Origin: an uncultured Hellea sp.
Lineage (GTDB): Bacteria; Pseudomonadota; Alphaproteobacteria; Caulobacterales; Maricaulaceae
Assembly: GCA_905477785.1 (NCBI GenBank)
Contig: CAJQGR010000014.1
Span: 1-64,000 of the forward strand
DNA: 64,000 nt
Direction of reading: 5' to 3'
This document shows positions 1-64,000 of this stretch, piece by piece. The position numbers and the translations under genes are program-made. The first letter of the stretch is position 1, and every line of letters begins with the position of its first letter. The notes beneath the pieces were generated by a model, which saw nothing but the letters and a program-made list of their open reading frames with translations, was not told where the DNA came from and made no database searches.

Positions 1-1
1 A

Positions 2-169
2 ACAGTCAATCTATCTAAAACTTTAAAGCGTAAATTAATCATGACACTTAATAAATCTTATATCACAGCTATTTCAGCTGTAGCATTGATTATTTCTTGG
101 TTTATTTTTAACAACTTAAATTCAAAAAAAGTAGTGTCTCAGCCCACAAATAGCTTAAAAATTTTATGA
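2..169 (+). CDS. C-terminal part or whole of a small membrane-anchored protein, unrecognised
   Basis: A frame open from the window edge ends in TGA at 167-169, overlapping the tolC ATG in an ATGA arrangement. An internal ATG at 41 would give 42 residues with one hydrophobic segment (ITAISAVALIISWFIF) followed by a short polar tail. The start resembles the N-terminal anchor of an RND periplasmic adaptor, which would fit the adjacent tolC, but the frame stops after the anchor. It could be a truncated adaptor gene or a small peptide gene. The upstream context is cut off by the window. Confidence 0.3.
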   Translation, partial: TVNLSKTLKRKLIMTLNKSYITAISAVALIISWFIFNNLNSKKVVSQPTNSLKIL

Positions 170-1548
170 ATAAAATTAGAGTAATAACTTCATTTTCAGT
201 GTTTTCATTTGCATTGCTTTCATATCAGATGGGGAATTCTGAAACTTTCCTTGAGGCATTGTCCTCGGTATATAACAATAATCCTCAACTTCAAGCTCAA
301 CGCATTAAAGTTAGAGAAATTGATGAAAATTATATTCAAGTTGTTTCAGAAGGAGATTTCCAAGTTGGTGTACTTGGATCAATCGAGACAAATACATCCA
401 GAATAAATAGCAACGCTTTTTCACAAACAGATGGCAGTATAAATGTTAGTGGAAACCCTAGAGCTGTTCAGCTTCAAATTACTAAACCATTATATCAAGG
501 CGGCAGAGTAAAATGGTTAAAAAGCCAAACTAAATCGTCTATACTTTCAGCTAGAGAGAATTTAAAAAGTTTTGAGCAAAACATTTTTATGGCTGGTGCT
601 GAAGCCTATGTCTCTGTTTTAAAATATGAAGAGGTTGCAAAAATAAGAAGGAACAGCGTAAAGGTTTTAACTCGCCAGAGATTAGCAGCTGTTGAGCGTT
701 ACAACATTGGAGTTGGAACTAGAACAGATATAGCTCAAGCTGAAAGCAGGTTGGCTTCATCTGAGTCTAGTCTTGCTTTAGCAGACGCCCAATTACAAGC
801 CAGTAGAGCAGCATATACAAGAATTATAGGTCATATACCTGTGAGCTTGCAAGAGGTACCCTTATTCGAAATCCCTAAAACTGCCATTGAAGCAAAATCC
901 TTAGCTCGTAATAATAATCCTGACTTATTAGCTGCCTACTTTAGCGGCGACGCCGCTGCTTCTGCTGTTTCCGTTGCAAAATCAGCATCTCGACCCAAAA
1001 TCTCATTGAATGCTTTGGCGGGTAGTGCAAGAGGGCAAACTTTTGGTTTGGGTGATTCAGACCAAGTCGCATTATCCGCTCAGGTTAGCATACCTATATT
1101 CACTGGTGGTATGAATAAGTCCCGAGTTCGCCAAGCAAGTTTAGCAAAGGCTCGCTTTGATTTTGAATTACGTGACCTTGAGATGTCTATTGATCAAATG
1201 GTTGTGCAAGCATGGTATCAGTTAGATGCGTCACGGACCACTCTTGCTGCTAGTAATAAGCAGGTATCTGCTGCGGAGGTAGCTTTTGAAGGTGTTAATC
1301 TAGAACAAGAGCTGGGGCTGCGAACAACTCTAGATGTTTTAAATGCCGAACAAGAAGTCTTGAATGCTAAGTTATCTGTAGTTGAGGCTGACTATAATGT
1401 TTCAACAAATATGTTTAAGCTTTTAATGGCTATAGGTGCTTTTCATTCGGAAGGAATTGAGCTTCCAGTTTCATTTTATAATCCAAAAAAATATTTTGAG
1501 GAAATCAATAAAAATAAAATATCAGATTTATTTAAAAAATTTGAATAG
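166..1548 (+). CDS. tolC: TolC-family outer-membrane efflux protein
   Basis: A 460-residue outer membrane channel that would serve tripartite efflux pumps or type I secretion, the periplasmic exit duct of the cell. Residues 1-25 form a signal peptide, followed by the usual start FLEALSSVYNNNPQLQAQR. The two repeated outer-membrane-efflux domains lie at about 30-215 and 240-430. The phrases ITKPLYQGGRVKWLKSQ and VSIPIFTGGMNKSRVRQA are the two strand-to-helix transitions typical of TolC. Length is normal for the family. It precedes valS, as in many alphaproteobacteria. The TolC family is clear; the pump partner is not in the window. Confidence 0.93.
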   Translation: MNKIRVITSFSVFSFALLSYQMGNSETFLEALSSVYNNNPQLQAQRIKVREIDENYIQVVSEGDFQVGVLGSIETNTSRINSNAFSQTDGSINVSGNPRAVQLQITKPLYQGGRVKWLKSQTKSSILSARENLKSFEQNIFMAGAEAYVSVLKYEEVAKIRRNSVKVLTRQRLAAVERYNIGVGTRTDIAQAESRLASSESSLALADAQLQASRAAYTRIIGHIPVSLQEVPLFEIPKTAIEAKSLARNNNPDLLAAYFSGDAAASAVSVAKSASRPKISLNALAGSARGQTFGLGDSDQVALSAQVSIPIFTGGMNKSRVRQASLAKARFDFELRDLEMSIDQMVVQAWYQLDASRTTLAASNKQVSAAEVAFEGVNLEQELGLRTTLDVLNAEQEVLNAKLSVVEADYNVSTNMFKLLMAIGAFHSEGIELPVSFYNPKKYFEEINKNKISDLFKKFE

Positions 1549-1560
1549 AATCTTGTTATA

Positions 1561-1707
1561 ATCCGTGTAATTAAGGATTTATTCCTAAGTAAAAAATACA
1601 TTAAAGTTTACTCTTATTTAAATAGTGGCTTTTAATAAACATCATCTCGGTCTAAAGGATTTTATAGCTATATCTTATAATATTTTAGGGTATTCAGTTA
1701 CACGGAT
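1561..1707 (+). promoter_or_regulatory. Long-range inverted repeat in the valS leader
   Basis: The 165 bp between tolC and valS contain a perfect 10-bp inverted repeat: ATCCGTGTAA at 1561-1570 and TTACACGGAT at 1698-1707. The second arm ends 6 nt before the valS ATG. A stem between the arms would close a loop of about 127 nt and cover the ribosome-binding region. No T-box specifier or antiterminator sequence was recognised. Its role as a leader structure is inferred. Confidence 0.3.
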
Positions 1708-1713
1708 ATATTA

Positions 1714-4647
1714 ATGCTTAAGAATAAATTTAATGCTTCTGAAGTTGAACCTCGTCTTTATAAAGCCTGGGAAGAAAGTGGTGCTTTTAAACCAAGAAAA
1801 CCAAGACTTACAGATACCTCCAGCGATAACTATTCAATAATAATTCCACCTCCCAATGTAACCGGAAGTTTACATATGGGTCATGCAGTTAATAATACAA
1901 TCCAAGATATTTTAATCCGATACAACCGTATGTTAGGTAAGGCTGTTTTATGGCAACCCGGTACAGACCATGCAGGTATAGCGACGCAAATGGTAGTAGA
2001 AAGGAAGCTATCTACTGATAATAAGCAACGTAAAAATATGACGCGCGATGAATTCTTGGGACATGTGTGGAAATGGAAATCTGAAAGTGGCGGCAATATA
2101 AACCAACAATTAAGAAGATTGGGCTCATCTTGTGACTGGTCGCGCGAAAAGTTTACTCTTGGTGATCCTGAAAACGAAGATGATAATATGGCAGAAGCTG
2201 TTACTAAAGCTTTTGTTGATATGTATAATAAAGGCTTAATTTATCGCGATAAGCGGCTTGTGAATTGGGACCCACATTTCCAAACTGCAATTTCTGACTT
2301 AGAAGTTGAAAATATAGAAAAAGATGGACACTTTTGGCATTTCAAATACCCCCTAGCTGACGGAGAAACTTACACATATACCGAGAAAGATGATGAAGGT
2401 AATATTCTAATATCTGAGGTTCGTGATTATATTTCAATAGCAACAACTAGGCCAGAGACTATGTTGGGGGATGGAGCTGTTGCTGTGCACCCAGATGATA
2501 AAAGATATTCCTCAATAATTGGTAAAAAAGTTAAGTTACCTATTTCAAATAGATTAATTCCAATTATTTCTGATGAATACCCTGATCCAGATTTTGGTTC
2601 TGGCGCTGTTAAGATAACTGGTGCTCACGATTTTAATGATTATGAGGTAGCCAAGAGAAATAATATTCCGCTCTACAGCTTAATGGATGAAAGAGGTGTA
2701 ATGGTGGAAAGTGACTTCATGCCTAAGAAATATGTTGGCATGGATAGATTTCAAGCAAGAAAAGAGGTTGTTAAGGATATTAAAGAAGAGGGTTGCCTGC
2801 TTTTAATAGAAGATAAAAAAGTAGTTCAACCGTTTGGTGATAGGTCGGGGGTTGTTATTGAGCCTATGTTAACGGATCAGTGGTTCGTTGCAGCGGATAA
2901 ATTATCTAAAAACGCAATAAAAAAAGTTAATGATGCTTCAATTAAATTCATACCTAATAACTGGAAAAAAACTTATGATCATTGGATGAATGATATTCAG
3001 CCTTGGTGTATATCAAGGCAACTGTGGTGGGGGCATCAAATACCAGTTTGGTATGGTTATAAAAAAGACACCAGCGGAGAAGTTTCAGAATTTATTAACG
3101 ATAGTAAGAAAAAGCGATTAGTTGAATTTGTTGCTCATAGTGAAGCAGAAGCCATTTCTATGGCTGAAGTGTATTATGAATGCTCAGTGGTGATTGGTAA
3201 TCATAATGAATGCTCACAAGATGATATGATTAAAATTTGGCGTGACCAAGATGTTTTAGACACTTGGTTTTCCTCAGGCCTATGGTCTTTTTCAACAATG
3301 GGTTGGCCAAATAAAACAGAAGAGTTGACTCGATTTTATCCAACCTCAACCTTAGTGACTGCATTTGACATCATTTTTTTCTGGGTAGCCAGAATGATCA
3401 TGTTGGGTTTGCACTTTATGGATGATGTACCTTTTAATGATATATATATACATGCTCTGGTTCTTGATGAACAGGGTAAAAAAATGTCTAAATCAATTGG
3501 TAACACTCTAGACCCTCTTGATTTAATTGATGGAGTTAATATTGATGAATTAATTGCAAAGCGTACGCGGGGACTGAAAAACCCTGACACTGCCCCAAAG
3601 ATTGCCAAGGTTACTCGTAAACAATATCCGAACGGGTTTGAGGCATATGGTGCAGATGCATTAAGGTTTACTTTAGCCTCCATGGCAGGGCAGGGTAGAA
3701 ATATACGATTGTCAGTGGATAGAATTGCTGGGTATAGAAATTTTGGTACGAAATTGTGGTCTGCAGCTACTTTTGGACAGCTTAACAAATGTATTCCTTC
3801 TTCTTCTTTCTGTCCTGAGGATGTTGAGCATGTTTTGAATAAATGGATTATTTCAGAAGCTGAAAATACAATTGCCAAGGTAACAAATCATATAGAAACT
3901 TACCGTTTTAATGACTCTGCTGATGAAATTTATAAGTTCTCTTGGGATACATTTTGTGCGTGGTATTTAGAGTTGGTAAAGCCAATTTTATCAGATCAAA
4001 AAAATTCTTATAATAAAGAAACACGTGAAACCTTTGCTTGGGTTTTTGATCAAATATTGAAGCTATTACACCCATTTATGCCATTTATAACTGAAGAACT
4101 TTGGCAGAATTTATCTAAGAATCGTGATGAAATGCTTATTGTTTCAGAGTGGCCAAAACTATCTGCTAATGTGAAAGTCAACAGTTCTATTTCCGATGTT
4201 GCATGGCTTCAAACTTTAGTAACAAATTTACGTTCTGTGCGCGCTGATATGAATATTCCACCCAGTAAGATGGCTCCATTGTTGGTGCTCTCAGATGAGT
4301 TAGATCAGAGGTTTAATATATTTTCAGAGCAATTAAAGCCGCTAGCAAGAGTATCGAGCATAAGTTTATCGAGTGTTGTTCCTAGCAGTGCTCTTCAAAC
4401 CGTAGTTGAGGGTGTTACATATGCAGTACCTCTTGAGGGGTTGCTTGATAAAAAAATTGAAAGAGACCGTTTGAATAGAGAAATATCCAAGATTAGCTTA
4501 GAAATTAAGAAAATAGATGCCAAACTGTCTAACCAATCTTTTGTAAGAAATGCTCCCGAAAAGGTTGTGTCACTTCAAAAAGACCGTAAAGTGTCGTATG
4601 AAAATGAATTGGAAAAGCTAAATTTAGCTTTAGTAAACCTTAATTAA
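1714..4647 (+). CDS. valS: Valyl-tRNA synthetase
   Basis: A class Ia aminoacyl-tRNA synthetase of 977 residues that charges tRNA-Val in the cytoplasm. The HIGH-type motif is PPPNVTGSLHMGHA near residue 48. The CP1 editing domain follows (TTRPETMLGDGAVAVHPDD), then the KMSKS motif (GKKMSKSIGNTLDP), the anticodon-binding domain and a C-terminal coiled-coil arm (about 905-977). Length matches the family. The start at MLKNKFNASEVEPRLYKAWE is canonical. Its stop abuts the stop of the convergent exonuclease gene with no spacer. Confidence 0.98.
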   Translation: MLKNKFNASEVEPRLYKAWEESGAFKPRKPRLTDTSSDNYSIIIPPPNVTGSLHMGHAVNNTIQDILIRYNRMLGKAVLWQPGTDHAGIATQMVVERKLSTDNKQRKNMTRDEFLGHVWKWKSESGGNINQQLRRLGSSCDWSREKFTLGDPENEDDNMAEAVTKAFVDMYNKGLIYRDKRLVNWDPHFQTAISDLEVENIEKDGHFWHFKYPLADGETYTYTEKDDEGNILISEVRDYISIATTRPETMLGDGAVAVHPDDKRYSSIIGKKVKLPISNRLIPIISDEYPDPDFGSGAVKITGAHDFNDYEVAKRNNIPLYSLMDERGVMVESDFMPKKYVGMDRFQARKEVVKDIKEEGCLLLIEDKKVVQPFGDRSGVVIEPMLTDQWFVAADKLSKNAIKKVNDASIKFIPNNWKKTYDHWMNDIQPWCISRQLWWGHQIPVWYGYKKDTSGEVSEFINDSKKKRLVEFVAHSEAEAISMAEVYYECSVVIGNHNECSQDDMIKIWRDQDVLDTWFSSGLWSFSTMGWPNKTEELTRFYPTSTLVTAFDIIFFWVARMIMLGLHFMDDVPFNDIYIHALVLDEQGKKMSKSIGNTLDPLDLIDGVNIDELIAKRTRGLKNPDTAPKIAKVTRKQYPNGFEAYGADALRFTLASMAGQGRNIRLSVDRIAGYRNFGTKLWSAATFGQLNKCIPSSSFCPEDVEHVLNKWIISEAENTIAKVTNHIETYRFNDSADEIYKFSWDTFCAWYLELVKPILSDQKNSYNKETRETFAWVFDQILKLLHPFMPFITEELWQNLSKNRDEMLIVSEWPKLSANVKVNSSISDVAWLQTLVTNLRSVRADMNIPPSKMAPLLVLSDELDQRFNIFSEQLKPLARVSSISLSSVVPSSALQTVVEGVTYAVPLEGLLDKKIERDRLNREISKISLEIKKIDAKLSNQSFVRNAPEKVVSLQKDRKVSYENELEKLNLALVNLN

Positions 4648-5448
4648 TCACAGATCAAAGGTTCCAATGACGGGTACATGGTCAGATGGTTTTACTCCGT
4701 CTCTAACATTTTTGTCTATCTCTAGTTTTATGATTGTATCCGCTGCTTGCGCGGATAGTAATAGGTGGTCAATTCTAATTCCGTGATTGTTTTGCCAAGA
4801 GCCTCCCTGGTAATCCCAAAATGTATATTGACCTGGCCTGTCATCCATTTGCTTAAAAGCTTCGGTAAACCCCAAATTTAACAAACTTCTCCAGTAAAAA
4901 TGAGTTTCTTTTCTAAAAGCTGCATCACCGATCCAGTTTTTGTAATCATAAACGTCTTTATTTTCTGGAATCACGTTGTAATCACCTGCAAGTATAGTAG
5001 GTAGTTCATCTGATAATAATATTGCCGAATATTCTTTCAATCGCCGCATCCAATTAAGTTTATATTCATACTTTTCTGAAAATTTACCATTTTCATTAAA
5101 TACAGGATTGCCATTTGGTAGGTAAATTGATGCAACACGAAATAGCTTTTTTGGACCAGTTATCAATGCTTCTATATATCTTGACTGATCATCAGATTCA
5201 TCGCCAGGAAGTTTTACTTTAACCTCTTTAATTGGATATTTAGAAAGAATAGCAACGCCATTATAACTTTTTTGACCATGAGTTTCTATATTGTAACCGA
5301 GTGCTTCAATCTCTAGTCGAGGAAAAGCTTCATCTATCGTTTTTATTTCCTGCAAGCATACAACATCAGGATTTTTGTCTGACAACCATTTGATAACAGC
5401 ATGCATGCGTGCATTAATTGAATTAACATTCCAGGTAGCTATTTGCAT
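4648..5448 (-). CDS. xthA: Exodeoxyribonuclease III (AP endonuclease)
   Basis: A 266-residue exonuclease III/APE1-type enzyme that cleaves DNA at abasic sites in base excision repair. It has the signature blocks of the endonuclease/exonuclease/phosphatase fold: QIATWNVNSINAR at the N-terminus, CLQEIK with the metal-binding Glu, GDYNVIPENKDVYD, RIDHLLLS and the final SDHVPVIG with the catalytic Asp-His. Length is normal. It lies 7 bp downstream of the FKBP gene and is probably co-transcribed with it, and it is convergent with valS. Confidence 0.96.
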   Translation of the reverse strand: MQIATWNVNSINARMHAVIKWLSDKNPDVVCLQEIKTIDEAFPRLEIEALGYNIETHGQKSYNGVAILSKYPIKEVKVKLPGDESDDQSRYIEALITGPKKLFRVASIYLPNGNPVFNENGKFSEKYEYKLNWMRRLKEYSAILLSDELPTILAGDYNVIPENKDVYDYKNWIGDAAFRKETHFYWRSLLNLGFTEAFKQMDDRPGQYTFWDYQGGSWQNNHGIRIDHLLLSAQAADTIIKLEIDKNVRDGVKPSDHVPVIGTFDL

Positions 5449-5455
5449 ATTTGGA

Positions 5456-6010
5456 CTATTTAACCTCCAATAATTGCATATTGAAAATTAGAGTAGCGTT
5501 TTCTGGAATGCCAGGCCGTCCTGCAGGACCATATGCTAAATTTCCAGGTACATATAGTATCCATGCAGAACAGGGTTTCATGAGGCTGAGTGCTTCATTC
5601 CAACCTTTTATAAATGCGTTTGCATTATATTCCAAAGGCTGTCCCCTTTCATATGAGCTATCAAAGACGTTTCCGTCAGGAAAATATCCATGATAATTTG
5701 CGCTTATTACCTGAGAGCCAATTGGTGATACCCCATTACTTATTCCTTCCTTTACTACCTTAAATTGCAAACCACTTTCGAGTGTGATGACGTCAGCCCT
5801 TAGTCCATTTTCTTTGTGCCAGTTGTTATAATCATTTGAGGCTGAAGGCGCTGTGTCGGCATACTGAGCAACATTATTTATTATTTGTTCTTGGGGGCAA
5901 CTTGTCACTTCAGAAATTGATTTTTCTAGCTTTATAGTGTCAGGGCTATTAGCCGAGCAGGCAATTGTTGCCAAGTAAGGTGCACTAATAATAAACGATC
6001 TTAGGGACAT
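5456..6010 (-). CDS. FKBP-type peptidyl-prolyl cis-trans isomerase, exported
   Basis: A 184-residue protein with a hydrophobic N-terminus ending at a possible lipobox (TIAC, Cys18), a linker, and a C-terminal FKBP domain (about 75-184). Recognisable blocks are GLQFKVVKEG, VISANYHGYFPDGNVFDSSYERGQP, VIPGW-like FIKGWNEALSLM and FNMQLLEV. The length and layout are those of FkpA/Mip-like periplasmic foldases. GGAG lies 6 nt before the ATG. The lipobox has Thr at -3, so lipidation is uncertain. It heads a two-gene unit with xthA. Confidence 0.88.
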   Translation of the reverse strand: MSLRSFIISAPYLATIACSANSPDTIKLEKSISEVTSCPQEQIINNVAQYADTAPSASNDYNNWHKENGLRADVITLESGLQFKVVKEGISNGVSPIGSQVISANYHGYFPDGNVFDSSYERGQPLEYNANAFIKGWNEALSLMKPCSAWILYVPGNLAYGPAGRPGIPENATLIFNMQLLEVK

Positions 6011-6034
6011 AATTTCTCCATTTTAATTAATAAA

Positions 6035-7222
6035 CTATCTTGCTAATTCTCTCATGGCATTTTCCAATCCTGATAGAGTCATCGGAAACATTCTGTTTTC
6101 TCCAATTAAATCTTGTATCATTTTTGTTGATTGCGAATATTGCCAGTACTTTTCTTCAGTTGGATTAATCCAAATTAAATGCGGGTATATGTCGGCTAAT
6201 CTTTTGAGCCATACTGCTCCTGATTCTTCGTTCCAGTGTTCAACTGAGCCACCTCGCATGGCTACTTCATATGGACTCATGGCTGCATCACCAACTATAA
6301 CCACTCTATAATCGGAGGGAAATTTATGCAATATATCCCATGTTGGCGTCACTTCTCTCATCCGTCTTATATTATCTTTCCAAACATGTTCATATATGCA
6401 GTTATGGAAGTAGAAGTATTCTAATCTTTTGAATTCACTTCTAGCCGCTGAAAATAAATCTTCAGCCTGCTTGACATGAGCATCCATTGAGCCACCAATG
6501 TCAAAAAAGGTCAAAACTTTTACTGCATTGCGTTTTTCAGGTCTCATCTGAATATCAAGCCAACCTTTTTTAGCCGTACCGTTAATTGTACCGTCTAAAT
6601 CAAGTTCATCAACGGCGCCTTCTCGTGCAAATTTTCTTAATCGTCTTAGTGCAACTTTTATATTTCTAGTGCCTATTTCACGATCGCCGTCTAAATTTTT
6701 AAAATTACGTTTGTCCCACACTTTAATAGCTTTTCCGTGTCTTCCTTCTGTTTGACCAATTCGGATGCCCTCTGGATTATAACCATACGCGCCAAATGGT
6801 GACTTTCCTGCAGTACCTATATTTTTGTTACCGCCCTCATGCCTTTTATCTTGGTTCTCAAGCCTCTCTTTGAGAGCTTCCATAATTTTATCGAAGTCTC
6901 CTAAAGATTCTATTTCTGCCATCTCCTCAGGCGTTAAGTTTGCTTCGGCTAAAGCCCTCAGCCAATCCGCTGGTATTTCATGGTCTTCTTGCCCAAAAAT
7001 ATCGGATAAATAATCTATTCCGCGAAATATATGAGAAAAGACTTGGTCAAATTTATCAAGATCTCTTTCATCTTTAACTAATGTTGTACGGGAGAGATAG
7101 TAAAATTCATTTAAACTATCATTTGCAACGTTTTTGTCTACTCCCTCCAGTAGAGTAAGGTACTCCCTAATGGATACGGGTATTTTAGCGGATCTAAGCT
7201 CTTTAAAGAATTTTTGAAACAT
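6035..7222 (-). CDS. VWA-domain protein, CoxE-like
   Basis: A 395-residue protein of the CoxE-like von Willebrand factor A family. The N-terminal helical region (LRSAKIPVSIREYLTLLEGVD) and a central charged segment lead to a VWA domain that starts at about 225 with VLTFFDIGGSMDAHVKQAEDLF. The metal-site motif is DxGxS rather than DxSxS, which is usual in this family. Relatives normally work with a MoxR AAA+ ATPase in chaperone-like roles, but no moxR is nearby. It is divergent from the acylase gene across 121 bp. The function is unknown beyond family assignment. Confidence 0.85.
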   Translation of the reverse strand: MFQKFFKELRSAKIPVSIREYLTLLEGVDKNVANDSLNEFYYLSRTTLVKDERDLDKFDQVFSHIFRGIDYLSDIFGQEDHEIPADWLRALAEANLTPEEMAEIESLGDFDKIMEALKERLENQDKRHEGGNKNIGTAGKSPFGAYGYNPEGIRIGQTEGRHGKAIKVWDKRNFKNLDGDREIGTRNIKVALRRLRKFAREGAVDELDLDGTINGTAKKGWLDIQMRPEKRNAVKVLTFFDIGGSMDAHVKQAEDLFSAARSEFKRLEYFYFHNCIYEHVWKDNIRRMREVTPTWDILHKFPSDYRVVIVGDAAMSPYEVAMRGGSVEHWNEESGAVWLKRLADIYPHLIWINPTEEKYWQYSQSTKMIQDLIGENRMFPMTLSGLENAMRELAR

Positions 7223-7343
7223 TATGAGACAGTTTCCCGATGGTTGATGGAAGGCTTTTTATATCTTTCACAAACTTCAACGCTTTTCAATAGCATGATG
7301 AAGACTTATAGAACCTTATTAATAGGTAAAACGTAGACAACAT

Positions 7344-9485
7344 ATGAAAAAATATACAAAACCAATCTGCATATTTATAATAATATTCTTAATGTTAGGT
7401 GTGCTATTCCTAAAAACCCCAACAGCCGTAAAATTAGATGAAGATAAAATATTTGATATTGCCTCAACTTATGATGCCAGAATTATTCGTGATGACTTCG
7501 GGGTACCACATATTTTTGGAGAAACGGATGCCGACGCCACATTTGGATTTGGTTATGCACATGCTGAAGATGACTGGGAAACTATACAAGATGTACTTAT
7601 CTCAGCACGTGGAATGACCTCCCAATATAAAGGTAAAGACTCGCTTATTACAGATTATCTTTTTGATTTGTTTAAAGTTAAAGAGGCAGTAGAAAGTAAA
7701 TATGACACGCACATTAACTCAAAGACTAAAGCTGTTATAAAAGCATATGCAGATGCTATAAATTTATTTGCTGTAGAAAATAAGGATAGAGTTTTACCGG
7801 GTGTCTTACCTGTGACGGAATTCGATATTGTTGCTGGTTTTACATGGGCAACTCCGTTTTTTTATAGATTAGATGGTCAGCTTGAGGAGCTATTCACTAG
7901 CGAAAATAAACCTGAGGTTTCACCTTGGCAGCAGCAATCAAATATAAACTTACCAGAAGCTGTTCGTGGTTCTAATGGGTTTGCAATAGCCCCAAGTAGA
8001 TCTGATGATAATCATACGCGATTGATAGTTAACTCTCATCAACCAATGAATGGACCATATGCATGGTATGAGGCTCACATTGTGTCTAAAGATATGAATT
8101 TTGCAGGAGCTACCTTCCCTGGAACCCCAATACTTGTACAGGGTGTGAGCCCAGATCTAGGTTGGACACAAACAGTAAATGCACCTGACTTAGTTGATAT
8201 TTATTCGTTGGAAGTGGATAATGCGAAAAGACCCTCTCAATATATGCTTGATGGGAAATGGCATAAGTTTAAAAAATCATGGTCAACTTTCCGTGTTAAA
8301 CTATGGGGTCCTTTCTCATTTCCAATAGTTAAGTCTGTTCTTTGGTCTGCACACGGGCCTGTAATTAAAGCCCCAACAGGTGTTTATGCCATTAGGTTCT
8401 CTGGCTTACAGGAGGTTGGTGCAATCCAACAATGGTACGATATGAGCAGAGCAAAAAACATGGATGAATGGCGAAAAGCAATATCACAAAATGGTGTTCT
8501 CAGCTTTAATATAACCTATGCCGATAAAGAGGGTAATATAGGTGAGATTTACAATGCAAAAATGCCTAAGCGTGTAGAGGGTGTTGACTGGAGTAAACAC
8601 TTGCCCGGAGACACTTCTGAGCTGATATGGGACCAATATTTATCCACTGATGAGCTTCCTCAGATATGGAATCCTTCATGTGGTTGGTTGTTTTCAGCTA
8701 ATTCGACACCTTTTAAAATTACTGACCCTAAATGCAATAACAACCGTTCAGACTTCTCAAAAACAATGGGTATTGAAGAAAGGTTTACAAATAGAGCAAG
8801 ACGTTCATTAGCTCTTTTTAGTCCAGATCCAATAATTTCAGAGTTTGACTTACTTAAATACCGATCTGACACATTTTATGATGCAAAATCTGAACTGATG
8901 AATTTAGTGCGTATCTTAATTAATATTGAATCAGAAAATCCGATAGTTATTGAAGCTCAAAAAGTTTTAAAAGAATGGGACGGGGACACCAAAAAAGAAA
9001 ATCGCGGAGCAGCATTAGCGGTAATTACAGGAATGCGATCTCTTGGGTATGAATATATCAAAAAAGATCAAGACCCGCTTGAAATGCTTATTAAAACCGC
9101 CAAAGAACTTAAGAGTCGATATGGAAGAATTGACCCAGAATGGGGTAAAATTAATAGAATTCAAAGAGGTAATTACGACTTACCATTAGATGGTGCTCCT
9201 GATATTTTGAGAGCAATTTATGCTGACCGAGATGGAATTTCAAAAAGTGGAGTGATGAATGCTTTTGCAGGAGACACCCATATTATGTATGCAGATTGGA
9301 ATTCGGAAGGAGTTTTGGATCTAAAGTCAATTCACCAATACGGATCTGCAACGATAGATGATACTTCTACGCATTATGATGATCAGGTTGAGATGTTCAC
9401 AGCAGGTAAGTATAAGAATATGCCGATGTATCTCGAAGATGTTATAAAGGTTAAGACTCGTGATTATCGTCCAGGTAAAGGTTAG
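7344..9485 (+). CDS. Penicillin/acyl-homoserine-lactone acylase (Ntn hydrolase, S45)
   Basis: A 713-residue precursor with an N-terminal membrane anchor or signal (6-23), an alpha-chain, and an autocleavage site before Ser210 in RGSNGFAIAPSR. Ser210 would be the N-terminal nucleophile of the beta-chain. Further conserved blocks are HQPMNGPYAWYEAHI, LGWTQTVNAPDLVDIY and HYDDQVEMF. Family members hydrolyse amide bonds of penicillins, N-acyl homoserine lactones or related N-acyl compounds in the periplasm. The substrate here is unknown. It is convergent with katG, with a strong hairpin in between. Confidence 0.9.
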   Translation: MKKYTKPICIFIIIFLMLGVLFLKTPTAVKLDEDKIFDIASTYDARIIRDDFGVPHIFGETDADATFGFGYAHAEDDWETIQDVLISARGMTSQYKGKDSLITDYLFDLFKVKEAVESKYDTHINSKTKAVIKAYADAINLFAVENKDRVLPGVLPVTEFDIVAGFTWATPFFYRLDGQLEELFTSENKPEVSPWQQQSNINLPEAVRGSNGFAIAPSRSDDNHTRLIVNSHQPMNGPYAWYEAHIVSKDMNFAGATFPGTPILVQGVSPDLGWTQTVNAPDLVDIYSLEVDNAKRPSQYMLDGKWHKFKKSWSTFRVKLWGPFSFPIVKSVLWSAHGPVIKAPTGVYAIRFSGLQEVGAIQQWYDMSRAKNMDEWRKAISQNGVLSFNITYADKEGNIGEIYNAKMPKRVEGVDWSKHLPGDTSELIWDQYLSTDELPQIWNPSCGWLFSANSTPFKITDPKCNNNRSDFSKTMGIEERFTNRARRSLALFSPDPIISEFDLLKYRSDTFYDAKSELMNLVRILINIESENPIVIEAQKVLKEWDGDTKKENRGAALAVITGMRSLGYEYIKKDQDPLEMLIKTAKELKSRYGRIDPEWGKINRIQRGNYDLPLDGAPDILRAIYADRDGISKSGVMNAFAGDTHIMYADWNSEGVLDLKSIHQYGSATIDDTSTHYDDQVEMFTAGKYKNMPMYLEDVIKVKTRDYRPGKG

Positions 9486-9487
9486 AA

Positions 9488-9520
9488 TTTAGGCAAAATA
9501 ATCTATATATTTTGCCTAAA
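9488..9520. terminator. Hairpin between the convergent acylase and katG genes
   Basis: A perfect 13-bp stem (TTTAGGCAAAATA at 9488-9500 and its complement at 9508-9520) encloses a 7-nt loop. It is placed between two convergent stop codons, where a shared bidirectional terminator is expected. The flanks are A/T-rich but lack a long uninterrupted T tract on either strand, so efficiency is uncertain. Confidence 0.55.
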
Positions 9521-9536
9521 AATAACAATTAAACAT

Positions 9537-11708
9537 CTATTTTACATCAAACCTATCAGCCATCATAACTTTATCCCATGCTTTGATGAAATCGCGAGTA
9601 AATTTATCTTCAGCGCCTGATTCAGCATATACTTCCGCCAGCCCACGTAATATCGAATTAGAACCAAAAACAAGATCGACACGTGTTCCTGTATATGTCA
9701 ATTCTCCAGAGCTACGGTTATATCCATTAAATATCTCTTCTGATGAATCAGCTGGTTCCCACTTTGTTGACATATCAAGTAAGTTTATGAAGAATTCATT
9801 CGTTAGAGTTTCAGTGTTATTTGTAAAAAGACCGTGCTCTATACCATGCGCATTTGCACCTAAGCTTCTTAATCCACCTACAAGTACAGTCATTTCTGGA
9901 GCAGTGAGACCAAGTAGTTGGGCTTTATCAATAAGTAGAGTTTCTGTAGTTCTTGGGTCATCAGTGTTCTTGAAATTACGAAAACCATCAAATTTTGGTT
10001 CAAGAAGATTAAAGCTTTCTATGTCAGTTTGAACATCCGTTGCATCAGTTCTTCCTCCTGTGAAAGGAACTGACTTCCCAGAGGCTTTTTCAATTGCTGC
10101 ACAGCCGCCCAATACTATTAGATCAGCCAAGGAAATGTTAGTATCAGATTCAGATTTGATTTTTTCTAGCTCAGAAATTACTACATCAGTACCTTTGTTT
10201 ACTTCCCAGTCTTTTTGCGGGGCTAAGCGAATTCTAGCGCCATTTGCGCCCCCCCTTTTGTCGGATCCTCTAAATGTTGCAGCTGACGCCCACGCAGTTG
10301 TAACGAGTTGTGCAGTAGTAAGACCACTCGAAAGTATCTTGCTTTTTAAAAGTGATAATTCTTTCTCTGTTGGCAAAGGACCTTTATGTTTAGGAACAGG
10401 ATCTTGCCATATAAGCTCCTCATCTGGAACCTCTTTACCAAGATAGCAACTAACAGGTCCCATATCTCTATGCGTTAACTTGAACCAAGCTCTAGCGTAA
10501 GCATCAGCAAACTCTTCTGGATTATCTAAAAAGTTTTTAGAAATTTTAGCGTAAGCGGGATCTAGCTTTAAAGCCATATCTGCTGTTGTCATCATCAGTG
10601 GCTGTTGTTTGGTGGCATCATGTGCCGTTGGTGCCATAGGAGCATTCGATTCTTTGGTAGGTGTCCATTGTACATGGCCAGAATTACTAGTCGTTTGCTC
10701 CCAATCATTACCTAGCAATACCTCAAAGTATTCCATATTCCATTCATTAGGTGTTGGTGTCCAAGACCCTTCAAACCCAGCAGTAGTAGTGTCATTCGCA
10801 TTACCTTTACCGTGGGTATTATGCCAGCCAAAACCTTGGGCTTCTATTTTTGCTCCTTCTGGCTCTACGCCAACTTTATCTTCTGGGCCAGCACCGTGAC
10901 CTTTTCCGAATGTATGACCGCCAGCAACCAATGCAACAGTCTCGTAGTCATCCATTGCCATCCGCGCAAATGTATCACGAATATCATAAGCTGACTTCAA
11001 AGGATCTGGATTTCCATTTGGGCCTTCTGGATTTACGTATATTAAGCCCATTTGAACTGCGGCTAAGGGAGTAGAGAGGTCTCTATCGCCAGAATAACGC
11101 TTATCATCAAGCCACTCTGTTTCTGGTCCCCAATAAATGTCTTCTTCTGGTTCATAAACATCTTCACGTCCACCACCAAAGCCGAACGTTTTAAAACCAC
11201 AAGATTCCATAGCAACATTCCCGGCTAGTATCATGAGATCAGCCCAAGATAGTTTATTTCCATACTTAGATTTGATGGGCCATAAAAGCCGTCTTGCTTT
11301 ATCTAAGTTTCCATTGTCTGGCCAGCTGTTTAAAGGAGCAAACCTTTGTGATCCAGAGTTAGCTCCCCCCCTACCATCATATGTCCTGTATGTCCCAGCG
11401 CTATGCCAAGTCATACGAACGAAAAAACCAGCATAAGTTCCATAATCAGCAGGCCACCAATCTTGGCTATTCGTCATTAGGTCTGTAAGATCTTTTTTAA
11501 CTTCATCTAAGTCTAAGCTTTGAAATGCTTCAGCATAACTAAAGTCAGGGTCCATTGGGTTAACATTTGATGAGTTTTGATTTAAAATTTTAAGGTTTAA
11601 TTGCTCGGGCCACCAGTGATGGTTAGCAATTGCGCCGGTAGCCGAAACTTTATTAGCTCCATGCATAACTGGACATTTCCCTTTTGAATTTTCTGTGGTA
11701 TCACTCAT
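9537..11708 (-). CDS. katG: Catalase-peroxidase KatG
   Basis: A 723-residue haem enzyme that disproportionates hydrogen peroxide and has broad peroxidase activity. The distal site is [12 protein letters not shown] and the proximal His lies in [14 protein letters not shown]. The Trp-Tyr-Met crosslink partners are all present: Trp in MTWHS, Tyr in [11 protein letters not shown] and Met in RMAMDD. The duplicated C-terminal domain is complete. An upstream in-frame TTG at 11720 is possible, but GGAG at 11715-11718 lies 6 nt before the ATG at 11708, so the ATG is chosen. An OxyR-type site lies 83 bp upstream. Confidence 0.97.
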
Positions 11709-11790
11709 CTTCTTCTCCAAGTCTAATTAATCTAAACGTACAATAAGTATTTACTAAGCAAAGTTCCAATCGATAATACCTTTTTTTCTG

Positions 11791-11805
11791 ATAGTTTCTA
11801 GCTAT
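11791..11805. promoter_or_regulatory. OxyR-type operator upstream of katG
   Basis: ATAGTTTCTAGCTAT matches every fixed position of the OxyR half-operator ATAGntnnnanCTAT. It lies 83 bp upstream of the katG ATG, in the usual position for activation. A second, adjacent 15-bp element expected for a full OxyR tetramer site is poorly conserved. A TTGGAA block at 11764-11769 (minus strand) could be the -35 element. Which regulator binds is inference; no oxyR gene is in the window. Confidence 0.5.
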
Positions 11806-11850
11806 AGAATTGTTATTTCTGGGGACTTCTAGAGGAAAAAAACTTTAGAG

Positions 11851-13011
11851 TTAATTACTTTTGTCTGGTTTTCCGTAGTCTCGTCTAAGCCTTTGCCCCA
11901 TTCGCGTAAGCATCTCGTAATTAATAGTTCCTATTTCATTTGCTTCGTTTTCTAGCTGGTCACCACGAAAAACAACTACACCACCAACCTCCTTATGCAT
12001 ATGTACGTTAGTAATATCAATCATGGTAAGATCCATGGAGACTCTACCTACGATTGGAACTTTTTCATCATGTAATGTAGCATAACCTCTATTTGAGGCT
12101 AAAACAGGAATACCATCAGCATACCCAGCTCCTACAATAGCTATTTGCATATCTCTAGGAGCTATGTAACTTGCATTATATCCGAGACTTTCTCCTTTAC
12201 TTATATTTCTAATTTGAAGAATAGGAGCAAGTAATGTAACCACAGTGCGAATATCTTCTTGCTCAGGTTTTGTAGTAGCATAACCTCCATAAAGCCCAAT
12301 ACCTGGACGAACCATTTGAAAATGGTAAGGTTTTCCTAAGTAAATTCCAGCTGTGTTTGATAAACTCAAAGGTGTTAATGGTAATTGCGCTGCAGATTTC
12401 TTAAATTTTGCTAATTGATTTGCATTCATTGGGTGTGTTTTGTCTGAGGCACAAGCTAAGTGACTCATTACCCACTCAGGATTAAGTTCGTTCCAAAGAG
12501 ATCTATCGCGTGCAAATTCTTTAAACTCCTCTGGATCAAACCCCAGTCTGTTCATTCCTGTATCAATATGTATTGCGGTATATGGAGGTTCATTAACATT
12601 TCTGCTTACCTGAGCCCAAAATCGTGCTTGCTCTAATGAATTAATAACCGGTTTTAGTTTAGCTCCTAGCAAAACACCTTTATCTCTAGGGGAGGGACCG
12701 TTTAGTACATAAATTGCAGAATTAGGCCCAACGCTATCACGCAAAATTTTACCTTCACCTGCTGTGGCTACAAAAAAAATACGGCAACCAGCTCCATATA
12801 AAGCACGACCCACCTGAGTTGAGCCAAGTCCATAGGCGTCAGCCTTGACAGAAGCTCCAATTTTTGCATTTCCAGAGCGCTCTTTTAATGATTGGTAATT
12901 ATATCTTAAATTCTCAAGATTAACTCTCAAAGTAGGTCGTGATGAATAGCTCATTGACGGTTGTGACACATTTAACTCATTTTTCTTAATGACTACCGCT
13001 GAAGTGGTCAT
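11851..13011 (-). CDS. alr: Alanine racemase
   Basis: A PLP-dependent enzyme that interconverts L- and D-alanine for peptidoglycan. The PLP lysine is in IGASVKADAYGLG and the second catalytic base Tyr in LGYNASYIAPRD. GRVSMDLTMIDIT and MVRPGIGLYGG are typical family blocks. The frame is open back to 13095, but that start lies deep inside dnaB. ATG 13011 (26 nt overlap with dnaB) or ATG 12954 (just before RPTLRVNLENLRYNY) is more likely, and neither has a clear Shine-Dalgarno. The dnaB-alr pair is common in alphaproteobacteria. Confidence 0.95.
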   Translation of the reverse strand: MTTSAVVIKKNELNVSQPSMSYSSRPTLRVNLENLRYNYQSLKERSGNAKIGASVKADAYGLGSTQVGRALYGAGCRIFFVATAGEGKILRDSVGPNSAIYVLNGPSPRDKGVLLGAKLKPVINSLEQARFWAQVSRNVNEPPYTAIHIDTGMNRLGFDPEEFKEFARDRSLWNELNPEWVMSHLACASDKTHPMNANQLAKFKKSAAQLPLTPLSLSNTAGIYLGKPYHFQMVRPGIGLYGGYATTKPEQEDIRTVVTLLAPILQIRNISKGESLGYNASYIAPRDMQIAIVGAGYADGIPVLASNRGYATLHDEKVPIVGRVSMDLTMIDITNVHMHKEVGGVVVFRGDQLENEANEIGTINYEMLTRMGQRLRRDYGKPDKSN

Positions 13012-14506
13012 CAGGGGCAAGATTGCCAAATTTAGTAAGGTCTGGGTTAAATGAGAGCTTAACAGTACCGATAGGCCCGTGTCGTTGCTTTCCAATAATA
13101 ATTTCTGCCTTTCCGTGCAGCTGTTCCATATCTTCTTGCCACTTTAAATGCTCTTCCGTTCCTTCCGAGGGTTCTGAACGCGCAAGATAGTACTCTTCAC
13201 GATAGACAAACATAACAACATCAGCGTCCTGTTCTATTGAGCCTGATTCTCTTAAATCAGACAGCTGTGGGCGTTTGTCTTCACGTTGTTCAACTTGACG
13301 CGATAGTTGAGCGAGAGCTAATATTGGAATATCTAGTTCTTTGGCAAGAGATTTTAGGCCCTGTGTGATCATCGATACTTCTTGAACTCGGTTTGTGGAG
13401 TTATTCATTCCTGTACCACCAGTTAAAAGTTGAAGATAGTCTACCACTATCATATCGAGACCTACCATTCGTTTAAGTCTACGAGCCCGTGCAGAAAGTG
13501 CTCCAATAGAGATACCTCCTGTATCATCTATATGCAACGGTAAGCTAGAAATTTCATCTGCACTATCCCTCATATGCTCATATTGTTCTACAGTAATATC
13601 ACCACGGCGTATTTTGTGAGATGGCACCTGCGAGTGCTCGGACAATAGTCTAGTTGCCAGTTGTTCAGAGCTCATCTCTAGGGAAAAAAACCCTACAATA
13701 CCACCCGCCGCTGTTTTTTCTATTCCATTATCATCTTTTTCAGATTTATATTTTTTAGCAATATTGAATGCAATGTTAGTGGCTAGCGAGGTTTTACCCA
13801 TCGATGGACGACCAGCAAGAATAATAAGATCAGATTTGTGCATTCCTCCCAGTTGTCTATCAAGATCAATAAACCCTGTTGAAGTTCCAGATAAATGACC
13901 ATCACGCGTGAATGCTGCTGATGCCATTTCAATAGATTTTATTAGGGCTTTTTGAAAATCAACAAACCCATTTTGTGTTCCGCCAAGTTCGGCAAGGTTA
14001 TAGAGTTGGCTTTCAGCATTTACTATTTGTTTATGAGCATCTGCTTCATTGTCGGGGTTAGTAGCTTCACTTTTTATTTCATCTCCTAAACGAATGAGCT
14101 CGCGTCGCATAGCTAGGTCAAAAATAAGTTTTGCATATTCTGGTGCAGCAGTGCTTGAGGGTGCATTATCCAATAGAAGGGCAAGGTACTCCACACCCCC
14201 TATGTCTACTAATGTCTCGTCTTGTGAAAATCTGTTTTTGAGAACTATAGCATCCGCTAGATTACCTCGCTCTATCAAGACAGCTATTGAGTCATAAATC
14301 CTGATATGAATTGGATTATAAAAGTGTTTAGCTTTAACAATACTAGAAACACGATGATAAACCTCATTATCGTACAAAAGGGCACCTAGGAGTGCTTGTT
14401 CTGCTTCTTGACTTTGTGGTGTTGAGTCTAGATCAGATTTTTGTGATTCTTGATAATTTGAATTTACTGCCATACAATTCTTTATTCCAAGATTGATAAG
14501 TCTCAT
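12986..14506 (-). CDS. dnaB: Replicative DNA helicase DnaB
   Basis: The hexameric 5'-3' helicase of the replication fork, about 500 residues. The N-terminal primase-interacting domain starts at QSQEAEQALLGALLYDNEVYHR. The RecA-like domain carries Walker A LAGRPSMGKTSLATNIAF, Walker B MIVVDYLQLLTG and the arginine-finger region ALAQLSRQVEQREDKRPQLSDLRESGSIEQDAD. The start is ambiguous: ATG 14506 or ATG 14473 (MAVNSNYQ), with a weak GGA before the latter. The upstream region contains a DnaA-box cluster, so DnaA may regulate it. Confidence 0.97.
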   Translation of the reverse strand: MRLINLGIKNCMAVNSNYQESQKSDLDSTPQSQEAEQALLGALLYDNEVYHRVSSIVKAKHFYNPIHIRIYDSIAVLIERGNLADAIVLKNRFSQDETLVDIGGVEYLALLLDNAPSSTAAPEYAKLIFDLAMRRELIRLGDEIKSEATNPDNEADAHKQIVNAESQLYNLAELGGTQNGFVDFQKALIKSIEMASAAFTRDGHLSGTSTGFIDLDRQLGGMHKSDLIILAGRPSMGKTSLATNIAFNIAKKYKSEKDDNGIEKTAAGGIVGFFSLEMSSEQLATRLLSEHSQVPSHKIRRGDITVEQYEHMRDSADEISSLPLHIDDTGGISIGALSARARRLKRMVGLDMIVVDYLQLLTGGTGMNNSTNRVQEVSMITQGLKSLAKELDIPILALAQLSRQVEQREDKRPQLSDLRESGSIEQDADVVMFVYREEYYLARSEPSEGTEEHLKWQEDMEQLHGKAEIIIGKQRHGPIGTVKLSFNPDLTKFGNLAPDDHFSGSH

Positions 14507-14548
14507 AGCCTTAAAAGTATTATTTCTCGTTGAAATTCATTATAAAAT

Positions 14549-14584
14549 ATTATCCACAATTAATCCTGTGGATAATGGGGATAA
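14549..14584. promoter_or_regulatory. Cluster of three DnaA boxes between dnaB and ruvC
   Basis: TTATCCACA occurs at 14550-14558 on the plus strand and again, inverted, at 14567-14575. A third box, TTATCCCCA (one mismatch), is on the minus strand at 14576-14584. The first pair also forms a 10-bp stem with an 8-nt loop. The flanks are very AT-rich. A terminator is unlikely because both genes start here. DnaA control of dnaB/ruvC or an origin element are the options. Confidence 0.6.
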
Positions 14585-14693
14585 AATTAAAAAAGTTCTT
14601 ATCACAAAATGTATGTTCGGTAAATTTCTTTTGATTAACTATTTATCCTTTGCGTAATACTTTATTAACTCAATAAAGCTTGGCATTTAATAA

Positions 14694-15221
14694 ATGTTCC
14701 CCTACTGTTCTCTTATGGTAAAGTCGCGCATTATAGGTTTTGATCCATCCTTAGTAGCTTTTGGGTGGGGTATAATTGATACTCAAGGTATGAAAATAAA
14801 GCATGTCGCACACGGAGTTATAAGGCCTTCAGCTAAAAATGATCTACATATACGTCTTCGTGATCTCTACACAGCTATTACAGAAATTATTATGGAATAT
14901 TCCCCAAAATCAGCTGCAGTAGAGGAGGCTTTTATGAAAAATAATCCCGCAAGTGCGATTAAATTAGGTCATGCCCGCGCAGCTTGTTTAATACCTTCAA
15001 GTTTAGCAGGTCTACAAGTTGGCGAATATTCACCACGCTCTGTTAAGAAATCTGTTGTTGGAACAGGAGCAGCCGATAAGTCTCAAGTTGCTCATATGGT
15101 AAATATTTTATTACCCTCAAGTAACGTTGAAGCTGGTGATGCAGCTGATGCACTGGCTATTGCAATATGTCACTCGCAAAATATGAATTCTTTAAAGAAT
15201 ATATATGGGAGGGCGTCATGA
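14694..15221 (+). CDS. ruvC: Holliday junction resolvase RuvC
   Basis: An endonuclease that cuts Holliday junctions moved by RuvAB. The acidic active site is visible: Asp in IIGFDPSL, Glu in AAVEEAFMKNNP, and the Asp pair in EAGDAADALAIAICH. Full ORF length is 175 residues. ATG 14715 (MVKSRIIGFDPS) matches the family start better than ATG 14694. It overlaps ruvA by ATGA, giving the ruvCAB order. Confidence 0.96.
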   Translation: MFPYCSLMVKSRIIGFDPSLVAFGWGIIDTQGMKIKHVAHGVIRPSAKNDLHIRLRDLYTAITEIIMEYSPKSAAVEEAFMKNNPASAIKLGHARAACLIPSSLAGLQVGEYSPRSVKKSVVGTGAADKSQVAHMVNILLPSSNVEAGDAADALAIAICHSQNMNSLKNIYGRAS

Positions 15222-15859
15222 TAGGTATGCTAACTGGAACTTGCCTGGTTAAAGGGGAGGGAGAAATTATTATTGATGTAAATGGAGTTGGATACCTAGT
15301 TCAATGTGGCTCTAAAGCCAGTACAGAAATAAGTGTAGGTGAAACAATATGTATGCATATTGAAACACACGTTCGTGAACAAGCAATAACTTTGTATGGC
15401 TTCAGAACTGAGGATGAGCGGTCGTGGTTTGTGCATTTGCAATCAGTTCAAGGTGTAGGTCCTAAAGCGGCTTTGGCTATCCTTGATATTTTAAATCCAA
15501 GTCAAATTCTTTCATCAGCTAGCCTAGGTGATAAAACATCTTTTGCGAAGGCAAAGGGAATAGGCCCTAAGTCTGCAAGCCGAATAGCTAGCGAGCTAGC
15601 ATCAAAACCCTTGCCTAAAACACGAGGTCTATCTGGTTTGAATACATCTGATTTAGATAATCGTTTACCAAATTCTAATATTAATAAAATTGAGAATACG
15701 GAATTAACATTAAGAAATGATGCAATTTCAGCTCTTGGAAATTTAGGTGTTGGGCAATCTGATGCATTGCGTGCGGTTGCAAGAGCCTTTAATATAATAG
15801 ATGGTGTTCCTTTGTTGGATGATTTGATTAAGTTGTCATTAAAAGAATTGGGTAAGTAG
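15218..15859 (+). CDS. ruvA: Holliday junction DNA helicase subunit RuvA
   Basis: A tetrameric DNA-binding subunit that targets RuvB to four-way junctions. It starts MIGMLTGTCLVKGEGEIIIDVNGVGYLV (OB domain). Two helix-hairpin-helix motifs follow (VQGVGPKAALAILD and AKGIGPKSASRIASELA) and a C-terminal domain III. The frame extends upstream to 15167, but GGGAGG 5 nt before ATG 15218 and the ATGA overlap with ruvC fix this start. Product length is 213 residues. Confidence 0.96.
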   Translation: MIGMLTGTCLVKGEGEIIIDVNGVGYLVQCGSKASTEISVGETICMHIETHVREQAITLYGFRTEDERSWFVHLQSVQGVGPKAALAILDILNPSQILSSASLGDKTSFAKAKGIGPKSASRIASELASKPLPKTRGLSGLNTSDLDNRLPNSNINKIENTELTLRNDAISALGNLGVGQSDALRAVARAFNIIDGVPLLDDLIKLSLKELGK

Positions 15860-16894
15860 TTGGAAGATCCTAATAGAATTATAGATACTGACAACCAACT
15901 GGGTGACGGACATGACCGTGCTTTGCGGCCTCTGTCTTTTCGCGACTTCACAGGTCAAAGAGGGGCAATAAAAAATCTTAAGGTTTATGTAGATGCTGCT
16001 AGGCGCAGAGAAGAGCCTTTAGATCATCTGTTATTATCAGGCCCCCCAGGTTTAGGTAAAACTACACTTGCGCAAATTGTTTCCAGGGAGTTAGGAGTCA
16101 ACTTTCGCTCTACATCTGGTCCTGTAATAAGCAAAGCCAGTGATTTGGCAGCTTTACTAACAAATTTAGAGCCGCGTGATGTTCTATTTATTGATGAAAT
16201 ACATCGCTTAAACCCAAGTGTAGAAGAAGTTTTATATCCGGCTATGGAAGATTTTGAGCTTGACCTAATTATTGGTGATGGGCCTGCCGCTAGATCAATT
16301 AAAATTGATTTGTCTCCATTTACGTTGATAGGCGCAACAACTCGAGCAGGACTTTTGGCTACACCTTTAAGGGACCGGTTTGGTATACCCATTCGTTTAG
16401 AATTTTATACAACTCAAGAGTTGTCTGCAATTATACTCCGAAGTTCCAAAAAACTTAATATGAATTTAACAGAGAACGGAGCTAAAGAAATTGCAAACCG
16501 TTCTCGTGGTACCCCTAGAGTAGCAGGCCGTCTACTCCGACGAGTCAGAGATTTAGCAGAAGATAGTGGTTATATTGAGATTAATCATAAGGCCGCAAAT
16601 GAAGCTCTTTTGCGTTTGGGGGTTGATGCAACTGGATTGGATCAACAAGACAACAGTTATTTAAGGGCAATATGTGAGAAGTTTTATGGTGGTCCTGTCG
16701 GTATCGATACTTTAGCTGCAGCATTATCTGAAGCTCGTGATGCTATTGAAGATGTAATTGAACCTTATTTGATACAGTTAGGTTTTTTGCAGCGCACACC
16801 CAGGGGTAGAATTGCAACTCCAAGAGCTTATACACACTTAGGTTTGAAAATACCTGAAAATAATATGACTTCTGAAATTGATGGTGCGAAATAG
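15860..16894 (+). CDS. ruvB: Holliday junction branch migration ATPase RuvB
   Basis: An AAA+ motor of 344 residues. Walker A is [19 protein letters not shown], Walker B is [25 protein letters not shown], sensor 1 is [20 protein letters not shown], and the C-terminal winged helix ends [21 protein letters not shown]. The start is TTG directly after the ruvA TAG. Residues MEDPNRIID match the family start, so translational coupling is likely. Confidence 0.97.
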
Positions 16895-17341
16895 ATGAGT
16901 TTAATTTCTACAATGGGTGAATTTAAAGGTAGAGAACATCACTTCCCATTACGTGTATTCTATGAGGATACTGATTTCACAGGTATAGTATATTATGCAA
17001 ATTATTTAAGATTTTTTGAGAGAGCTAGAAGTAGTTTTTTTAGGTTGGTAGGATTTAATCATGCAGAGCTTTGGAGTTCTGAGGATCCTATTGCTTTTGC
17101 CATCAGAAGCATTCAAATTGATTATAAAAAGTCTGCAAAAGTAGATGATGATTTAAGTATTGTTACCACTTATGATAAAATTAGAGGTGCTCGGCTTTGG
17201 GTGACTCAATCTTGTTATAGGGGAAGTGAATTACTTGTAACTGCTACTAGTGAAGCAGCATGTATCTCGCCTGAGGGTAAACCAAAAAGAGCGCCTAGCT
17301 GGATGACTTCACAGTTATCACAGTATTTATTAATTGATTAA
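16895..17341 (+). CDS. ybgC: Tol-Pal-associated acyl-CoA thioesterase YbgC
   Basis: A hot-dog-fold thioesterase of 148 residues. The active-site segment is VFYEDTDFTGIVYYANYLRFFERAR with the catalytic Asp. Family members hydrolyse short acyl-CoA or acyl-ACP at the inner membrane and sit beside tolQRAB. It begins immediately after the ruvB stop. An alternative start is the internal ATG seven codons in. Confidence 0.92.
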   Translation: MSLISTMGEFKGREHHFPLRVFYEDTDFTGIVYYANYLRFFERARSSFFRLVGFNHAELWSSEDPIAFAIRSIQIDYKKSAKVDDDLSIVTTYDKIRGARLWVTQSCYRGSELLVTATSEAACISPEGKPKRAPSWMTSQLSQYLLID

Positions 17342-17373
17342 CTCTTAATCAATTGGGCTAATCTACTTATTCA

Positions 17374-17751
17374 TTGAGCGTCGTTAAAAGGATTAAGAAA
17401 ATTTCATTCAAAGACCAGTTATTTTTACTTCCAAATGATTTCTTTGATAATGGGAGGCATGAGTATTGTCCTGAGTGTGCCGAAATGTGGGGCATTATTA
17501 ATTATTTTCCAATAATTAGACCTAGTTTGGAGATTATTTATGTCTCAATTGATAAACCAAGAAAAAAGTTAGTAGATATGATTGGCCATGAAAATCAAAA
17601 TTGTCCTACTTTGATACTTAATGATAAAAGTCCAATATACGAGAATTGTGGGCTATTATCAGTTAATGAATACAATTTTTTTAATAATGTTCGCGATATT
17701 GGTCTTTACTATAGTCATCGATTTAAAACGTCCTATCCAAGAGGCGCGTAA
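17374..17751 (+). CDS. DUF3088-like thioredoxin-fold protein
   Basis: A 125-residue protein recognised by LFLLPNDFFDNGRHEYCPECAEMWGIINYFP and ENQNCPTLIL, the pattern of DUF3088 proteins. The CPEC motif sits where a redox thioredoxin-fold protein has its active site, but no activity is known. The start is TTG 17374 with no Shine-Dalgarno; the recognisable domain starts about 15 residues later. It is inserted between ybgC and tolQ. Confidence 0.6.
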   Translation: MSVVKRIKKISFKDQLFLLPNDFFDNGRHEYCPECAEMWGIINYFPIIRPSLEIIYVSIDKPRKKLVDMIGHENQNCPTLILNDKSPIYENCGLLSVNEYNFFNNVRDIGLYYSHRFKTSYPRGA

Positions 17752-17767
17752 ATTTCTATCACTTAGC

Positions 17768-18136
17768 TCAATTGGCGCTACCAATTGTTTCCCCGATACC
17801 AGGGCCAACGTTTCCAAGCAGTATATTTTCCTTATCGCATATATCTAAAATTTTATTTCCGTTTGAGTCTTGATAATAAATATTGGCCTGTTTGATTACT
17901 ACTTCTCTTTTTACTTTATTTTCAATAGGCTCGTATGGTGGGTTATCTATAATTGTAATCGCATATTGTATCTTTGTTTTTGCAGGGACTTCTACTTTTA
18001 TAAGTGAAGATACTGAAATACATGTTTCTATAGGAGTAACATTAAGGCTATTCGCATTTTGATTTTCGGGGACTGTTTCACACGATAGTAGTCCTATACA
18101 TAATAAGATACTTATATTTTTGATGTTAACTCGCAT
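17768..18136 (-). CDS. Small predicted lipoprotein, unrecognised
   Basis: A 122-residue protein with a lipoprotein signal: a hydrophobic run ISILLCIGLLSC with lipobox LLSC, then a polar Asn-rich linker. The mature part is mixed beta-like sequence with no known motif and ends with Gly-rich GNVGPGIGETIG. It is on the strand opposite its neighbours, inside the ybgC-tol cluster, with no evident operon partner. An outer-membrane-associated accessory is a guess from location only. Confidence 0.6.
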   Translation of the reverse strand: MRVNIKNISILLCIGLLSCETVPENQNANSLNVTPIETCISVSSLIKVEVPAKTKIQYAITIIDNPPYEPIENKVKREVVIKQANIYYQDSNGNKILDICDKENILLGNVGPGIGETIGSAN

Positions 18137-18328
18137 TAATTGCTCCTATAACTTTATTTTAGCATATATTTATGAAAAAAGCTAATTTATGCCTAATTTT
18201 CTTCTGGATATTGCATAAAGTTATTTGAGTTACTCTTTAATTTGCTAAACTTATTATTTAGTAGGTATTTTATTAAGTTTTGTTTGTTATATTAAGCTTT
18301 CAGTAAGATAAAAAATGGAGAAGATGCA

Positions 18329-19057
18329 GTGCAGTTATTCGAATTATTTTTACAAGCCAATGCCTTGGATTCAATTTTAGTAGATGACTTTTCCTTTCGT
18401 TCTTTATTTTTGCGAGCAGACTGGGTTGTGAAGGGAGTGATGCTCATGCTTATAGCAGCATCTATTTGGTCTTGGGCCATAGCAGTTGATAAAGCGATTA
18501 TGATTTTTTCTTTAAATAAGCATGCAAAAATATTTGAGAATATTTTTTGGTCAGGGAAAACTCTTGATGAACTTAAAGTTGAGTTGGCAGACAATCCAAG
18601 AGATCCAATGTCTCGTGTTTTCTCTGCGGCCATTAAGGAGTATGATGAATATAATTCTCTAAAAAAGAAGTCTAATGCATCCATTTCTTCTCAATACCGG
18701 ATTGATAGCATTATGAGTTTAATTGTTAATCGGGAGCTATCAAAGTTAGAGAGAGGCATGACCATATTAGCCACTATTGGTTCCTCATCAGTGTTCATAG
18801 GTTTATTTGGAACAGTTTGGGGGATTATGAATTCTTTTCGTGCTATTGCAGTATCGCAAAACACAAGTTTAACTGTTGTTGCTCCGGGAATAGCTGAAGC
18901 CCTTTTTGCCACCGCTCTAGGTTTGATTGCTGCAATTCCAGCAGTTATATTTTACAATAAATATACTGCTGATTTAAATAAATATGGTGGACGCCTTGAA
19001 GGGTATGCTGATGAATTATCTGCAATTTTATCTCGTAAAATTAGTAAGAATATTTAA
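18329..19057 (+). CDS. tolQ: Tol-Pal proton channel subunit TolQ
   Basis: A 242-residue inner membrane MotA/TolQ/ExbB protein that with TolR uses proton motive force to drive outer membrane constriction at division. There are three membrane segments: VVKGVMLMLIAASIWSWAI near the N-terminus and the paired C-terminal helices in ATIGSSSVFIGLFGTVWGIMNSF and APGIAEALFATALGLIAAIPAVIFY. The start is GTG 18329 with GGAG 9 nt upstream. It is the first gene of the tol operon. Confidence 0.95.
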   Translation: MQLFELFLQANALDSILVDDFSFRSLFLRADWVVKGVMLMLIAASIWSWAIAVDKAIMIFSLNKHAKIFENIFWSGKTLDELKVELADNPRDPMSRVFSAAIKEYDEYNSLKKKSNASISSQYRIDSIMSLIVNRELSKLERGMTILATIGSSSVFIGLFGTVWGIMNSFRAIAVSQNTSLTVVAPGIAEALFATALGLIAAIPAVIFYNKYTADLNKYGGRLEGYADELSAILSRKISKNI

Positions 19058-19069
19058 TTGGAGAGAGAA

Positions 19070-19507
19070 ATGACTAATTTTCAAGCTGGAAACAAACGTT
19101 GGAAAAGGCATCGAAATAACTCTGAATTAAAATCTGAAATTAATATTACTCCTTTAGTAGACGTTATGCTTGTTCTTCTCATTGTTTTTATGATTGCAGC
19201 TCCTCTGCTAAGTGTTGGGGTTCCTGTTAATTTACCAAAAACTGAAGCTAAAAGTTTATTGTCCCAAAAAGACCCCTTAACTATCACAATAGATTCGACT
19301 GGTAAAATCTTTATTCAAGATGAGGAAGTCTTATCCGAACAGCTAGCGGCAAAGTTAAATGCAATCATTGATAACGGATATGAAGAAAAAATTTATATTA
19401 GGGGGGACCGTTCCACGGAATATGGAAAAATTTTAAAAGTTATGGCACGTATAAACACTGCGGGTTTTGAAAATATTGGATTAGTAACAGATCCAATTAA
19501 CCAATAG
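19070..19507 (+). CDS. tolR: Tol-Pal subunit TolR
   Basis: An ExbD/TolR protein of 145 residues with a single membrane helix containing the channel Asp (INITPLVDVMLVLLIVFMIAAPLL) and a periplasmic domain (KIYIRGDRSTEYGKILKVMARI). An upstream TTG at 19058 is in frame, but GGAGAG just before ATG 19070 marks the real start. Confidence 0.95.
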   Translation: MTNFQAGNKRWKRHRNNSELKSEINITPLVDVMLVLLIVFMIAAPLLSVGVPVNLPKTEAKSLLSQKDPLTITIDSTGKIFIQDEEVLSEQLAAKLNAIIDNGYEEKIYIRGDRSTEYGKILKVMARINTAGFENIGLVTDPINQ

Positions 19508-20248
19508 ATGCGATTTGGTTTTTTTATATCACTATTTTGTCACGTGATTGTACTGATAGGAGGTCTCTTTTTATTTGATGAAAACCTAGAAAGTTTACCA
19601 AAAACAACAATTGTACCAATAAATTTAGTCACAATTTCGGATAATACTAATATTAGGGGTACATACACTGAAAAACTATCTGAAGAAACTAAAACTCGTT
19701 TTAGTGCAAGTGAAGCAAAGTATGCTGAGGCGAAAAATAACAGAAATTCAAAAAGTTTTGCGGATGAATATAATCTAGCTAATAATAACTCTAAAAAATA
19801 TATATTTGATTTAGATAAATTATCATCCATGGTTGATAAGAGCAAAGATAATACAACGCCAAAACTTAATAGCACTATTTCATCACCTGACAATATTGAT
19901 ATTATAGAGAGGTCATCCAAGGGCGAGGGCAATAAAATGACTGTGAGTGAAGTTAACGCATTACAGTCAGCAATGTACCGTTGTTGGAGAATGCCAGCTG
20001 ATGCGGTAAACCCTCAAAACTTAATTGTAAAACTTGAAGTAGCAATGCTCCCCGGAGGTTATGTTCAAAATGTTGAAGTTATAAATAGGTTAGAGCAGAG
20101 GCAACTTGACCCAAGTAATGCTTTTTGGGATGTGGCGGAGCAAAGAGCGGTAAGGGCAGTTTCGCAATGTGCTCCTTATAGTTTTCTGCCAGTTAAAAAA
20201 TATAACCAATGGAAAAAAATTACACTGAATTTTAGACCGGAGCTATAG
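19508..20248 (+). CDS. tolA: TolA-like protein of the Tol-Pal system
   Basis: A 246-residue protein with an N-terminal membrane anchor (FGFFISLFCHVIVLIGGLFLF), a low-complexity charged periplasmic stalk (about 40-150) and a C-terminal TolA/TonB-like domain with CWRMPADAVNPQNLIVKLEVAMLPGGYVQNVEV. The stalk is much shorter than in enteric TolA, as is usual in small-genome alphaproteobacteria. The call rests on position between tolR and tolB plus this domain order. Confidence 0.88.
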   Translation: MRFGFFISLFCHVIVLIGGLFLFDENLESLPKTTIVPINLVTISDNTNIRGTYTEKLSEETKTRFSASEAKYAEAKNNRNSKSFADEYNLANNNSKKYIFDLDKLSSMVDKSKDNTTPKLNSTISSPDNIDIIERSSKGEGNKMTVSEVNALQSAMYRCWRMPADAVNPQNLIVKLEVAMLPGGYVQNVEVINRLEQRQLDPSNAFWDVAEQRAVRAVSQCAPYSFLPVKKYNQWKKITLNFRPEL

Positions 20249-20257
20249 TAGAAAACT

Positions 20258-21592
20258 ATGAAAAAATATTATATTTTTAAAAATTCGATATATCATCTTA
20301 GTATATATTTGTTTCTAGTGCTGCTTTCTTCGGTTTCAGCAGCGGCTCAACTCACGATAGATATCACAAAAGGTAATATAGACCCGACGCCAGTAGCTGT
20401 TCCTGATTTTTTGTCTGAAAATCCTGAATTGTCTCAACTTGGAGAAGACATGGCATCTGTTATAAGAAACAATTTAAAACGATCTGGGCTTTTTGTATCC
20501 TTAAACCCCGAAGGTTTTTTGGAGACCCAAGTAAATATTGATTATCAACCTAATTTTTCTTCTTGGCGTGTTATAAATGCACAGGCATTGGTTTCAGGAC
20601 GAATAGTGTCTGAAAGTTCAAATAAATTAAGAGTTGAATTCCGTTTATGGGATATATTCGCAGGGAAACAATTGATAGGAATGAGGTTTATAACAAAAAA
20701 TGATCAATGGAGAAGAGCAGCTCATAAAGCCTCAGATGAGATATACAAAGCGCTTACTGGTGAAATTGGTTATTTTGACAGCAGAATAGTCTTTATCGAT
20801 GAAAAAGGTTCAAAACTTAATCGCAAAAAAAGTTTAGCTATCATGGATCAAGATGGTTATGGGGTAAAATTGCTTACTAATGGATCCCAACTTATACTTA
20901 CACCACGATTTTCGCCTTCTGCACAAAAAATAGTTTATTTAAGTTATGAGAATATTACCCCTAGTGTTTACTTATTAGACATAGAAACAGGAAAACGTAC
21001 TAAGCTTGGATCATATCCAGGTATGACCTTTGCTCCACGCTTTTCATCTGATGGCAATAAATTACTCTTATCAATGATTAAAGGTGGAAACAGTGATATA
21101 TATTCCCTTGACCTCAATAGTGGACTTTCCACTCGTTTAACTAATGATTCATCAATAGATGTTTCTGGTAGTTATTCACCTGATGGTAAGCAAATTGTTT
21201 TTAATTCAGATAGAGGAGGTAATCCTCACCTGTATATAATGAACTCTGATGGAACTAATAAAAAAAGAATAAGTTTTGGCGAGGGTCGATACTCATCTCC
21301 TGTCTGGTCTCCTCGTGGAGATAAAATTGCTTTTGTTAAAAGCTTAAATGGTAAATTTTCTATAAGCGTTATAAATCCAGATGGTAGTGATGAAAGAGCT
21401 TTAACAGAAAGTTTTATGGATGAAGGTCCTGCTTGGTCTCCAAATGGACGGGTAATAGTTTTTTCTAGAGAGACTAGGGGTCGATACGGGTCTAACTCTA
21501 TTTGGTCTGTTGATTTAACGGGTCGTAACTTAAAAAAAGTTAATACGCCAGGTAAGGCATCCGACCCAGCTTGGTCGCCATTATTACCTTAA
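20258..21592 (+). CDS. tolB: Tol-Pal periplasmic beta-propeller TolB
   Basis: A 444-residue protein with a signal peptide (cleavage near VSAAAQ), an N-terminal domain ([18 protein letters not shown]) and a six-bladed propeller built of repeats such as [37 protein letters not shown] and [12 protein letters not shown]. It shuttles between TolA and Pal. Confidence 0.97.
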
Positions 21593-21643
21593 AGAGAGCA
21601 TTACAGAAATAGTTTTTTCCACTGTTTTAGTGTTAAATTTTAG

Positions 21644-21670
21644 ATTAACCGCATGAAGGTTGATTTTTTT
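21644..21670 (+). terminator. Rho-independent terminator between tolB and pal
   Basis: The arms ATTAACC (21644-21650) and GGTTGAT (21658-21664) form a 7-bp stem with one G-T pair and a 7-nt loop, followed by a run of seven T. It lies 52 bp after the tolB stop, so pal probably has its own promoter in the remaining 63 bp. Confidence 0.6.
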
Positions 21671-21733
21671 CTTGATTGATTACCAATCTGCGGCTTTACT
21701 GAATGTGATAACCGCCTACTAAAGGACTTTAAC

Positions 21734-22303
21734 ATGAATATAAAACCATTTGCTATTTCATTTTCTATATTAGCGCTGAGTGCTTGTGCTAGCCAACCAC
21801 CAGTTCAGCCTGCACCACCGCCTCCGCCCCCTGTAGTTGAAGCTCCTGTTATTGTTGAAGAAGCCCCAGCTCCAGTGATACAAGAACCGGTAGTTGAAGA
21901 AATTGTTCTTCCTAAACTACCGACGCCAGGGTCACTTGAAGATTTCATTATGAGTTCAGGTGGAGACACTCGTGTTTATTTTGATTATGATCAATACTCA
22001 TTAACTGATTCAGCAGTTGCGTCTCTTCGTGCCCAATCAAGTTGGTTAAAAACTTATACTGATGTCAATGTTATTATTGAGGGTAATGCTGATGAACGTG
22101 GAACTCGTGAATACAACTTAGCTTTAGGTGCTAGAAGGGCTGAGTCTGTAAGTTCATTTATGGTTGGTCTAGGTGTTAGTCCCACACAAATTAATGTTGT
22201 ATCTTATGGTAAGGAAAGACCTATTGATGCGCGATCTAATGAGGACGGCTGGTCTCTAAATAGAAATGCTAATACAAAAATAATGTCGGGTACTGTTAAT
22301 TAG
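21734..22303 (+). CDS. pal: Peptidoglycan-associated lipoprotein Pal
   Basis: An outer membrane lipoprotein of 189 residues. Lipobox LSAC places the lipidated Cys at 18. A Pro/Val/Glu-rich linker follows (about 20-65), then an OmpA-like peptidoglycan-binding domain (YFDYDQYSL, IEGNADERGTREYNLALGARRAESV, ISYGKERP-like VVSYGKERP). It anchors the outer membrane to the cell wall and is the TolB partner. AAAGGAC lies before the ATG. Confidence 0.96.
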   Translation: MNIKPFAISFSILALSACASQPPVQPAPPPPPPVVEAPVIVEEAPAPVIQEPVVEEIVLPKLPTPGSLEDFIMSSGGDTRVYFDYDQYSLTDSAVASLRAQSSWLKTYTDVNVIIEGNADERGTREYNLALGARRAESVSSFMVGLGVSPTQINVVSYGKERPIDARSNEDGWSLNRNANTKIMSGTVN

Positions 22304-22318
22304 TTCTTTTAACTAATT
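22298..22318 (+). terminator. Hairpin at the pal stop codon
   Basis: The arms AATTAGTT and AACTAATT form an 8-bp stem with loop CTTTT. The left arm includes the pal stop codon. The downstream sequence is AT-rich but lacks a clean T tract, so this may be a weak terminator or an mRNA-stabilising stem. Confidence 0.35.
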
Positions 22319-22366
22319 GATTGTTAATATTATTTTGAATAAACTCACAAGGTCCGTGGTGAAATA

Positions 22367-23287
22367 ATGTTACGAGTATTACTACTTTCTTTACTAATAT
22401 TACCTCAATTATTAGTTACTCCCGCTTATGCCGTAAGCAAAAAAGAGCTTGCTGCTAAAGACTTGCAGTTAGAAGAGAGACTACTGGAATTAGAGTCCCG
22501 ATTTCTTACTGGGGACCCAGCTGCTGAGCAATTAATTAAACGAAATTATGTTCTTGAAACTACTGTTAGGAGTTTGAGAGGGGAGGTTGAACAATTAATA
22601 TATGAGTTGGATCAGTCAAATAAAAAGATTGATGCTTTGTATGGTGACATAGACATTAGCCTTCAAAGAATTATTAGATTAGAAGATCAATTAGAAGAAC
22701 TAAACTCATCATTTGAAAATCTAGAAAACTCTTTCATTTCTAACAATAATTCTGGAGAAGATACTTTTCCTAGTGGTGATTTATTCGAAAATAATCTTGA
22801 TGCTGATAATTTCGAAAAATCAAACAGAAACTCAGACAAATTATTATCGCAAGTTCCTTCTGCTCCCTTTTTTAAAGAGAAAACAATCGAAGTTCAGAAA
22901 GCTTACGATGATTTAATAAGATTACCAGATGAAGGAAAAATGAAATTAAGAGAAGGGGATTACCTCGGAGCTCAATTAGATTTTGAAAAGTATATTTTAA
23001 AAAGGCCGGATGCGGAAGATATATCCATTGTGAATTACTGGCTTGGGGAAAGTTATTTTGTTCGTAATAGATTTCAAGAGGCAGCAACTGCATATATAGC
23101 TTCATTAAGTAATGATCCAAACGGAAAAAAAGCCACCACTTCCATGATAAAATTAGCAACTAGTTTCGCGAAACTAAATAATCCAGAATCTTGCAAAATT
23201 TTTAAAGCATTCGAAAGTGAGTATCCAAATGCTACGGAAATGGAAAAAGCTAAAGCTAATAAAGAAGCAAAAAAAGCAGGTTGCTAA
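22367..23287 (+). CDS. cpoB: Cell division coordinator CpoB (YbgF)
   Basis: A 306-residue periplasmic protein. The signal peptide is LLLSLLILPQLLVTPAYA. A coiled-coil N-terminal segment with heptads (about 60-125, LEELNSSFENLENSF) is followed by an Asn/Asp-rich linker and C-terminal TPR repeats (YLGAQLDFEKYILKRP, NYWLGESYFVRNRFQEAATAY). It links Tol-Pal to peptidoglycan synthesis in the family. Position after pal supports the call. Confidence 0.9.
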   Translation: MLRVLLLSLLILPQLLVTPAYAVSKKELAAKDLQLEERLLELESRFLTGDPAAEQLIKRNYVLETTVRSLRGEVEQLIYELDQSNKKIDALYGDIDISLQRIIRLEDQLEELNSSFENLENSFISNNNSGEDTFPSGDLFENNLDADNFEKSNRNSDKLLSQVPSAPFFKEKTIEVQKAYDDLIRLPDEGKMKLREGDYLGAQLDFEKYILKRPDAEDISIVNYWLGESYFVRNRFQEAATAYIASLSNDPNGKKATTSMIKLATSFAKLNNPESCKIFKAFESEYPNATEMEKAKANKEAKKAGC

Positions 23288-23311
23288 ACAGATAGAATCT
23301 TTTCTCATGCT

Positions 23312-24613
23312 GTGATAAATAAAGACATGTTGCTTGAGTCTATAAATGATGAAATAAATAAATTAATTCCAAATAAGGAAAAATTTGCAATCGCTTTCTC
23401 TGGTGGAGGAGATAGCACCGCTTTGGTTCATGCTCTCAAGAATCACCCTCAATCTGAAGTTGTCTATATAGTCGATCACGATTTAAGGAATGGTTCGTTT
23501 AATGAAGCTCGATCTGCGAAACATTTTGCAGAGAGTTGCGGTTATAATGTTGAAGTTTTGAAGTGGAGTCATTCGTTACTTAGGACAGCCGTTCAAGAGA
23601 AAGCTCGAATAGCACGTTATGGTTTAATTGGTGATAAATGCAGAGAGAAAGGTATCAAATACCTTCTTACAGCTCATAATCTAGAAGACCAAGTTGAGAC
23701 ACTAATGATGCGATACGATCGCAAAACTGATTGGCGTGGTGCTGCTGGGATGAGTTCAATTACTTATGCCCCAGTATGGCCAGAATTATCTCTAATTAAT
23801 ATTGTAAGGCCATTGCTTGGTGTTTCTAGGCAATTGCTGAGGGATTACAATATTAATAATAAAATAAAGTGGTCTGAGGACCCATCAAACAAAGATATGA
23901 AATACACACGAATTAAGGTAAGAAATTACCTTCAAGAGAGGCCTAGTTTAGCAGAATTACTTCTTCAAACGAGTAAAGAAATGAAAGAGTTTGTTAAGGA
24001 AGAAAATCAAATTCTATTGGAGCAGTTTAGAAAAATTGGAAAAATTGATCAGTTTGGAAATATTTATTTAAATGAAATACCATACCCTGAACTTATGTTC
24101 CATTGCTTGCGTGCTACAAGTGGACAGGGGTGTATGATTGATAGATCTAAAATTAAAAAGTTACTGAGAAGAATGGAAAGTATTAATTTTCAAGCTAGTA
24201 CTCTTGCGGGATCCATGGTTTCAAAGATTAAGCAGGGATATCTTATTGGCAGAGACCCCATAGTCGTTAAGGGAAGAGAAGATAGTCACCATTATAGAAA
24301 AAATTATTCTTCCAAGCTCGAAATAACCTCAAATGGTAAACCTCAATTATGGGATGGTCGTTTCGTATTTGGAGCTAATGGAAAAAAAATGAAAATGGCA
24401 GCACTTTATAATAATCAAAATTTATTACCCAGAGAGCAGTTCAAGTTATTAAAGAATATTCCATTTAAATTTCGAATATCCTTACCAGTTGTTATAGATA
24501 ACTTTAATGCTAAGATCATATCAGATGGAAATAATTTAATACCGAACGTACTGTCCTTAGTGAAAATAAGACTTGAATCCTCTCTTGGCGGAAGTTTAGA
24601 TAAAACGATTTAA
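23312..24613 (+). CDS. tilS: tRNA(Ile)-lysidine synthase
   Basis: A 433-residue N-type ATP pyrophosphatase that converts C34 of the tRNA-Ile(CAU) anticodon to lysidine. The PP-loop is FAIAFSGGGDSTALVHAL, and LTAHNLEDQVETLMMRYDR is the second conserved block. The C-terminal half is divergent, as usual. The listed start is GTG 23312; ATG 23327 (MLLESIND) is an alternative. Confidence 0.93.
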   Translation: MINKDMLLESINDEINKLIPNKEKFAIAFSGGGDSTALVHALKNHPQSEVVYIVDHDLRNGSFNEARSAKHFAESCGYNVEVLKWSHSLLRTAVQEKARIARYGLIGDKCREKGIKYLLTAHNLEDQVETLMMRYDRKTDWRGAAGMSSITYAPVWPELSLINIVRPLLGVSRQLLRDYNINNKIKWSEDPSNKDMKYTRIKVRNYLQERPSLAELLLQTSKEMKEFVKEENQILLEQFRKIGKIDQFGNIYLNEIPYPELMFHCLRATSGQGCMIDRSKIKKLLRRMESINFQASTLAGSMVSKIKQGYLIGRDPIVVKGREDSHHYRKNYSSKLEITSNGKPQLWDGRFVFGANGKKMKMAALYNNQNLLPREQFKLLKNIPFKFRISLPVVIDNFNAKIISDGNNLIPNVLSLVKIRLESSLGGSLDKTI

Positions 24614-24718
24614 TTCTACATCACGTATATATTTTGTTACACGCGAGACTTTATTTTTTGATTAACAATCACTACTTATTATACAAATGCAATATAAAGA
24701 AGGTCTAGGTATTTAATT

Positions 24719-26632
24719 ATGAAAAAAAATAATAAAAATATAGTCGTTTGGAGCCTCATCATAACTATGTTTTTAATTATGATGCAGGTGTCATCAAATA
24801 CTATAAAATCTTCTTCAGCCCCTAATGAATATACTTTTTCTCAATTGGAAAATGAAGTTGCAAGTAGTAAAATTGTTGAAGCAGAAATCAATGAGGCGGA
24901 AGGCCTTATTACTGGGGAAACCTCAGACGGAAAACGCTTTAAGGCAAATACATCTAGAATAGATGACAGAGCAGGGGAGCTTTTCGATAAATACAATGTA
25001 CCTTATGAGTATTCCAAGGTTAAAGGAACTAATACTCTTGCAGCAATGTTTATAAATATCCTTCCTTTATTGCTGATAATTGGTGTTTCAATGTTAATTT
25101 TCCGTTCGATGCAGGGAGGAGGGCGTGGCGGTGCGATGAGTTTTGGTAAATCAAGGGCCAAGATGCTCACAGAAAATACAAACCGTGTCACATTTGAAGA
25201 CGTTGCTGGAGTTGAATCTGCCAAAGAAGATTTAAAAGAAGTCGTTGAATTTCTAGAGGATCCTTCAAGGTTCACACGATTGGGAGCTAGAATACCGACT
25301 GGTGCCCTATTAGTTGGACCACCTGGAACAGGTAAAACACTTTTGGCTAGAGCTGTTGCTGGCGAAGCAGGAGTTCCGTTTTTTACTATTTCAGGTTCTG
25401 ACTTTGTTGAGATGTTCGTGGGTGTAGGTGCTTCGAGAGTTAGAGATATGTTTGCTGATGCAAGAAAAAATGCGCCATGTATTATCTTTATTGATGAAAT
25501 AGATGCTGTAGGTCGACACAGGGGTGTAGGAACTTCAGGTGGGCATGAAGAGCGCGAACAAACACTCAATCAGCTTCTTGTCGAAATGGACGGGTTTCAG
25601 GGAGATGAAGGAGTTATTATAATAGCAGCAACAAACAGACCTGATGTTCTGGATAAAGCCTTGCTGCGTCCTGGACGTTTTGATAGACAAATCGAAGTTC
25701 CTTACCCTGACATTTTAGGCAGAGAGAAGATTCTTGAAGTGCATATGAAAGGTAAGCCAATAGCTGCTGACCTTGATGTTAAGTATATTGCTCGCGGAAC
25801 TCCTGGTTTTTCAGGAGCAGACCTTATGAATCTAGTTAATGAAGCAGCACTTCTTTCTGCACGAAGAAATAAACTAAAAATCACAATGCGTGAATTTGAA
25901 GATGCTCGTGACAAAGTACTAATGGGTGCAGAGCGCAGATCATTATCTATGACAGATGAAGAAAGACAAAATACTGCTTATCACGAAGCGGGTCACGCAA
26001 TAGTTGGGCTAAATATGAAGGGTAGTTTGCCAATCCATAAAGCAACGATAATACCTAGAGGTCGTGCATTAGGTATGGTGCAATATATGCCAGAGAGAGA
26101 TCAAATATCACAGTCCAGAGAGGAAATGATTGCAAGAATGGCAATGGCAATGGGTGGTCGCGCCGCAGAAGAAATTAAGTTCGGATATGATAAGGTAACT
26201 TCTGGAGCTAGTTCAGATATTGAGCAAGTTACTCGCATAGCCACTGCTATGGTTACAGAGTGGGGTCTCTCCGATGCTATCGGTCCCATAGCATTCAAGG
26301 ATACTGATCAGCAAAGCTTTCATCCTGGAATTGGTAGAGGTTCTGCAATTTCGCCTGAGACAGCTAAATTAATTGAATCTGAGATTAGACGGTTTGTAAC
26401 AGAAGCTCACGAAACAGCCTTAAAAATACTGAAAAAGAAAAAGAAAGATTGGACTACACTTGCTGAAGCTCTTTTAGAGTATGAAACATTATCAGGGGAT
26501 GAAATCACTGTACTATTGTCTGATGGAATAAAGCCTAAGCGCTATGATGGGAAAGGTGGGTCTAAACCAGAAGTGTCTGCTGTACCATCAACTAAAAAAG
26601 GTGCACTTGGAAATCCACAGCCTGAATCATAG
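24719..26632 (+). CDS. ftsH: ATP-dependent zinc metalloprotease FtsH
   Basis: A 637-residue hexameric membrane protease for membrane-protein and LpxC-type turnover. It has two membrane helices (7-25 and about 105-127) around a periplasmic domain. The AAA+ core has Walker [23 protein letters not shown], Walker [16 protein letters not shown] and [23 protein letters not shown]. The zinc site is [12 protein letters not shown]. Length is typical. Confidence 0.98.
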
Positions 26633-26697
26633 GTATTACTGTAATTCTTTAATTAAAGTAATTAGTTACTTTCGAGGTAAAAAATGCAGATAAGAAC

Positions 26698-27525
26698 GTG
26701 TCTTTGATATACAAGCGTCCCAAGGTAATGGGCATTGTAAATGTAACCCCTGACTCATTTTCAGATGGTGGCCAGTTTTACTCTCAGGATTTAGCAATAA
26801 AGCAGGCATTAAAACTACTCCATGATGGAGCAGATATTATAGATATAGGTGGAGAGAGCACCCGACCTGGTGCAATAGAAATTAGCACTGATGAAGAAAT
26901 AGCTCGTGTATTGCCGGTCATAACTGCTTTAAGAGACATTATTAAAGGTTCTTATGATGAGGCTTCTATTTCAATTGATACAAGAAAGTCTGCAGTTGCT
27001 TATGCAGCTATAAATGCAGGTGCTGATATTTGGAATGATGTTTCAGGCTTAACATTTGATAATAGCTCTATGGATATTGCTGCTGATTTAGAGTGCCCTT
27101 TAATAATTATGCATTCCAAAGGATTACCAATGAATATGCAAAAAAATCCAAATTATAAGGATGTAATAAATGAAATTAAAATATGGTTTCACAAAAGAAT
27201 AGAGGCTTTTGAAAAAAAGGGAATATATTTCAATAAAATTACTATAGACCCTGGTTTAGGCTTTGGTAAGAGACAGAGTGATAATATTTCACTATTAAAA
27301 AACTTAAAGTCATTTAAAGATTTTGGATGTCCAATTTTAGTTGGCGCATCTAGAAAAAGTTTTATTGGAAACATTGATGCTTCCAAATCAGAGGATCGTT
27401 TGGGCGGTAGCATTGCATCCGCATTGTGGTCTATCAATGAGGGAGCAGAAATTTTAAGAGTTCATGATGTAAAAGAAACTATTCAGGCTATACGTGTTTG
27501 GACACAGATAGCAAAGTTTAATTAA
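26698..27525 (+). CDS. folP: Dihydropteroate synthase
   Basis: A 275-residue TIM-barrel enzyme that condenses p-aminobenzoate with dihydropterin pyrophosphate in folate synthesis. The signatures are VMGIVNVTPDSFSDGGQF, DIGGESTRPGA, SIDTRKSAVAYAAINAGADIWNDVSG and DPGLGFGKRQSDN. The start is GTG 26698. Many alphaproteobacteria have glmM next; here thiD follows instead. Confidence 0.96.
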   Translation: MSLIYKRPKVMGIVNVTPDSFSDGGQFYSQDLAIKQALKLLHDGADIIDIGGESTRPGAIEISTDEEIARVLPVITALRDIIKGSYDEASISIDTRKSAVAYAAINAGADIWNDVSGLTFDNSSMDIAADLECPLIIMHSKGLPMNMQKNPNYKDVINEIKIWFHKRIEAFEKKGIYFNKITIDPGLGFGKRQSDNISLLKNLKSFKDFGCPILVGASRKSFIGNIDASKSEDRLGGSIASALWSINEGAEILRVHDVKETIQAIRVWTQIAKFN

Positions 27526-27603
27526 TGGTATTATTACATTATTATTTTAAAAATATGAAGTAAGTTTATTTTATATTTCGTCATTTTCTAGAAAGTTTAA
27601 TTA

Positions 27604-28461
27604 ATGGATAAAATTAATATTCCAAAGGTTTTAATCATAGCAGGATCTGACTCCTCAGGAGGTGCGGGTATTCAAGCAGACATAAAGACCTGTGCAGCAT
27701 TTGGGGTTTATTCTTCCACTGCAATTACAGCAATTACCGCTCAAAATACATTAGGTGTGCAAGGCATCATGAATATTCCTTCTGAGTTCGTAAGGGAGCA
27801 AATTAAGAGTGTAATTTCAGATGTAGGAGCAGATGTTATTAAAATTGGAATGCTTGGAAATTCAGATATTATTGAAGTTGTTGCAGAAGAAATAGAAGAC
27901 TCAAATGCCTTTATAATATTAGACCCAGTGATGGTTGCATCTACTGGTTCTATATTATTGGAAGAGAAATCCATTGATTGTTTAAAATCAACACTCCTGC
28001 CTATAGCTGATTTGATAACGCCAAATGTTCCTGAAGCTGAATTACTTACTGGAAATAAAATTAATGATGTTGATGATTTAGTAAGATCAGGAGAGTTTTT
28101 ACTAGCACAGAATACTTTTTCGGCCTTAATGAAAGGTGGTCATTTGAAAGGGGAGTCAGTTTTTGATGTTCTTGTTACAAATGAAGGAGCGAATATAATG
28201 TCTGGGCCTCGCATATATTCTCGGCACACCCATGGTACCGGTTGTACTTTATCTAGTGGGATAGCATCTTGTTATGCTATAGGTGCATCAATTGAAGAGG
28301 CTGTAATAAGTTCTCGTGAATTTGTATATGAAGCAATTAAATCTGCTCCTAAAATCGGCCAAGGTAAGGGACCTCTAAATCACGGTTTAGTAGATACTAA
28401 TGCAGTGGCTTCTCAATCAAAAAATGAGAATAACCCTTTTAGTGCTTTAAAGAGTCTTTGA
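27604..28461 (+). CDS. thiD: Hydroxymethylpyrimidine/phosphomethylpyrimidine kinase
   Basis: A 285-residue ribokinase-fold kinase of thiamine biosynthesis that phosphorylates HMP and HMP-P. The N-terminus VLIIAGSDSSGGAGIQADIKTCAAFGVYSSTAITAITAQNT is diagnostic. DPVMVASTG and HGTGCTLSSGIA (anion hole and catalytic Asp region, with Cys in place of the usual Asp neighbour) follow. No TPP riboswitch was seen in the 78-bp upstream gap. It overlaps the convergent EamA gene by 15 bp. Confidence 0.94.
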   Translation: MDKINIPKVLIIAGSDSSGGAGIQADIKTCAAFGVYSSTAITAITAQNTLGVQGIMNIPSEFVREQIKSVISDVGADVIKIGMLGNSDIIEVVAEEIEDSNAFIILDPVMVASTGSILLEEKSIDCLKSTLLPIADLITPNVPEAELLTGNKINDVDDLVRSGEFLLAQNTFSALMKGGHLKGESVFDVLVTNEGANIMSGPRIYSRHTHGTGCTLSSGIASCYAIGASIEEAVISSREFVYEAIKSAPKIGQGKGPLNHGLVDTNAVASQSKNENNPFSALKSL

Positions 28462-29361
28462 TTTCTTTTCATTTATTTGAGAAATAAGCATTCCAATTAA
28501 AATTATAATAAATGCTATAAATATCTTTATATTTAAAATTTCATTTAAAATAATCACCCCAAATATAACTGACGCTAGTGGAACAAAATAATTAATTTTA
28601 GCAACTGTGCTAGGACCGGTTTGGTCAATTATATACAATAAAAGTATTGAAGCAAAAGCAGTTGAGCCTATTCCTAAACCAAAAGCTGTAAAAATACCTG
28701 GTAGAGGAGGTATGCTTTTAGGAAAACCAGTAGTTAATAAAGCGATGAATAAGCATGCAATAGCGGCGCATATTAACATCATACAAGCGCCTATTGTGGC
28801 CGGTGTATGAGGTGCTCTTTTAGCTATAATAGTAGTTACTGCATAACAAAATGCTGCAATTACAATTATAAGTTGTGAGAACCAGTTTTCCGTTAATTGA
28901 ATACTAAAGTCAGAAGGTAAAAAGAGTATAACTATACCAATAAACCCAAATATAAATCCTATAATTTTTGTTAGACTTAACTTTTCATTTGCAAAAAAGT
29001 GAGCTAAGACAATTGTCATTAGAGGCATTGTTCCCACCATTATCGCTGTTAAACCGCTGTCAATTACGACTTGACCAGTTGATAATAAAAAAAAGGGAAT
29101 AACCATACCTATCAAGCCCATAGCGAAGTACCATACCCATCGTACATCTTTAATGTTTGGAAGTCTTAAGCCCTTGAAAAGAACATAGATAATTATTAAA
29201 ATTGCACCTATAATAAGCCTGTATGTAACCAGCCACAATGGCGAGATATATAACACACCTATACTTACTAGAGTGAAGGCGCTACCCCATATTACCACCA
29301 TTAAAAATGCCATGCAAAAAAGCATATTCTTACTGATTGGTTTTAATTTTTTCTGTAACAA
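28447..29361 (-). CDS. EamA/DMT-family permease
   Basis: A 304-residue inner membrane protein with about ten hydrophobic segments in two five-helix EamA halves (first half from MLFCMAFLMVVIWGSAFTLVSIG, second from WFSQLIIVIAAFCYAVTTIIAKRAP). Family members export or import metabolites such as amino acids or nucleosides. The substrate is unknown. It lies 4 bp downstream of purA and is probably co-transcribed. Confidence 0.88.
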   Translation of the reverse strand: MLQKKLKPISKNMLFCMAFLMVVIWGSAFTLVSIGVLYISPLWLVTYRLIIGAILIIIYVLFKGLRLPNIKDVRWVWYFAMGLIGMVIPFFLLSTGQVVIDSGLTAIMVGTMPLMTIVLAHFFANEKLSLTKIIGFIFGFIGIVILFLPSDFSIQLTENWFSQLIIVIAAFCYAVTTIIAKRAPHTPATIGACMMLICAAIACLFIALLTTGFPKSIPPLPGIFTAFGLGIGSTAFASILLLYIIDQTGPSTVAKINYFVPLASVIFGVIILNEILNIKIFIAFIIILIGMLISQINEKKSKTL

Positions 29362-29365
29362 GTAA

Positions 29366-30658
29366 TTAACCCTTAAAAGGGTCTCGCATCAGAATAACAT
29401 CCTCACGTTCGGGGGATGTTGATACCATACTAACTGGACATCCAATCAATTCTTCTACACGCCGAACATATTTTACAGCCTCTGCTGGAAGTTCAGCCCA
29501 AGATCTTGCGCCCCTAGTTGAACCTTTCCAGCCAGGCAGACTCTCGTAGATGGGTTCAACTCTTGCTTGTTCAGCTGCATTGGCTGGTAATCTTTTAATA
29601 ATTTTACCATCAAGTTTATAAGCTATGCAAATTTTTAGTTCTTTCATTCCATCGAGTACATCTAATTTAGTAAGTGATATTCCTGAGATTCCACTAGTGA
29701 TTATCGCTTGATTGACCATTACAGCATCAAACCAGCCACACCGCCTTTGACGTCCTGTAACAGTACCAAACTCATGCCCGCGCTCACCAAGCCTTTGCCC
29801 TACACTATCTTCTAATTCAGTTGGAAATGGTCCCTCACCAACTCGTGTCGTGTAAGCTTTAGTTATCCCTAATATATAGTTTAGCGTACCTGGTCCAACT
29901 CCTGAGCCCGCCGCTGCTTGTCCAGCTATAGTGTTGGAACTTGTGACAAAAGGGTACGTGCCATGATCTATATCTAACATAGCCCCTTGAGCTCCTTCAA
30001 AAAGTATTTTCTTATCGTTTTGTCTAGCTTCATCCAATGATTTCCACACAGGGGATATAAAAGGGATAATTTTTGGGGCTATTTCCAGTAGCTTTTTATG
30101 TAACTCATCAACGTTGGTCTCTGGATGACCCAAGCCTCTACGAAGTGCATTATGGTGATGAAGAAGGTTCTGTAATCGCGAAAAGAGATGTTTTTCATCC
30201 TGCAAGTCACATACTCTAATTGCTCTACGAGCTATCTTGTCTTCGTAAGCAGGACCAATTCCGCGCTTAGTTGTTCCAATTTTTATACCATCGACACGGT
30301 TTTCACGTATTCCATCCAATTCAGAGTGGATGGGAAGTATTAATGATGCTGATTCCGATATCATAAGATTTTCTGGAGTTACTAATACACCTTGATCTTT
30401 TATGCGCTCAACTTCAGATAAAAAAGCCCAAGGATCTAGAACGACCCCATTTCCTATCACGGATAATTTTCCGCCGCGTACTACACCTGATGGAAGAAGA
30501 GAGAGCTTATAAGTAATACCATCAACAACGAGCGTATGGCCAGCGTTATGGCCACCCTGAAACCTTACTACAACGTCTGCTCTGCTCGAGAGCCAGTCTA
30601 CTATTTTGCCTTTTCCTTCATCACCCCATTGTGACCCCACAACAACAACATTAGCCAT
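29366..30658 (-). CDS. purA: Adenylosuccinate synthetase
   Basis: A 430-residue GTP-dependent enzyme that makes adenylosuccinate from IMP and aspartate. The GTP loop is [20 protein letters not shown]. Other conserved blocks are [29 protein letters not shown], and the IMP and Asp loops [12 protein letters not shown] and [13 protein letters not shown] lies 9 nt before the ATG. Length is normal. Confidence 0.98.
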
Positions 30659-30697
30659 GTCTTACTACCTCATAATAAAGTGTAAAATAATTTACCC

Positions 30698-30749
30698 ACA
30701 CTAAGAATCTTATTCTAATGCGCTTTATTTTCTTAGAGTGTTTTTTTTT
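30698..30749 (+). terminator. Plus-strand terminator-like hairpin between serA and purA
   Basis: The arms ACACTAAGAA (30698-30707) and its complement at 30730-30741 (one bulged A) make a 10-bp stem with a 22-nt loop, followed by nine T (30741-30749). The T tract is on the plus strand, antisense to both flanking genes. On the minus strand the same stem is preceded by A9 and has no T tract after it. Confidence 0.45.
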
Positions 30750-30775
30750 GAAATGCGAATCGTATCTGGAGTTAT

Positions 30776-32350
30776 CTACAAAGAAACTAGATCAACAATT
30801 TTGACCTGCTCTATATCTTGGATGGACTTGATTGTAGAGCTGTTAACACAAGCATCAATTGCTACCAAGCATACAGCCTCACCACCTTCTTCCATTCGTC
30901 CCATCGAAAAAGTTCCTATGTTTACTTTCGCATCACCAAGTATTTTTCCAAGTTTGCCAACAAAACCTGGGCGGTCATCGTTACGAATATATAACATATC
31001 TTGTGAAAAAGCTGCATCCATTGGCACCCCAAATAACCTTACTATTCTTGGTTCTCCTCGATAAATTGTACCTACAATTGCAAATTTGCGTTCCGATGTT
31101 GTTACAGTAACTCTGATTAAACTTTCTGCGCGTTCAGCCTCCTCTACATAAGATTCTGTCAATTCAATTCCTCTTTCTTTAGCTAAAACAGGAGCCGAAA
31201 CCATGTTAGCTTCAGGCATCGCATTCTTTAAAAGACCTGCCAAAGCAGCGGCTGTCATGGGCTTATTATTTAAATCTGTAATACTTCCTTTATAGGTCAT
31301 CTCCACAGAGACTACAGGGGAATGAAGAAGCTGACCCATCATATTTCCCAGTTTTCCTGCTAAATCCACCCAAGGTCTAAGTCGAGGTGCCTCCTCAGCG
31401 GAAATACTCGGAGTATTCAAAGCATTAGACACAGCTCCAGAGGTTAGGTAGTCTGCCATCTGTTCAGCAACTTGAACCGCTACATTCTCTTGAGCTTCAA
31501 GTGTTGATGCGCCTAAATGAGGTGTAGCAATAAAATTCTCAACTCCAAAAAGAGGGTTTTCTTTTGCGGGCTCTACATTGAATACATCTAGCGCTGCTGC
31601 TTTAACATGACCTACATTAAGTGCATCTTTCAAAGCTTCCTCATCAATTAATCCACCTCGTGCGCAGTTAATAATTATGACTCCTTTTTTTGTCATTCCA
31701 AGACGTTCGCGATTTACTATGTTTTTAGTACTCTCGACTAATGGAGTATGAAGGGTAATCGCATCAGATCTTTGAAATAAGGCCTCAAGATTCACTTTTT
31801 CAACACCAATTTTTATTGCCCGCTCTTCAGTTAGGTATGGATCAAACGCAATGACTTTCATACGTAAGCCTAACGCTCTTTCCGCGACAAGTGCACCGAT
31901 GTTTCCGCAACCAATTAGTCCTAAGGTTTTATTAAACAGTTCGACACCTTTAAATTCACTTTTAGGCCATTCACCATTTTGCGTACGCATTGAGGCTGAA
32001 GGAATCTGTCTAGCAGCTGAAAATAACATCGCTATAGCATGTTCAGCTGTTGTTATAGCATTCCCGAATGGCGTATTCATAACTACTATGCCTTTATCTG
32101 TGGCAGCCTTTATATCTATATTATCCACCCCAATTCCAGCTCTGCCAATAACTTTGAGTTTATTTGCTGCTGCAATTATTTCGGCATCTGGCCTTGTTGA
32201 TGACCTCACCGCTAAACCATCATAATCATGTATAATCTTAATGAGTTCATTTTTTTCAAGACCAGTTATAACATCCACGTTAATACCGCGATTTTTAAAA
32301 ATATTTTTCGCTGCTGGAGACATTTTATCAGATATAAGTACTCTAGGCAT
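30776..32350 (-). CDS. serA: D-3-phosphoglycerate dehydrogenase
   Basis: A 524-residue enzyme for the first step of serine synthesis. It has the catalytic and NAD domains (LGLIGCGNIGALVAERALGLRMKVIAFDPY, the Arg in INCARGGLIDE, and the His in FIATPHLGASTLEAQ), an intervening domain, and a C-terminal ACT domain (ILYIRNDDRPGFVGKLGKILGDAKVNIGTFSMGR) likely to sense serine. The 8-bp overlap with serC indicates a serC-serA operon. Confidence 0.97.
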   Translation of the reverse strand: MPRVLISDKMSPAAKNIFKNRGINVDVITGLEKNELIKIIHDYDGLAVRSSTRPDAEIIAAANKLKVIGRAGIGVDNIDIKAATDKGIVVMNTPFGNAITTAEHAIAMLFSAARQIPSASMRTQNGEWPKSEFKGVELFNKTLGLIGCGNIGALVAERALGLRMKVIAFDPYLTEERAIKIGVEKVNLEALFQRSDAITLHTPLVESTKNIVNRERLGMTKKGVIIINCARGGLIDEEALKDALNVGHVKAAALDVFNVEPAKENPLFGVENFIATPHLGASTLEAQENVAVQVAEQMADYLTSGAVSNALNTPSISAEEAPRLRPWVDLAGKLGNMMGQLLHSPVVSVEMTYKGSITDLNNKPMTAAALAGLLKNAMPEANMVSAPVLAKERGIELTESYVEEAERAESLIRVTVTTSERKFAIVGTIYRGEPRIVRLFGVPMDAAFSQDMLYIRNDDRPGFVGKLGKILGDAKVNIGTFSMGRMEEGGEAVCLVAIDACVNSSTIKSIQDIEQVKIVDLVSL

Positions 32351-33515
32351 TTTGTAGCTCCTGAATTTTTACTTCATAAGCCCAGTCTAACCATGGAATA
32401 AGTGCCTCAATATCAGATTTTTCGATCAGGCCTGACGCCCAGATTCTAAAGCCAGCTGGTGCAGTCTTATAAGAACCAAAATCTAAAGCTACATTTTCAT
32501 CACTCAATATTTTAACAATAGATTTTGCAAAGAGTGCTTGTTGTTCTTTTGGTAGTGAAGTAATTTTTGGATCTACTATTTTTAAACAAACCCCAGTGTT
32601 TGATCTTTCTATTTCTTTTTCAGCAAGATTTGCAACCCAATCCGTTCTATTAATCCAGTTGTAAAGAACTTCCGCATTTGCATCTGCCCGGTTATGCATG
32701 AACTGCAAACCTCCATTATTCTTCACCCATTTAAGTGCATCTAAGTGATCTTCTGCGCAAAGCAAAGAAGGTGTGTTAATTGTTGAACCTTCAAATAGTG
32801 CCTCGTTGAGTTTACCCTTGCTGGTCATTCGGAATATTTTTGGTAAGGGCCACGGGGGGGTGTAGCTTTCAAGACGATTTACTGCATGTGGGCTAAGAAT
32901 GATCATTCCATGAGCCGCTTCCCCACCCATATTTTTCTGCCAACTGTAGGTTACTACATCTAATTTTTTCCAATCAAGCTGTTGGGCAAATACTGCAGAC
33001 GTTGCATCACATATTGTAATTCCTTCACGATTATCTGGAATAAAATCGGCATTTGGAACTCTCACCCCAGCTGTAGTGCCATTCCAGGTAAATACTAAAT
33101 CGCGATCGCCAGTATAAAGGTCTAGAGGAGGTAGTTTTCCGTAGTCAGCTTCAAGTATTCTCAAGTCTTCCAAAGGCAATTGATTTTTTGTATCTATTAT
33201 CCAAGCATTACCAAAATTTTCCCAGGCCGCCACATCAACTCCTTTAGGACCAAGCATTGACCACATGGCCATTTCAACGGCTCCTGTATCGGACGCAGGA
33301 ACTATAGCAATCTTATAGTCTTTAGGGACTTCCAAAACTTCACGTGTAAGGTCTATAACTTCTTTTAGTTTAGCCTTTCCTATATCTGACCTGTGTGATC
33401 GACCTAAGGCTGCGCCTTTAAGAACATCAAGAGTCCAACCTGGTCGTTTTTTTGTGGGGCCCGCGCTAAAACGGGGATCAACGGGACGTGCCGTTGGCTT
33501 TTTGGCTATCGCCAT
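32343..33515 (-). CDS. serC: Phosphoserine aminotransferase
   Basis: A 390-residue class V PLP aminotransferase of the alphaproteobacterial type. It makes phosphoserine from phosphohydroxypyruvate and glutamate. PLP-binding Lys lies in VVTYSWQKNMGGEAAHGMIILS. RFSAGPTKKRPGW is the substrate loop start and GRSHRSDIGKAKL the conserved active-site segment. GGAGAG lies 5 nt before the ATG. The structured leader upstream is described separately. Confidence 0.95.
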   Translation of the reverse strand: MAIAKKPTARPVDPRFSAGPTKKRPGWTLDVLKGAALGRSHRSDIGKAKLKEVIDLTREVLEVPKDYKIAIVPASDTGAVEMAMWSMLGPKGVDVAAWENFGNAWIIDTKNQLPLEDLRILEADYGKLPPLDLYTGDRDLVFTWNGTTAGVRVPNADFIPDNREGITICDATSAVFAQQLDWKKLDVVTYSWQKNMGGEAAHGMIILSPHAVNRLESYTPPWPLPKIFRMTSKGKLNEALFEGSTINTPSLLCAEDHLDALKWVKNNGGLQFMHNRADANAEVLYNWINRTDWVANLAEKEIERSNTGVCLKIVDPKITSLPKEQQALFAKSIVKILSDENVALDFGSYKTAPAGFRIWASGLIEKSDIEALIPWLDWAYEVKIQELQNA

Positions 33516-33600
33516 AATATCTCTCCATTACTTCGATTTTTTGTACGAAGATATGTAGTTCATCTCAGTGGGGAGATGTGGCCCACCGTGCGTATCCTAT
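33516..33600 (-). promoter_or_regulatory. Structured 5' leader of serC, candidate serC RNA motif
   Basis: On the minus strand two hairpins precede the ribosome-binding site: CATCTC/GAGATG (33573-33578 with 33561-33566) and CTTCG/CGAAG (33546-33550 with 33531-33535). GGAGAG (33521-33526) and the start codon follow. A TTGACG block about 70 bp above could be the -35 element. A serC leader RNA has been described upstream of alphaproteobacterial serC; the placement fits, but I cannot verify the consensus. Confidence 0.45.
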
Positions 33601-33699
33601 AATTTAGCTGAGTCGTCAAGTTAGGTTGTAAAAATTCATAATCTACTTTTAAATAATATTAACTATGTGTTAGTTGCTTTCACAAAAAAGAAGTAATTT

Positions 33700-34554
33700 A
33701 TGCAGAAACTATCAAAATATACTCCACCTAAAGTTTGGAAGTGGGAAAAAGAAAATAATGAAAATCGTTTCTCTAACATTAATCGCCCGATATCAGGAGC
33801 TACTTCTAATAAAGTATTACCCAAAGGCATTCACCCAATTCAACTTTATTCACTTGGCACACCCAATGGTGTAAAAGTAACTGTTATGTTGGAAGAATTG
33901 TTAGAAGCCGGCTATACTAATGCTGAATATGATGCTTGGCTTATAAATATACTGGAAGGAGATCAATTCACAACAGGATTTGTAGATATAAACCCTAATT
34001 CTAAAATACCAGCACTTGTAGACTATAGTATTGAAAATCAACCGCAAAGAGTTTTTGAAAGTGGATCAATACTTTTTTATCTAGCTGAAAAATTTGATTG
34101 CTTTTTTCCGACAGAAAGACAGGCGCGATCTGAAACAATGTCTTGGTTAATGTGGCAAATGGGAAGTGGGCCTTTTTTAGGTGGTGGATTTGGTCACTTT
34201 TATGCTTATGCTCCTCATAAAATAGAATATGCAATTGATCGTTTTTCTATGGAAGTTAAACGTCAGCTTGATGTGTTAGATAAACAGCTTGAACATAACC
34301 AGTTTATTGTTGGTGCTGAATTAACCATCGCTGATTTTGCGATTTACCCTTGGTATGGTGCTATGGTGCGCGGTCTTTTGTATGATGCAAAAGATTTTTT
34401 AGAAGTTGAATCTTATACTCATCTTATACGCTGGGCAAAGCAACTTTCCGAAAGGCCTGCATTTAAAAGAGGATTAATTGTAAATCGCGCTTGGGATACG
34501 GAAAAGGGCATAAAAGAGCGTCATAGCTCAACTGATTTTGAAGGTAAAATCTAA
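33700..34554 (+). CDS. yghU: YghU-like glutathione S-transferase
   Basis: A 284-residue GST of the Nu/YghU type with glutathione disulfide-bond oxidoreductase activity in characterised members. It has an N-terminal extension (PPKVWKWEKENNENRFSNINRPISGAT), a thioredoxin domain (IQLYSLGTPNGVKVTVMLEELLEAG, KIPALVDYS, VFESGSILFYLAEKF) and a helical C-terminal domain (LTIADFAIYPWYGAMV). Monocistronic by appearance. Confidence 0.92.
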   Translation: MQKLSKYTPPKVWKWEKENNENRFSNINRPISGATSNKVLPKGIHPIQLYSLGTPNGVKVTVMLEELLEAGYTNAEYDAWLINILEGDQFTTGFVDINPNSKIPALVDYSIENQPQRVFESGSILFYLAEKFDCFFPTERQARSETMSWLMWQMGSGPFLGGGFGHFYAYAPHKIEYAIDRFSMEVKRQLDVLDKQLEHNQFIVGAELTIADFAIYPWYGAMVRGLLYDAKDFLEVESYTHLIRWAKQLSERPAFKRGLIVNRAWDTEKGIKERHSSTDFEGKI

Positions 34555-34599
34555 ACAAATATAAATATTAATTTATCAGAATGCCAGAATACAATTAAG

Positions 34600-35325
34600 T
34601 TAAGTTTTATCAAGAATATCTTGTAAAGCAGCATTTAACCTTTCTTCGTCAGCGCCAGGTATGAGATTGTCGCCTATTATAAAAAAAGGAGTTCCAGATA
34701 ATGAAGGTATACGGGTGGCAAGAGATAAAGTGTCGGCTAGGTAAAGGTCAACTTTTGGATCATTCATGTCTTTTTTTAGTTTTTTTATATTAAGACCCTC
34801 TTTTTCAGCAATCTTATAGATTCTATCTTCGGAGATACTACGTTCATTCATTAGAGCGAAATGAACCGAATTAAATTTTCCTTGATTATTTGCAGCTATA
34901 GCTGCTTTTGCTGCAATTTTTGATGTTTTTGTTCTTGAATCTAATATTGGTAATTCTTTAAAGATAATTTTTACATCGTCAGGGTATAATTTAATAACAT
35001 TCTCAACCCAGCCAGCTGACTTTTTACAAAAGCCGCAGTTGTAATCGAAAAATTCTACTATTGTAACCTTTGCATTATTTGGTCCTATATAGGAATCTCT
35101 AGGGTCTTTGTACAATTCATCAGAGATTTCTGCTAAAGCTAGCCTATCTTGTTTCTTATCAAGTTCGATAAATGCATCCCTTAATATTTCGGGATTTTTT
35201 AATAAGTAATTTTTAATAATTGCCTCAACGTCAGCAGTTTTTAAATCCATACCAGACTTAGCTTCAGCGCAGCCAAAAAAAGCCATGCTTGATATAAAAA
35301 TAACAGTGAGGAGAGATAATTTCAT
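34600..35325 (-). CDS. DsbA-family thiol oxidoreductase, exported
   Basis: A 241-residue protein with a signal ending at possible lipobox FFGC (Cys19), an N-terminal helical segment (LKTADVEAIIKNYLLKNPEILRDA), and a DsbA-like domain with active site C97-G-F-C100 (FFDYNCGFCKK). The cis-Pro loop is in RIPSLSGTPFFIIGD. The architecture resembles Com1/ScsC-type periplasmic disulfide enzymes of alphaproteobacteria. Confidence 0.88.
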   Translation of the reverse strand: MKLSLLTVIFISSMAFFGCAEAKSGMDLKTADVEAIIKNYLLKNPEILRDAFIELDKKQDRLALAEISDELYKDPRDSYIGPNNAKVTIVEFFDYNCGFCKKSAGWVENVIKLYPDDVKIIFKELPILDSRTKTSKIAAKAAIAANNQGKFNSVHFALMNERSISEDRIYKIAEKEGLNIKKLKKDMNDPKVDLYLADTLSLATRIPSLSGTPFFIIGDNLIPGADEERLNAALQDILDKT

Positions 35326-35387
35326 GATAGATCCTAGAGTATGAGTATTTGCGGTTAAGGCAAAATTATTACAATGTCATTATAATT

Positions 35388-36764
35388 TTAAGGTTTACGT
35401 CCACGATTTCGACTATTTTTTTTAGCAAGCTGTGCATCGGATACAACGATAATGTCTGAAGCTCTGCGCCACAGTGGGTTACCTCGTTCTAAATCAGTTT
35501 GCGCTCTTTGCGCAAATGATCGTGCTCTTGCAAGATCTCCGACGGCATAAGCTTGTTCCGCAGTAGCATATTTTGCTTCAGCTTTCATGCCAACCTCTCC
35601 ATATGCTCTCGATAGTGTATACCAGGCATAGCTATTTTCCTTTTCACTATTTAATGCTGATTTTAAAAGTTCAATGGCCTCAAATTTTGATTTCTGGTCC
35701 GATGCTTCAAGAAGTGATTGTGCAAGCGCTAATTTTAACAAAGGAGCATTTGGTTTTAATTCAAGTGCTCTGCGCGCTGGTTCAAGGGATGCTTGACCTT
35801 GACCGCTTTCATAAAGTATTTGAGCTTTTAATTCATGAAAGTATGGATTTTCAGTGCTTTCTGAAATCAAACTATCAATTTCTTTTAAGGCGTTTTTTAA
35901 GTCAGCTGATTTAAAATGCGCAACAGATCGAGCATAACGAGCAGGTTGAGATTGATCAGTTGGGGGGTACTTTGAGAAGACTACTTGTGGGCCCTCAAGA
36001 AAACCTCTTAGTTTTGCTTTTGCCATTTCTAGTTTAATCTGCTCTTCTTTAGTGTCCTTTACATCTGTGTACTCGCTTTCATCCACTACCTCTCTAAGTG
36101 CATCTATTCTATCGGATGATAAAGGGTGTCCTCTGAAATAAGGATATCTTCGTGCATTAGAGAGCACCTCTTGAGCTCTAAATCTATCAAAGAAATCTAT
36201 TAGTCCTTGTCCTGATTGTTTTGTTGCCTCCATATACTGTGCTGCATACTGGTCAGCTGCTGATTCATTTGTTCTTGAGTATGCAAGAGCCTCTAATTGA
36301 CCAAATTGCTGTGAACCTCCCAGTACCATTGCTCCAGCCTCTGCTTCTCCTGCAAGAATTGCGGCAATACCTATACCTGCTGCAATTAACATTGCTCCAT
36401 ATGCAGATCTGTTTCCATAATCACTTCGTACAATGTGTCCACCTGCAATATGACCAGCCTCATGGGCAATGACACCTTTTAACTGATTGGGTGTATCGGA
36501 TTGCAATATAATACCGCTATGAAGAAAAATATTCTGACCTCGGGTAACAAATGCATTTAAGCTTGGGTCATTCACTAGATATAAGTCCACACTACTCGGG
36601 CTCAGACCTGCAGCTAAAAGAATGGGGTTTGTATATTCTATCATTGTCTCTTCTATCTCCGTATCACGAAGCAGAGATTGCGAAAAAGCTAGACTGCTAG
36701 TTATCATTACTGAAAAGAATGAGATTAAACTAATTAGTAATAAATTCTTTAACCTAAAAATCAC
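35388..36764 (-). CDS. M48-family zinc metalloprotease with TPR domain (BepA-like)
   Basis: A 458-residue periplasmic protein with a signal peptide (about 1-28). The HExxH site is H101-E-A-G-H105 in GVIAHEAGHIAGGH, with the third ligand Glu in NESAADQYAAQYM. The C-terminal third carries TPR repeats (AWYTLSRAYGEVGMKAEAKYATAE). Layout matches BepA/YfgC, which assists or degrades outer membrane proteins. It is upstream of, and same strand as, the DsbA-like gene (62-bp gap). Confidence 0.9.
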   Translation of the reverse strand: MIFRLKNLLLISLISFFSVMITSSLAFSQSLLRDTEIEETMIEYTNPILLAAGLSPSSVDLYLVNDPSLNAFVTRGQNIFLHSGIILQSDTPNQLKGVIAHEAGHIAGGHIVRSDYGNRSAYGAMLIAAGIGIAAILAGEAEAGAMVLGGSQQFGQLEALAYSRTNESAADQYAAQYMEATKQSGQGLIDFFDRFRAQEVLSNARRYPYFRGHPLSSDRIDALREVVDESEYTDVKDTKEEQIKLEMAKAKLRGFLEGPQVVFSKYPPTDQSQPARYARSVAHFKSADLKNALKEIDSLISESTENPYFHELKAQILYESGQGQASLEPARRALELKPNAPLLKLALAQSLLEASDQKSKFEAIELLKSALNSEKENSYAWYTLSRAYGEVGMKAEAKYATAEQAYAVGDLARARSFAQRAQTDLERGNPLWRRASDIIVVSDAQLAKKNSRNRGRKP

Positions 36765-36889
36765 TTATAAACCTTTTATCGTTACACCTAGGTATCCTTC
36801 TTATCGAGGTTAGCGTCAAGTTAATCACTTGTAATGTTTGGGAGTAAATTCATTTTGAAATTGCATTATATTTATTATTAGTTTTTTAA

Positions 36890-37486
36890 TTACCCAAGCT
36901 CTGGACGTATGCCACTATAAGTCTTATCAAAATAAGCCTTTATAGCATCATTATCTTTTTTGATATCGTTGCAGAGGGGCCAAATTCTATCAAGTGAAAT
37001 TTCTTTATTATCGCCATCTATTCCAATCAAAAAAATAGGAACTTCTGATGCATAAGCAATTCTTAGGTAACCTTTTTTGTAACCTAAAACTTTTGATCGA
37101 GTACCCTCAGGTGTTAAGCCCAAGTAAGCATTATCTTGCGAATTAAACCATTCTGTCATTTGAGTAGTGATGTCATTTTTTCTACTTCGATCGATTGGAA
37201 CACCGCCAAGATACTTCCAGAAAATAGAGAAAGGCCAGAAAAATGCTTGTTTTTTCATCATAAATTTAAATTTTAGTCTTAAAGCCATCACGGCACTCAT
37301 TGCAATTATAAAGTCCCAATTGGATGTATGAGGGGCCCCTACAATAATAATTTTTTTTTCATTCGGAAATTGGCCTTTGATTTTCCAACCCATAATATTG
37401 AGGATAAAACTTCCAAAGTAACTTCCAATCTTTGTTCCTTTGCGCGGAACATGTTTGTTCATTGCTGGATGATCTTTTTTAGCCAT
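36890..37486 (-). CDS. PlsC-like 1-acyl-glycerophosphate acyltransferase family protein
   Basis: A 198-residue member of the glycerolipid acyltransferase fold. The catalytic HX4D motif is H53-TSNW-D58 (VGAPHTSNWDFIIAMS), and the acceptor-binding motif is EGTRS (LTPEGTRSK). It is shorter than PlsC and belongs to the soluble or peripheral group with HTSNWD. Its acyl acceptor is unknown. The start is ATG 37486 with AGGAG upstream. Confidence 0.85.
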   Translation of the reverse strand: MAKKDHPAMNKHVPRKGTKIGSYFGSFILNIMGWKIKGQFPNEKKIIIVGAPHTSNWDFIIAMSAVMALRLKFKFMMKKQAFFWPFSIFWKYLGGVPIDRSRKNDITTQMTEWFNSQDNAYLGLTPEGTRSKVLGYKKGYLRIAYASEVPIFLIGIDGDNKEISLDRIWPLCNDIKKDNDAIKAYFDKTYSGIRPELG

Positions 37487-37598
37487 TTATCACTCCTTTT
37501 TGTGCTCAGATAGCGAAATTTGTCTACAACTGCAATCCATGACTTGCAGAGAGCTTATGCCCCTGCTAACCCGCGCATATGTAATAATGGAGTTTTTC

Positions 37599-37901
37599 GT
37601 GAGCAATCAAAAAAATGTTGTCAACGTGGAAGATGTTAAAAAAATAGCTAGACTATCAAGGCTTCGTGTTGAAGATACAGAATTACAGTCACTTGCTGAT
37701 GATTTGAGTGGAATATTAGGCTGGATAGAACAATTAAATGAAGTTGATGTAGATAAGGTTGAACCCATGACATCTGCTGTTGCTATGAAGTCTCCAATGC
37801 GAAAAGATATTGTTTCTGATGGTGACAAACGAGATCAGATTTTAAAGAATGCACCAAAAAAAGATGATGGATTTTTTGTTGTACCAAGAAGCGTGGAGTA
37901 A
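37599..37901 (+). CDS. gatC: Asp-tRNA(Asn)/Glu-tRNA(Gln) amidotransferase subunit C
   Basis: A 100-residue subunit that stabilises GatA and GatB. The sequence [20 protein letters not shown] is diagnostic. The frame is open upstream to 37500, but GGAG 6 nt before GTG 37599 and the family length favour this start. ATG 37587 is the alternative. It begins the gatCAB operon. Confidence 0.92.
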
Positions 37902-37906
37902 GACCG

Positions 37907-39376
37907 TTGACGGATTTAACAAAATATACTCTTAATGATGCTTTAGATGCAATGAACAAAGGTGAGTTTACATCAGAGGAACTTACAACGGCTCATATTA
38001 AAGCATGTGAAAATGCAACTAAACTTAACGTTTTTATCACAAGCTCATTTGAGCATGCTCTCGAGGCGGCTAAAAATTCTGATAAACGAAGAGCCAAGGG
38101 TAATATAGGTTTAATTGAAGGGGCACCTTTGGGGGTTAAGGATCTTTTTTGTACTGCCGGTGTTAAAACAACAGCTGGTTCAAAGATTCTTGATCAATTT
38201 GAGCCTACTTATGAGAGTTCAGTTACCTCAAATATGAATTCACAAGGCATGGTCATGTTAGGAAAATTAAACCTAGATGAATTTGCTATGGGTTCCTCAA
38301 ATGAAACATCTGCTTATGGACCGGTAATAAATCCTTGGAAAAAAGATGAAAAACTTGTTCCAGGTGGTTCTTCAGGAGGTTCAGCTGCAGCTGTTGCTGC
38401 TGATCTTTGTCTCGGTGCAACCGCCACTGATACTGGGGGTTCAATTCGTCAACCAGCGAGCTTTACAGGCACAGTGGGTATAAAACCTACTTATGGAAGA
38501 TGCTCAAGGTGGGGAACTGTTGCTTTCGCTAGTTCCTTAGACCAGGCAGGACCAATTGCCAAAACAGTCAAAGATGCCGCCATACTTCTACAATCAATGG
38601 CAGGATATGACGAAAAGGATTCTACTTCATTAAATATTCCAGTGCCCAATTGGAAAACGAGCTGCGATAAATCAATTAAAGGCCAGAAAATTGGTATACC
38701 TAAAGAGTATATGATAGATGGGATGCCTAGAGATATCCAACTACTTTGGGATCAGGGAATTGAATGGTTAAAGGACTCTGGAGCTGAAATTATTCCAATT
38801 AGTTTACCGCATACTAAATATGCTTTGCCAGCATATTATGTTGTTGCTCCTGCTGAAGCATCATCAAATTTAGCCCGTTACGACGGAATGCGTTATGGAT
38901 TACGTGCAGAAGGTTCCGATTTAAATGATACTTATTCGCGAACCAGAACAATGGGTTTTGGGGATGAAGTTAAACGACGTATTATGATAGGTACATATGT
39001 GTTATCAGCTGGATATTATGATGCATATTACTTGAGAGCCCAAAAAGTTAGGGCAAGGATTGTTGAAGATTTCGAAAATGCTTGGCATAAATGTGATACA
39101 ATACTTACACCAACCGCTCCTTCTGCTCCGTTTACTTTGGGTCGTAAAGTAGTGGATCCAGTTGAAATGTATTTGAATGATATTTTTACAGTTACTACCA
39201 ATTTAGCAGGCCTTCCAGGAATATCTATACCAGCTGGCTTAAATCAAGATGGTTTACCGTTAGGCTTGCAAGTTATCGGTAAAGCATTAGATGAGGACAA
39301 TGTATTCGCCACAGCAAGTGCACTCGAGAGGGCGGCTAATTTTAATTTGAAGCCAAAAAAATGGTGGATTGAGTGA
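37907..39376 (+). CDS. gatA: Asp-tRNA(Asn)/Glu-tRNA(Gln) amidotransferase subunit A
   Basis: A 489-residue amidase-signature enzyme that releases ammonia from glutamine for GatB. The catalytic Lys-Ser-Ser triad is seen in [27 protein letters not shown] and [13 protein letters not shown]. The start is TTG 37907, with GGAG overlapping the end of gatC. The spacing of 5 bp implies coupling. Confidence 0.97.
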
Positions 39377-39415
39377 TTAATAATATTTTGGTTTCAATTA
39401 AGGTAAGAGAATAAA

Positions 39416-40909
39416 ATGTTCACAGCAGAACGCGTGGCTGACGCAAAAGATTGGATTAAAGGCGAGACGGGTGATTGGGAAGTTATCATTGGCCTGGAAG
39501 TACATGCTCAAGTATCCAGTAACTCCAAACTTTTTTCAGGTTCATCTACTGAATATGGCTCAGAGCCTAATAGTCAAGTAAGTTTGGTCGATGCTGGTAT
39601 GCCAGGAATGCTTCCCGTTGTTAATGAGTATTGTATTGAACAAGCTATCAAGACCGGTTTGGGTTTAAATGCGAAAATAAATTTATATTCACGTTTCGAC
39701 AGAAAGAATTATTTTTACGTCGACTTGCCGCAGGGATATCAGATTTCTCAGTTTGAACATCCAATTGTTGGTGAGGGAAACATTGAGATTTTACCAATCG
39801 ATTCAGATGGTAATACTTTGGACCCTGTTTCAGTTGGAATCGAAAGGTTGCATCTTGAGCAGGACGCTGGAAAGTCTGTGCATGACCTTTCACCTGATGA
39901 AACTTATGTAGACTTAAACCGTTGCGGTGTTGCCCTTATGGAAATTGTTTCCAAACCAGATATGCGCTCTCCAGAAGAAGCTTCAGCATATGTTGATAAG
40001 CTAAGAGGAATTGTGAGAGCTTTGGGTACCTGTGATGGAGATATGGAAAAAGGAAACTTAAGAGCTGATGTTAATGTTTCTGTCAGAAAGCCCGGAGGAG
40101 AGTTGGGAACTAGATGTGAAATTAAAAATGTAAATTCAATGAGATTTATACGCCAAGCTATTAATTACGAAGCACGTAGGCATATAGAAATTTTAGAATC
40201 AGGTGGATCCATTGATCAAGAAACACGTTTGTTTGATAGTTTAAAAGGTGAAACACGCACCATGAGATCGAAAGAAGATGCTCATGATTATAGGTATTTC
40301 CCTGATCCTGACCTTTTACCTTTAAATATTGAGCAATCATATGTTGATGACCTAAAGGCTAAATTACCAGAGTTGCCTGATGCTATTAAAAGTAGGTTTA
40401 TGGATGATTATAAACTGTCTGAATATGATGCTCGTATCTTAACAGCTGATAAAATAAAAAGTGATTTTTACGAAATAGTTGCAAACGGCCGTGACGCAAA
40501 AATAGCTGCAAATTGGACAATGGGTGATTTATTTGGGGCGCTCAATAAGTCAGGATTAGATTTAAACGCGACACCTGTTTCTGCAAAAATGCTGGGTGAA
40601 CTTATTGATAGAATTTCTGATAATACTATTTCTGGAAAAATTGCTAAGAGCGTTTTTGAGAGAATGTTCAACGGTGAAGGTAATGCTGATGAGATTATAG
40701 AAGCTCAAGGCTTAAAACAAGTAACCGATGTTGGTGCAATTTCTGTTATTGTTGATGAGGTGATCGCAAATAATAAGGACCAAGCTCAAAAGGCAGTGGC
40801 TAACCCAAAATTGCTTGGTTTCTTTGTTGGGCAAGTTATGAAGGCTACGCAAGGAAAAGCTAATCCTCAAGTTGTAAATAAGTTACTCCGAGAAAAACTG
40901 GGTCTTTAA
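39416..40909 (+). CDS. gatB: Asp-tRNA(Asn)/Glu-tRNA(Gln) amidotransferase subunit B
   Basis: A 497-residue kinase-like subunit that activates and amidates misacylated tRNA. The blocks are [54 protein letters not shown] and the YqeY-like C-terminal tail ([24 protein letters not shown]). With gatC and gatA it shows that the cell uses transamidation to make Gln- or Asn-tRNA. Confidence 0.98.
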
Positions 40910-40974
40910 TGCGCCTAAATACTTTCTGAATTAGTTAGAGCATTTTATATTAACTAAACTAAGGAATAAAGAAT

Positions 40975-41151
40975 ATGAAATTACAAGAAGGTCCAGCATT
41001 CGGGGCATTAGTAATTGGGTTTGGCTTCGCTTATTTTATGTATCAGGCTCAGAAAAATATCTTTTTTTCTATATTACTAGGGGTGGTCATAGCTATAGCT
41101 GACTATTTCTTTTTAGTTTGGTTGCAAAAGCTTAAAAAAGGAAGAAAATAA
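40975..41151 (+). CDS. Small two-helix membrane protein, unrecognised
   Basis: A 58-residue ORF (MKLQEGPAFGALVIGFGFAY to WLQKLKKGRK) with AAGGA about 10 nt before its ATG. Its TAA overlaps the next ATG as TAATG. Two hydrophobic segments (about 9-24 and 30-48) and a Lys/Arg-rich C-terminus suggest an inner membrane hairpin with a cytoplasmic tail. It probably forms a two-gene unit with the nitroreductase. No family recognised. Confidence 0.65.
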   Translation: MKLQEGPAFGALVIGFGFAYFMYQAQKNIFFSILLGVVIAIADYFFLVWLQKLKKGRK

Positions 41152-41840
41152 TGAGTTTCAGTATTAACAAAACCCCAAGTGTTTCTAAAGCATTAGAAAC
41201 CCGTATTACATGTAGAGATTTTTTAGATAAACCTGTACCAAATGATGTTCTTAAGAGAGTTTTACATACATCTTTGCGGAGTGCATCTGGAGGAAACCTT
41301 CAGCCATGGAAGGTTCATATTATTCAAGGCGAAACATTAAAGAAATTCAAGAAAACATGTGTTGATAGAATGATGGCTGGAAAAGTTGAAGAACCCACTT
41401 ACCCTGCTTATCCTTCGCCATTGTGGGAGCCACAAAGATCATGGCGCTATAAACTTGGAGAAGATATGTATGCTCTCTTGGGTATTGAAAAAGATAATAA
41501 AATGGGGCGACTAGCTTGGTTAGCTCAAAATGGAAATTTTTTTGGAGCACCTGTCGGCATTATTATAACCGGAGATAAAAGGTTAGATCAGCCTCAATAC
41601 ATGGACATAGGTATCTATTTACAAAGTTTGATGTTACTAGCAAGAGAAGAAGGTTTGCATACTGCTCCTCAAGGTTGGTGGCGAAATTGGACTTCAGTTT
41701 CACATGACCTTTTGGATATTCCAGAAGAAGAAGAGGTTCTAGTTGGCATGGCCTTAGGGTATGGTAACCCTGATCACCCTGTAAATGCTTTATATGCGGA
41801 CAGAGCTAACCTTAGCGAAATAGCTAAATTTTATGATTGA
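41151..41840 (+). CDS. Nitroreductase-family flavoprotein
   Basis: A 229-residue NfsB/NfnB-fold FMN oxidoreductase. The FMN-binding Arg region is RITCRDFLDKPVPNDVLKRVL. SASGGNLQPWKVHII and the C-terminal VGMALGYGNPDHPVN are typical. It is related to the nitrobenzoate-reductase-like subgroup. The physiological substrate is unknown. Translation is probably coupled to the small membrane protein gene before it. Confidence 0.9.
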   Translation: MSFSINKTPSVSKALETRITCRDFLDKPVPNDVLKRVLHTSLRSASGGNLQPWKVHIIQGETLKKFKKTCVDRMMAGKVEEPTYPAYPSPLWEPQRSWRYKLGEDMYALLGIEKDNKMGRLAWLAQNGNFFGAPVGIIITGDKRLDQPQYMDIGIYLQSLMLLAREEGLHTAPQGWWRNWTSVSHDLLDIPEEEEVLVGMALGYGNPDHPVNALYADRANLSEIAKFYD

Positions 41841-41876
41841 TTTTCTCAACTAAAATAGATCGATTAAAATATATTA

Positions 41877-43493
41877 TTAAACGAAGTTTCGTAATATATA
41901 CTTTTGAATCTTACCCGTGGAGGTTCTGGGAATAGTTTTAAATACTATTTTATTTGGTACTTTATAAGATGCGAGTGAATTTTTACACCATTTAATGATT
42001 TCATCTTCGCTTGCTTTTTTTCCAGGTTTTAACTCTATGAATGCGCATGGTGTTTCTCCCCATTTTTCATGATTCATAGCAACCACAGCAGCCACGTTAA
42101 CGGAAGGGTGAGTGTAAAGAGTTTCTTCTATTTCAATAGAAGATATATTTTCTCCTCCTGAAATGATAATATCTTTTGAACGGTCTTTAAGCTGAATATA
42201 ACCATCAGGATAGGTAACTCCTAAATCTCCTGAATGAAACCAACCTCCTTCAAAAGCAGCTTGAGTTGCTTTTTTATTTTTAAAATAACCTTTCATCACA
42301 ACATTTCCGCGAAACATCACTTCACCAATTGTTTTACCATCATGCGGTACAGGTTCCATATTGTCAGGGTCTAATACCTTAAGGTCTTCGAGGGGTAAAT
42401 ACCTCACGCCTTGGCGTGATTTTAATATTGCTTGTTCCTCTAGAGAAAGATTATCCCATTCTTTATGCCAATCATTTACAACTGCAGGGCCATAGGTCTC
42501 AGTTAAGCCATAAAGGTGCGTTACATCAAACTTTTCTTTTTGCATTGCCTCCAGAACTTTAGCGGGAGGAGGGGCGGCGGCTGTAAAAAACTGAACTTTA
42601 TGTTTTAAGTCATATTTTTCATTATCAGGTGCATTTATTATAAGTGACATAACAATTGGCGCTCCACAAAGATGAGTAACTTTATGATCATAAAGCGCTT
42701 TCCATATCGGGCCTGACTTAACATCTCTTAGACAGATATGTGTTCCAACTATTGCAGACATAGTCCATGGAAAACACCATCCGTTGCAGTGAAACATTGG
42801 TAAAGTCCATAAATAGTTTGAGTGTTTTTGCATAGAAGTTGTTAGCGCATTACCTTGAGCCAAGAGATATGCACCGCGGTGATGTGAAACAACACCCTTA
42901 GGATTTCCTGTCGTTCCCGATGTATAATTTATTGAAATAGCATCCCACTCATCCGATGGCTTAAACCATTCAAAATTTGTACTACCTGCGTTTAGAAATT
43001 TCTCATAATCGTGAGTATCATTTGTTATTGCTGTATGTTCATATTCAGGATCATTATATATAATTATGATTGGATTTTTTTTAGATAGCTCTAATGCTTT
43101 TTCGGCTAGAACTTTAAATTCACTATCAAAGATGAAAACTTTCGCATCAGCGTGATCTAGCTGAAAAGCAATTGTTTTAGCATCAAGACGTGTATTTATT
43201 GAGTGTATAACTGCACCGGTCATTGGAATTCCATAATGGCACTCAAGCATTGATGGGGTATTGGTTAAAAGAACAGAAACAGTATCGCCAGAACCTATAT
43301 TGTTTTTGTTTAACGCCGAAGCTAACTGGCGCGAACGATCATAAAACTCCCCGTAGTTATATTTTAATTGACCATGGACAATAGCAATATGCTTTGGAAA
43401 AACGGATGCGGCTCGTTCCAGAAATGTTATAGGTGTAAGGGGCTGAAAATTAGCAGGATTTTTATCAAGGTCAGTATTGTAGGGGTTAGTCAT
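41877..43493 (-). CDS. Acyl-CoA ligase (AMP-forming), DmdB-like
   Basis: A 538-residue ANL-superfamily enzyme that activates a carboxylic acid to its CoA ester. The AMP loop is INYTSGTTGNPKGVVSHHRGAYL; A5 HLYGLTETYGPAV, A7 GWFHSGDLGVTYPDGYIQLKDRSKDIIISGGENIS and A10 Lys in PRTSTGKIQKYILR are all present. Length and N-terminal pattern match the group that includes methylmercaptopropionate-CoA ligase (DmdB) and medium-chain ligases. The DmdB reading leans on the DmdA-like gene nearby and is inference. Confidence 0.9.
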   Translation of the reverse strand: MTNPYNTDLDKNPANFQPLTPITFLERAASVFPKHIAIVHGQLKYNYGEFYDRSRQLASALNKNNIGSGDTVSVLLTNTPSMLECHYGIPMTGAVIHSINTRLDAKTIAFQLDHADAKVFIFDSEFKVLAEKALELSKKNPIIIIYNDPEYEHTAITNDTHDYEKFLNAGSTNFEWFKPSDEWDAISINYTSGTTGNPKGVVSHHRGAYLLAQGNALTTSMQKHSNYLWTLPMFHCNGWCFPWTMSAIVGTHICLRDVKSGPIWKALYDHKVTHLCGAPIVMSLIINAPDNEKYDLKHKVQFFTAAAPPPAKVLEAMQKEKFDVTHLYGLTETYGPAVVNDWHKEWDNLSLEEQAILKSRQGVRYLPLEDLKVLDPDNMEPVPHDGKTIGEVMFRGNVVMKGYFKNKKATQAAFEGGWFHSGDLGVTYPDGYIQLKDRSKDIIISGGENISSIEIEETLYTHPSVNVAAVVAMNHEKWGETPCAFIELKPGKKASEDEIIKWCKNSLASYKVPNKIVFKTIPRTSTGKIQKYILRNFV

Positions 43494-43496
43494 TTT

Positions 43497-44309
43497 CTAT
43501 CGATCATTCCAATCGGGCTCTCGTTTTTCTAAAAATGCGCTAATGCCTTCCTTAGCATCCTCATAAAATAAATTTTCAACCATAACTTTTGATGTATGCT
43601 CATAGGCTCTAGCTAGGTCCATTTCTTTTTGGGCATAGAAAGCTTTCTTACCTGTTTTTACTGTTAAGTTAGATTTAGAAGCAATCTTTTTTGCCATTAA
43701 CGTAACGGTTGCCTCTAAGTCTTTCATAGGAGTCGAACGATTAATGAGCCCTATTTCTTCAGCACGAACAGCAGAGATCATGTCACCTGTTAAGAGCATT
43801 TCCATGCTATTTTTTTGAGATATGCTTCGAGAAACTGCTACCATTGGTGTTGAACAAAATAATCCTATATTTACACCAGGTGTGCAAAATTTAGCTTCCT
43901 CTGCAGCATAAGCAAGATCACAACTTGCAACTAGTTGACATCCAGCTGCAGTTGCCACTCCTGAAACTTCAGCAATGACAGGTTTTGGGCATGTTACGAT
44001 AGTTTGCATCAGCTTCGAACAAAGAGCCATGAGCTTTATGAAAAAAGCTTTTCCGTGATCGGCTTCTGCTCTTGCATTTGTAATTTCTTTGAGGTCATGA
44101 CCAGAACAAAATACTGATCCTTTTGAGGAAATTATTATGACTTTAACAGATGGGTTTAGGGCTGCTTGTTCTAGAGAAGAAATGAGTTGGATAATCATGC
44201 TTTCGGATAAAGCATTGCGGCGCGGAATATCATTGAGTGTAATGCGGTTAACACCATTAGTATCAATACTAATAATTAATTTTTTATAATCGGACATTAT
44301 TTCTGACAT
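43497..44309 (-). CDS. Enoyl-CoA hydratase/isomerase-fold protein lacking both catalytic glutamates
   Basis: A 270-residue crotonase-fold protein. CSGHDLKEI (CoA-binding and oxyanion hole) and VATAAGCQLVASCDLAYAAEEAKFCTPGVNIGLFCS are clear. At the two hydratase Glu positions it has Gln (AGCQL) and Gly (TPGVN). It resembles the ECHDC3 group rather than a classical hydratase, so water addition is unlikely. It sits 3 bp upstream of the acyl-CoA ligase on the same strand and probably acts on the same CoA ester. Confidence 0.85.
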   Translation of the reverse strand: MSEIMSDYKKLIISIDTNGVNRITLNDIPRRNALSESMIIQLISSLEQAALNPSVKVIIISSKGSVFCSGHDLKEITNARAEADHGKAFFIKLMALCSKLMQTIVTCPKPVIAEVSGVATAAGCQLVASCDLAYAAEEAKFCTPGVNIGLFCSTPMVAVSRSISQKNSMEMLLTGDMISAVRAEEIGLINRSTPMKDLEATVTLMAKKIASKSNLTVKTGKKAFYAQKEMDLARAYEHTSKVMVENLFYEDAKEGISAFLEKREPDWNDR

Positions 44310-44328
44310 ACATTACCTAATTGGAAAT

Positions 44329-44778
44329 TTAGAAGATATTCACTTTTACGTTATCTGCAAGTGTATTTGCCACGAAGCAATAGCGATGTGCTCTATTCTG
44401 CATTTCTGCTAATTTATCTATCGTAACTTCAAAGCCATCGTCAAATTCAACAACAGGGTGTAGGTCAATTTGAGTCACTGACATTCTTCCTTTTGGATTT
44501 TTTCCAAGATGTGCAACAGCATGATCTTTAAAAGATAAAACTGGCCAACCCGCTTTTGCGGCCAATGCTAAAAATGTCATCATATGGCAGCTAGACAATG
44601 AAGCTGCTAAAGCTTGCTCTGGGTTTGTATTACTAGGGTTTCCGCCCCAATCCGGAGCAGCATCGACTTGTAAATTATAATTATCATTAAAAACCACGTG
44701 ATGACTATTTGAGAATTTACCCGCCATTAATTCGGACTCTGATCGGTTCCATTCAAGTGTAATTGAGAGTTCTGACAT
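44329..44778 (-). CDS. OsmC/Ohr-family thiol peroxidase-like protein
   Basis: A 149-residue protein with the two OsmC cysteines in LAASLSSCHMMTFLALAAKAG and NRAHRYCFVANTLAD. Family members reduce organic hydroperoxides or bind redox ligands. It sits 11 bp downstream of the DmdA-like gene and 19 bp upstream of the crotonase, in one transcription unit. Confidence 0.9.
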   Translation of the reverse strand: MSELSITLEWNRSESELMAGKFSNSHHVVFNDNYNLQVDAAPDWGGNPSNTNPEQALAASLSSCHMMTFLALAAKAGWPVLSFKDHAVAHLGKNPKGRMSVTQIDLHPVVEFDDGFEVTIDKLAEMQNRAHRYCFVANTLADNVKVNIF

Positions 44779-44789
44779 AGTTTTGATCC

Positions 44790-45941
44790 TTACAATTTAG
44801 CTTTGGCTGCGATATTTTTCTTTGGGTCATAAAAGGGTTTTTCGACAACTTTAGCATCCACAAGTTTAGAGTTAATTTCTACGGACAACTCTGTTCCTAT
44901 TTTTGCATACTCTATTGCTACCATAGCCAAGGCTATATTTTGGTCAAGACGAGGGGAGTAAACTGCAGATGTCACTTTTCCAATGTGAGTATTATCATTA
45001 GTCACAGGCCAAAAACTCGTGTTAGGGCCTTTTAATTGATCGCAATTCAAAATTAATCCAACTTGAATTCTTTTTATGCCTTTTTCTTGAATATCTATTA
45101 AAGCTTTTTTACCAATGAAATCGTTTTCTGTGTTAAGATTTATTAAGCGTTCGAGGCCTAATTCAAAAGGGTTCGTATTTATATCCGCATCTGCATGATA
45201 TGATAGCATAGCGCCTTCAACACGCCTTATAGTCGACGTATGACCAGGTTTTAATCCATATTGAGCGCCTGCAGCCATTATTTTTTCCCATAATTCAGAG
45301 CCATATTTACTATCCCGCAGATAAATTTCATACCCGAGTTCACTTGACCATCCTGTTCTAGAGACCACGAGTGGTATACCGTCGAGCTCGAGCTCTCTAA
45401 GCCAATAATAACGTAAATTTAGTATGTCTTCACCAAATAATTTTTGCATAATGAGACCTGATTTTGGTCCCTGTAACTGTAAAGGCGATACATCGGGTTC
45501 GGTTATTTTAACATCTAAACCTGAATTAATAGCTACACCCTGTGCCCATAATAATATATCTGAGTCTGCTAAGGAAATCCAAAAATGATTTTCACTCAAG
45601 CGCAGTAAGATTGGGTCATTTAAAAGCCCGCCATCATTATTTACGATAAATATATATTTGCATTGTCCAACCTTCATTTTTGATAGGTCTCGCGGGGTTA
45701 ACTTTTGCATAAACTCAGCTGCGTCAGGACCAGTGATTTCAACTTGCCGTTCTACTGCAACATCACATAATATTGCATCATTTACTAGATTCCAGAAATT
45801 TTGTTCAGGGTTACCAAAGTCACGGGGAATATACATGTGATTATAAACTGAAAAGCCCTGAGCCCCCCATTTAAGAGTTGAGTCAAAATAAGGCGATTTC
45901 CTTATCTGAGTTCCAAATCCAAAATCTTTAATTGAAGACAT
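44790..45941 (-). CDS. Aminomethyltransferase-fold protein, DmdA-like
   Basis: A 383-residue folate-dependent methyltransferase of the GcvT fold. The N-terminal half (GFSVYNHMYIPRDFG, DVAVERQVEITGPDAAEFMQ, WISLADSDILLWAQGVA) looks like DMSP demethylase DmdA. The C-terminal half (VVSRTGWSSELGYEIYL, TIRRVEGAMLSYHADADINTNPFELG) is closer to other GcvT paralogues. It may demethylate DMSP or a related methylated substrate to THF. The DmdA identity is about even odds; the fold is sure. Confidence 0.82.
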   Translation of the reverse strand: MSSIKDFGFGTQIRKSPYFDSTLKWGAQGFSVYNHMYIPRDFGNPEQNFWNLVNDAILCDVAVERQVEITGPDAAEFMQKLTPRDLSKMKVGQCKYIFIVNNDGGLLNDPILLRLSENHFWISLADSDILLWAQGVAINSGLDVKITEPDVSPLQLQGPKSGLIMQKLFGEDILNLRYYWLRELELDGIPLVVSRTGWSSELGYEIYLRDSKYGSELWEKIMAAGAQYGLKPGHTSTIRRVEGAMLSYHADADINTNPFELGLERLINLNTENDFIGKKALIDIQEKGIKRIQVGLILNCDQLKGPNTSFWPVTNDNTHIGKVTSAVYSPRLDQNIALAMVAIEYAKIGTELSVEINSKLVDAKVVEKPFYDPKKNIAAKAKL

Positions 45942-46025
45942 GAGTACCTCATAAATTAGAATAATTTACAGCTCATTAGGTTACTGAAAACTGATTGTAA
46001 CCAATCAAGATTTCTAATTTTATTT

Positions 46026-46451
46026 CTAAGATTCTAGAATTTTTGCACTTAAGTATCTAAATATAAATATTGTGAGAGTCATAGTGCCTGCAAAAATAAA
46101 AGAGTTAATGCCTCCGAAACTTAAACTAGCTAGTGCTGGTCCAGGACATAAACCAGCAATACCCCATCCAATGCCGAATATTGAAGCACCAAATATTAAT
46201 TTAGTGTCTATATCTTTGAAGGAGGGCAACTGAAATTTATCAACCAGTAAAGGTTTTTTTCGTTTTAAAACAACATGATAACCTATAAAAGTTACGGTCA
46301 CTGCGGCTCCCATTACAAAAGCTAAACTTGGATCCCAATTACCAGTTATATTTAAAAAAGAAATAACTTTTTCTGGATTAATCATTTGCGATAATGTGAG
46401 CCCACCGCCAAATAAAATACCTGCAAGAAAACATGAAATTGAAATTTTCAT
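46026..46451 (-). CDS. YeeE/YedE half-transporter, second subunit
   Basis: A 141-residue membrane protein of the sulfur-transport (DUF395) family with four hydrophobic segments and the motif GIGWGIAGLCPGPALASL. The frame can be read from TTG 46463, but GGAG 6 nt before ATG 46451 sets the start, one base after the stop of the first subunit. Family members such as TsuA carry thiosulfate. Each half here needs the other. Confidence 0.88.
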   Translation of the reverse strand: MKISISCFLAGILFGGGLTLSQMINPEKVISFLNITGNWDPSLAFVMGAAVTVTFIGYHVVLKRKKPLLVDKFQLPSFKDIDTKLIFGASIFGIGWGIAGLCPGPALASLSFGGINSFIFAGTMTLTIFIFRYLSAKILES

Positions 46452-46452
46452 A

Positions 46453-46878
46453 TTATACTCCAACTGTAAATTTGATTACAAAGACAGTAATTATGGCTGT
46501 GGTCATAAATATTAATGTTGCAACAATTGAGCGGTTAGATAATAACGCATTACCACAAACCCCATGTCCACTCGTACATCCACTTCCAAGTTGAGTTCCA
46601 ATTCCAACAAGAACTGCAGCAGTTATAAGTAATGGTTTTTGTACAGTAAATTTTATACTCAATATTGAAGGGTCAAACATTGCTATCAAGTGAGGTGAAA
46701 TCAAAAGTCCCAGAAAAAAAGAGAATCTCCATAATTTATCGTTATTATTATTTTCAAATATTCCGCCAAGTATTCCGCTAATACCCGCTATACGGCCTAC
46801 ACTTGCCATTAACCAAACTGCCGCCAGTCCGATCATTGCACCGCCTAATGATGCTGAGACAGGTGAAAAATTTTCCAT
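46453..46878 (-). CDS. YeeE/YedE half-transporter, first subunit
   Basis: A 141-residue membrane protein with about four segments and the Cys-containing motif GIGTQLGSGCTSGHGVCG typical of the YeeE/YedE family. It forms a pair with the downstream half, as in PmpA/PmpB arrangements. The conserved Cys residues are suited to handling a sulfur anion. The pair precedes the DmdA-like gene by 84 bp on the same strand. Confidence 0.88.
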   Translation of the reverse strand: MENFSPVSASLGGAMIGLAAVWLMASVGRIAGISGILGGIFENNNNDKLWRFSFFLGLLISPHLIAMFDPSILSIKFTVQKPLLITAAVLVGIGTQLGSGCTSGHGVCGNALLSNRSIVATLIFMTTAIITVFVIKFTVGV

Positions 46879-46912
46879 AGTATTAACTCAAATCTTACTT
46901 TTTTAATCAAAA

Positions 46913-48463
46913 TTATTCTAACTTATTAGCTTCTTCTCTGATTAGCTCATTCATAAAACGCACACCCCATCCTGCATGTCCTTTAGGTGTGGTGGGAGTT
47001 GGGCTGTCTCTCCAGTCAACACCTGCTATATCTAAATGAACCCAAGGTAAGTTTTCATCAACAAATGTTCCAATAACTGCTGCTCCTATAGATGCACCGG
47101 GGCGACCAGCTGTACTAACAATATCGGCAATATTTGACTTAATTTGTTCAAAATGGCCTTCATTCAAAGGTAATGGCCAAACATCTTCGCCTGAATTTTT
47201 ACCAATTTTCATCATACGCATTGATAAGTCCCAGTCACGGGTCAAAACTGCGCCATAATCAGAACCCATTGCGCTTGACGCTGAACCTGTAAGAGTAGCT
47301 ATATCTAAAAGCATATATGGATTAAAATACTTTTGAGCGTACTGAACAGCATCAGCTAGTTGTAGGCGTCCTTCTGCATCCGTTGATCCAATTTCGATAG
47401 TTTTACCTCCCATGCTTGTTAAAACATCTCCGGGCCTAATTGCGTCGGCTGCAGGCATATTTTCTGATAAGGGCATTAACCCTACTATATTAATATTTTC
47501 ACCACGTTTTGAGGATGCTAAAAGTGTGCCGGCTACCGCAGCAGCTCCTGATAAATCTGATTTCATATACCACATACCACTGTTTTGCTTTAATGTAATC
47601 CCACCAGTATCAAATGTTATTCCTTTACCTACTAAAGCTAAAGGTGCTTTTTCTTTTTCTGCCCCATTATATTCAATAATTAGCATACGCGCATCATGTA
47701 TTGAACCACGAGCAGTTCCAAGTAATACACCCATGCCTTCACGCCGAATTTCGTCTTCTTTCATGATATGTATTTTAATATTTTGTACATTAGAAAATTT
47801 AGGAAGGACTCTCTCAATAAACGTATCTGGATATATTATATTTCCGGGTTCAGTTCCTAAATCCCTTGCTAAGTACGTTCCTTCAACAACGTGGACTAGG
47901 TCATTATGATAATTCTGATCAGATTTATCTGGTTCGTTGACATGCATTATGATTGGTAATGTTTTTAAGTCATTTTTTGATGAATCTGCTTTATATTTGT
48001 ATTTTTCAAATTTGTAGTTTTTTAAAGCAAATCCTTTGGCTATATGCGCCCCTGCAGCTAATACATTAGTATTTAAATCTTCAGCAATTACAACTGTATT
48101 ACCTTCGGATTTGGAGGCTATGTGTCCGCCAAGATCATGTAATTTTCGTTTATTTAATTCTTCCGTTCCTGCTCCGATGATTGTTACTTTATGAAACGGA
48201 GATATTGCATTAAATATCAATGCATTTCCAAAATCTCCGCTAAATTCATGTTTTGATAAAGCAATGGAAATTTGATTATTAACAAATTTATCAATTTCTG
48301 CACTTTTACCAATTAAGTCACTACTGGTTGCTATGATAACAATATCACCACTTTTAGGAAGATCTTTTGAGTGAAATTGAAATTCAGGCATTTTATCTGC
48401 AAAAGTTTGATGCGATAGCATCAACGATACAGCAAGGAAAATGATTGATTTTAATAGATACAT
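46913..48463 (-). CDS. M17 leucyl aminopeptidase, exported form
   Basis: A 516-residue cytosol-aminopeptidase family enzyme. The metal and catalytic blocks are VGKGITFDTGGITLKQNSGMW, MKSDLSGAAAVAG and IGSTDAEGRLQLADAVQYA. It has a clear N-terminal signal (LKSIIFLAVSLMLSHQTFA), unusual for M17, so it likely releases N-terminal residues from peptides in the periplasm or outside. It lies 34 bp upstream of the YeeE/YedE pair. Confidence 0.93.
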   Translation of the reverse strand: MYLLKSIIFLAVSLMLSHQTFADKMPEFQFHSKDLPKSGDIVIIATSSDLIGKSAEIDKFVNNQISIALSKHEFSGDFGNALIFNAISPFHKVTIIGAGTEELNKRKLHDLGGHIASKSEGNTVVIAEDLNTNVLAAGAHIAKGFALKNYKFEKYKYKADSSKNDLKTLPIIMHVNEPDKSDQNYHNDLVHVVEGTYLARDLGTEPGNIIYPDTFIERVLPKFSNVQNIKIHIMKEDEIRREGMGVLLGTARGSIHDARMLIIEYNGAEKEKAPLALVGKGITFDTGGITLKQNSGMWYMKSDLSGAAAVAGTLLASSKRGENINIVGLMPLSENMPAADAIRPGDVLTSMGGKTIEIGSTDAEGRLQLADAVQYAQKYFNPYMLLDIATLTGSASSAMGSDYGAVLTRDWDLSMRMMKIGKNSGEDVWPLPLNEGHFEQIKSNIADIVSTAGRPGASIGAAVIGTFVDENLPWVHLDIAGVDWRDSPTPTTPKGHAGWGVRFMNELIREEANKLE

Positions 48464-48586
48464 AAATACTCCAGAGTTCTGGAAAAATATATTGAATAGT
48501 TTTTAAACAAGCAAGTTTATAAGATCTTTATTTTCTGTTTTATATATTATGCTTATTGCAGTTAAAAAATAACATTTAATAGACTT

Positions 48587-50067
48587 CTACCGAAAAACAG
48601 GGTCATCTAGACTTCTAAGCTTTCGTGAGTGGAGTGTTCCAGTTTGGGCTGCTTCGTGCATAATTGACATTGCCTCTAATCCAATATTGAGATGTTGAGA
48701 AACCCTACTCCTATAAAACTCTTCCGCAGTTCCTGGGAGTTTAATTTCACCATGTAATGGTTTGTCTGATACGCATAATAATGTTCCATATGGTACTCTA
48801 TAACGGTACCCATTCGCTGCAATGGTTGCGCTCTCCATATCAATAGCAATCGCACGCGATTGGTTTAATCTTTTTCGTAAGCTTGCATAACGCATCTCCC
48901 AGTTTCTATCATCTGTTGTAACTACAGTGCCTGTACGAACATGGTTTTTCATTTCAGATCCAGAAAGCTTCATTACTTTGCTTATAGCCTCTGTAAGAGC
49001 AATTTGAACCTCAGCTATTGTGGGTAATGGGATTGCTGGTGGTAAGACTTCGTCTAAAATTTGGTCATCTCTCAAATAAGCATGTGCAAGCACAAAGTCT
49101 CCAAGAGTTTGAGTATCACGTAAGCCTCCGCAATGTCCTAGCATTAACCAGCAGTGTGATCTTAACACAGCGATATGGTCAGTAATTGTTTTCGCATTAG
49201 ATGGGCCAACGCCAATATTTATAATCGTGATGCCTTCATTGTTTTCTCCTATAAGGTGATAGGCGGGCATCTGGGGTAGCTTGATATTATCAGGCGGCTT
49301 ATAATTATTCGCTGAGGTTACAATTCCAACACCAGGACTAGAAAACCCTTTGTAGGTACCCTTACCAATCACCGATTTTGCATGCTGTATAAATTCATCA
49401 ACATAACGTTGATAGTTTGTGAAAATAACGAATTTTTGAAAATCAGAGGGAGAGGTCCCAGTATAATGCTTTAAGCGTTGCAAGGAATAGTCTGTTCTTA
49501 AAGCGGGAAATAGGCTCAAGGGTAGGGGACTATCATTTGAGTGCTCAAATGCGCCATCTGCTAAATCATCGTGAATTGTCTTTAAGTTAGGAAGAGCAAA
49601 GTAATCCCCAATCGATCCTGAATATTCGCTATCTATTTTGAAATCTGAAGTATCTACAGCAAAGGTTACAGGAATTTCCTCATCACTGAGGCCAACGTAA
49701 TATTCAACGTCATAACTGGCTTGAATATGGCTTAACTGGTCATAGAGATAATTTTTGAAAATCTCTGGGTGAGTAATAGATGTTCCATACCAACCAGGTC
49801 CTCGTATACTTACAAATCCGGAAGGGTTTAATCCGTGAAGTTTGCGTTCGCGTAAATGGAGGAGAAGGTAGGGATAATTTGTTTGTTGGTTTTCAGAACG
49901 TTTCCCCGTTTTAGCAAAGATTGAGAAAGCTTCATTAAGGTTATTTGTTGAAATTTCATAAAGTGATTCTAGTTGATTGATTGTTGTTTTAATGTCTTCA
50001 CATAGATTTAGTTGATCAAAATAATGTGGTTTGTTTCCTGTTTTTTTAAAAATAATTTTTCTCCCAT
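48587..50067 (-). pseudogene. amn: AMP nucleosidase with an apparent -1 frameshift at an A7 run
   Basis: The C-terminal 310 residues (from TTG 49519) are a clear AMN phosphorylase-like domain: FVIFTNYQRYVDEF, IGVGPSNAKTITDHIAVL, DMESATIAANGYRYRVPYGTLLCVSDKPLHGEIK. The same frame stays open upstream to 50077 and encodes the AMN N-terminal domain (NQLESLYEIS, PGWYGTSITHPEIFKNYL, GDYFALPNLKTIHDDLADG) but contains no ATG, GTG or TTG. ATG 50065-50067 is one frame off. Its codons TTA AAA AAA at 50041-50049 form a slippery heptamer exactly where a -1 shift joins the two. The product would be 493 residues, normal for AMN. It may be functional by slippage or a sequencing indel, hence tentative pseudogene. 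Confidence 0.7.
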
Positions 50068-50287
50068 TCGGTCTAGTTTATTCCTCCGGATGACGAATAA
50101 AATTTCCATGTCTTAATTGAATTATCATAATAAAGTCAAGAAATTTCAACTTATCAAACTGGAGTCCTCAAGCGCGAGACGGATACATTTATTTTTAGAA
50201 CTTGACGAATTAAATAAACTTTTGGGCAATAATGTTTGCTGATCACCAGACTTTTCTGCGCAAATATTTGACCCAAATGCTTTCTCC

Positions 50288-51961
50288 TCATGAATTAAGG
50301 CGTGCAAAGCCCCAAAGCGTGCCATAAAAGATTCGGCCTTCATCATCGATGTTTATGCCAGAGTAGAGGCTATTATATTTTTGATCGCCAATTATGTAGT
50401 GAAAGGTAGATTGTCCTTTGCTCCAGTCAAGAGCTTCAAGCGTCCATTCATTATCTCGTGCACCTATGAAATAGACATGATTGGAACCTAAGCTAACCCA
50501 AGGCACTCCATTAGGTGAACTGACCTTGGTATTAACCCAAGCTTGTTCAAGGCGCTGCAGATGAGGATTCCATTGAAATTTTTGAACGCCAAAAGGTTGG
50601 AATTTCGGGTTATTCCCGAACGGTCCAATTAATACACTTAAGGCACGGCCTTTTTTGGGAAAGAAGAATGGTACATTGCGGGGACGGTTATTGACCACCA
50701 TCGCGCCGTACCCTGCAACTACAACTGATTGCTCAGTTTGGATGTCCTCGATGTTTAGTTCACCCATGTTCACAGGAGCTTGCCCAGCTATACGGCTCGA
50801 GGGTGCATCTGGTAATGATTGCCAGTTTTCTGGAATTTCGTCACGCCAAAATAAAGTGACATTCATACGAATATCACCGTCAGTTATGACAACGAATTTA
50901 TCTTCTTCACCAAATCCCATAAGACTTGGTGTTGCCCCTGTGCCATTACCCGTTCCGTTGCGATATTTAGCTGTCCAAGCACCGTCACTTTCATTAATAG
51001 AAAATTTATCCCCCATCCAAACAACTTTATGCATGTGATTGCGAGATGCGAGGTAAATGCCGCCTGCATCATCTATAGCAGCCGAGTTTCGCACCCAGCC
51101 GTAACCAACGCCTTGCGTGGAAATATCTTCAGTATCTGCATGTTTTAGACGTATTATCCTGTACTCACTGAGATCGCTTGACACTGCAGCAAGATAACCA
51201 TTCTCAGCTGGAATAATAATCCAACCATCAAATGTCATATTCATACCAACGCTTGGGCCCGAAGCCTCCGGGGGTAGTTGAAAGGTGGCTTTAATAACAA
51301 TCTCTGATGTTGGATCGTTTTCAATTGCGTCTCCATAAGCCGTTATTATGCCATCATTATCAGCGATATAAACCCAATTGTTCTTGCCTACCATAATGTA
51401 GACTCCAGATAGGTCTTTCAGCGGGGACATTGCTTTGATCGCTGTAGGAATTCCAGTGGCACCATTATTTTTATTGAGCTTGGCTGTGAATTCGTTAGCC
51501 CATTCCTCGTTATAAGTTCCAGATACTGGCGTTTCAAAGTGGTCATAGATTTCATATGTTTCCTCATCAAGTTTATACAAGCCATTTACCCCATTAGCCC
51601 ATAAAATGCGCTTTCCATTTGGATAAACATTAGATGTGAAAGCTCCAAAGTAACCTGGACCAAGGTGAACATATGTTATATCATCTGCGCTAAGCCTTTT
51701 TGAGACATCAATGGGACCAGCAATTGCAGTGACATCCTGTTGCGCAGGTTCGCCATGCGGCATTGGATTAACACCTTCAGCCAGAAAGGTGTTCTTTGGA
51801 GGTAAATTTGGTATCGAATTAACATCAATTTTCTCGGTCATCTGAGGCGCAAGTGGTAAGTCTAAATCTGGGCGTGGAACTTGCTCCTGATGGCAATATT
51901 TTAGATAGGCTACCAGAGCTATAGCCAAGACTAATAATATGATTATCTTTGACTTTTTCAT
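50288..51961 (-). CDS. Membrane-anchored beta-propeller protein B, unrecognised
   Basis: A 557-residue protein with an N-terminal anchor (IIILLVLAIALVAYL), a Pro-rich linker, and a long all-beta region of propeller-type repeats (VYPNGKRILWANGVNGLYKLD, GVYIMVGKNNWVYIADNDG, GGIYLASRNHMHKV, GRIFYGTLWGFARL). It shares the phrase type GxGTGATPSLMG with propeller A and is probably its paralogue. No CxxCH haem site and no classic PQQ tryptophan motif was seen. It lies 42 bp downstream of propeller A. Periplasmic location is inferred. Confidence 0.8.
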   Translation of the reverse strand: MKKSKIIILLVLAIALVAYLKYCHQEQVPRPDLDLPLAPQMTEKIDVNSIPNLPPKNTFLAEGVNPMPHGEPAQQDVTAIAGPIDVSKRLSADDITYVHLGPGYFGAFTSNVYPNGKRILWANGVNGLYKLDEETYEIYDHFETPVSGTYNEEWANEFTAKLNKNNGATGIPTAIKAMSPLKDLSGVYIMVGKNNWVYIADNDGIITAYGDAIENDPTSEIVIKATFQLPPEASGPSVGMNMTFDGWIIIPAENGYLAAVSSDLSEYRIIRLKHADTEDISTQGVGYGWVRNSAAIDDAGGIYLASRNHMHKVVWMGDKFSINESDGAWTAKYRNGTGNGTGATPSLMGFGEEDKFVVITDGDIRMNVTLFWRDEIPENWQSLPDAPSSRIAGQAPVNMGELNIEDIQTEQSVVVAGYGAMVVNNRPRNVPFFFPKKGRALSVLIGPFGNNPKFQPFGVQKFQWNPHLQRLEQAWVNTKVSSPNGVPWVSLGSNHVYFIGARDNEWTLEALDWSKGQSTFHYIIGDQKYNSLYSGINIDDEGRIFYGTLWGFARLNS

Positions 51962-52003
51962 GTTAGACTCCGTATTTGAATATTAAGAAAGTTTTCAGCA
52001 GTA

Positions 52004-53467
52004 TTATTGATCTTTAGCCATAATAATCCCGGTGCGAATACCTACATAAGCAGCTTCATTAGGGCCCAAAACTACAGGTGCCGTAACGGATGAGTACTTA
52101 TCCCAAAACCCGCCAGCCCCTTTTCCGATGAGGCGGTCCCATAAAATGTCACCTGTCTCATAATCCATAGCGGTCAAGTACCATCCACCGGTTTTAGCGC
52201 CTTGAAATGGTAACTTGAATGTATAAATGTAAATCAGACCAGTCGCCGTGGATAATCTCGGTAAAGAGTGCGATTGCATCTGGCTTGCCCAGACAGTTTT
52301 GCAGCCTGAGCGGTCTTCATTGATATCAACCCGAGTGACCCCTGGCGCAGTTTCAAGAGCATTACCCATATAATCATGGCCAAAATCATTTTGAACAATA
52401 AGAGCATTTTTATACGAAACAAGCGAGTTCTCCGTAGCGCTAGCGCCTGGTTTAAAAACCGGTTCCTTACAGACAACTCGGGAGCCTTTTATATCAGCTT
52501 TGCGCTTATAAACCATTATATTGGTTGATGGGCTACCATCATCAGCAATTGACACAAGATCATCACCTATAAGTGTCGGTGAAGTTCCTGACCCATGAGA
52601 GAGTGTACCAATCTTTTGCTCTGAGCCGCGCTCATAAGTTTCTCGCCAGACCGGCTCAGGCTTGCGAGTTTGTTCATTTATCCCAAACATATAGAGCGCA
52701 TGGGTCGAGACCATATAAACACCGTTCATGTCAACAGCGAAAGAGTTCTGAACAACCTCGCCAAATTCGGGTAGATTGAACGTATGAAATTTACCGTCTG
52801 TTTTGTCGCGATAACCGATAACTCCACCGGTAGTAACAAACCACAGGTTTCCGTTCCAATCTGGCATGACATCATGAATGTTAGCTCCTTCCGGCAAAAG
52901 ATCACCTAATGGATAATTTTCAACCACCTCCCAAGTTAACGTCTTCCCCTTTTCTAGGATTTCAATAATTTTTATGGAATTATCATTTGGGGCGAGAATA
53001 GCGCGATTTTGATTGTCCAGATGAAAATAAGCGCCGCCGCTATTATCTTGATTGTCCTTTTTAGGCATTTCGTACTTAGCTAATGTTTCCAAAGTTTCTG
53101 GATCCAACAAATGCAATGTTACCTTATTAAGATTAAGCGCAACAGTAATGAGGCGGCCTTTATCATCAAAAGAAATATTAGGTGCGACGCCGATGATTTT
53201 GCCAAAAGATCTATGCTTAGAAACTGTATTATTTCCCAGAGGCCCGCCGTAATCACTCACATCTGTATTATAACTTCCTGAGTGCATGCCGCTACGTTGG
53301 GGTTCTGTCAGTAGAGGGTGCAATGGAGTATCAGTGGGTAATAAGGGCCGAGCTGCTATTGCATCACCCATCTCGGTAGGGACATCATTTTTTGGTATTT
53401 TCATCCACACAGCATAGATCAGGCCTGCGCCCAAAATGGTGGCTGGTATTAAATAACGTTTTTTCAT
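52004..53467 (-). CDS. Membrane-anchored beta-propeller protein A, quinoprotein-like
   Basis: A 487-residue protein with an N-terminal anchor (LIPATILGAGLIYAVWM), then propeller-like repeats (ISFDDKGRLITVALNLNKVTLHLLDPETLETLAKY, GNLWFVTTGGVIGYRDKTDG, SHGSGTSPTLIGDDLVSIADDG, WYLTAMDYETGDILWDRLIG). The last is PQQ-repeat-like, but no cofactor can be claimed. Its ATG overlaps the stop of the molybdenum enzyme gene by ATGA, so the two are translationally coupled. Confidence 0.82.
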   Translation of the reverse strand: MKKRYLIPATILGAGLIYAVWMKIPKNDVPTEMGDAIAARPLLPTDTPLHPLLTEPQRSGMHSGSYNTDVSDYGGPLGNNTVSKHRSFGKIIGVAPNISFDDKGRLITVALNLNKVTLHLLDPETLETLAKYEMPKKDNQDNSGGAYFHLDNQNRAILAPNDNSIKIIEILEKGKTLTWEVVENYPLGDLLPEGANIHDVMPDWNGNLWFVTTGGVIGYRDKTDGKFHTFNLPEFGEVVQNSFAVDMNGVYMVSTHALYMFGINEQTRKPEPVWRETYERGSEQKIGTLSHGSGTSPTLIGDDLVSIADDGSPSTNIMVYKRKADIKGSRVVCKEPVFKPGASATENSLVSYKNALIVQNDFGHDYMGNALETAPGVTRVDINEDRSGCKTVWASQMQSHSLPRLSTATGLIYIYTFKLPFQGAKTGGWYLTAMDYETGDILWDRLIGKGAGGFWDKYSSVTAPVVLGPNEAAYVGIRTGIIMAKDQ

Positions 53468-55650
53468 GCTTGAATTTTTTTCCTTATTTTTTCCAATTTT
53501 ACAGGCACACCGTGAACAACCGCATTTCCTGTGAGTTCGTCCATGACGTTATGATCAGTAATATCATTAAGGCTTGCGCCAGGATGGGCATTTGCGACTC
53601 GTTGCCTAGTTCCTTTGCGGGTATGACCCCAGGCATGTGGCAAACAGATAACACCTGGCATGACGTTATCAGTAATAACGACAGGAACCTCGATACTGCC
53701 GACAGCTGAAGTGATGCACGCCATATCACCCTCTTTTAATTTCCGATTTTTAGCATCGTGGGGATTTACAAAAAGGGTACAAGTGGGTGGACCCTTTACT
53801 AAGCGCTGACTATGGTGAAGCCAGCCCAATGTGCGCTCGGTTAAACGCGAGATAATTAATAGGTCATATTCTTCTTCATTATAACCTGCCACTCCTTCAA
53901 ACCAGCGTGCTTTGAGACGAGGCAAGTCGGCGAGTATCAATTGGGGTGCGGCATCAATCTTCTTATCATTCGTAAATAAGCCTTCGGGCAATATGCGCTT
54001 TGGCTTTCCAAGAAATACGCCATGCGGATTTTCTTTCAATATGTTGAGCGTGAGGCCTTTTTTAAACGGGTTTATTCCTGATCCGTAGGGTCCAAATCGT
54101 AGCCCCATGGCAAGAATAAACTCAACTGTGATAAATTTACTTAAAGCACCAAGCAAGCGGACCTTTAATTTTTTTAAGGGGTTACTTGCCTTCTTTACTG
54201 CCCAGCGCCTTACAATCTCACCTATGATTTCAAAATCTGTATATCCTGGCTTTTCTGGTTTAAATAGTCTTGGGTTATAGGCCGCCCAATTTATTGTATC
54301 GTACGTATGATAGAATAAGTCATAATGACTTTTTTCAAAAGGACCTACTGGGGGCAATATAATATCTGCATGTCTTGTCGTCTCATTAATATACGGATCT
54401 ACTGCAACCATAAAGTCAAGTTGTCCTAAAGCCTCTTCAAATAGTTTCCCATTTGGCATAGATAAGGCACCATTTCCTGCTATTGCTACAAGTCCACGAA
54501 TTTTCCCTTTACCAGGTGTCATAATTTCTTCTGCTAATACAGCCACCGGTAGTTCCATTGCGAATTCTGGGCGGTTGCTCACACGACTTCGGTAAGTATC
54601 ATAACTTCCTCTTGCGCCTTCTATTGCTGTAAATGTATCAATAGCAGTGGTTGGAAACATCATACCCCCCGGCTCATCAAAATTAGCTGTTATTAAGTTT
54701 ATAACCATCATCAACCAATTGCAGAGACCACCGAACTTCTGCATAGACAAGCCTGTTCTCCCATAACATACGGCAGTTTTAGATGTTGCAAACTCACAAG
54801 CTATGCGCTCGATATCATGTTGCGAAATTCCTGTTACTTTAGCGATTGTTGGCAAGTCAAAATTACTTAATGCAGGTTGTATTTTTTCCCAGTTTTTTAT
54901 GTGAGGGCCAAGTCTACCCTTTTTTGCTAACCCTTTTGAAAATATTGTTTTTATAAGTCCAATTAGAAATAAGGCATCAGTTGAGGGTTTTATGAAGTGG
55001 TGTTCATCACAGAATTCTGCACTTTCTGTTCTTCGTGGATCGATTAAAACAACTTTTCCACCCCGTTCTTGGATGCCTACGAATTTTTTATGTGGATTTG
55101 CTCCTGTAGACATCATAGCCCCATTAGAAACCTTCGGGTTTGAACCTAATAACAAGAAATAATCTGTTTGATCTATATTTGGTACTGTTGCCATAAATTG
55201 ATGACCAAGCATAAAATACCAGACGAAGTTGTGCGGCTGTTGATCAACTGTTGAACCGGTATAAGTATTTTGAGTGTTTGCTACCTGACGTAAGGGGTGC
55301 ACGGTTAAAAGAGCTCCAATATTATGAGCAGTACTTCTCCCTTGGTAAGTTGCTACTGCATTATTCCCATATTTTCTTTGAATGGCTGCTAGCTTAGATG
55401 TAGTTTCATTGAAAGCTTCGTTCCAGGAAATCTCTATAAATTTACCATTTACCTTTTTCATTGGTTTATGAAGTCTATCTGGGTCAATGTGGATGTCTTG
55501 TAATCCTATTGGTTTTGGACAAATTTCACCTTTACTCAAAACATGTTTTGGATCTCCTTTGATTGAAAGTATCTTGCCACCTTCATGTTCTATAGAAATT
55601 CCGCACATGGTTTCGCAAAGATGACAAGTTCGGTAATGGATTTCTGACAT
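53464..55650 (-). CDS. Bis-MGD molybdenum/tungsten oxidoreductase with 4Fe-4S site
   Basis: A 728-residue DMSO-reductase-family catalytic subunit. The N-terminal cluster ligands are C9, C12, C16 and C44 (TCHLCETMCGI and EICPKP). Conserved MGD-binding regions follow (LLLGSNPKVSNGA, VVLIDPRRTESAE, VAIAGNGALSMPN) and the C-terminal aspartate-decarboxylase-like barrel (INPHDAKN-like VNPHDAKNRKLKEGDMACIT, CLPHAWGH). At the usual Cys/Sec ligand position it has Asp136 in GSTVDQQP. There is no Tat signal, so it is likely cytoplasmic. The substrate is unknown. It starts at TAATG with the TetR gene. Confidence 0.92.
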   Translation of the reverse strand: MSEIHYRTCHLCETMCGISIEHEGGKILSIKGDPKHVLSKGEICPKPIGLQDIHIDPDRLHKPMKKVNGKFIEISWNEAFNETTSKLAAIQRKYGNNAVATYQGRSTAHNIGALLTVHPLRQVANTQNTYTGSTVDQQPHNFVWYFMLGHQFMATVPNIDQTDYFLLLGSNPKVSNGAMMSTGANPHKKFVGIQERGGKVVLIDPRRTESAEFCDEHHFIKPSTDALFLIGLIKTIFSKGLAKKGRLGPHIKNWEKIQPALSNFDLPTIAKVTGISQHDIERIACEFATSKTAVCYGRTGLSMQKFGGLCNWLMMVINLITANFDEPGGMMFPTTAIDTFTAIEGARGSYDTYRSRVSNRPEFAMELPVAVLAEEIMTPGKGKIRGLVAIAGNGALSMPNGKLFEEALGQLDFMVAVDPYINETTRHADIILPPVGPFEKSHYDLFYHTYDTINWAAYNPRLFKPEKPGYTDFEIIGEIVRRWAVKKASNPLKKLKVRLLGALSKFITVEFILAMGLRFGPYGSGINPFKKGLTLNILKENPHGVFLGKPKRILPEGLFTNDKKIDAAPQLILADLPRLKARWFEGVAGYNEEEYDLLIISRLTERTLGWLHHSQRLVKGPPTCTLFVNPHDAKNRKLKEGDMACITSAVGSIEVPVVITDNVMPGVICLPHAWGHTRKGTRQRVANAHPGASLNDITDHNVMDELTGNAVVHGVPVKLEKIRKKIQA

Positions 55651-56261
55651 TACGAGTCCAATTTAATTTTATTATTTGCTTTTAACTCTAAGGAGAGGGC
55701 GGTAAAAATATGATCTAATCCAGAATCTATAGTTGAAGGAATATATGATTTTTGTTGAGATTTAGATAGTGATTGATGAAAAGTTGTATCCATTATAGAA
55801 CACCCAATCATGAAGCCAGTTAATGAACTCGTAGCATTTATTGTTTGCTGCTGATTAAATCCAGCTGTTCTTAGAACACCAAGTATTTTACTTAGCACCT
55901 CCATGGCATTAGGTCCAAATCGTGGGGCATTCCCTAGATATGGGTGTAGACTAGGCATGCTCTTAAGAGAGGTATACATATTAGTATATGTGGCTCTTAA
56001 CCATTCTTTCCAATCTAAATTTGAAATTTCGTGATTGCATACATCTACATCACAAACAAATGCATCTAATACAGAATTAATAAGATCGGACTTATCTGAA
56101 ACATGACGATAAATAGCCATGGGGGTAACACTCAGCTTATCGGCTAAAGCTTTCATGGTCAGGTAATCGAAGCCTTTATCTTTAACTAATTCCAATCCTG
56201 CATTAGCAATAATTGATCGAGATAAATTCCTTTTGGTTATTCGTTTAAATGAATTTTTCAT
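55650..56261 (-). CDS. TetR-family transcriptional regulator
   Basis: A 203-residue regulator. The N-terminal helix-turn-helix is SRSIIANAGLELVKDKGFDYLTMKALADKLSVTPMAIYRHVSDKSDLI. The C-terminal ligand-binding domain (about 75-200) is divergent. It overlaps the molybdenum enzyme gene by 1 nt and has a perfect palindrome directly before its own start codon, so autoregulation of the whole operon is likely. The ligand is unknown. Confidence 0.92.
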   Translation of the reverse strand: MKNSFKRITKRNLSRSIIANAGLELVKDKGFDYLTMKALADKLSVTPMAIYRHVSDKSDLINSVLDAFVCDVDVCNHEISNLDWKEWLRATYTNMYTSLKSMPSLHPYLGNAPRFGPNAMEVLSKILGVLRTAGFNQQQTINATSSLTGFMIGCSIMDTTFHQSLSKSQQKSYIPSTIDSGLDHIFTALSLELKANNKIKLDS

Positions 56262-56304
56262 ATGTATATAACATATACATAATAATTGTATATTGTATAT
56301 AACA
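56262..56304. promoter_or_regulatory. Operator-like palindrome and repeat upstream of tetR
   Basis: ATGTATATAACATATACAT (56262-56280) is a perfect 8-bp inverted repeat with a 3-nt centre, immediately upstream of the TetR start codon. The 11-mer TGTATATAACA within it (56263-56273) recurs at 56294-56304, 31 bp away, which is about three helical turns. This is a plausible double binding site for the adjacent TetR protein. Confidence 0.5.
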
Positions 56305-56850
56305 AAGAAAAGATTATAAATATATTCTATTGAGTATTAATAGTGTTTAAATTCAGTACTTTATAAATTATACCTTATCTATTTTATTTATGTGATATGT
56401 TAATACGTCTGATTATTTAGAAATAATTATATTTATAGTTGCAAGTCATTCGCAAATAGAATAGTGGTAATATATAATGCAAATGCAAATCCATGCGGTA
56501 TATGGGATTGAAATAAGTGACAGAATGATACGAACTGCACTGTCAAAGCTACCCGATTTCTATGAAAGCGAACTCGAAAAACCTGACCCTAGCTGAGTTC
56601 TTTGATTAATGGCCTGAGCCACGAATATAATAATCAAACTTCTGCGAACCTTAGAGATTAGTATTTATGGCTGTGATATCGCTATGACCGTGACTTATTA
56701 ACAGGCGCACTCTCGATAATTAGGGTCAGCTTATAGCCTTACCTTGTTTCGCAATTGCGGCCTTAACACGCGCGGGTTACCCTTAGAAACTGATCTTTTC
56801 ATGTCCTTTACTTAACAAGAGACTAGTGGCTTGCCAAGGGCAGGGTAGTT
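56305..56850. other. Gene-poor intergenic stretch
   Basis: About 545 bp without a convincing gene. The left third is strongly AT-rich and may hold the tetR operon promoter. It contains a 39-codon ORF at 56477-56596 (plus strand, IHAVYGIEISDRMIRTALS) that vaguely recalls an IS256-type transposase segment, too short to assign. The right part is less AT-rich and shows stops in the frames read. It looks like decayed sequence at the edge of the accessory region. Confidence 0.45.
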
Positions 56851-57261
56851 GTGCAAATTGAGGGTATGAAACATTTGACCCTTATCCTCACACTCTTTTT
56901 CTCAACAATGTTTGCATCATCCGCATATGCAGATTGGGAGAAGATTGGTGATGATGCGGTGGGTAATACCTTCTATGTAGACTTTGATAAGATGCGTAAA
57001 AATGATGGGTATGTGTACTATTGGGAACTACAAGACCTGCTCGTACCTAATGAGTATGGAAACTTGTCTTTCGAAGTTTATTATCAAGGTGATTGTGAAT
57101 TATTCAGATACAAAGATTTGAGAGCAATATACTACAAACAGTCAAAGGGTGAAGGACGTGGAGAGACCGTTCCGCTTTCTAACGCTGAATGGAAATACCC
57201 AACTTCAAAGAGTATGGCGGAGAAAATACTCACCCAAGTGTGTTTCATAGCGGGTTACTAA
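56851..57261 (+). CDS. Surface-adhesin-E-like exported protein
   Basis: A small exported protein. The signal peptide is KHLTLILTLFFSTMFASSAYA with cleavage before DWEKIGDD. The mature part DWEKIGDDAVGNTFYVDFDKMRKNDGYVYYWELQDL follows the pattern of adhesin E (Adhesin_E) domains, and two Cys could form a disulfide. GTG 56851 has AGGG about 6 nt upstream. ATG 56866 gives a cleaner signal peptide but its GAGGG is too close. Function beyond export is not known. Confidence 0.7.
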   Translation: MQIEGMKHLTLILTLFFSTMFASSAYADWEKIGDDAVGNTFYVDFDKMRKNDGYVYYWELQDLLVPNEYGNLSFEVYYQGDCELFRYKDLRAIYYKQSKGEGRGETVPLSNAEWKYPTSKSMAEKILTQVCFIAGY

Positions 57262-57330
57262 CCTTGGGGGCGTCCTCGTTACCACTAATTTCGGCAGGTT
57301 TTGAAATAATATTATAAGAAAAACAATTCT

Positions 57331-57351
57331 ATTGACATTATAAGTGCCAAT
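57331..57351. promoter_or_regulatory. Dyad ATTGACA-N7-TGCCAAT upstream of the GST-sulfatase unit
   Basis: The arms ATTGACA (57331-57337) and TGCCAAT (57345-57351) form an imperfect 21-bp dyad starting 36 bp upstream of the GST start codon. The left arm includes a consensus -35 hexamer TTGACA. A near copy occurs at 61916-61936 in front of the second sulfatase. A shared repressor site is inferred. Confidence 0.45.
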
Positions 57352-57366
57352 AATTAATTCTTATAT

Positions 57367-58392
57367 ATGATAAATCCAATAGACCTAATGGGCGCACCGG
57401 GATCGCCATATACCCGCAAGATGTTATCGCTTATGCGTTTTCGAGAAATTCCTTTTCGTGTCCACTGGACGACTGGGCAAGTGCCGAAGGGTTTTCCCAA
57501 ACCGAAAGTAGCTTTGCTACCAACATATTTCTTGCCGGGTAAGGGTGGTGAAATAGTGGCGGTTACAGATTCGACGCCGCTTATAAGGCGTTTTGAAAAA
57601 GCCTATGAAGGCCGTTCTGTAATTCCGGCTGATCCCATTATGGCATTCTTTAATGACTTGATTGAAGATTTTGCTGATGAATGGCTGACCAAAGCGATGT
57701 TCCATTATCGTTGGGCGCATGAGGCTGATAACAAAAATGTTGGACCGCTGCTCGTTTTTTGGGGGAGTTCGGTTATCGATGACGGAACCGCACATAACTT
57801 ATCTGACCACTTCACACAACGCCAGATAGATAGGCTCTATGTCGTCGGATCTAATGAAATAACAGCGCCCATTATTGAGGCAGCCTATATTCGGTTTGTT
57901 GACATACTTGACAGATTAATCGCGCAAGAAGGCTATGTGCTTGGTAGTCGGCCATCGGCGGCCGATTTCGCGGTTTTTGGGCAGATGACGCAGCTGGCGA
58001 TTGTCGAACCGACCTCGGCTAAAATAACTCGGGACATATCGGCTCGTGTGCGGGCGTGGATAGACCGCATGGAGGATTTGTCGGGACTCTCACCCCAGGC
58101 GGATGACTGGTTTGAGGCTTCAAGTGCCAAAGAGATCCTAGGGCCGTTGTTAACAGAAATTGGCCGGACTTATACACCTGTTATGCTGGCTAATGCCAAA
58201 GCTGTCATGACAGGCAAAAAGACATTTGAAACGCGCGTTGACGACGCGCCCTGGACACAGCCTACATTTAAGTATCAGGCCAAAACGCTGGGCTGGATTC
58301 GAGAAGCTTATTTTGATTTGAAGTCGAAAGATCAAAAACACGTCGATGAAATCTTAAAAGGGACCGGCTGCGAAGCCTTGTTTGGAACATGA
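57367..58392 (+). CDS. Glutathione S-transferase family protein
   Basis: A 341-residue protein with an N-terminal thioredoxin-like domain (IDLMGAPGSPYTRKMLSLMRFREIPFRVHW, ALLPTYFLPG, VTDSTPLIRRFEKAYEGRSV) and a long helical C-terminal domain including LGSRPSAADFAVFGQMTQLA. It is about 100 residues longer than typical GSTs. It is higher in GC than the core genes. The stop overlaps the sulfatase start by ATGA. ATG 57367 has no Shine-Dalgarno; the transcript may be leaderless. Confidence 0.85.
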   Translation: MINPIDLMGAPGSPYTRKMLSLMRFREIPFRVHWTTGQVPKGFPKPKVALLPTYFLPGKGGEIVAVTDSTPLIRRFEKAYEGRSVIPADPIMAFFNDLIEDFADEWLTKAMFHYRWAHEADNKNVGPLLVFWGSSVIDDGTAHNLSDHFTQRQIDRLYVVGSNEITAPIIEAAYIRFVDILDRLIAQEGYVLGSRPSAADFAVFGQMTQLAIVEPTSAKITRDISARVRAWIDRMEDLSGLSPQADDWFEASSAKEILGPLLTEIGRTYTPVMLANAKAVMTGKKTFETRVDDAPWTQPTFKYQAKTLGWIREAYFDLKSKDQKHVDEILKGTGCEALFGT

Positions 58393-60062
58393 AATTGCGT
58401 TGGAAACTCTTAACGGGGCTGGGGCTCGCGGCCATTATTGGCGGGACTTATGTCTATCAAAACCGCGTCGATATAATTCTTAAGCGCGTGACATCCCAAG
58501 GGAAGCCAGAGGTTGGACCGACTATAAATATTGATTGGGCACAAGGGCCAGACACTACCGCTGAAAATAGTTTACCTAATATCGTTTTCATTCTTGCCGA
58601 TGATCTTGGTATCAACGACATCTCGACATTTGGCGGTGGTCTAGCCAGCGGGAAAATATCCACGCCTAATATAGATCGCCTTGCAAGTGAAGGGGCTATT
58701 TTCACCCAAGCCTATGCTGGCAATGCGACCTGCGCGCCGTCTCGGGCTATGTTGATGACGGGGCGCTACCCCACGCGGACGGGTTATGAATATACGCCCA
58801 CGCCGCCGGGCATGGGCCGTATGGTGACGATGATTGCCAATGACCTGAAATCCAAAAGCGATAGTCCGTTGCCGCGTAATGTCTACACGAAACCTGAAGG
58901 CGATGTGCCGGATTTCTATGGCCAAGGCCTGCCTTCAGAAGAAATTACGATTGCCGAAACGCTCAAGGATAAAGGCTATCATACTGTCCATATCGGAAAA
59001 TGGCATCTCGGATATGGCGACCGCGCTGCCCATAATCAGGGCTTTGAAGAGTCCTTGCATATGGATGATATGTATTATTTGCCCAAAGACGATGAGAATG
59101 TCGTAAATGCAGAACTCGACTTTGACCCGATTGATAAATTCCTCTGGGCGCGGGGTGATTTTGCCAATAGTTTTAATGGCGGAGAGCCTTTCCGGCCCGG
59201 CGACTATTTGACAGATTACTGGACAGATGAGTCCCTAAAAGTGATTGAGGCCAATAAAAACCGCCCCTTCTTTTTATACCTGGCCCATTGGGGCGTCCAC
59301 ACGCCTCTGCAATCAACAAAAGCCGATTATGACGCCGTAGACGCGGCTCTAGGTGAGACCGCCACCCACCGCTTGAAAGTTTATGGCGGTATGCTCCGCG
59401 CTCTCGATCGGTCTGTCGGACGCGTCATGGACAAGCTTGAAGAGGAAGGCCTTGCTGATAATACCATAATTGTCTTCTCAAGCGATAATGGCGGGGCCGG
59501 CTATATCGGCGTCGACAATATCAACGCCCCTTATCGCGGCTGGAAGCTGACCATGTTTGAAGGCGGCATCCGCGCGCCCATGTTTGTAAAATGGCCCGCC
59601 CGTATCGCGGCTGGGACTGAAATCGACACGCCCGTCGCCCATATTGATGTCATGCCCACACTTATGGCCGCAGCCGGAGCAGACCTACCAGATGTGGAAA
59701 TCGATGGCCGCAATATGCTAAGCCTCATTGCGGATGATGGCGGTTTCACCCGCGAAGACGATGCGCTCTATTGGCAGAGCGGCTATCTGCAAGTCGTGCG
59801 AGCAGGTGATTGGAAGCTTCAACACGAAGGCCGCCGCGATAAGAACTGGCTGTATAATTTGGCCGATGACCCAACCGAGAAAAATAACCTCGCGGACACC
59901 AATCCGGAAAAACTCGCACAGCTCATAGCGCTCCTAAAGAAACACCAAGCCGGACGCATTCCAACGCTCTACCCTTATTCAATGGAAGTCCCAATCCAGA
60001 TTGATAAGACGCTAGCGGACAAGGCGGCGGAAGATGATGTCGTGGCGTGGTGGCCGAATTGA
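58389..60062 (+). CDS. Type I sulfatase (formylglycine-dependent), membrane-anchored
   Basis: A 557-residue alkaline-phosphatase-fold sulfatase. The N-terminal anchor is LLTGLGLAAIIGGTYVY. Metal ligands are Asp71-Asp72 in ILADDLG, the formylglycine Cys115 is in CAPSRAMLMTGR, and IGKWHLGYG and FSSDNGGAGYIG carry further active-site residues. It should hydrolyse a sulfate ester in the periplasm after maturation of Cys115. The substrate is unknown. It is translationally coupled to the GST gene. Confidence 0.93.
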   Translation: MKLRWKLLTGLGLAAIIGGTYVYQNRVDIILKRVTSQGKPEVGPTINIDWAQGPDTTAENSLPNIVFILADDLGINDISTFGGGLASGKISTPNIDRLASEGAIFTQAYAGNATCAPSRAMLMTGRYPTRTGYEYTPTPPGMGRMVTMIANDLKSKSDSPLPRNVYTKPEGDVPDFYGQGLPSEEITIAETLKDKGYHTVHIGKWHLGYGDRAAHNQGFEESLHMDDMYYLPKDDENVVNAELDFDPIDKFLWARGDFANSFNGGEPFRPGDYLTDYWTDESLKVIEANKNRPFFLYLAHWGVHTPLQSTKADYDAVDAALGETATHRLKVYGGMLRALDRSVGRVMDKLEEEGLADNTIIVFSSDNGGAGYIGVDNINAPYRGWKLTMFEGGIRAPMFVKWPARIAAGTEIDTPVAHIDVMPTLMAAAGADLPDVEIDGRNMLSLIADDGGFTREDDALYWQSGYLQVVRAGDWKLQHEGRRDKNWLYNLADDPTEKNNLADTNPEKLAQLIALLKKHQAGRIPTLYPYSMEVPIQIDKTLADKAAEDDVVAWWPN

Positions 60063-60071
60063 GAGGTGGTG

Positions 60072-60176
60072 CTAATAGTCACCTGTAATTCTATTTTGCT
60101 TCCGTCCAGTGATGATTAATGGACGCCATATTTCAGGCGTATCGGGGACGCCGTGAAGGAAGATTTTCTCAGCCAT
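60072..60176 (-). pseudogene. Truncated alpha/beta-hydrolase N-terminus
   Basis: A 34-codon minus-strand ORF begins with IFLHGVPDTPEIWRPLI, the first strand and oxyanion HG loop of alpha/beta hydrolases such as epoxide hydrolases or haloalkane dehalogenases. It then changes to unrelated sequence (ITGRKQNRITGDY) and stops. The start lies 5 bp after the stop of the 230-aa gene, as expected for the next gene of that operon. Its body appears to have been replaced by the GST-sulfatase unit. Confidence 0.5.
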
Positions 60177-60181
60177 GGCGA

Positions 60182-60874
60182 TTAAAATAACACCCTGCGC
60201 TTACCCCTTGGTTTCGGTGTTTTTTGCTCTGGCGGAAGCGTGCATATCCGCTCCATTCGCGTAATAGACCCGTCGATATATTCCCAAATCATATCGTTGC
60301 GGTCTCGATAGCGCCGAACAACGACAGGACCAAAGCCAAAGGCGTTGAACTCTAGCTTGCCATTGCGCCAGACCGCGCTGGCGGAGGTGCGCATGCAGTA
60401 GTCTTTGCCGCCCATGATAAAGCTGACCGAGCCTTCTGTGTCATTGGAGCCGACGCCGCCTGTACTATTGGGGCCTAGGTCGTGGATGATGCCGGATGTT
60501 GTGATGACAGTGCGCGCGCCGCATTGCTCGACCCGTTCAATATGCCCGATCTTGCCGGAGACCGCCTTCCAAAGCCCGCGAATGTCTTGCGCGCCGTCCA
60601 CGAGCGGCTCGGTGCAATCGGCCAGAATAGGCATGGGGAATTGCTCATAGGCACAGCCCGGCGTATTGCCTTTTGGGATATCCACAGCCATCAGGCCTGA
60701 GCCGTCAAGTTCGGGGAGGGCGCAGTAATCGACCTTACTACCATCCCCTGCCAAAACGGCCGGGTCCGTCATATTGGCGGGACGCGGTGAGCAATAAGCC
60801 AGCCAGAAAAGACAGATGAATAAGAAGAAGAGCAGCCCGATTATGCGCCGTCCCCATTTCAAAGCTTTTGCCAT
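60182..60874 (-). CDS. Membrane-anchored protein of unknown function (230 aa)
   Basis: An N-terminal membrane segment (RIIGLLFFLFICLFWLAYC) is followed by a soluble region with several Cys (DYCALPEL, GCAYEQF, LADCTEPL, EQCGAR, DYCMRTS, RICTLPP), consistent with a disulfide-containing periplasmic domain. The segment VISTSGIIHDLGPNS-like VITTSGIIHDLGPNSTGGVGSND shows no family I can name. Its ATG overlaps the stop of the 54-aa gene (TAATG). It is GC-rich relative to the core genome. Confidence 0.72.
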   Translation of the reverse strand: MAKALKWGRRIIGLLFFLFICLFWLAYCSPRPANMTDPAVLAGDGSKVDYCALPELDGSGLMAVDIPKGNTPGCAYEQFPMPILADCTEPLVDGAQDIRGLWKAVSGKIGHIERVEQCGARTVITTSGIIHDLGPNSTGGVGSNDTEGSVSFIMGGKDYCMRTSASAVWRNGKLEFNAFGFGPVVVRRYRDRNDMIWEYIDGSITRMERICTLPPEQKTPKPRGKRRVLF

Positions 60875-61038
60875 TAATCAGCTGCCGCCAGATAGTCATA
60901 ACACCCTGTGTCTTTTAGCAGGCTATCCAAAAGGTCTTTGGTATCGCTGGATAGGTTTTTATATCGCTGGCGCAGAGCGGGCAGGCATTCGTCATGGCGA
61001 TTATGGGCTTTGCGTTTACAGGGTTTTGTTTCGGTCAT
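60874..61038 (-). CDS. Small Cys-containing cytoplasmic protein (54 aa), unrecognised
   Basis: A 54-residue ORF (MTETKPCKRKAHNRHDECLP to DTGCYDYLAAAD) sits between the DJ-1-like gene (9-bp gap) and the 230-aa gene (1-nt TAATG overlap). It is charged and helical with Cys at 7, 18 and 49 and has no signal. Tight spacing on both sides is the main evidence that it is real. AGAGAG precedes the ATG. Confidence 0.6.
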   Translation of the reverse strand: MTETKPCKRKAHNRHDECLPALRQRYKNLSSDTKDLLDSLLKDTGCYDYLAAAD

Positions 61039-61047
61039 TATTTCTCT

Positions 61048-61893
61048 CTATCTTTCTGCGACCAGGCGCATCATTTCATGGGCGGTCACATGGCCAGAAT
61101 TTTGGTTTTGCCCAGTCACAAAACGCCCTTCATTATCGACCACTGTGTGCGTAGCAAACAAATCTTTCTTAGCAGTGCTGGCTTCAAACTGCGCACCCGC
61201 AGCCCGGAGCGCGCTTTCAGGGTGAAGCGGCGTGAAATCAATCTTCAATTCCTTGATTTGTTTATCCGTCACGCCGGACATTTTACGCCCTGCAATCAGG
61301 AGATTACCATCTTTGTCTTTGGCTTTCACAAGTCCGAGCGGGCCGTGGCAGACGCCGCCGATAATGGCATCGCTCTCATAATAGGCTGCACTGATTTTCT
61401 CGGCCAAAACATCGGATTGACCCAGATCATAAGCTGCGCCCCAACCACCAGCGAGAAAGATAACATCATACCCGGTGAAATCGACATTGTCGATTTTCAA
61501 AGATTTTGTGACTTTGGATTGGAAAGTGTCATCCTTGCGGGAGCGTTTGTCAGCGTCAGTAATGATCATGAATTTGTACGACATGGGATCAATCGGGATT
61601 GTGCCGCCTTTAATACTGGCGATATTAACATCCATGCCTGCGTCTTGAAAATCATAATAAGGCACTGAAATTTCTGAACCGAAAACGCCGGTTTTCTTGC
61701 CTTTAGTTTCGCCAGGCTTGTTTAGCACGCCGTGGCTGGTTGAGATGATTAAAGCGCGTTGCCCCGGAAGTTCATAACTCGGTCCAGCATAGTCGGGATG
61801 AAGACCGCGGGATTTCAAAATGGAGGGGAGCGCCATGGCGAAAATAGCGGCGAGTGCCACTAATATTCCCAGACCTATCAGACCTTTTTTCAT
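61048..61893 (-). CDS. DJ-1/PfpI-family protein with N-terminal membrane anchor
   Basis: A 281-residue type 1 glutamine-amidotransferase-like protein of the Hsp31-like group. The nucleophile elbow is GGVCHGPLGL, and FLAGGWGAAYDL supplies the Glu/Gly region. Residues 1-20 form a membrane segment (IGLGILVALAAIFAMALP), so it should face the periplasm. Known relatives act as glyoxalases, chaperones or isocyanide hydratases; which applies is unknown. A GTG 12 nt upstream (61905) is in frame, but ATG 61893 is preferred. Confidence 0.87.
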   Translation of the reverse strand: MKKGLIGLGILVALAAIFAMALPSILKSRGLHPDYAGPSYELPGQRALIISTSHGVLNKPGETKGKKTGVFGSEISVPYYDFQDAGMDVNIASIKGGTIPIDPMSYKFMIITDADKRSRKDDTFQSKVTKSLKIDNVDFTGYDVIFLAGGWGAAYDLGQSDVLAEKISAAYYESDAIIGGVCHGPLGLVKAKDKDGNLLIAGRKMSGVTDKQIKELKIDFTPLHPESALRAAGAQFEASTAKKDLFATHTVVDNEGRFVTGQNQNSGHVTAHEMMRLVAER

Positions 61894-61915
61894 GGTAATT
61901 CTCACTTATGTAAAT

Positions 61916-61955
61916 ATTGACACTCATTGTGCCATTATATATAAATGCTGTCAAT
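61916..61955 (+). promoter_or_regulatory. Promoter and operator of the second sulfatase
   Basis: TTGACA (61917-61922) and TATAAA (61940-61945) are separated by exactly 17 bp. The left half of the ATTGACA-N7-TGCCA dyad (61916-61936) covers the -35 box. A further inverted half-site TGTCAAT follows at 61949-61955, close to the predicted transcription start. The arrangement suits repression. It lies in the divergent gap to the DJ-1-like gene. Confidence 0.6.
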
Positions 61956-61971
61956 AATTGGAGAGACTAAA

Positions 61972-63729
61972 GTGCATTTAAAGTTGGTATTTTTGCTCTT
62001 GGCGCTTTTAGTCTTCTCTGAAAACGCTCATGCAAAAGACCTTTCGCAAGAGACATCATCCCCGAATGTCGTGATGATACTTGTGGACGATTCCGCGCTG
62101 ATGGATTTCGGCGTTTATGGCGGGGAGGCGCAGACGCCCAATATTGACGCATTGGCCTCGCGCGGGGCGATGTTTACGCAATACCGTACATCGCCGCTGT
62201 GCTCGCCGACGCGGGCCATGCTTTTAACTGGACTTGATAATCACAAGACAGGCATCGCGACTATCCCAGAGATATTGCCAGCTGAGCAAGAAGGAAAAAC
62301 CGGATATTCTATGGCGCTTGAACCTAGCGTTCTGACGATAGCGGATCGCTTGAGGGATAAAGGCTACCGCACGCTGATGAGCGGGAAGTGGCATATGGGG
62401 GAAGAGGCTAATGAGATGCCGCAAAATCACGGTTTTGATCGCTCATTTGCGCTCGCGGCCTCAGGTGCGGATAATTGGGAAGATAAATCTTATATCCCCT
62501 ATTATGCTGATGCCCCTTGGTTCGAAGATGGCGTAGAGGCTAGCCTTCCCGAAGATTTTTATTCTTCTAACTTTATCGTTGATAAGATGGTCTCTTATTT
62601 GGAAGAGACAGACTCTTCAAAACCCTTTCTAGCCTATCTCCCATTTCAAGCCATTCATATCCCTGTTCAGGCCCCACCCGAATTTACCGCGAAATATAAA
62701 GGCCGATTTGATGAAGGCTGGCATGTGCTTCGCGCTGAGAGGCATAAACGGGCGCAAGAGCTTGGATTTATAAGGCGCGGCGCGCCCTTGGCACCCATGC
62801 CTGATGATGCGCGGGAATGGGATGATCTTAATGTTGAAACACGGGCACTCTATGCGGCGCGGATGGAGGTTAATGCGGGTATGTTGGACGCGATGGATCA
62901 CCATATTGGTCGGTTTGTGTCTTACCTGAAAGATAAGGACCAGTATAAGAATACGATTTTTGTAATCACCTCTGACAATGGTCCAGAACCTAATCGTGGT
63001 GACCATGATCTTCGGCTTGGACTGTGGATGAAGTTAAATGGTTACAATATTGATTTGGGCAAAATAGGCGAAAAAGGGAGCTGGGGGTTTATCGGAACAG
63101 AATGGGCTCTGGCTGCGGCATCTCCAAGCTCGCTTTATAAATTTTACGCCACGGAAGGCGGCATAAGAGCGCCGTTAATTATGGCAGGACCCGGAATAGA
63201 ACCAAGCCGTATTCATTCTCCAGCCATGGTGACAGACGTCACGCCAACCTTAATGGATATGCTTGGTATTAGCCCCGCGGTGCAAGGCTATATACCCATG
63301 ACGGGACGTAGCCTGCTACCAATTCTTAAAGGCAAGGCGCAAAGCGTATATGTGGATGATGACATCCGCGCAATTGAGGTCTCCGGTAACTCGGCTCTTT
63401 ATAAAGGCGATTATAAAATCCTGCGGAGCATTCTGCCCGTTGGGGATGGGAAATGGCGTTTATTTAACTTGGCCGAAGACCCGGGTGAGACGAAAGACTT
63501 AAGCACCGAGCAACCACAGATACTGCAAAATATGCTAGCGCATTACGAGGACTATGCCGCTGAGATGGGCGTTCTCGACATGCCTGATGGTTATGATTCG
63601 GTAAAACAAATCGGCAAGAATGCTGTAAAACGGATGTTCGCACATCATGGGAAATTCATACTGTTGATTGGTTTTGGTCTACTGGCATTGCTTATCGGCT
63701 TTTTTCGCTGGCGCAGGAAGAGAGTCTGA
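61972..63729 (+). CDS. Type I sulfatase (formylglycine-dependent) with C-terminal membrane anchor
   Basis: A 585-residue arylsulfatase-like enzyme. The signal peptide is LVFLLLALLVFSENAHA. Metal ligands are Asp39-Asp40 in ILVDDS, and formylglycine Cys77 is in CSPTRAMLLTG. SGKWHMGEE and VITSDNGPEPNRGDHD are further active-site blocks. The C-terminus ends in a membrane helix (ILLIGFGLLALLIGFF) and RWRRKRV. ATG 61945 overlaps the -10 box, while GTG 61972 has GGAGAG 6 nt upstream, so GTG is the start. The substrate is unknown. Confidence 0.92.
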   Translation: MHLKLVFLLLALLVFSENAHAKDLSQETSSPNVVMILVDDSALMDFGVYGGEAQTPNIDALASRGAMFTQYRTSPLCSPTRAMLLTGLDNHKTGIATIPEILPAEQEGKTGYSMALEPSVLTIADRLRDKGYRTLMSGKWHMGEEANEMPQNHGFDRSFALAASGADNWEDKSYIPYYADAPWFEDGVEASLPEDFYSSNFIVDKMVSYLEETDSSKPFLAYLPFQAIHIPVQAPPEFTAKYKGRFDEGWHVLRAERHKRAQELGFIRRGAPLAPMPDDAREWDDLNVETRALYAARMEVNAGMLDAMDHHIGRFVSYLKDKDQYKNTIFVITSDNGPEPNRGDHDLRLGLWMKLNGYNIDLGKIGEKGSWGFIGTEWALAAASPSSLYKFYATEGGIRAPLIMAGPGIEPSRIHSPAMVTDVTPTLMDMLGISPAVQGYIPMTGRSLLPILKGKAQSVYVDDDIRAIEVSGNSALYKGDYKILRSILPVGDGKWRLFNLAEDPGETKDLSTEQPQILQNMLAHYEDYAAEMGVLDMPDGYDSVKQIGKNAVKRMFAHHGKFILLIGFGLLALLIGFFRWRRKRV

Positions 63730-63747
63730 GATGTTGAAATTCTTATA

Positions 63748-63852
63748 ATGGATCACGCAGGAGTCGACTATGCCGCCTTGGATAAGGCCGTTGATGGCGC
63801 CTTTACTGAAGATAGTCGTCATGTGGATGATATGAAAAGCACATGGGGATGA
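63748..63852 (+). pseudogene. Possible serine-hydrolase gene remnant
   Basis: A 34-codon ORF (MDHAGVDYAALDKAVDGAFT) 18 bp after the second sulfatase recalls the N-terminal segment of beta-lactamase-type serine hydrolases, then stops. A 23-codon ORF overlaps it by ATGA (63849-63920). Nothing convincing was found from 63921 to the window end. It may be the truncated third gene of the sulfatase unit. Confidence 0.25.
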
Positions 63853-64000
63853 CCTTTCCGCCAAAATTTTTTGATCTCGCGGGACTTTTAAAAGATGTAC
63901 TGGATTCCCTAGACGGGTGATTACATACAAAAAAAGCGCGCCAACTAAACCGAAAGCCAAAGTTAACCTGTCAGATGATTAGTCTATCCCGTCAATAATT

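Follow-up and report, generated by a model that had tools for sequence, protein, structure and literature searches.

A probable TetR-controlled operon combining an aspartate-type molybdenum oxidoreductase with two predicted propellers of a steroid-cluster family in marine Hellea

The window, a stretch of 64,000 nucleotides, comes from the 1.83-Mb draft genome of an uncultured Hellea sp., whose sister species is Hellea sp. L011 (family Robiginitomaculaceae). Four open reading frames, which follow one another on the minus strand as tetR, Mo-enzyme, propeller A and propeller B, make up the locus together with a probable operator:

56261..56281, minus strand: probable TetR operator, a perfect inverted repeat (TATGTATAT-GTT-ATATACATA) overlapping the tetR start codon
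55650..56261, minus strand: tetR, TetR-family repressor of 203 aa with TetR_N (PF00440, 8.9e-08) and TetR_C_1 (PF02909, 4e-10) domains
53464..55650, minus strand: Mo-enzyme, cytoplasmic molybdopterin oxidoreductase of 728 aa with Fe4S4, Molybdopterin and dinucleotide-binding domains and Asp136 (Pfam, alignments)
52004..53467, minus strand: propeller A, membrane-anchored, predicted periplasmic beta-propeller of 487 aa with a conserved Cys pair (333/389)
50288..51961, minus strand: propeller B, membrane-anchored, predicted periplasmic protein of 557 aa, homologous to A

The tetR and Mo-enzyme genes overlap by 1 nt (TAATG at 55650) and the Mo-enzyme and propeller A genes by 4 nt (ATGA, 53464-53467), while a 42-bp gap (51962-52003) separates the two propeller genes. 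A preliminary description of this DNA had proposed such a one-strand operon, and both the ORFs and the sister species bear it out; the coordinates it gave (53464-56304) must be extended, as they hold the Mo-enzyme, tetR and the tetR leader only and leave out both propellers (50288-53467). In L011 (also seen as G450) all four genes are kept with identical overlaps and gap. Amino-acid identity is 90-93% and dN/dS is 0.09-0.11 for each of the four genes, all of which are thus under purifying selection; given this conservation, the association of the genes is more than chance. The complete four-gene set was seen in these two genomes only. A plasmid collection searched with all three proteins yielded contexts of distant relatives and no second three-gene set.

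Two sulfatase genes of the window (58389-60062 and 61945-63729) were considered as steroid sulfatases and rejected, with identities of only 25-31% to cluster sulfatases. Their stretch has a higher G+C, and synteny with the sister species breaks at about 56492, so it was kept out of the operon.

The tetR product belongs to the TetR family, its TetR_N helix-turn-helix scoring 32.2 bits against a Pfam cut-off of 24, and its best NCBIfam match, MftR2/TetR, lies far under cut-off. The inverted repeat at its start has 9-bp arms and a 3-bp spacer, and is identical in L011, whereas much of the surrounding leader has diverged. Since about 9% of shuffled, composition-matched leaders hold such a repeat, the case for an operator rests more on where it lies and on its conservation than on its presence. 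The repeat is probably the TetR operator, and the operon is probably under autoregulated TetR control; the control proposed in the preliminary description is, in this light, likely.

The Mo-enzyme is a member of the MopB / DMSO reductase superfamily, with three Pfam domains over their curated cut-offs (Molybdopterin, 107.5 bits against 24; Molydop_binding, 63.7 against 26.8; Fe4S4, 34.2 against 22.7). Its CxxCxxxC...C Fe-S motif starts at residue 9, which leaves no room for a signal peptide; the claims that the enzyme carries its own Fe-S site and no Tat signal both hold. No NCBIfam model scores over its cut-off, the nearest being formate dehydrogenase (Fdh-alpha, 193/666 bits) and NasC (164/1100 bits). 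In single-sequence and profile alignments Asp136 aligns with the metal-ligand Cys of FdhF and PsrA and with the Sec (X) of 9t1s. An Asp at this position is kept in 27 of 27 homologues compared, two distant ones included, mostly within a [ST]xDQxP motif, and we infer that Asp136 coordinates Mo.

With Asp in place of Sec/Cys and scores under cut-off, the protein falls outside the formate dehydrogenases and Nas nitrate reductases. Judged by the Tat signal and the beta Fe-S and gamma heme genes of class II enzymes (steroid C25 dehydrogenase, S25DH; EbDH; SerA; DdhA) and by the class II model TIGR03479 (69.9/984.75 bits), it falls equally outside that class: the protein has no N-terminal extension, and the operon contains no beta Fe-S or gamma heme subunit gene. 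In a 2023 table of MopB lineages, an Asp ligand is given only to NarG and to exported enzymes and Cys to the Nas enzymes, and a cytoplasmic solo lineage with Asp is missing (PMC10100899 Table 1). By its sequence, the Mo-enzyme belongs to a DMSO-reductase-superfamily clade whose members are cytoplasmic, uncharacterised and invariably Asp-bearing at this position.

Among the 289 genomes of the class that were sampled, scattered genera have homologues that align with most of the Mo-enzyme at 38-44% identity, and further ones are present in Deinococcus, Streptomyces and Nocardia. Within the family they are found in 17 of 137 genomes, six of which carry no 3-ketosteroid dehydrogenase (KstD). Members of the clade are usually lone genes beside unrelated genes, and no A or B propeller was found beside other Mo-enzyme homologues (about 30-44% identity) in any locus inspected. 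At three loci (G448, G449, G536) the homologue is fused with flavodoxin, FAD-binding and NAD-binding domains into a protein of 1244-1266 aa. Since these relatives are fused to a diflavin reductase, they point to NAD(P)H as the clade's electron partner; what they show concerns the clade and not the window Mo-enzyme. In the tree, the window Mo-enzyme and that of the sister species stand on a long branch (1.17). A homologue in the same genome (C65, 41%) was considered as the source of a recent copy and rejected, as it groups with other family members.

Neither propeller has a Pfam or NCBIfam match or a convincing single-sequence PDB match, and as far as tested the gene set is, as first stated, not a described system. 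Propellers A and B can be aligned by hhalign over 430 profile columns (99.9%, E 5e-36) and by BLASTP (23% identity, E 1e-7), and are by these comparisons paralogous, as had been proposed. Their profiles match designed propellers, quinoprotein alcohol dehydrogenase and lactonase/lyase propellers. AlphaFold2 models, built on alignments four rows deep (window and L011 sequences only), are mediocre for A (pLDDT 58, pTM 0.64) and unusable for B (pLDDT 35); the model of A matches many beta-propellers in Foldseek at a TM of about 0.5, BamB first. The term propeller is backed by profiles and by the A model, the beta-propeller fold of both proteins being supported but not proven.

Each propeller has one N-terminal hydrophobic segment (19-residue Kyte-Doolittle of 1.67 for A and 2.29 for B). 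Propeller A has only two cysteines, 333 and 389, both invariant in the A family, as expected outside the cytoplasm, and suggesting a disulfide. These features agree with the anchored, periplasmic placement of the preliminary description. Because the enzyme has no export signal, and the propellers have N-terminal anchors and, in A, invariant cysteines, the Mo-enzyme and the propellers are predicted to lie on opposite sides of the inner membrane.

Relatives of the propellers usually occur without the Mo-enzyme, inside or beside steroid-degradation gene clusters. Of the 137 family genomes, 16 have a B-type propeller, 8 a full-length A-type propeller and 17 KstD (best PDB match 7p18, 3-oxosteroid 1-dehydrogenase, E 6e-155). 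All 16 B genomes are among the 17 with KstD (Fisher P 5.7e-20, with no phylogeny correction, so that shared ancestry confounds the value), and all 8 A genomes carry both KstD and B. KstD adjoins B, mostly with a sulfatase, in five genomes (G459, G460, G463, G465, G466) and lies within a few genes of B in three others (G444, G449, G478), while in G078 a run of ipdAB (IpdA matching 6co6, E 1e-71), acyl-CoA and KSI-like (SnoaL) genes is followed by B. An aldehyde dehydrogenase gene is also found among the neighbours of B homologues. Propeller A follows genes for a P450, a Rieske protein (best PDB match, KshA) and an SDR in five genomes, and two genomes, G444 and G478, have both propellers in a single cluster, about 26 kb from each other. 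Searches for A in 385 genomes of the class and for B in 398 of the phylum, at E 1e-15, returned almost nothing outside the family; one outside genome (G740) has a B homologue of 49% identity beside KstD-like genes. Remote B homologues have other neighbours, namely GMC or PQQ dehydrogenases or a polyketide synthase, or are carried by small plasmids of Bacteroides, and the propeller superfamily is therefore not confined to steroids. A literature search on propellers in steroid clusters gave nothing on point.

The window propellers share the full-length homology and the N-terminal anchor of the steroid-cluster propeller family as we define it here, and lie outside the cluster location that is also a trait of that family: no steroid-ring gene adjoins the window operon, KstD and IpdA being elsewhere in the genome. 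Window A stands on a long branch (1.8), and given such branches the roles of window A and of the Mo-enzyme may have shifted. The host genome encodes KstD on C8 (85%), IpdA on C7 (83%), a P450/Rieske/SDR/A operon on C7, a second B on C77, and MoaA, from which the host is predicted to be a steroid degrader able to make molybdenum cofactor.

Since other Mo-enzyme loci have no propellers, the propellers are not obligate partners of the enzyme. The preliminary description had named two observations as telling against a dedicated system: Mo-enzyme homologues without either propeller, which were found, and a match of the propellers to a characterised family, which was not. The idea of the propellers as Mo-enzyme partners is weakened, as each part occurs without the other, while that of substrate-processing partners gains a concrete steroid-cluster context, the role itself still being inferred. 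Because Mo-enzyme homologues lack propellers, and the propellers mostly occur at steroid clusters without the enzyme, we read A and B as proteins of steroid clusters that have come to stand with a Mo-enzyme, and not as its dedicated subunits. The best reading is a new combination of known parts, namely two steroid-cluster propellers, an Asp-type Mo-enzyme and a TetR. That this combination serves steroid (or similar polycyclic lipid) catabolism in marine bacteria of the Hellea type, as an accessory module under TetR control, is a proposal we believe and doubt in about equal measure.

In such a module, a steroid-like inducer would make TetR let go of the operator that overlaps the tetR start codon, turning on the whole transcript. 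From their anchors in the inner membrane, and exposed to the periplasm (a location that the sequences support), both propellers would bind steroid as it arrives or process it beforehand, a role presumably shared by their relatives in the main steroid clusters. In the cytoplasm the Mo-enzyme, a Mo/Fe-S protein of one subunit, would hydroxylate or reduce the compound once imported and trade electrons with a soluble carrier that may be linked to NAD(P)H, as the fused FMN/FAD/NAD(P)H-reductase relatives hint. The substrate, the direction of electron flow and the task of the propellers are all suppositions in this scheme. Counting against a steroid module are the absence of steroid-gene neighbours at the window operon, the Mo clade in family genomes devoid of KstD, its lone-gene relatives, the long branches, the non-steroid loci of remote B homologues and the ancestry that confounds the KstD link.

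TetR control is typical of detoxification, and the operon could instead respond to a toxic small molecule sensed by TetR and reduced with NAD(P)H by the Mo-enzyme in the cytoplasm, the propellers being envelope factors with no steroid role. The diflavin-fused relatives would suit such an NAD(P)H-fed reductase, as would the many Mo homologues that are lone genes outside catabolic clusters, but both propeller families track KstD completely in Robiginitomaculaceae and the operon contains no stress or efflux genes, which makes this explanation rather unlikely. A more specific form of the steroid proposal, that the Mo-enzyme is a soluble, single-subunit, cytoplasmic steroid hydroxylase/dehydrogenase of the Asp type in an aerobe, with NAD(P)H-linked carriers replacing the Fe-S and heme subunits of S25DH and two periplasmic steroid-handling propellers of an unnamed family supplying it, is speculative and we regard it as improbable.

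An assimilatory-type reductase, for nitrate or another oxyanion, that has landed in a chance operon would agree with formate dehydrogenase and NasC as top NCBIfam similarities, with the cytoplasmic location and with the fused relatives; the scores far under the curated cut-offs (193/666 and 164/1100 bits) and the Asp, where Nas enzymes have Cys (PMC10100899 Table 1), leave it little room. We consider it very unlikely that A and B join the Mo-enzyme in a new kind of membrane complex, whether as physical subunits or as electron-transfer partners. The overlapping genes of one operon, conserved in two species, would fit such a complex, but by sequence the proteins lie on opposite membrane sides, neither propeller has a cofactor motif, the A cysteine pair suggests a disulfide, and Mo homologues and propellers occur without each other; with the membrane between enzyme and propellers, they are unlikely to bind each other directly. 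The confinement of the full set to two species and the long branches might suggest a decaying or accidental string of genes with no joint function, but this is scarcely credible in view of the low dN/dS of all four genes and the unchanged junctions and operator.

Marine steroid breakdown is under-explored (PMC5790920). Our analysis offers an initial clue to the function of an orphan propeller family that in Robiginitomaculaceae is confined to KstD-bearing genomes. It also points to a molybdoenzyme clade, cytoplasmic, solo, with Asp at the ligand position and in some cases diflavin-fused, that is absent from the 2023 MopB table (PMC10100899). Both families are directly testable.

Among known systems, BamB, virginiamycin B lyase, SMP-30 and PQQ-type propellers have only the predicted fold class in common with A and B; they are not members of the same sequence family, and no function can be transferred from them. 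The uncharacterised steroid-cluster propellers of Robiginitomaculaceae are much closer, with about 32-37% identity to A, about 59-66% to B and the same anchored layout, but they adjoin P450/KshA-like or KstD/sulfatase/ipdAB genes where those of the window adjoin a Mo-enzyme. For the Mo-enzyme, the nearest solved structures are FdhF of the hydrogen-dependent CO2 reductase (7qv7) and thiosulfate/polysulfide reductase (2vpw), which have the same Fe4S4, Molybdopterin and dinucleotide-binding domains, FdhF likewise without an export signal; unlike them, the Mo-enzyme has Asp at the Sec/Cys ligand position and no partner subunits, and it stays under the cut-off of every FDH, Nas and Phs model. The molybdopterin-diflavin reductase fusions belong to the same clade (38-39% identity, same SxDQxP motif), although they do not stand in a propeller operon of the window type. 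S25DH, an Asp-ligated enzyme, performs oxygen-independent hydroxylation of sterol side chains (PMC6016249), and a cytoplasmic analogue of it is an attractive but unproven idea. S25DH and ethylbenzene dehydrogenase are periplasmic heterotrimers with an Fe-S beta subunit, a heme gamma subunit and a Tat signal (PMC6016249), all of which the Mo-enzyme lacks; what these class II enzymes would share with it is the Asp Mo ligand (PMC10100899 Table 1), as aligned here, and a possible steroid context.

Upstream of tetR, the G+C content is 0.44-0.54 across window positions 56492-64000 and on to G000:C14:68186 in the window's own genome, against a window mean of 0.39. The genes carried there are:

56492-64000, continuing to G000:C14:68186 (L030): GST, two sulfatases, PfpI-like, TetR and metallo-hydrolase-like genes

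Because synteny with the sister species, L011, is lost at ~56492 and picked up again at G000:C72:366, the stretch from 56492 to G000:C14:68186 either is an island, has been rearranged or belongs to a chimeric contig. The adjoining block 56430-56491 is conserved between the window and L011 and contains TTGCAAGTCATTCGCAA, which is similar to a Fur-type box; in L011 it stands before a divergent small ORF that is absent from the window.

Three homologues of the Mo-enzyme are fused to a flavodoxin/FAD/NAD(P) reductase:

L133:3923-7657
L134:5612-9412
L135:4514-8248

An unknown gene of ~245 aa and an SDR gene adjoin the fusion in all three loci; L133 and L134 additionally encode an FG-GAP-type protein and carry a gene of DedA-like type. 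In genome G176, two tandem Mo-enzyme paralogues (L065:4242-9461), ~43% to the window Mo-enzyme, are separated by a 258-aa gene.

Propeller B has homologues on small mobilizable Bacteroides/Parabacteroides plasmids (L033:5614-7167; plasmid matches H7-H16), preceded in L033 by DJ-1/PfpI and helix-turn-helix genes. Distant B homologues are also found next to oxidoreductase-like genes:

L031:1506-4953, L035, L027 and L028: loci with GMC-oxidoreductase-like or PQQ-dehydrogenase-like genes

The neighbours are GMC-oxidoreductase-like in Sphingomonas pBAR2 and Cupriavidus CH34, and a PQQ-dehydrogenase-like gene with acyl-CoA genes in genomes G120 and G140. From these GMC and PQQ neighbours, it is possible that alcohol oxidation is connected more widely with B-type propellers.
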